Assembly (NCBI GenBank): GCA_021796315.1
Contig: JAJYOH010000028.1
Span: 1-22,009, forward strand
From: Chloroflexota bacterium
GTDB taxonomy: Bacteria; Chloroflexota; Anaerolineae; Anaerolineales; Villigracilaceae
Length of the DNA: 22,009 nucleotides
Reading direction: 5' to 3'
A program made the translations under genes and the position numbers. The number at the start of each line of letters is the position of its first letter. The first letter of the stretch is position 1. Shown here piece after piece: positions 1 to 22,009 of this stretch. The notes beneath the pieces are model-generated. The model did not search any database. It saw only the letters and a list, made by a program, of their open reading frames with translations, and had not been told where the DNA came from.

Positions 1-30
1 CAAATAGCAATTCAAAATCTTTGCCTTAAC

Positions 31-90
31 GCAAATCCGAGGCGTATCCACCACAGTGCAACTGCGAACGGAACGATACCTCGGATTTGC
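31..90. repeat. imperfect inverted repeat with bulged stem
   Basis: The left arm (31-48) and right arm (75-90) are reverse complements except for two extra bases (CG) in the left arm after the AGG. The 26-base loop holds nothing recognisable. It lies downstream of the minus-strand gene that ends at 139. No T-run follows on either strand, so it is more likely a REP-like palindrome than an intrinsic terminator. Bases 1-30 and 91-138 show no gene. Confidence 0.6.
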
Positions 91-138
91 AAAGGAGAAT
101 GCGTATGACCGCAACAGGAGCCATGCGTATTTTTTTAT

Positions 139-1143
139 CTACTCGCCTTTTTCGATCAGCAGATTCTTGAAGGCGGGGATCAACAAGATTGCCAGCAGAC
201 CCAGGGATAGAATACCGCCTTGCAGCCACTCGGTTGAACTGCGGACAACAAACCCCTGGAAACTGACAACAGCCGTCGCCAATGCCGCAGTTGTAGCCAT
301 GTACCAGCCAGTTTTATTCTTCATCGCCAGCATCGGAATGGAAACAATCAACAGCACGGAGGCAGCATAGAGCAGGAATCCGCCAAGCAGGAGAGCCAAA
401 GTTTGCGGGCTGTACACGGCGTTTTCAGAAACCATGTCAAAGGTTCTCCAATCCAGATGGTCGAGGTTGGTGATGTAATGCGCCAGCGCGGAGGTGAATG
501 GGGGCGGGGTGGGATTGGCAGTGATCAAACCGTCCGCGCCAGTGACAAACTCGCCAGGGATGTGGATGAAATAGCGGACGCCGTGCTGTCCATTCATAAA
601 GACCATACCCGAAACAACGCCCAGCGCGGTGTAGGGAACAAGTTTCAGAGCCTTATTCTTGAGCGTATCCTGGTCGGAAAACAGAATGATGAAATAGAAC
701 AGCAGATTGATGAACAGCACGAATATGATGGGCGGCATCCCGTTGATGGTATGTGGCGGCACGCCCTTCTCGGGATATTCAGCCAGCACCAGCACAAACC
801 AGGGAATCAGCATGGTCATTCCGCCGACGGAGGGGATGGCAAACATGCCCAGTGCGGCGGCGCGCGCCCACTTTACGCCTTCGTACAACTTCTTCGCCAG
901 CATCAACAAAAATGCGCCTGCGAAAACAAAAGCAATAATCCATACCGAGAAGGTAGTCGAAAGAACGGGCACAGCGGGATAGAAATCTGCGTCATGCGGC
1001 ACGAGGCGCAGCAGCACTTGATCCAGGCTGACCTTCAGGGTCTGCATGGCTTGGGTGGGCGCCCACAACATCAGGTACAATCCGCCGATGATTGCCACAA
1101 CCGCCATCAGGATGCGTTGGGTCTTGGTCGTTTCATTTATCAT
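139..1143 (-). CDS. multi-pass membrane protein of unknown function
   Basis: A 334-aa polytopic membrane protein with roughly eight hydrophobic segments. The first is near residues 12-30, others follow in pairs, and the last lies near residues 310-325 before a charged C-terminus. A longer frame could begin at a TTG at 1158, but the ATG at 1143 is preceded by GAGGAG seven bases upstream, so that start is chosen. A non-membrane loop after residue 180 contains a Gly/His/Pro-rich stretch (MNGQHG, HIPGEF) and a proline run. No heme, transporter or enzyme motif was recognised, so no function is offered. It is divergent from a pair of Crp-type regulators with about 120 bp between the starts, which suggests they control it. 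Confidence 0.75.
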   Translation of the reverse strand: MINETTKTQRILMAVVAIIGGLYLMLWAPTQAMQTLKVSLDQVLLRLVPHDADFYPAVPVLSTTFSVWIIAFVFAGAFLLMLAKKLYEGVKWARAAALGMFAIPSVGGMTMLIPWFVLVLAEYPEKGVPPHTINGMPPIIFVLFINLLFYFIILFSDQDTLKNKALKLVPYTALGVVSGMVFMNGQHGVRYFIHIPGEFVTGADGLITANPTPPPFTSALAHYITNLDHLDWRTFDMVSENAVYSPQTLALLLGGFLLYAASVLLIVSIPMLAMKNKTGWYMATTAALATAVVSFQGFVVRSSTEWLQGGILSLGLLAILLIPAFKNLLIEKGE

Positions 1144-1267
1144 TTTACATCTCCTCAAAATTGATATAATGTTTCAGCCTAACTGGGATGAATGATTCTT
1201 TGTATGAGAAAAATATCACAAAGCGGTTCCGCCGTCTTTGCATTTTTATAAATTGTCGGAGAATGCC
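1144..1267. promoter_or_regulatory. divergent intergenic control region
   Basis: This gap separates the membrane-protein gene (minus) from the Crp pair (plus). On the plus strand a TATAAT lies at 1165-1170. A weak inverted repeat CTTTGT/ACAAAG (1198-1203 and 1218-1223, 14 bases apart) and a GCGG-TT-CCGC palindrome (1223-1232) lie between it and the regulator start. No convincing -35 pairs with the TATAAT, since TTTACA at 1144-1149 is only 15 bases away. The operator role is inferred from position alone. Confidence 0.35.
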
Positions 1268-1948
1268 TTGCAAAATATCCTGGATTGCCTTTCGCGCGCG
1301 CCCGTTTTTTCCAAACTCACTGAACTTGAACGCAGTGAATTGATGGAACGCGCGCTGATAAAAAAATATAAAAAAGATGAATTTGTCTGCTGGCAGGGGG
1401 AAACCTGGTCAAAAGTGGCATATATCGCTTCGGGACGCCTGGAATGGGCAATGCTTTCCCCCGAAGGACGCCGTCAGGTGGTGTTCGCGCTTTATTCATG
1501 TGAAGTAGCCTGGGGACATTCGGTGGTGGACAACCTGCCCATGCCCGCCTCGCTCGAAGTCCGCGAAGATACGGTTCTCTATCTTTGGGAGCGCGAAACC
1601 ATCCTCCCGATCCTGTTACGAAATGCCGAAGCCGCCTGGGACGTTTCCCACATCCTCATTCAATACATGCGCCACGTGCGCGAGGTGGTCTACGGGTTTG
1701 CCTTTCATCCCGTGGCGGGACGACTCGCCCGCCTGCTTCTGACTCATTACCAGCACGCCGAGAGGGACGCCGCGCCGCGCGACCTGACCCTCGACCAAAT
1801 GGCCGACACGATCGGGACGACCCGTGAGCTGGTCAGCCGCACCCTGCATCGCTTTGCCGACGAAGGACTGATCCGCGTCAACCGCGTGGAACTGGCATTT
1901 CTGGATCGCGAGAAACTCGAGACGATTGCGGGAGGCAATGAGCGATGA
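1268..1948 (+). CDS. Crp/Fnr-family transcriptional regulator (first of tandem pair)
   Basis: A cyclic-nucleotide-binding-like beta-barrel domain (about residues 5-125) is joined through a long dimer helix to a C-terminal winged helix (about 155-220). The helix-turn-helix reads IGTTRELVSRTLHRF, with the Arg-Glu...Arg spacing used by CRP/FNR proteins to read DNA. No N-terminal cysteine group is present, so an FNR-type iron-sulfur sensor is unlikely; the effector is unknown. An upstream TTG at 1238 is in frame. TTG 1268 is preferred because GGAG lies six bases before it and because the resulting N-terminus (MQNILDCLSRAPVF) lines up with the next gene's (MNELLNLLKKNPVF). Its stop overlaps the next start (ATGA), so the two are probably co-translated. 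Confidence 0.85.
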   Translation: MQNILDCLSRAPVFSKLTELERSELMERALIKKYKKDEFVCWQGETWSKVAYIASGRLEWAMLSPEGRRQVVFALYSCEVAWGHSVVDNLPMPASLEVREDTVLYLWERETILPILLRNAEAAWDVSHILIQYMRHVREVVYGFAFHPVAGRLARLLLTHYQHAERDAAPRDLTLDQMADTIGTTRELVSRTLHRFADEGLIRVNRVELAFLDREKLETIAGGNER

Positions 1949-2622
1949 ACGAACTTTTGAACCTGCTGAAAAAGAATCCCGTCTTCGGCTTCCTAACGGA
2001 AGATGATATGAATTTGATGGCGCGCCAATCTTTATCGCGCCAGTACGACAAAGGTGAGAAGGTTATTTTGTACGGCGAGGTCTGGCCCTATCTTTTTTTG
2101 GTGGGAAAGGGGAGCATAGAGGCGGTGAAAGAATCAGGCGAGGGGCGGACATTGATGATCAACGCATTTCTGATAGGTAATATTTTCTGGGGGCTGGCTT
2201 TCTTTCAGGAGAACGCACCCATGCCTGTCACGCTCGAAGCGCGCGAATCGAGTGAATTATCTTTGTGGCCGCGCGAAATGATGAAGCCCATTCTGGAACG
2301 CAATGGGCGCGTTGCCTGGGAATTAAGTTGTCTGATGGCAGGACGGATGCAGCGCGCCAGCGAGATCGTGGAGGAACTGGCGTTTCACCCTGTGGCTGGA
2401 AGGCTGGCGCGGCTTTTGCTCGACCATTTTGAATCAGCAGGCGACTCAGCCATCTCCCGATATTTGACCCTCGATGATATGGCGGCGCGTATCGGCTCGA
2501 CGCGCGAGATGGTCTGCCGCGCCCTCTACAGTTTTTCGGACAAGAAGTTGATCGAAGTCACGCGCACCGAGTTCGTGCTGACGGATCGCGAGGGGTTGTC
2601 GCAAGTGAGCAGACAAAGTTGA
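1945..2622 (+). CDS. Crp/Fnr-family transcriptional regulator (second of tandem pair)
   Basis: A 225-aa paralog of the preceding gene with the same order: sensor barrel, dimer helix with the shared FHPVAGRLARLLL segment, and winged helix (ARIGSTREMVCRAL). The recognition helix keeps the Arg-Glu...Arg pattern, so the two proteins may read similar sites or form heterodimers; this is inference. The sensor barrels have diverged much more than the DNA-binding parts, which suggests different signals. The start ATG overlaps the upstream stop by four bases. Nothing here identifies the ligand. Confidence 0.87.
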   Translation: MNELLNLLKKNPVFGFLTEDDMNLMARQSLSRQYDKGEKVILYGEVWPYLFLVGKGSIEAVKESGEGRTLMINAFLIGNIFWGLAFFQENAPMPVTLEARESSELSLWPREMMKPILERNGRVAWELSCLMAGRMQRASEIVEELAFHPVAGRLARLLLDHFESAGDSAISRYLTLDDMAARIGSTREMVCRALYSFSDKKLIEVTRTEFVLTDREGLSQVSRQS

Positions 2623-2679
2623 CTGATTGGAACGCATCGGCGGGCGCGAGATGTCAACCTGGTTTCAAAACGGAGATTA

Positions 2680-2800
2680 CGAGGTTGTGTTCTTTCGTCG
2701 TTGGAAAAACATCAAGTTCAGAACGATCAGCCAGGCGGCGATCCGAACCGTCATATCCTCCAGGCTGAGCCGAAACGATACCGCGATAAGCGGTCAGCAG
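2680..2800 (-). pseudogene. frameshifted 3' fragment of the four-helix membrane protein family
   Basis: Bases 2702-2800 match 8060-8160, the 3' part of an intact minus-strand gene, almost base for base: about four substitutions and one 2-base deletion (CAGGCTGAGCC against CAGGCTGTGAGCC). Reading the minus strand gives the family C-terminus (LMFFQRRKN) and a TAA at 2680-2682. Beyond the deletion the frame is lost. The first bases (2687-2710) look more like the second paralog at 8477, so the source could be a third member or a mosaic. Similarity ends abruptly at 2800, just before the next plus-strand gene. It is a relic and not expressed as a full protein. Confidence 0.75.
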
Positions 2801-2814
2801 CCTTTGGCTTCCTG

Positions 2815-3021
2815 ATGGTGAAGCTGTCGCTGAAGGAAAGCCTTGCGAAATGGGCTTCGTGGTTTGCGTTCGGCGGACTGCTCATGCCGCTGGGAATTTT
2901 GGGCGAGGTCTACCTGAAGACATCGCCCGTCTTCGTCCTGCTGGGCGGGCTTTCCATGTTTCTCTCGGCGGTTGTATTGGGCATCGCCGTTGTGCAGATG
3001 AACAGGGCAAAAGAGAGTTGA
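2815..3021 (+). CDS. small two-helix membrane protein, unknown function
   Basis: A 68-aa protein with two hydrophobic segments (about residues 13-31 and 36-60) and charged ends. A longer open frame begins at 2701, but that extension translates the antisense of the gene relic and is judged spurious; the ATG at 2815 follows directly after the relic. No good ribosome-binding site precedes it, so the gene may have lost its original 5' end when the relic arrived, or may be translated after the Crp pair. A strong terminator follows 20 bases after its stop, which supports it as the last gene of the Crp transcript. Confidence 0.5.
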   Translation: MVKLSLKESLAKWASWFAFGGLLMPLGILGEVYLKTSPVFVLLGGLSMFLSAVVLGIAVVQMNRAKES

Positions 3022-3040
3022 CCAGAAAGATGGTGGATCA

Positions 3041-3080
3041 AAACGAACCCTGGTCGGGAGATCAGGGTTCGTTTTTTTTT
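3041..3080 (+). terminator. intrinsic terminator
   Basis: A perfect 12-bp stem (AAACGAACCCTG, 3041-3052, with its complement at 3063-3074), a 10-base loop and a T-run to 3080. It ends the plus-strand Crp transcript and lies between convergent transcription units. The minus strand has only a short T-run after the hairpin, so it may also act weakly on the opposite lipoprotein transcript. Confidence 0.9.
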
Positions 3081-3098
3081 GTTAGGATGTAAGCCTGA

Positions 3099-3686
3099 TT
3101 ACCGCCCTGTCAAATCTGTCAGATATTCAATCGTCTTCTCAAATAAGAGGGTTTTGGCGGACTGCCCCGTGCCCGTGGTCTGACCTGACGCGGCGGCGGT
3201 AGCCTGGGCAGCGGCTTTTTCTTCATCCGTTTTGCCGCTTCCCGAACCAGGGACTTTGGTCACGCCAGGAATGGGAGTCGGAAGTACAACCCCGTACTCG
3301 GCGTAAAAAACGCTCAAGTCGGCGTTGGTCAACTGCATGGCGGCGATGGCTTGCAGTTGTTCGGAGGTCAACGCCTCCACAATTTGATCCTGTACGGCGG
3401 TCAGCTCTTCGCTGGCGGTGGTGGTGTCGCCGCTGAGGGCGATGACCGCCTGCCAGAGCGGGATGAGGGTCTTCGCCTGTTCGGGTGTTACGGTGTTGGG
3501 TGTGCCGTCCAGTTTCATGATGCCAAAGGCGAGTTGATTGCGCAGGCTGGCGGCGTCGGTGTACTCGGTGGTGAGATATTCGCCCGCGATGGAGGTGGGC
3601 GCGGTGGATGTTTCAACCGCGGGGGTGCAGGCGAAGAGTAGAAAAGCCGAGATTACAAGAAGAGTGAGAGAGAGGAAAGTTTTCAT
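3099..3686 (-). CDS. secreted lipoprotein, paralog of the upstream lipoprotein
   Basis: A 195-aa protein with a type II signal peptide: positively charged start, hydrophobic core and a lipobox LLFAC with the lipidated cysteine at residue 20. A Ser/Thr-rich tether follows, then a helical body with two 'TPEQA...LxPLWQA' and 'LTSEQLQAI' blocks shared with the neighbour at 3733. The end is Gly/Ser/Ala-rich followed by a short helix (KTIEYL). The start has AAGGAAT nine bases upstream. It is the last gene of the MacAB-like row, so a role as a surface-anchored partner or substrate of that exporter is possible but not shown. Confidence 0.8.
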   Translation of the reverse strand: MKTFLSLTLLVISAFLLFACTPAVETSTAPTSIAGEYLTTEYTDAASLRNQLAFGIMKLDGTPNTVTPEQAKTLIPLWQAVIALSGDTTTASEELTAVQDQIVEALTSEQLQAIAAMQLTNADLSVFYAEYGVVLPTPIPGVTKVPGSGSGKTDEEKAAAQATAAASGQTTGTGQSAKTLLFEKTIEYLTDLTGR

Positions 3687-3732
3687 TGTGTAATTCCTTT
3701 GGTGGAGCGAGATAACATCTCACTCTACATAA

Positions 3733-4317
3733 TTATTGGGTCAATCCTTCCAGATAACTGATCAACGCATTGAGCAGGGCGGAGGACGCGCCGCTGCCGC
3801 CGCTTCCGCTTGTGACGCCTTCTGCGGCTTGTTTGGTGGCGCGCGCTTCGGGCGACATGCCGCTTCCCTGACCTGAGCCTGGCTGCCCCGATCCGCTTCC
3901 CAGGGTCACGCCGTTGGCGGATGCCCAGATTTGGATGTCGGCGGAGACGAGTTTCATGTCGCGGATGGCGGTCAGTTGTTCGGGGGTGAACGCGGCTTCG
4001 ATCTGTGTGAGCAGGGCATTGACTTCAGCCTGGGCGCTGTTACCTGTGCGAGTCATGTTCTGAAGCGCCTGCCAAAGTGGGAGCATGATTTGAGCCTGTT
4101 CGCTTGTGATGGGCGTATTCGTCTCCGCCAGTTTCAACGAACCGAGAGTCAGTTGCAGGCGGGCGTTGAGCGCATTTTCGTAACTGACGTTCAGGTTGGG
4201 GCTGACGTACGCGTCAGAGTTGGACGAGGTTGTCGAAGCGGGAGCCGCTGTCCCTGAGCAGGAGGCGAGGAGCAGGGCGAAGATGATGGTCAAGATGGGG
4301 ATGAAAATCCGTTTCAT
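3733..4317 (-). CDS. secreted lipoprotein, paralog of the downstream lipoprotein
   Basis: A 194-aa protein with a lipobox LLASC (cysteine at residue 20), a Ser/Thr tether, a helical body with the same 'SEQAQIMLPLWQAL' and 'FTPEQLTAI' pattern as the neighbour, a Gly/Ser-rich stretch and a final helix ending YLEGLTQ. The body alternates predicted helices reminiscent of EF/Spy-like 'LTPEQ' proteins, but no family is claimed. AAGGATAT precedes the ATG. It lies 83 bp after the permease gene, across a heptamer repeat array, and 46 bp before its paralog, consistent with tandem duplication. Confidence 0.8.
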   Translation of the reverse strand: MKRIFIPILTIIFALLLASCSGTAAPASTTSSNSDAYVSPNLNVSYENALNARLQLTLGSLKLAETNTPITSEQAQIMLPLWQALQNMTRTGNSAQAEVNALLTQIEAAFTPEQLTAIRDMKLVSADIQIWASANGVTLGSGSGQPGSGQGSGMSPEARATKQAAEGVTSGSGGSGASSALLNALISYLEGLTQ

Positions 4318-4339
4318 GGTTATATCCTTTCAGCTGAAA

Positions 4340-4402
4340 ACTGATGACTGATTACTGATTACTGATGACTGATTACTGATCACTGGTTACTGATCACTGG
4401 TT
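4340..4402. repeat. nine-copy heptanucleotide tandem repeat (ACTGATT type)
   Basis: Nine consecutive 7-base units, ACTGATG, ACTGATT (x2), ACTGATG, ACTGATT, ACTGATC, ACTGGTT, ACTGATC and ACTGGTT, fill the gap between the permease stop codon (TTA at 4401-4403, which the last unit enters) and the lipoprotein ribosome-binding site. Units differ mainly at position 7. Confidence 0.9.
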
Positions 4403-5612
4403 ACTCACGCCGCAACGCTTCAATTGGATCGAGTTTTGCCGCGCGGGTGGCGGGGTAATACCCAAAGAAGATGCCGACAGCCGCGGCCGCGCCAAACGCC
4501 AGCGGGATGGAGAGTGGGACGATTTCAGTGCGCATGGTGCCGAGGGTGCCAAATAGATACGAGCCACCGACGCCAACCAGAACACCGACCAAGCCTCCGA
4601 CCAAACTGAGGATGACGGCTTCGATCAGGAACTGGGTCAGCACGTTGGAGGGGCGCGCGCCTAACGCCATCCGCAGACCGATCTCGCGCGTGCGTTCGGT
4701 GACGGAGACCAGCATGATGTTCATGATGCCGATGCCGCCGACGAGGAGGGAAACGCCTGCCACCCATGCCAGCAGGTCACGGAAGGCGGCGGTGGTGGCT
4801 TCCTGTGTAGCGATAATGTCCTGCTGGGTCTGCACGGTGAAGTCGGGTTTGGCCGCGTCAACGTCGTGACGTTCCGCGAGCAGCGCGGTGGTCTGCGCGA
4901 TGACGCTGGGAATTTGTTCCTGGCTTTCGGCTTTGAGATAGATGGTGCGGACGGCTTCGGTGCGGAGGGGCGAGGTGGTCATGTATTTTTGGAAGACCAG
5001 ATTGAGGGGCAGGTAGATGCGCCCGTCGTAGTCCACATCCGAGACGACGCCTTTCGCTTCCATCACGCCGATGACAGTCAGTTTGGTCGAGCCGACGGTG
5101 ATGGTCTGCCCGATGGCGCTCTCTGCGCCGAACAAGTCGGTGGCGATGCCCGAACCGAGTACAACCAGCTTTGCCTTGCGGTCGTCTTCATCGGCGGTGA
5201 AGTAACGTCCCTCGGCGACTGCGTATTCGCGCACGTCGGGGAAATCGGAGGTTGTGCCGATGAGGGGAATGGCTTCCAGGGTTGTGCCGCCAAAGCGGAT
5301 GTTTTGCGGCGCGGGGGACTGCTCGGCGGAAATGCCCGTGATGCCGACCACCTGCTCGGCGATGGCGTAGGCGTCATCGAGCAGTAACGTGCGCGACGCG
5401 CCAGGGATGCCGCGCATGGGCGAGACGATGACCAGGTTGGCGCCCAGGGCGTTGATCTCCTCGGCAATCGAGGCTTCCGCGCCCGCGCTGACCGCCAGCA
5501 TGACGATGACCGAAGCCACACCGATGATGACGCCGAGCGTGGTGAGAAACGAACGGACTTTGTTGAGCATCAAGCCTTCCCAGGCTGTGCGGAAAATTTT
5601 TCTAAGTTTCAT
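4401..5612 (-). CDS. MacB-like ABC transporter permease
   Basis: A 403-aa inner-membrane permease of the MacB/FtsX type. An N-terminal helix (about residues 18-43) follows the typical 'NKVRSFLTTLGVIIGVASVI' opening. A large extracytoplasmic MacB core domain spans about 45-270, and a C-terminal FtsX domain with three helices spans about 280-395, including the conserved 'TERTREIGLRMALGA' loop. The end, 'ATRAAKLDPIEALRRE', is standard for the family. It lacks its own ATPase domain, which is encoded just upstream at 5781. In such mechanotransmission transporters the permease does not carry substrate through the membrane but drives the periplasmic partner. No strong ribosome-binding site is visible. 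Confidence 0.93.
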   Translation of the reverse strand: MKLRKIFRTAWEGLMLNKVRSFLTTLGVIIGVASVIVMLAVSAGAEASIAEEINALGANLVIVSPMRGIPGASRTLLLDDAYAIAEQVVGITGISAEQSPAPQNIRFGGTTLEAIPLIGTTSDFPDVREYAVAEGRYFTADEDDRKAKLVVLGSGIATDLFGAESAIGQTITVGSTKLTVIGVMEAKGVVSDVDYDGRIYLPLNLVFQKYMTTSPLRTEAVRTIYLKAESQEQIPSVIAQTTALLAERHDVDAAKPDFTVQTQQDIIATQEATTAAFRDLLAWVAGVSLLVGGIGIMNIMLVSVTERTREIGLRMALGARPSNVLTQFLIEAVILSLVGGLVGVLVGVGGSYLFGTLGTMRTEIVPLSIPLAFGAAAAVGIFFGYYPATRAAKLDPIEALRRE

Positions 5613-5641
5613 AATGACATCTTTATGAGTTCACTAAAAAA

Positions 5642-5770
5642 AACCTCTAACCACAAAGGACACTAAGTACACAAAGGAATTCTGAAGGGCGTAACTCAAA
5701 ATTTGAAATTCGTCGCAGGACACTTTCAAAAACTTTGTGACCTTTGTGTCCTTCGTGGTTAAAAAGGTTT
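5642..5770. repeat. long imperfect inverted repeat, MITE- or REP-like
   Basis: The arms at 5648-5676 and 5733-5761 are reverse complements with three or four mismatches (core TAACCACRAAGGACAC), and the match extends outward through AACCT/AGGTT. The loop is about 56 bases. It occupies nearly the whole gap between the permease and ATPase genes, so the transcript must read through it. No coding capacity is visible. Confidence 0.75.
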
Positions 5771-5780
5771 GGCAGTGAAA

Positions 5781-6503
5781 TCAGTTATGTAATCCCGCGC
5801 AATGATTCTTGCCGTCGAGGCCGTCGGACAGGATTCTTCCGTCCTTGACGCAGATGACGCGTTCTGCATGTGCGGCGATATCCGCCTCGTGCGTGACCAT
5901 GACAATTGTTGCGCCGCTTTTATGAAGATCATGCAGGATGTCCATGATCTCCACGCTGGAATTCGAGTCGAGGTTGCCTGTCGGTTCGTCCGCCAGGATG
6001 AGCGGCGGTTTGTTGACCAGGGCGCGCGCGATGGCGACGCGTTGCTGCTGTCCGCCGGATAACTGATTGGGACGGTGATGCAGACGCTTCTCCAGCCCGA
6101 CCGAGGTCAGGGAGGCGACCGCGCGCGCATTCGCCTCTTCTTCGCTTGTATCCTCCGAGTTGTAAAGCATGGGAAGCATCACGTTGGATAACGCGCTCAA
6201 ACGCGGCAATAAGTTGAAGGACTGAAAGATAAAGCCGAGTTTCTCGTTCCGAATTTCAGCCAGTTCATTTTTGCTCATCTGGCTCACGTCACGCCCGTCG
6301 AGCATGTATTTGCCTTCCGTAGGGCGGTCGAGACAGCCGATGATGTTCATCAGGGTAGACTTGCCCGAACCCGAATGTCCCATGATGGCGACAAACTCGC
6401 CGCGCTCCACCTGCGCATCCACGCCAGCCAGCGCGCGGACTTCCGCATCGCCTTCGCCATAGACTTTGGTCATACCTGTAATTTCGATTAGGTTATTGTT
6501 CAT
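5781..6503 (-). CDS. ABC transporter ATP-binding protein (LolD/MacB type)
   Basis: A 240-aa ATPase with Walker [10 protein letters not shown] at residues 42-50, Q-loop Gln at 94, signature LSGGQ at 148-152, Walker B LILADE at 168-173 and a switch His near 204 (VMVTHEAD). The 'PTGNLDS' after Walker B is typical of the LolD/MacB/FtsE group. It powers the permease encoded downstream at 4401 and pairs with the membrane-fusion protein encoded upstream at 6597. AAGGATAT precedes the ATG. The C-terminus extends slightly past the usual end with a short His/Cys tail. Confidence 0.94.
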
Positions 6504-6519
6504 TGGAATATCCTTTTGC

Positions 6520-6592
6520 CCTCATCCCCAACCCTTCTCCCAAGGGGAGAAGGGAGTACCCTCTCCCTCTGGGAGAGGGTTAGGGTGAGGGA
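6520..6592. repeat. compound palindromic extragenic repeat
   Basis: Two hairpins sit side by side (CCTTCTCCC/GGGAGAAGG and CCCTCTCCC/GGGAGAGGG), and the outer ends (CCCTCATCCCCAACCC and GGGTTAGGGTGAGGG) also pair. It fills the gap between the membrane-fusion protein and ATPase genes. Sequences of this form are scattered through many bacterial genomes, so it is read as a REP-like element. Confidence 0.8.
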
Positions 6593-6596
6593 AACG

Positions 6597-7940
6597 CTAC
6601 TTCGTTTCCACCGTTCCCGTGCTGACGACATCGCCGACCTTGAGTCCGCTCAGGATTTCGGCGTTGGCGAAGTCGCGCAGACCCACTTCGACAGGCGTCA
6701 TTTTCAATTGTCCGTCGGGTTGGACGACAAAGACCGCGAAGGATCCAGGCGAGAGTTTGCGCAGGGCTTGAACAGGAATGATCAGTGTATCGCGTGCTTC
6801 CGCCGCGATCACTTCGGCTTCCACGGTCATGCCAGAGAGGATCGCGAACGGTATTTCATCGGGCAGGGATGCCCACACCACGACCACAGGCGTGCCATCC
6901 ACAGTTTGCAGGGCAGGCTCGACTAGGACGATTTCACCTGTCACGGTTTCATCGGGATAGGCGTCGAAGGTGAATATCACCGCGTTCCCCGCCGCGGCTT
7001 TACTGACGTCGGTCTCGTCGAGATAGAATCGAACGAGCAAATGATCGGTCGTTAAAATTGTCATCACGGGCGAAGCGCCTACTGACTGACCCTCCGACAC
7101 GTTCAACGCAATCACCGTGCCGTCGAAGGGCGCGACGAGTTGGGAATTTTCAACCGCAAGACGAGTCTGCTCCAGTTTCGCCGTCTCTGCGCCCAGCGCG
7201 AGGATCGGCTCAGCCAGGGCATCTGGTCCCGCCTTGATAATGTCCAGCGCGGCTTTCGCATCCTGAAGCGCAACTTTGGCATATTCCAGGTTGGTGTGAG
7301 CCAGGGCGATATCGGAGTCATCCACGTACACGCCCTCTGCATCAATCAGATAATCAATGTGCAGATGCAGAAAGTAATCCCGTTTGAGACGCGCCTGGTC
7401 TGCAACTTTTTGCGCCTCGGTTTTCTGATCCGCGGTTGCGTTGGGGCTGGCATTGAGCGCCGCCAGGGTATCTTCCGCCTGTTTCAACTGCTCTTCCCAG
7501 TAGTACGCGTCGGAGCCAATGACATACTTCAGATTGTTGATTGCATCGTCCAATGCTTTCTGGGCGTCGATGACAGTTAGTTCTGCCTGCGCCAATCCCT
7601 GCGCCGAAAATAGCGCCTGGAAATCTGCCTCGGCTTGAAGGTTGTCCTCCAGCCGCGCCAATACCTGACCCGCCGCAACGGGATCCCCGCTTCTGACATT
7701 CAACTCAGCCACCACGCCTGCCGAACGAAAACCCAGGTCCACCTGCGCGGCGGGGATGACATTCCCAGCCCCGCTGGCGGTAATCACCAAATCGCCCGTG
7801 CGGACCTTGGCGGTCTGCAATTCGGGTGTCGCGCTTGCTTCCGCCTGGGGCGTCTGGGCGAAATACCACGCGCCGCCAATGATCGCTACAAACACAATAC
7901 CCGTAATGAAAAGATTGGATCGTTTCTTGAGGAAATTCAT
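6597..7940 (-). CDS. MacA/HlyD-like membrane-fusion (periplasmic adaptor) protein
   Basis: A 447-aa adaptor with one N-terminal membrane anchor (about residues 10-28). The first half of a lipoyl-like hairpin (about 45-95, 'RSGDPVAAGQVLARLED') is followed by a long, charged coiled-coil hairpin (about 100-255) and the second lipoyl half (about 265-300, 'LVAPFDGTVIALNVSEGQSV'). A beta-barrel and a membrane-proximal domain run to the C-terminus. AGGAGT precedes the start. With the ATPase and permease downstream it forms a complete MacAB-type set, but no TolC-like outer-membrane channel is present, as expected in a lineage without a typical outer membrane (inference). Confidence 0.92.
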   Translation of the reverse strand: MNFLKKRSNLFITGIVFVAIIGGAWYFAQTPQAEASATPELQTAKVRTGDLVITASGAGNVIPAAQVDLGFRSAGVVAELNVRSGDPVAAGQVLARLEDNLQAEADFQALFSAQGLAQAELTVIDAQKALDDAINNLKYVIGSDAYYWEEQLKQAEDTLAALNASPNATADQKTEAQKVADQARLKRDYFLHLHIDYLIDAEGVYVDDSDIALAHTNLEYAKVALQDAKAALDIIKAGPDALAEPILALGAETAKLEQTRLAVENSQLVAPFDGTVIALNVSEGQSVGASPVMTILTTDHLLVRFYLDETDVSKAAAGNAVIFTFDAYPDETVTGEIVLVEPALQTVDGTPVVVVWASLPDEIPFAILSGMTVEAEVIAAEARDTLIIPVQALRKLSPGSFAVFVVQPDGQLKMTPVEVGLRDFANAEILSGLKVGDVVSTGTVETK

Positions 7941-8034
7941 GGTTGACTCCTGTTCGGTAGTTTGATTATTGATATGAATGGTAAGAAAAATGTGTAAAGC
8001 TATATTGGATGCAGTGTAAAGATTTTGTGAAGGT

Positions 8035-8412
8035 TCATTTTCCCCGTTTTATTCGCGCCTGGAAAAACATCAAGGTCAGAATGATCAGCCAGGCGGTGAT
8101 CCGAACCGTCATATCCTCCAGGCTGTGAGCCGAAACGATACCGCGATAAGCGGTCAGCAGAATGAGCATGATGCTGGAATGCGCGACAAAGGTCGCGATG
8201 GCGGCGGGCAGGGCGAGTCTGTTATTTTTCCAAATGAGGATGGCGGTGAGGAAAACGGTCAATATGCCGACAGTGTAGTTGTAGAGTAACAGCCAGTTGA
8301 TGACGTAGTAATCCGTTTCCTGTCCCAGCAGAACCAATCCGCCCGCGACGACCGCGATGCCGCCGATGAGGGAGGCAAGGGCAGATGCAATTTTATTCAG
8401 GGTAGTGTTCAT
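8035..8412 (-). CDS. four-helix membrane protein, paralog of the neighbour
   Basis: A 125-aa protein with four hydrophobic segments (about residues 10-30, 40-60, 68-88, 100-117) and a basic tail. It shares its start (MNTTLNK.AS.LA), length and middle motif (YYVINWLLLYNYTVGILT) with the gene at 8477. No known family was recognised. It lies 94 bp before the membrane-fusion gene and is probably co-transcribed. A decayed copy of its 3' end sits at 2680-2800. The ribosome-binding site is weak. Confidence 0.78.
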   Translation of the reverse strand: MNTTLNKIASALASLIGGIAVVAGGLVLLGQETDYYVINWLLLYNYTVGILTVFLTAILIWKNNRLALPAAIATFVAHSSIMLILLTAYRGIVSAHSLEDMTVRITAWLIILTLMFFQARIKRGK

Positions 8413-8476
8413 TTTGATTGCTTCGTGTTACAGATCGTCCCGAAGGTTCCCCCAACATTCGGGATGTTATTTTTTG

Positions 8477-8854
8477 TTACGCCGTTTTGTTCTTTCGCTG
8501 TTGGAAAAACATCAGGGTTAATATGATCGCCCAGACGATCAGTCGAACCGTCATGGCGCGGATGCTGTCTGGCGCGACCACGCCCTGGTATGCTGTTTGC
8601 AAGATGAGCATGACGAAGGCGTGCAGGCTAAACGTCCCAATGGCGATCTTTTTGGCGAGTCCACTGTTGATCCAGATGAGGACGGCGGTGACGAAGAGGG
8701 TCAGGATGCCGACCGTGTAATTGTAAAGCGGAAGCCAGTTGATAACGTAGTAGCCAGGGTCGTCCCCCAGCAGGACCTTCCCGCCTGCAAAGATTGCCAT
8801 GCCGCCGATGATGAAGGCGAGGACAGATGCGAATTTATTGAGAGTAGTGTTCAT
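8477..8854 (-). CDS. four-helix membrane protein, first gene of the exporter row
   Basis: A 125-aa paralog of the gene at 8035 with four hydrophobic segments, the same YYVINWLPLYNYTVGILT block and a basic C-terminus (FFQQRKNK). AAAGGAG precedes the ATG closely. It is the promoter-proximal gene of the row that continues into the MacAB-like genes. The function is unknown; a small membrane accessory to the exporter is one possibility. Confidence 0.8.
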   Translation of the reverse strand: MNTTLNKFASVLAFIIGGMAIFAGGKVLLGDDPGYYVINWLPLYNYTVGILTLFVTAVLIWINSGLAKKIAIGTFSLHAFVMLILQTAYQGVVAPDSIRAMTVRLIVWAIILTLMFFQQRKNKTA

Positions 8855-8968
8855 TTTTTCTCCTTTGAGTTGCAGGGAGTATATGTCTCTCCTGTCGGCA
8901 GGTTAATGACTTTAGTCGTAATTCTGTAATGGAATGTATAATCACAGATAACCATACGGAATGAAAAT
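8855..8968. promoter_or_regulatory. divergent promoter region with central palindrome
   Basis: For the plus-strand Crp gene, TATAAT lies at 8937-8942. For the minus-strand exporter row, TATACT (8883-8878) pairs with TTAACC (8906-8901) across 17 bases. Between them is a perfect 10-bp palindrome GACTTTAGTC (8908-8917). Its centre is about 41.5 bases upstream of the likely minus-strand transcription start, the usual place for a Crp/FNR-type activator, and about 36 upstream of the plus-strand start. Assigning it to the adjacent Crp-type regulator is inference. Confidence 0.45.
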
Positions 8969-9658
8969 ATGAACAAACCCGAATCCCCGCGCGCCGCAGA
9001 AATTTTGAAAGCCGTCTCCTATTTTTCGGCGCTGGACGATGCCGCGCTGAACCTTGCGGCGCAAACAACCATCCGCCGCGTCTATGAGGCGGGGCAGGTC
9101 ATCCTGATCGAAGGTGAGCCGTGCGCAGGGTTGTACATTGTTGAAAGCGGCTGGTTGAAAGCTGTCAAGATCGGGCTGGACGGGCGCGAACAGGTATTAC
9201 AAACTCTCAAGCCTGGGGATGTGTTCAACGGCATCAGCGTATTCACCGACGTCCCCAACCAGGCAAGCGTATCCGCGCTGGAAACCTCGGTAGTCTGGCT
9301 CGTCCCGCGCCAGGTTCTGTTGAAACTAATGGATGAACACCCCATGTTGGCGCGGCAGGTGGTGAAGGAACTGGCAGGGCGCGTCATGTACCTGGTTCGC
9401 ATGGTGGAGGATTTATCTCTGCGCTCGGTGGAAGCGCGTCTCGCGCGGCTCCTGCTGGAGCAATCCGAAGGCGCCTCGGTGCAACGCCGACGCTGGGCAA
9501 CGCAAGCCGAAATGGCCTCCCGTCTCGGCACCGTGCCGGACGTGGTCAACCGCGCTTTGCGTAAACTGGCGGAGGGGGGCATGATCCAGGTGGAGCGCCA
9601 CCAGATCCAGATTTTGGATAAAGAGGGATTGAAGAGCGTCGCGCAGATGGTGGAATAG
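8969..9658 (+). CDS. Crp/Fnr-family transcriptional regulator
   Basis: A 229-aa regulator with a cyclic-nucleotide-binding-like domain (about residues 15-130, with GEPCAGLYIVESG and LKPGDVFNGISVF), a dimer helix and a winged helix (about 165-225). The helix-turn-helix reads SRLGTVPDVVNRALRKL. The usual Arg-Glu pair is replaced by Pro-Asp, so its DNA site should differ from those of the two regulators near 1268-2622. No iron-sulfur cysteines are seen. It is closer to generic FNR/CRP sensors than to the tandem pair. It diverges from the exporter row and is followed by its own terminator, so it is probably monocistronic. Confidence 0.88.
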   Translation: MNKPESPRAAEILKAVSYFSALDDAALNLAAQTTIRRVYEAGQVILIEGEPCAGLYIVESGWLKAVKIGLDGREQVLQTLKPGDVFNGISVFTDVPNQASVSALETSVVWLVPRQVLLKLMDEHPMLARQVVKELAGRVMYLVRMVEDLSLRSVEARLARLLLEQSEGASVQRRRWATQAEMASRLGTVPDVVNRALRKLAEGGMIQVERHQIQILDKEGLKSVAQMVE

Positions 9659-9685
9659 AAAACCGATAAAAGTCGTTGAATGACT

Positions 9686-9732
9686 CTCGCTCAAGGTGTA
9701 TGGTTGCCATACCTTGAGCGAGTTTTGTTTTT
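9686..9732 (+). terminator. intrinsic terminator after the Crp-type gene
   Basis: A 16-bp stem (CTCGCTCAAGG...TATGG against CCATACCTTGAGCGAG) has a three-base loop and a two-base TG bulge in the left arm. It is followed by TTTTGTTTTT and lies 27 bases after the regulator's stop codon. Confidence 0.88.
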
Positions 9733-9738
9733 GGTAAG

Positions 9739-9834
9739 AGACCCTAAAGGTTTCTCTGGAAAACCAGACGGATTGTTTACAGGAGACAACCACTCGAAAT
9801 TCCTGTTTGTTTGCGATGGAAACCTTTAGGGTCT
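9739..9834. repeat. split inverted repeat of the AGACCCTAAAGGTTT family
   Basis: The arms AGACCCTAAAGGTTTC (9739-9754) and its exact complement (9819-9834) enclose 64 bases. The loop itself starts with a small hairpin (TCTGG-AAAA-CCAGA). A compact copy of the same arms lies at 11310-11342. The right arm ends 25 bases before the ferredoxin start. Confidence 0.85.
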
Positions 9835-9858
9835 TGCCATCATATTTTTGGAGCATTT

Positions 9859-10122
9859 ATGACCCAATTCAACGATAGACCCATTCCCCTCATTGATCCG
9901 CAACTCTGCGACGGCTGCGGATTGTGCATTCGCGCCTGTCCCACCAAAGCGCTAGAACTTCTGGATGGCAAAGCCGTGGTCGCCCATCCGCTGGCATGTG
10001 AATACAGCGGACTGTGCGAGGCAGTCTGTCCTACGCGGGCGATCACGCGCCCGTTTGAAATTGTGATCGCAGACAAAGAAAAGGCTTCATCAAATTCGAC
10101 AAAAGTCGTTGAGATTAATTGA
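9859..10122 (+). CDS. small 4Fe-4S ferredoxin with one altered cluster motif
   Basis: An 87-aa soluble bacterial-type ferredoxin. The first cluster motif is complete (C17, C20, C23, C27 followed by Pro). The second reads C47-x2-S50-x2-C53-x3-C57-Pro: the second cysteine is serine (codon AGC). The site may hold a 3Fe-4S cluster, a serine-ligated 4Fe-4S cluster, or none. A longer frame opens at 9811, but ATG 9859 is chosen because GGAG lies five bases upstream. It is followed 41 bp later by the M50 protease gene. A role as electron carrier for the redox genes downstream is inference. Confidence 0.88.
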   Translation: MTQFNDRPIPLIDPQLCDGCGLCIRACPTKALELLDGKAVVAHPLACEYSGLCEAVCPTRAITRPFEIVIADKEKASSNSTKVVEIN

Positions 10123-10163
10123 CAGCCTGTCTACAATGCAGATCGTAACAAGGAGATAAAACC

Positions 10164-11294
10164 ATGAACTGGTCGTTCAAACTATTCAAAGTCAAAGGCA
10201 TTGACATCAAGATTCACCTGACCTTTGTGTTGATCCTCATCTGGGCGGCGTATCGCTGGAGTGTCAGCACAGGCGAAGGGATGCAGGGCGCGATCTTCGG
10301 TATCGTCGCAACACTGTTGCTTTTTGTCAGCGTGACCCTGCACGAACTCGGTCACAGCCTGCAAGCCCTCAAATACGGCGTGAAGGTGCGCGACATTACG
10401 CTCATGCCGATGGGCGGGCTGGCGCAAATGGATCAAATCCCCGAAGACCCCAACAAGGAATTGCGCATCGCCCTCGCGGGACCGCTGGTCAACTTTGGTA
10501 TTGCCGCCCTGCTCATTGGACTCGGTGCGCTTCTGGACGCCCGCGCCCTGCTCTCGTTAAATGAACTGTACGCGTCACTCGGACATGTCAGTTGGAGCGG
10601 GTTGTTTGCTTACCTGACTTCTGCAAACCTGATGCTCGGTCTCTTCAACCTCATCCCTGCCTTCCCGATGGACGGCGGACGAGTCCTGCGCGCCCTGCTG
10701 GCAAAGAAGATGGATCATGCCAAAGCCACGAAAACCGCCGCGCAGGTTGGTCAGGGACTCGCTTTGCTGATGGGACTATGGGGCTTCATGAGCGGCAGTT
10801 GGACTCTCGTCCTCATCGCCATCTTCGTCTGGATGGGCGCGGGTCAGGAAAGCGAAGGGACGCAGGTCAGGCACACGCTGGGCGAAACAACTGTCGGCCA
10901 GGCAATGACGCGTTCGCCTCACACACTGCGGGTCAATGATTCTCTGTCGAAAGCCGTCGAGTTGACCTTGTCCACTTCGCAGGCAGATTTCCCCGTGCTG
11001 GAATGGGGCAGCAACAAAGTCGCCGGGCTGATCGGCGAGATTGATCTCTTGCGCGGATTGCAAACCCTGGGCGCAAACGCGGCGGCGCGCGAGATTATGC
11101 GGACGCGAATCACATTCGCCAATCCCGATGAACCGCTTCACGCCGCGCAACAGAAAATGCGGACAGGTCGGACGCGCACCCTGCCCGTGTTGAATGGCGA
11201 GGGCGAACTGATCGGCTTATTGACCGCCGACGATATCAATGAAGCCTATCGCCTGATGGCGGTCAGTCCGAAACTGGCGGTCGTCGCGCGGTGA
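10164..11294 (+). CDS. site-2-type M50 zinc metalloprotease with CBS domains
   Basis: A 376-aa intramembrane protease. Hydrophobic segments lie at about residues 18-32 and 42-66, the latter carrying the zinc site H60-E61-x2-H64, and at about 100-124, 146-165 and 190-225. The second zinc motif is FPMDGGR with the ligand Asp170. The cytosolic C-terminal half (about 240-365) holds two CBS domains ('VGQAMTRSPHTLRVNDSL' and 'AREIMRTRITFANPDEPL'), which in this family bind adenine nucleotides or tune activity. This matches the SpoIVFB-like group with CBS domains. AAGGAG precedes the ATG. Typical substrates are anti-sigma factors or membrane regulators; none is evident in the window. Confidence 0.93.
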   Translation: MNWSFKLFKVKGIDIKIHLTFVLILIWAAYRWSVSTGEGMQGAIFGIVATLLLFVSVTLHELGHSLQALKYGVKVRDITLMPMGGLAQMDQIPEDPNKELRIALAGPLVNFGIAALLIGLGALLDARALLSLNELYASLGHVSWSGLFAYLTSANLMLGLFNLIPAFPMDGGRVLRALLAKKMDHAKATKTAAQVGQGLALLMGLWGFMSGSWTLVLIAIFVWMGAGQESEGTQVRHTLGETTVGQAMTRSPHTLRVNDSLSKAVELTLSTSQADFPVLEWGSNKVAGLIGEIDLLRGLQTLGANAAAREIMRTRITFANPDEPLHAAQQKMRTGRTRTLPVLNGEGELIGLLTADDINEAYRLMAVSPKLAVVAR

Positions 11295-11309
11295 CGCTTA
11301 TTCAACCAT

Positions 11310-11342
11310 AGACCCTAAAGGTTTCCAAAACCTTTAGGGTCT
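11310..11342. repeat. compact palindrome of the AGACCCTAAAGGTTT family
   Basis: AGACCCTAAAGGTTT and its exact complement are separated by three bases (CCA), forming a near-perfect 33-base hairpin. No T-run follows, so it is not a classical terminator. It lies in the 65-bp gap after the M50 gene and before a 41-aa gene, and repeats the arms found at 9739-9834. Confidence 0.9.
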
Positions 11343-11359
11343 CACAAGGAGAAACGAAA

Positions 11360-11485
11360 ATGAACGAACTATTCATCAACATCTTTCACGGATTGCTAGC
11401 CACGATCCTGGCTTTGGGACCTCTCTCCATCGCCCTGTATCTTGATTTGAAGCAACAGCGTGAAGCAAAACAGAAAAACGGGTAA
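11360..11485 (+). CDS. 41-aa single-helix membrane peptide
   Basis: A short open frame begins at an ATG preceded by AAGGAG eight bases upstream. It encodes a 41-aa peptide with one hydrophobic helix (about residues 5-29, GLLATILALGPLSIALYL) and a charged tail (KQQREAKQK). The stop lies 23 bp before the cytochrome b561 start. Its size, topology and position resemble small accessory subunits of membrane redox complexes, but no family is recognised. It could also be a chance frame, although the ribosome-binding site and topology argue for a real gene. Confidence 0.65.
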   Translation: MNELFINIFHGLLATILALGPLSIALYLDLKQQREAKQKNG

Positions 11486-11508
11486 CACTTACAGGAAAGG
11501 AATCAATC

Positions 11509-12045
11509 ATGTCAAAAAATACACCCGCTCGTTACCATCCCCTGCAAGTCAGTTTCCACTGGCTGGTGGTCGTCCTGCTCTTCGCCATGTTTCTGCTTGG
11601 CAAGTACATGAGCGGACTTCCCAATGATGCAGGGAAAATCGTGCCACTTGGATTTCATATCACGCTGGGCGTTGTTACACTGGTCGTTCTCGTTGCCCGC
11701 TTTATAGTGCGCTTTCGCCTGCCCAGACCCGCTCATGCCACAACTGGCAACGCGTTTTTGGATTGGGTCGGCAAGGCGGTTCACTATGCGTTGTATGCGC
11801 TCGTCTTTCTGATGACAGTCAGCGGCATGTCGCTTTCCTTGCAGGCAGGCTTGTTTCCGATCGTCTTTGGCAGATCGGGCGCAGCCTTGCCCGCGGACTT
11901 TTACGCCTTCAACGCGCGCATATTGCACGGGTTCGTCGCTCCCACACTTCTGTTGCTGGTTGTGCTGCATGTCGGCGCGGCGCTGTATCACCAGTTCCTT
12001 CTCAAAGACAACCTGCTGGCACGCATGTGGTTTGAGAAAAAGTAA
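11509..12045 (+). CDS. cytochrome b561-family membrane protein
   Basis: A 178-aa di-heme b-type cytochrome with four membrane helices (about residues 14-33, 46-66, 85-108 and 135-160). Candidate heme-ligand histidines are H17 (FHWL), H50 (FHITLG), the His in 'KAVHYALYAL' and those in 'VVLHVGAALYHQF'. The size and the 'YHPLQVSFHWLVV' opening fit the bacterial cytochrome b561 (CybB) group, which moves electrons between the quinone pool and acceptors. GGAAAGGAA precedes the ATG. It lies in one plus-strand row with the flavoprotein and small membrane proteins downstream. Confidence 0.92.
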   Translation: MSKNTPARYHPLQVSFHWLVVVLLFAMFLLGKYMSGLPNDAGKIVPLGFHITLGVVTLVVLVARFIVRFRLPRPAHATTGNAFLDWVGKAVHYALYALVFLMTVSGMSLSLQAGLFPIVFGRSGAALPADFYAFNARILHGFVAPTLLLLVVLHVGAALYHQFLLKDNLLARMWFEKK

Positions 12046-12080
12046 GCCGCGGTTTGAAGAGGATACCAGGAGAACTAACT

Positions 12081-13772
12081 ATGGCTGCATCACCCGATGT
12101 GCTTATCATTGGCGCAGGACCTGCGGGCTTAACCGCAGCGGCAGAAGCAATCCGGCATGGATTATCGGTCCGCATTATTGATCAAAATGAATCGCGTTCG
12201 ATCTATTCGAAGGCTTTGGTTGTTCATTCCCGATCGCTTGAAATTTTTCAGGATATGGGATTTGTTTCCCAGGTTATCAACAGTGGGCAGAAATTTCACG
12301 CACTCAACATATACACAGCAAATAAGAACCTCGCACGGATTGTTTTTCAGGAACTCGATTGGCAGGATGCGGATTTTCCTTATTGGTTGAGCATACCCCA
12401 GAGTGAAACCGAACGCTGCATGGAAGATCATCTCAATGAACTGGGTGGCAGTGTGGAACGAGGAACTGAACTTATCAACCTTGAACAGTTTTCAGATTAT
12501 GTGCGGGTCACGCTAAAACACCAGGCAGATTCGATTGAAACGGTGGATGTGCCCTGGGTTGTTGGATGTGACGGTGCGCGCAGTCTAACACGGAAATTGC
12601 TTGGCCTCGAACTTAAAGGAAAAGCCGATGATAAAGTATTTATCCTGGGTGATGTCAAAATTGACTGGGATCTGCCGGAAGATGAAGGATATAACGTTCT
12701 CTCATCGGATGGGATTGTCTTGATTGTGCCTATGCCTGAAGCGCATCGCTATCGCATCATCTGTCACATGCCGGAACTTTCAATCACAGATCTGCCGAAG
12801 ATTACTCTGGAACTTCTGCAAAGTCTGGTGAACCAACGAACTGCCTTCACGATGCGATTATCTGACTTGACCTGGTCATCAATTTTTTCCAGCAAACACT
12901 TTGTGGTGTCACAGCATCGCCAGGGACGGGTCTTTATGGCTGGTGATGCGGCGCATATCCACAGTCCCGTTGGGGGGCAGGGATTAAACTCTGGTATTCA
13001 GGACGCCTATAATTTGATGTGGAAATTGGCGCTTATGCAGCATGGACAAGCATTGCCCAAATTACTGGATAGTTACACGGTTGAGCGTCATAAAACCGCG
13101 CAAAATCTCATTGCAAAAGTGGGCACGGCTACAAAAATTGTCACGCTGAAAAACCCGCTTGCGCAGAAACTCCGTAATCAGTTGGCTGGCGTTCTACTCA
13201 ACACAGATATGATGCGAAATCGGATGGGACGTGATGTGGCTATGCTGGATATTGAATACGAGAATAGTCCAGTTGTCGCTCAGGATTTGTTCTCACGCAG
13301 TATGGTAGGCCATGTTCTGGGCAGGTTTAAACACAACGAGTACAACTTTCATCAAGGACCATCCGCAGGTATGCGAGCGCCTAATATCGCGCTGCCCACG
13401 GATGGCGCCGCGCTGCCATCCAGCCTGTTCGATTTATATCGTGGAACGCATTACACCTTAATGATCTTTTCTGGTGTAACCGGATCGCCTGCCATGAATA
13501 CTCTGTTGGAAATCGGCGCCGTTATACAAACACAATATCAAGCTTCCATCCAGCCGTATATCGTCACTGTTGAACCGCCGTGTAATTTACACGGCAACAA
13601 GCATATTATTGTTGATGCGGATAAAAGTATTCATAGGCGCCATGCCGCATGGCAACCCTGTTTGTATCTTATCCGGCCAGATAAATATATTGCCTATCGG
13701 AGTCAGATGATTGATCAAAATCGGTTGACAGCATATCTCGACTGCATACTCGTTCGTAACCCCGTACATTAA
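12081..13772 (+). CDS. FAD-dependent aromatic monooxygenase-like flavoprotein
   Basis: A 563-aa class A flavoprotein monooxygenase of the PheA/TfdB (FAD_binding_3) type. The Rossmann FAD motif GAGPAG is at residues 11-16, the 'VVGCDGARS' DG motif near 165, and the 'FMAGDAAHIHSPVGGQG' GD motif near 290, with the following 'NLMWKLAL' helix. The C-terminal ~150 residues match the thioredoxin-like extension seen in phenol hydroxylase relatives. A longer frame starts with TTG at 12054, but ATG 12081 has AGGAG nine bases before it. GC content is visibly lower (about 40-45 % in 12181-12300) than in the flanking genes, hinting at separate origin. The substrate is unknown. Confidence 0.9.
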   Translation: MAASPDVLIIGAGPAGLTAAAEAIRHGLSVRIIDQNESRSIYSKALVVHSRSLEIFQDMGFVSQVINSGQKFHALNIYTANKNLARIVFQELDWQDADFPYWLSIPQSETERCMEDHLNELGGSVERGTELINLEQFSDYVRVTLKHQADSIETVDVPWVVGCDGARSLTRKLLGLELKGKADDKVFILGDVKIDWDLPEDEGYNVLSSDGIVLIVPMPEAHRYRIICHMPELSITDLPKITLELLQSLVNQRTAFTMRLSDLTWSSIFSSKHFVVSQHRQGRVFMAGDAAHIHSPVGGQGLNSGIQDAYNLMWKLALMQHGQALPKLLDSYTVERHKTAQNLIAKVGTATKIVTLKNPLAQKLRNQLAGVLLNTDMMRNRMGRDVAMLDIEYENSPVVAQDLFSRSMVGHVLGRFKHNEYNFHQGPSAGMRAPNIALPTDGAALPSSLFDLYRGTHYTLMIFSGVTGSPAMNTLLEIGAVIQTQYQASIQPYIVTVEPPCNLHGNKHIIVDADKSIHRRHAAWQPCLYLIRPDKYIAYRSQMIDQNRLTAYLDCILVRNPVH

Positions 13773-13787
13773 AAGGAACAAGACATC

Positions 13788-14030
13788 ATGCAAATTACAA
13801 AAGATACCCGCGTCTCGGACATCCTGTTGAAATACGGCGACATCGCCGATGTGATGGAAATTTTCGGCGTTCAGCGCGTGGGGAAATATTCCCTGCGCAC
13901 GTTTCTCGCGAAGGCGTTGACCGTGGAATGGGCGGCGAAAGTCCATCGAGTGCCACTGGAAGAGTTTCTTGGCATCCTGCGGCAGGCAATCCAACGCGCT
14001 ACGGATCAGTCCGGGTCAGCGCAAAGATAA
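13788..14030 (+). CDS. DUF1858-like small protein
   Basis: An 80-aa soluble protein with the fold pattern of DUF1858 proteins: 'ITKDTRVSDILLKYGDIADVMEIFGV' followed by helices including 'LRTFLAKALTVEWAAKVHRVPLEEFLGIL'. Many relatives carry a cysteine pair in the middle; this one has none and reads FGVQRVGKYS there. AAAAGGAA precedes the ATG. It lies 15 bp after the flavoprotein gene and 14 bp before the next membrane-protein gene, and returns to the GC-rich style of the region. The function is unknown; relatives often sit near redox or metal-related genes. Confidence 0.75.
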   Translation: MQITKDTRVSDILLKYGDIADVMEIFGVQRVGKYSLRTFLAKALTVEWAAKVHRVPLEEFLGILRQAIQRATDQSGSAQR

Positions 14031-14044
14031 TCAAAAGGAGAAAA

Positions 14045-14473
14045 ATGTCAGAAACAAAAAGTAAATTATCGGTGTGGACAATGAGCGTGGCGATCCTGTC
14101 GCTGCTGCTGTTCTTCTTTGCCGTCCCACACACGCTGGAGGATTTTGCCCTGGGTGAGCCAGCCAAGAACGGAGTCCCCGCCTCCGTACTTTCATTTGTG
14201 GTGGCGGGGCTGTTCGCTCTACAAGGCTTGGCGCTATTTTGGGCAGGTCAACAAAATCGTCGAGGTTATTTTGTCCACGCGGCGCTGGGCATTGTGTGGC
14301 CGCTGGCGGCAGGTGCTGCCCAGTTACCAGTTATTCTTGCCTCGAGCAATTACCGTTCCGGGTTTATCTCGATATTATACGTGGCTGGGATGATCGCGAT
14401 TGGTATTTTGCTTTTTCTGGCTTCTCTGCAAGCTTTGAGAATAGACAACGCCCACACGCAGGCGCAGAAATAA
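14045..14473 (+). CDS. four-helix membrane protein, unknown function
   Basis: A 142-aa protein with four hydrophobic segments (about residues 9-27, 44-66, 75-97 and 108-130) and a hydrophilic tail. A longer frame begins at 13928 inside the preceding gene; ATG 14045 is chosen because AAAAGGAG lies just before it. An acidic segment after the first helix (PHTLEDFALGEP) is the only distinctive part. No family was recognised. One base separates its stop from the next start, so the two genes are translationally linked. Confidence 0.75.
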   Translation: MSETKSKLSVWTMSVAILSLLLFFFAVPHTLEDFALGEPAKNGVPASVLSFVVAGLFALQGLALFWAGQQNRRGYFVHAALGIVWPLAAGAAQLPVILASSNYRSGFISILYVAGMIAIGILLFLASLQALRIDNAHTQAQK

Positions 14474-14474
14474 G

Positions 14475-14993
14475 ATGAGCAGGTTGCACGAGCATTCAGA
14501 TGCACTCAGGCAGCGCGTGATCCTCCTCTTCTTTTTGGGTTTGCTGTCTATGGTGATCCTTGCGCTGGGGATTGACCGCCTCTGCACGGACTGGGGGCGG
14601 ATCCGCTTCGGGTGGTTGAATCAGGTCCTCGGTCCCGCGTTGACCGTGGGCGGGCTGGCCCTCGTCGGCTGGTCGGTGCGCGTCCAGTATGTCCTCGGTC
14701 AAGGCACGCCCGCGCCGAAAGTCGCCACGCAAAGGCTGGTAACGCAGGGTCCGTACGCTTATTCCCGCAACCCGATGACTCTCGGCGCGTTGTGGATGTA
14801 CCTGGGCATCGGGATTTGGATGGGTTCGGGTGTGGTCGTCATCCTGACCGTGATCGTGTTCAGCGCCCTGTTGACGTTTATCTATTTCCACGAGACGCGC
14901 GAACTGACGGAACGCTTTGGCGAGGAATACCTGGCATACAAGAAGCGGACGCCGTTTTTACTGCCATGTTTTTGCGGAAAGTCTAAAACATGA
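14475..14993 (+). CDS. isoprenylcysteine/phospholipid methyltransferase-like membrane protein
   Basis: A 172-aa integral membrane protein of the ICMT/PEMT type. Helices lie at about residues 14-32, 48-66 and a pair at 98-137. The conserved C-terminal SAM-binding region 'RLVTQGPYAYSRNPMTLG' is followed by 'HETRELTERFGEEYLAYKKRTPFLLP', which carries the family's Glu and Tyr. Bacterial members methylate diverse small or lipid substrates, and the target here is not known. Its stop overlaps the following ATPase relic's start (ATGA), showing they once formed one operon. Confidence 0.87.
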   Translation: MSRLHEHSDALRQRVILLFFLGLLSMVILALGIDRLCTDWGRIRFGWLNQVLGPALTVGGLALVGWSVRVQYVLGQGTPAPKVATQRLVTQGPYAYSRNPMTLGALWMYLGIGIWMGSGVVVILTVIVFSALLTFIYFHETRELTERFGEEYLAYKKRTPFLLPCFCGKSKT

Positions 14994-15143
14994 CACAACA
15001 CTGGCATTCTCTCGCCCCCGCTCAAACCGCCTCCGAGTTGACCTCCGATCTCGAAAACGGATTGTCCACCGCCGAAGCGCAGGCGCGGACCAAGCTCTCG
15101 CCCACTTCGTCTGGTTGACAAAACCGGCGAATATCCCCTGCCC
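14990..15143 (+). pseudogene. truncated, frameshifted N-terminus of a cation P-type ATPase
   Basis: From ATG 14990 the frame reads the typical start of a cation-transport ATPase N-domain (QHWHSLAPAQTASELTSDLE, then NGLSTAEAQARTKL) and hits a TGA at 15116-15118 after 42 codons. The family pattern continues in other frames: LAHF in the +1 frame, then LVDKTGEYP in the next. At least two small indels have therefore broken it. After about 15143 no ATPase sequence remains, and the convergent cytochrome operon ends at 15188. An intact ATPase would be near 900 aa. It is either a true deletion relic or a sign of an assembly join. Confidence 0.72.
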
Positions 15144-15187
15144 TGACTTCGCTCTCCCCTCGGAAGCAGGATGTGCCTGCACTAACT

Positions 15188-18100
15188 TCATGGGATATTA
15201 TCGTAGCTATTATTGTTCGGGCTTCCAGGGGAGGCGTGCGTCACATTATGACATGTGAGGAAGCAGGAACCCACGCCTGTGGCGGGGTTGTATACCCAGG
15301 CGTCCTGGCTATTGTAACCTGCCGGGAAAGTAACTGCCGCCGAGTTGAAATTGATGAGATGTTGCTGCTCACTGCCGTGTGTATCATGGCATTCATAGCA
15401 TGGCACACCAAAAGAACCCTGGCCGCCTGAATGGAAGGCATGGAAATTGTCTCCATTTCCGGTGCGGAAGCCTGTGTTCGTTGTTGTAGCGGTGCCGCTC
15501 ACGTAGAGAGTATAGTCATGGCACTTGAAGCACAATTCGCCATTTCCCTGGAAGTTGCGGTTATTGGTGCTATCAACCGTTGTATAGTTCATCGTTCCAT
15601 CGAGCAAGTGCAGGCGAGGGGAGCCGTGCGGACCATAACCGTTTGCAGGCTGGTTAGCATTGGTATGACAGTCGGCGCAATACACCATGCTGTTCACTGA
15701 CCAGCCATTCACAAACGCGGCCGCCGGGATGGCAGTATTGCGTCCCTTGGCAATCACTGGATGAAAACTAGTATTGTTCGGATTGAGCTCCTGGGCCATG
15801 TCTCGGCTATCGAGCACTTGCGAGGTATTCGTAGTAGTCAGCTTTGGCAGACCGTTGGCTACATAATTCCAGGCAGCGCCTGTCCAACCCCAGCCATTTG
15901 GCTGATAGGTCGGCAGAGTTGTGAAACTCGAATGGCATTTGAAGCAGACTTGATACTCGCGCTGGGCTTGCGTCTGCCAGGTAAACCCGCTCGGCGCGCC
16001 GGCCCCGGTCCAGGTCGGGTCAACGCCGCTGGCGAGATACATTTCAGGCTGGATCATCGGCGGAAGCGTCGTCCCCGCTGCGGCGTCCCGCGTGGATTTG
16101 TGCGGCTCATGACAGTCCTCGCATTCGATGTGACGATTTGCCCCTGTAAAAAAGGCTGATGTGTTTTGTCCCAACCGGTGAACGCCATTGGTGGCAGCGA
16201 CATCATGTTTGAAAAATTGCGTGGCGGTATTGGTATAACTGGTGAAGGCCGGTTGAACGTTTGTGCCAGTGCCTGCAGTTTTATGGCAGGTGAAGCAGAC
16301 CTGCTCTTCAGGCCAGGTTTGGCGCAGGACAATGCCGCTGGCCGTATGCGAACGGTGACAAGCGGCGCAGTCATCCGAAGTGGCGGTATAGTTCACATGC
16401 GGATCGCTCGCACCGGGAATTGCTGTCGGCGCGCGCGCTGGAAGTGTCGGCGTGGATTGAGGCGGAACCGGCGTGGGCGTGGGCGGTGTATCACTAATGA
16501 TAAGACGGGCCTCATCGAGGTAAATGGTGATGGCTTCAGCGGTCCCTGTGACCTGTGTACCGCGCAGGCGGAAACGCGCGTTGTTAACTTGAGCTACGGT
16601 TGTATAAGTGGTTGAAACATTGTAAGAGAGCGTGGTCAGTATGGATGGTGGTACTGTGCCCGTTTGAAAGCGTGCGATGCGAGTCCACGTGGCGCCATTA
16701 TCGTTTGAAACTTCCAGGTCAATGCGATCATCCGTCCAACCAGTCATGTAAAAACGAATCTCGAATGTGGCGCTGGCGACAGCCGTCAGCGTTGTATCCT
16801 GCACCGCTGTGTAAGTCCAGTTTCCATTATTCCCGAACGTACCGGTTGAACTTGCCGTGGCATTATTGAAGGCAAGATCAATGCTGTTGGCAGGAGTATT
16901 GATCGCATAAGATGATGTCTGGGCCGTGCCCCATAAATTCTGGATGGCCAGCATCCACACACCGCCCGAGTCGGAACCCGGTGTGGGAATAGCCCCGGGC
17001 GTCGGCCAAACGACCGGCGTCATCCCGGCAGGGGTGTATTGCATGGCATCCAAAGCACGCACCAAGCCAAATCCATAATATGGATCCCAACCAGGCCGGC
17101 CCAAGTCGTACGCGGTATCAATCAAAGCGGCGCGCAAATTTGTTGAATCGGCAAATTGAGGTTGTCCGGCCAGTAAAGCCGCCACACCTGAAACTGTAGC
17201 GGACGACATGGATGTGCCGGACATCTGGCTGTAACCGCCGCCCGGATAAGTTGAATAAATATCAATGCCGGGCGCGGACAAGCCGGTAGTGTTGCCGAAA
17301 GTCGAGAAGGGCGCCCACGTCAGGCCATTGTCAACGGCGCTGACGGAGATCACGCCCGGATAAGCGGCAGGATAGCAGGCAACATCCGTGCCGCTGTTGC
17401 CAGCCGCCGCGATCACGATCACGCCGCGCGCAAGCGCGTAATTAACGGCATCTTGAAGCACCTGGCTGTAACCTGTGCCGCCGAAACCCAGGTTGATAAT
17501 TCGCGCGCCTTGATTGGTGGCATAGATGATGGCATCCGCCACTTGCGAGTACGTGCCAAAGCCTTTCGAGTCGAGCGCCTTGATCGGAAGAATGCGCGCG
17601 TTGGGAGCAATGCCGGCAATGCCCACGCCATTATCGGACGCGGCCGCAATGATCCCGGCGACATGTGTGCCATGTCCCTGATCATCATGCACATCATTGT
17701 TTCCAGCCACAAAGTTCCAACCCTGGAAGTCATCCACATAACCATTGCCATCGTCATCAATCCCGTTTGCGCCGTTCGCAATCTCGGCATTATTTTGCCA
17801 GATGTTCGGAGCAAGATCGGGATGTTGTGTATCAACGCCGGTATCGATCACGGCCACGAGTACTTCCTGTGAACTCGCAGCCAGATCCCAGGCCTGTGGC
17901 ACTTGAATACTCGATAAATTATTTTGTTGAAAGAAAGCCGGATCGTTGGGTGTGTAGGCGGCCTTGACCAGATAGTTCAATTCAACCGACTGAACATTTG
18001 GATTGTTCTGCAATTCGGCCAACGTCTTTTGCATATCGCCCGGCGCAACCTGGACGACAAATGTGTTGAGTTCGGGCAAGGATTGATTGGTTTGGATTTG

Positions 18101-20029
18101 TGCCGGGGCGGACACCGAATCTACAATCGCTTCAGCCGACCCCGCGCCGGGTTCCATTTTGACGACGATCTCATCCGCTGTGTGCGGACTCTGAACATCC
18201 GTTGGCAAATTGGTCGGTGTTGCAGATGGGACAGGAGTCTCTGTCAAAGCCGGAGTTGGAGTGGAAGGAGTCTCCGTTGAAACGGAGGTAGTTGGAGAAG
18301 CCTCAGGCGTTGGAGCGGTCGTTGCGGTCGAGTTGACCTCTGTCGAAATTGGCAATGCTTCCGTTGTAATTAAAGTCGGCGTCTCAGATGGAACAGGAGT
18401 CTCTGTCAAAGCCGGAGTTGGAGTGAAAGGAGTCTCCGTTGAAACGGAGGTAGTTGGAGAAGCCTCAGGCGTTGGAGCGGAAGGAGTCGCTGTTGAAACG
18501 GATGTAGTTGGAGAAACATCCAGCGTGGGAGCGCTCGTTGCGGTCGAGCCGCTATCGGTTGGAATGAATGTTACAGTCGGGTTGACATCTGTTGAAACGG
18601 GCAACGTTTCCGTGGTAATTAAAGTCGGTGTCGCGGTGGATGTTTCCAGCAATGCAGTGCCGGTCGCAGTCGGATCGAGTGTCCCGGTTGGAATCTCGGT
18701 TGAGGTCGGAGGCAGGTTGGTGGCCGTCGGCGTGGGAAGCAGTTCAGGCGCACTCACACTGCTGATGTTTTCAACGTAATCCACAGCGTTCTCGCAACCC
18801 GGTTCGAGATTGCTTGAAACATTTTTCCAATTCAGTTTTTTGCCGGCCAGGTGGGTAGCGCCCAAAGCGGAATATAAACAACCCGGCCCGGCATGATAAT
18901 TAACCAGTGTGAAGCGCCACAGGTCTTGATCGCTCACGCCCAAATTGCTGGACAAGCCGGTGGCGTTTTGAATGACTTGCATAACTTGCGAACGATTGGC
19001 AAGGATGGTATCTGCAAAAACCTGGATGCTGTTTTCTGCTTTGGGAATATCCAGGCCGAGTGAGCAGGCCGCACAATCGGCGCGCACCAGGCCGATAACG
19101 GCCCCGCGTAACATCGCCCGCTGGTTGGATGGCAGATTGATATAGGCCCGCCGGCAAGCTTCCTTGCTCAACACGGTCGGGCAAAAGCTATCGTAGAAAT
19201 TACCGTTCCAAACCAGGAGCGCGTCAACACCCTTTTCGTTTAATTGTCCCATGCCATATTCGCCGAAATCCCAGGCATTGTTCTGAGTGACCCTGGGCCA
19301 AAATTGAGTCTCTTGCGCGAACAAACCTTTCAGCAGGTAAGGCGGCACGTTGGTGTTTTGAGAGACGGAAAAAATGATCGGGTCAAAACGATTCTGCCAG
19401 AGATAGACCTGGTAGCGGGCCTTTTCGAGACCGCATTGATTGGCCGCGCCGTTCTCCATCAAACCGCCTGCCGGACATTCGCTGGCATCGGCCACGCCGT
19501 TCGCGATCAGATGACCGGCCAGGAACATCAACGGTTGGTTGGACGCCAGGTCTTCAAACCCGGATGGCGATGAAAGCCATTCAATGGTTTTCGGCGCGGC
19601 TGCCAACGTTGATGTTGCGGTAGATGTCATGGTAGGCGTGGCAGTTGGCGTCACAGATTCAGGCGTCGGTGTTTGCTCTTCGGTGCCGGTCAGGTTCAAG
19701 TAAAGTCCCTGACATGATGAAGCAACTGCATCCGGGCAGGGCGGAGTCTTTTCCCATTGAGCGCGCAGGTCGCCGCCGCAACTGGACTCGATCTCATCCG
19801 CAGTGGGCAAACCAGCATGATCAACTTTGAGTGAGCAAACCACCTCACTGTTTTCCCAGCGCGCCAACTGCCACACGTAAAGTGTCTTTGTTTCAGCAGG
19901 CTGGCGCGCCGCGAGCACACTGGCCGGAGCGGGGATGGTAAAGATAAATGAAAATAGAATCAACGCGAACATAAAGATTCGAGTTGATTTTATTAAGCGA
20001 AACTTATCACGATGAAGCATGGAAATCAT
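15188..20029 (-). CDS. secreted transglycosylase-like / subtilisin / multiheme cytochrome c fusion protein
   Basis: A 1613-aa exported protein. An N-terminal hydrophobic signal or anchor (about residues 18-38) precedes a cysteine-containing region. A lytic-transglycosylase-like domain (about 195-410) has Glu240 in 'FAQETQFWP', then 'GMGQL' and 'NYHAGPG'. A Thr/Pro linker with internal repeats spans about 430-612, followed by a subtilisin propeptide-like part (about 615-690). The S8 protease has Asp729 (DTG), His786 (HGTHVAG), Asn878 and Ser940 (GTSMSS). After a beta-sandwich (about 1035-1190) comes a multiheme domain with CxxCH cysteines at 1221, 1245, 1303, 1362, 1451, 1500 and 1544 and a CX3CH at 1589. 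Start ATG 20029 has GGAGG six bases upstream and overlaps the previous stop; the frame also runs back to 20068. Domain calls are firm for the protease and hemes, good for the transglycosylase. Confidence 0.93.
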   Translation of the reverse strand: MISMLHRDKFRLIKSTRIFMFALILFSFIFTIPAPASVLAARQPAETKTLYVWQLARWENSEVVCSLKVDHAGLPTADEIESSCGGDLRAQWEKTPPCPDAVASSCQGLYLNLTGTEEQTPTPESVTPTATPTMTSTATSTLAAAPKTIEWLSSPSGFEDLASNQPLMFLAGHLIANGVADASECPAGGLMENGAANQCGLEKARYQVYLWQNRFDPIIFSVSQNTNVPPYLLKGLFAQETQFWPRVTQNNAWDFGEYGMGQLNEKGVDALLVWNGNFYDSFCPTVLSKEACRRAYINLPSNQRAMLRGAVIGLVRADCAACSLGLDIPKAENSIQVFADTILANRSQVMQVIQNATGLSSNLGVSDQDLWRFTLVNYHAGPGCLYSALGATHLAGKKLNWKNVSSNLEPGCENAVDYVENISSVSAPELLPTPTATNLPPTSTEIPTGTLDPTATGTALLETSTATPTLITTETLPVSTDVNPTVTFIPTDSGSTATSAPTLDVSPTTSVSTATPSAPTPEASPTTSVSTETPFTPTPALTETPVPSETPTLITTEALPISTEVNSTATTAPTPEASPTTSVSTETPSTPTPALTETPVPSATPTNLPTDVQSPHTADEIVVKMEPGAGSAEAIVDSVSAPAQIQTNQSLPELNTFVVQVAPGDMQKTLAELQNNPNVQSVELNYLVKAAYTPNDPAFFQQNNLSSIQVPQAWDLAASSQEVLVAVIDTGVDTQHPDLAPNIWQNNAEIANGANGIDDDGNGYVDDFQGWNFVAGNNDVHDDQGHGTHVAGIIAAASDNGVGIAGIAPNARILPIKALDSKGFGTYSQVADAIIYATNQGARIINLGFGGTGYSQVLQDAVNYALARGVIVIAAAGNSGTDVACYPAAYPGVISVSAVDNGLTWAPFSTFGNTTGLSAPGIDIYSTYPGGGYSQMSGTSMSSATVSGVAALLAGQPQFADSTNLRAALIDTAYDLGRPGWDPYYGFGLVRALDAMQYTPAGMTPVVWPTPGAIPTPGSDSGGVWMLAIQNLWGTAQTSSYAINTPANSIDLAFNNATASSTGTFGNNGNWTYTAVQDTTLTAVASATFEIRFYMTGWTDDRIDLEVSNDNGATWTRIARFQTGTVPPSILTTLSYNVSTTYTTVAQVNNARFRLRGTQVTGTAEAITIYLDEARLIISDTPPTPTPVPPQSTPTLPARAPTAIPGASDPHVNYTATSDDCAACHRSHTASGIVLRQTWPEEQVCFTCHKTAGTGTNVQPAFTSYTNTATQFFKHDVAATNGVHRLGQNTSAFFTGANRHIECEDCHEPHKSTRDAAAGTTLPPMIQPEMYLASGVDPTWTGAGAPSGFTWQTQAQREYQVCFKCHSSFTTLPTYQPNGWGWTGAAWNYVANGLPKLTTTNTSQVLDSRDMAQELNPNNTSFHPVIAKGRNTAIPAAAFVNGWSVNSMVYCADCHTNANQPANGYGPHGSPRLHLLDGTMNYTTVDSTNNRNFQGNGELCFKCHDYTLYVSGTATTTNTGFRTGNGDNFHAFHSGGQGSFGVPCYECHDTHGSEQQHLINFNSAAVTFPAGYNSQDAWVYNPATGVGSCFLTCHNVTHASPGSPNNNSYDNIP
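18226..18482 (-). repeat. intragenic direct repeats in the Thr/Pro linker
   Basis: About 95 bases at 18226-18320 recur almost unchanged at 18388-18482 (period 162 bases). Partial, more diverged copies continue to about 18640. The period is a multiple of three, so the frame is kept. The repeats encode Thr/Pro/Ser-rich units such as 'TPEASPTTSVSTETP' between the transglycosylase-like and protease domains. Confidence 0.85.
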
Positions 20030-20373
20030 CCACCGCCTCCGTGGACGTTCTGGTGGCAGGCCGTGCAAGGCTGCGGATTCGGGCCGAGAGTCGGATGAGT
20101 CGGCGGGAGGGCCGGATTCGTTGGAGCCATAAAAGTCGAAGTGGCTGTTGCCGGTAAAGAGGAGGCGGGCATTTCAATTCCTGTGGAAACAGGACTCACG
20201 GATAAGGTGGAGCTTTCCGGTTGGAAGGTTGCAGTCGGCCAGGGATGGGCTGTCGAACGGCCGGCCAGTTCCCGGTTCACGATGGACGCGGCCAGCCATC
20301 CTGCCGCAAGCATCAGGATGACAATGGTTGTAATGAGTCCACCTGCAAGCAATCCAAACGGAAGACGTTTCAC
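20026..20373 (-). CDS. membrane-tethered protein with one C-terminal heme c motif
   Basis: A 115-aa protein with one N-terminal hydrophobic anchor (LPFGLLAGGL then ITTIVILMLAAGWLAASI), a Thr/Pro/Ser-rich extracellular tether of about 60 residues and a single CTACH heme-attachment motif about 11 residues before the end (then QNVHGGGG). The GTG at 20373 overlaps the upstream stop (GTGA) and has GAGGAG eleven bases before it; an ATG at 20394 without a ribosome-binding site would add seven residues. Its stop overlaps the start of the large fusion gene. It may dock a heme at the membrane for electron relay to the multiheme partners. It matches no family I recognise. Confidence 0.78.
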   Translation of the reverse strand: MKRLPFGLLAGGLITTIVILMLAAGWLAASIVNRELAGRSTAHPWPTATFQPESSTLSVSPVSTGIEMPASSLPATATSTFMAPTNPALPPTHPTLGPNPQPCTACHQNVHGGGG

Positions 20374-21416
20374 TTCTTGTGGCACTCCTCGCATACGCCG
20401 CGATTATCCAGGCGCAGCAGGGCGCTGTCGTTCGTTGGCGCAACATTGGCCGCCTGCCCGCTGGTCGTTACATTCGAGCCGTGAGCGAAGTGGCAGCTCA
20501 GACAGAAGAGTTGATCGTCAATGCTAGGGCCGTTGCCGGAGGGATCTTCCAATGGCAGGGTTGTCGTCAAAGTTCCCAGCGTGACATTCATGTTATGACG
20601 ATAGCGCGTGACCGGGCCCTTGCCATCTTCGGCGTTGAACGGCATGGCCGAAATATTTTGATGATAGGTGAAATGACAACCGGTACACCAATCGCCAAGT
20701 CCCAGGCGATATTTCGAGTTGGTGTAATTGGCAACGTACCCGGCCTGGTTTGGATTCTGTCCGCCGGTTTCATTGGATGTGACCAACACGTAACCGGGCG
20801 GATCCTCCTGCTGTGTGGTGGGCGGATGAAGACGTTGTTGAAGCACGCGATAATTTCGTCCGCCGTGCGGATCATGGCATGAGGTGCAGGTCAGAGGCAT
20901 GGTCACGTTCTCACCTCGACCCGGATACGTGGGCCACGCATTTGGGCTGATGCCCCACTGAGGCGTGCCGGGCCAAACCAGCCCGGATTCGGAATTATGG
21001 CAACCGGCGCATTCATAAGTGCTGCTCCAGGTTGTGCCGCTTCCCCAGGCGTTGACCTGTGCGCCGCTAATGCTGTGCGTTGAACTGACGGCCGCGCCCT
21101 GATAGTTGATAAATCCGCCGCCCAACAAATTGCCGCCGCCGACTCCTTTATAGATTCCATCCTCCACATTTGTATCCGCGCCTGTGCCTGCGCTGCCATG
21201 ACAAGTGAAGCACAAGGCTGGTACCGCGTTGTGCAACAAGCTCGGAGCAGAGGCGGTGTGGGCGCGATGGCATCCGGCGCAGGCATCGGTCGTAGCGGTG
21301 TAGCCGCCATGAGGTCCGGCGTTGGCGCGTGCAATCATCGTTGGAATAATCAGCAGGACAATAGCAAGGCTGATGAAAAAAATCAATTTGAAGGTGAATA
21401 GCTTTCTTGCTGACAT
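20370..21416 (-). CDS. secreted heptaheme c-type cytochrome
   Basis: A 348-aa exported cytochrome. A signal peptide (about residues 1-33, ending ARANA before GPHGG) is followed by seven CxxCH motifs: CAGCH (46), CFTCH (69), CAGCH, CTSCH, CTGCH, CLSCH and CEECH (342, two residues before the end). Several pairs show the doubled-CXXCH pattern, with extra histidines (HRAHTAS, HDPHGG, HFAHGS) that can serve as distal ligands. The frame runs back to 21509, but ATG 21416 has GAGGAAG directly upstream and a proper signal peptide. Its first heme block (GGYTATTDACAGCHRAHTAS) closely resembles that of the downstream fusion protein. Extracytoplasmic electron transfer is the likely role. Confidence 0.93.
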   Translation of the reverse strand: MSARKLFTFKLIFFISLAIVLLIIPTMIARANAGPHGGYTATTDACAGCHRAHTASAPSLLHNAVPALCFTCHGSAGTGADTNVEDGIYKGVGGGNLLGGGFINYQGAAVSSTHSISGAQVNAWGSGTTWSSTYECAGCHNSESGLVWPGTPQWGISPNAWPTYPGRGENVTMPLTCTSCHDPHGGRNYRVLQQRLHPPTTQQEDPPGYVLVTSNETGGQNPNQAGYVANYTNSKYRLGLGDWCTGCHFTYHQNISAMPFNAEDGKGPVTRYRHNMNVTLGTLTTTLPLEDPSGNGPSIDDQLFCLSCHFAHGSNVTTSGQAANVAPTNDSALLRLDNRGVCEECHKK

Positions 21417-21435
21417 TCTTCCTCGCAATCTAGAT

Positions 21436-21984
21436 TTAATCTTCAGACGGCATTTGGAAAGCAGACAGATTCTTGTCAAGCATTTGGGCCGTTGCGCGAG
21501 CCTGATCAAATTGCTTATTGGTTATTTCAGTATTTAACTTTGTGGATAATGCCTTGAGTTCCTTGACGCGCACCTGTAAATTAACAATCATTTCTGTGGC
21601 CGCATCGTCCAGTTCCGTCAGTTCGTCGCCTTTGCGGAATTTAACGATCTGGGCAAGATCTCCCTGCCCGATTTTTTGCAGGATGCTGCACAACCGATAG
21701 ACCGGGCCGGCAATTCTGTGAGTGAAGAAGATGGCTGCGACCACGCTGGCGATCAATCCAAGAAAATTGACAACGACCAATGACGGAACCAGGATCTCCA
21801 ACATGTTGCGTATCGTCAGGTGTGCCTTGAAGTAAGTTTCGGTCAGATCGCGATTGGCGACAAAGGCAAAGATGCCGCCGGACGCCAATAACAAAATAAG
21901 AAAAATAATTTCGATCCCAGCCAGCAGGCGCGGCTGTGAACTTTTCCAAATGAAGTATTGTTTGCGCGGAAATTGTTTTTTCAT
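21436..21984 (-). CDS. HAMP-domain membrane protein without an output domain
   Basis: A 182-aa protein with two membrane helices (about residues 20-43 and 65-88) and a short external loop between them. A HAMP domain (about 88-140, 'RIAGPVYRLCSILQKIGQGDL' split across its helices, then 'FRKGDELTELDDA') and a charged coiled coil follow. It ends without a kinase, cyclase or chemotaxis signalling domain. AGGAG lies eight bases before the ATG. Only 19 bases separate its stop from the start of the heptaheme cytochrome gene, so they form one operon. HAMP proteins beside multiheme cytochromes are known in metal-reducing bacteria; whether it signals or scaffolds here is not clear. Confidence 0.88.
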   Translation of the reverse strand: MKKQFPRKQYFIWKSSQPRLLAGIEIIFLILLLASGGIFAFVANRDLTETYFKAHLTIRNMLEILVPSLVVVNFLGLIASVVAAIFFTHRIAGPVYRLCSILQKIGQGDLAQIVKFRKGDELTELDDAATEMIVNLQVRVKELKALSTKLNTEITNKQFDQARATAQMLDKNLSAFQMPSED

Positions 21985-22009
21985 TTTATAAACTCCTGAT
22001 GGCAGGATA

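Follow-up and report, generated by a model that had tools for sequence, protein, structure and literature searches.

The window analysed here, 22,009 nucleotides from a Chloroflexota bacterium, carries on its minus strand a single unbroken gene of 1613 codons. Its product joins a lytic-transglycosylase (LT)-fold module, a subtilase of family S8 and an octaheme c-type module in one polypeptide (Table 1). A continuous frame of this length had already been reported, without a strand, in a preliminary description of the locus. The residues named there (E240, GMGQL at 259-263, NYHAGPG at 377-383, D729, H786, N878 and S940) were all found at these places in the numbering from the ATG, as were seven CxxCH motifs, starting at residue 1221, and the single CX3CH. 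A TTG codon 13 codons upstream of the ATG would lengthen the frame to 20068. The GC content is level throughout the frame.

From its N-terminus, the chain consists of a predicted signal peptide, a Cys-containing segment, the LT fold, a Thr/Pro linker, a prodomain, the S8 protease, a jelly roll and the octaheme module. Pfam backs the S8, prodomain and paired CXXCH assignments. In a hydropathy scan, residues 12-42 were the sole stretch of the whole protein above the cut-off, and no hydrophobic anchor or helix was detected at the C-terminus. Within the region coding for the linker, a 54-bp tandem repeat is located at 18417-18533.

Table 1. Features of the LT-S8-octaheme gene, its upstream neighbours and a separate LT paralogue
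Feature	Position	Strand	Remarks
Whole CDS, LT-S8-octaheme protein	15188..20029	-	1613 aa with ATG start at 20029; stop at 15188
Predicted signal peptide	19907..20029	-	residues 1-41; hydrophobic stretch 12-42, then ASVLAA; cleavage site by eye
N-terminal Cys-containing segment	19679..19894	-	residues 46-117; also in separate LT-like proteins
LT-fold module with conserved Cys	18740..19582	-	residues 150-430
Codon of catalytic-type Glu240	19310..19312	-	E in 67/67 fused and 48/48 separate rows
Thr/Pro/Ser/Ala-rich linker	18206..18739	-	residues 431-608; 70% T+P+S+A
Fervidolysin-type N-terminal prodomain	17975..18199	-	residues 611-685; PF22148, E 3.1e-8, profile only
Predicted self-cleavage junction 691/692	17954..17959	-	residue 692 aligns with thermitase chain residue 1; cleavage inferred
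S8 subtilase catalytic module	17036..17956	-	residues 692-998; D729, H786, N878, S940
Jelly-roll beta-sandwich	16478..16951	-	residues 1027-1184; CBM/MAM-like by fold only
Octaheme c-type module	15188..16408	-	residues 1208-1613; 7 CxxCH and CX3CH at 1589
1-heme gene, 122 aa	20026..20394	-	hydrophobic stretch near N-terminus (by eye); CxxCH near C-terminus; 4-bp overlap with the fusion gene
7-heme paired-CXXCH cytochrome	20370..21509	-	upstream gene; probable ATG 21416
Membrane protein (by eye)	21436..22008	-	runs off the window; weakly similar to sensor-kinase membrane regions
Separate LT paralogue, L018 copy	L018:9179-10813		downstream end of ccm cluster

When the LT-fold module alone (residues 145-435) was used as query, 34 proteins including this one were retrieved, and 31 of them also contain S8 and hemes. 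The remaining three are P0017 and P0022, which are labelled 'partial' and stop behind S8, and P0034, which has neither S8 nor hemes. Those relatives that bear a name are Chloroflexota MAGs, mostly Anaerolineae. Because relatives in other genomes share the same design, the fusion is genuine; on this comparison, the architecture is real and not the join artefact that the preliminary description had named as its possible refutation. An error of assembly or gene calling is an extremely improbable origin of the fusion, as the same module order recurs in independent MAGs and in a 90%-identical homologue on a different contig. Compared with P0003, the modules are kept better than the linker, with identities of 91% for LT, 91% for S8 and 89% for the heme region versus 54% for the linker. 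Across the fused relatives, the identity of the LT module to this protein ranges from 91% down to about 42%.

The C-terminal part (residues 1030-1613) matched 123 proteins among the 7996 best candidates, and the best 120 of these were combined with the matches to the LT query in a set of 135 proteins. This set was gathered partly via the LT module and some members without LT may be truncated at the start; it comprises 59 proteins with LT, S8 and hemes, 29 with S8 and hemes, three with LT and hemes, 41 with hemes and neither of the others, two with LT and S8 and no hemes, and one with LT alone. The heme number varies as well: among 88 S8 and heme proteins, eight motifs are found in 65, 16 in twelve, 15 in five, five in four, and seven and four in one each. 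So many module subsets and heme numbers would suit an ordinary domain shuffle, in which large secreted Anaerolineae proteins gather modules and their co-location reflects co-secretion only. This explanation is considered rather unlikely, since more of the 135 proteins have the three-module form than any other, with the proviso on how they were gathered, the fused LT modules mostly cluster together in a tree and the catalytic-type residues are constrained.

A scan of species genomes revealed 41 loci, six with the fusion (one of them cut by a contig end) and 35 without it, the latter mostly genes of about 450-675 aa and two shorter ones. A further LT copy is present in all six fused genomes. In the family to which these genomes belong, with 152 genomes, the LT module was found in at least 144 and the fusion in at least eleven. 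In ten of these, the fusion includes the full S8 and heme parts (G001-G004, G006, G390, G428, G450, G455, where it occurs twice, and G493), while G005 is cut. Among 396 genomes drawn evenly from the class, 39 gave a match, four of them a weak one only (short alignments with E 3e-5 to 8e-4). Two of the matched genomes (G003 and G390) have an open frame of the length of the fusion, and in both it proved to be the fusion. Homologues that always occur as separate proteins had been put forward as a second possible refutation; the LT module does occur separately, yet fused and separate forms exist side by side. In the LT tree of 115 rows, two changes of state suffice to explain fused and separate forms. 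Support for its deepest splits is weak (70), the separate forms are joined by a small group that contains fused and LT-heme members, and the separate copy L056, on a long branch, is placed among the fused ones; therefore, the tree does not establish a single origin of the fusion.

The LT-fold module has a lysozyme-type LT fold, and a fold comparison recovered LTs. With Foldseek, the module had no match at E 0.001 or better, and a comparison of the LT alignment with the sequences of solved structures yielded one unrelated match (E 0.53) and no LT. Against PF01464 (SLT), this protein scored 15.9 bits, under the cut-off of 21.3, and the separate paralogue in L018 scored 21.6 bits; 14 out of 15 relatives matched the profile at E<=1, the best at 1.6e-5. 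The preceding Cys-containing segment is 38% identical to the separate LT of L018 over 69 residues (E 9.6e-17). Glu240, a Ser or Thr at position 241 and Tyr378 were each present in 115 out of 115 aligned rows of fused and separate forms. Glu followed by Ser/Thr, together with the Tyr of the AGPG motif, is characteristic of lytic transglycosylases. Cys is conserved at eight positions of the module. The Gln of GMGQL is replaced by His in 43 out of 64 fused rows and NYHAGPG often reads SYNAGPG; thus, the substrate or the activity of the LT may differ. From MltF and other family-1 LTs (GH23), the module differs by its weak sequence similarity, the additional conserved Cys and the fusion to S8 and hemes. 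The earlier suggestion that the protein could open the wall is upheld in part, namely as far as the LT fold and the conserved catalytic-type Glu reach.

The S8 module matched PF00082 with E 1.7e-59 and contains the Asp/His/Ser triad and the oxyanion Asn. Its closest solved structure is thermitase (E 5.3e-62), with which it has the YTPNDP start in common. Thermitase is a stand-alone secreted protease, unlike the fused S8 module here. In 90 proteins, the triad is kept nearly without exception (Asp in 89 with one gap, His in 90, Ser in 90), and the oxyanion Asn is kept in 67 and replaced in 23. Judged by these alignments, the catalytic-type residues of both the LT (Glu240) and the S8 module (triad) are held by selection. 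Removal of the prodomain is normally required for subtilase activity, and subtilases usually cut at such a junction. Most of the 61 LT and S8 proteins have a junction of prodomain end and PNDP-like start, and a loose EPNY-type pattern was found there in 52 of them. Self-processing had been proposed before and gains support from the recognisable prodomain ahead of S8 and from the junction, which aligns with the start of mature thermitase at its residue 1. Thus, the protease probably frees itself by self-cutting, and its activation should detach the LT-bearing half from the half with protease and cytochrome. Since LT and cytochrome would end up on different sides of the likely cut, the mature form may comprise more than one protein.

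The heme region was matched by the paired CXXCH profile PF09699 with E 1.6e-14. The CX3CH motif is invariant in 40 out of 40 rows of alignment A3 and missing in some members with five and 15 hemes. The structure prediction of the octaheme region was unusable, with most blocks at a pLDDT of about 30-60. Against solved-structure sequences, this protein gave no OmcZ entry at E<=1, a result with which kinship is compatible. One weak match, 7tfs_A ('Cytochrome c', E 0.014, 35 columns), presumably a cytochrome from a Geobacter filament, was left out of account since the other seven out of eight matches were antibody light chains and hence noise. Those of P0099-P0117 that lack S8 and LT have 20 hemes, are kin to the octaheme module and contain PF19408; two of them are named Bacteroidales/Bacteroidota, which suggests spread between phyla.

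The same chain could also be read as an uncut protein, in which the LT fold and the jelly roll anchor the cytochrome in the cell wall or in the matrix, with S8 either degrading protein outside the cell or serving as a structural domain only. The LT fold of known enzymes binds glycan chains, the beta-sandwich resembles carbohydrate-binding modules, the long Thr/Pro linker would be suitable as a wall-spanning tether and the protein is without a hydrophobic C-terminal anchor, all of which would suit such a role. This possibility is nevertheless an unlikely one: the S8 triad is intact and preceded by a prodomain of the kind that is normally removed for activity, and a pure anchor would not need the Glu240 that is present in every row.

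Upstream of the fusion and on its strand, the window contains three further genes, for a 1-heme protein, a 7-heme cytochrome and a membrane protein. Counterparts of the membrane-protein gene occur in L001, L035 and L106; all three upstream genes are kept in L001 and L106, and the 7-heme and 1-heme genes in L002. For comparison, twelve fused loci (L001, L002, L019, L025, L026, L035 and L104-L109) were evaluated by Pfam or by BLAST against L001 and L025 proteins, and heme genes by motif count. A 6-heme gene was found in 12/12, a TPR gene in 11/12, an NHL gene in 10/12, a NapC-like octaheme gene in 9/12, and a 10-heme and a cytochrome b gene in 8/12 each, with absences that partly reflect the ends of the examined stretches, as in L107, which ends after one 6-heme gene. 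In L002, 9-heme, iron-sulfur and NrfD genes follow downstream. Judged from this gene content, the fusion sits in a conserved multiheme gene cluster, and its make-up is as would be expected for a route of electrons from the membrane to the outside. Surface presentation of hemes, as formerly proposed, is in keeping with the signal peptide and with this cluster of multiheme genes.

Several other observations were made in the rest of the window, whose contig is listed with a length of 31,109 bp. Two adjacent 125-aa proteins (8035-8412 and 8477-8854) are 63% identical over 123 residues and represent a tandem duplication. Two adjacent genes that appear lipoprotein-like by eye (3099-3686 and 3733-4317) are 36% identical over 139 residues and are followed by a MacB-type ABC exporter with an HlyD-like partner (4401-7940). 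An intergenic heptamer tandem repeat of ACTGATT, with 9.4 copies, is located at 4340-4405. Three Crp-type regulators are encoded within 10 kb (1238-1948, 1945-2622 and 8969-9658), two of which overlap by 4 bp. An FAD monooxygenase-like gene (12054-13772) lies in a stretch of lower GC content (0.48 versus about 0.55).

Apart from the fusion, the LT module exists as a separate, unnamed paralogue family. With the L018 copy as query, 2608 matches were obtained among 8000 scored candidates; among the best 120 of these, no Pfam domain was found and the named ones are 'hypothetical protein'. The separate paralogue has about 540 aa and, by eye, a signal-peptide-like start. In L018, it is preceded by ccmE, ccmF, ccmH, a thioredoxin-like gene, an ABC ATPase, ccmB and a ccmC-like gene, as assigned by Pfam. 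The neighbourhood was compared throughout the 152-genome family, using 139 listed non-fusion LT places in 134 genomes and 147 listed ccmE places in 144 genomes. In all 88 genomes that list both on one contig, ccmE lies 8.5-10.1 kb upstream of the separate LT on the same strand. For plus-strand LT copies with more than 11.5 kb of contig before them, ccmE was seen in 52 out of 54 genomes, the exceptions being G405 and G427. In the loci of the even class sample, the ccmC-like gene is at most 400 bp away from the separate LT in 17 out of 28 copies. Going by gene order, the separate LT paralogue is the end of a cytochrome c maturation (ccm) cluster in that genome family. In another clade, it adjoins polA and not ccm (15 loci by BLAST, two confirmed by Pfam), so the ccm link is lineage-bound. 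The polA-adjacent clade was also the reason why a role of the LT as a housekeeping gene was weighed, and it is kept as a caveat.

This neighbourhood raises the question of whether the LT-like module could be an accessory of cytochrome c maturation or heme delivery with a lysozyme fold, of which the fusion would hold the cytochrome's private copy. The position of the separate paralogue downstream of the ccm genes, its short distance to the ccmC-like gene and the eight conserved Cys positions would agree with this, as would the case of ANME archaea, in which a giant cytochrome comes with a CcmF2 of its own according to the portion of PMC9012536 available. Such an accessory role is judged to be quite unlikely, given that Glu with Ser/Thr and the AGPG Tyr are conserved as in lytic transglycosylases, that polA instead of ccm stands beside the gene in one clade and that the module is missing from the 29 S8 and heme relatives. 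Moreover, CcmE was found in at least 145 out of 152 genomes of the family regardless; as it is near-universal, co-occurrence is uninformative and the neighbourhood is the only link between LT and ccm.

Taken as a whole, the fusion is best read as a secreted zymogen-like polyprotein, the terminal exported part of a cluster for extracellular electron transfer. A probability of about one half is assigned to this interpretation, which is drawn from sequence comparisons. Counting against it are the low SLT similarity, the substitutions in the LT motifs and of the oxyanion Asn, and the relatives that lack LT or S8. The protein would be exported via its signal peptide and its octaheme part loaded with heme. 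After export, S8 would cut itself off the prodomain at about A691/Y692, giving rise to two fragments. The first, consisting of LT, Thr/Pro linker and prodomain, would act on or bind peptidoglycan and thereby make or hold a passage, while the second, consisting of S8, jelly roll and octaheme module, would remain outside and carry electrons. The S8 unit may trim the cytochrome or its neighbours too, as the separate OzpA does for OmcZ in Geobacter. After such a cut, the LT half would resemble the separate LT protein plus a prodomain, and the S8-cytochrome half would resemble the 29 relatives in which LT was not detected. A more specific version is put forward tentatively and is doubtful: that internal subtilisin self-cleavage frees a wall-opening enzyme from an octaheme surface cytochrome, and that the separate paralogue founds a family of wall enzymes in ccm clusters.

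Parts of this arrangement are known from other systems. In the accessible sections of PMC9473688 and PMC11208441, OmcZ of Geobacter sulfurreducens is described as an exported octaheme cytochrome that is matured by the subtilisin-like OzpA, encoded by a neighbouring gene of the same operon. The pairing of an octaheme exported cytochrome with a subtilisin-like protease is thus similar to the fusion, as are the beta-sandwich (Ig) domains on the OmcZ precursor (PMC9473688, PMC11208441). It differs in that the protease is a separate protein there and that these sections mention no LT module, whereas the protease is fused in cis here and LT is placed ahead of it. MHC-A/B of ANME are giant surface multiheme proteins with non-heme modules that are thought to conduct electrons across the outer layer, and MHC-B has a 'peptidase M6-like' N-terminal region and is adjoined by its own CcmF2, according to the available portion of PMC9012536. 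They are archaeal, and S8 and LT are unmentioned in that portion of the paper (PMC9012536); conversely, neither an S-layer nor an M6 domain was found by Pfam in the 1613-aa protein.

Closer in taxonomy are the large multiheme cytochromes of Anaerolineales, which were reported with similar size and variable heme number (PMC7399161, in part). They share the bacterial group and the size with the fusion, a likeness by description in the parts of that paper available, and a term search found the words peptidase, protease, fusion and fused absent from its main text. That study did not detect in Anaerolineales the porin-cytochrome route that Gram-negative cells use (PMC7399161). On its bioanodes, the Anaerolineales were mostly planktonic (PMC7399161), and this habit counts against the electron-export reading. 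Large modular surface cytochromes and a protease-matured octaheme cytochrome are therefore already known. The preliminary description had called the three-module polypeptide undescribed; it is real and conserved, and no description of an LT-S8-multiheme protein was found in the open-access PMC literature searched, which was covered mostly by titles and the starts of abstracts. Within that literature, the three-module arrangement in cis, its conservation and the ccm-linked LT family can be considered as new.

How large, heme-loaded cytochromes pass the wall and are placed outside in bacteria with one membrane is, in our judgement, poorly understood. With a wall-enzyme fold, a putatively self-activating protease and a terminal cytochrome in one conserved protein, this question becomes testable in a single molecule, and the large unnamed LT-like family at the ends of ccm clusters offers a second entry point. 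Under the more specific and doubtful version, the cytochrome would bring along its own tool for the passage through the wall of a single-membrane cell as well as the protease that frees it. The pairing of subtilisin and octaheme cytochrome, in trans in Geobacter and in cis in the fusion, would, if the proposed reading is true, suggest proteolytic maturation as a shared principle of extracellular cytochromes.
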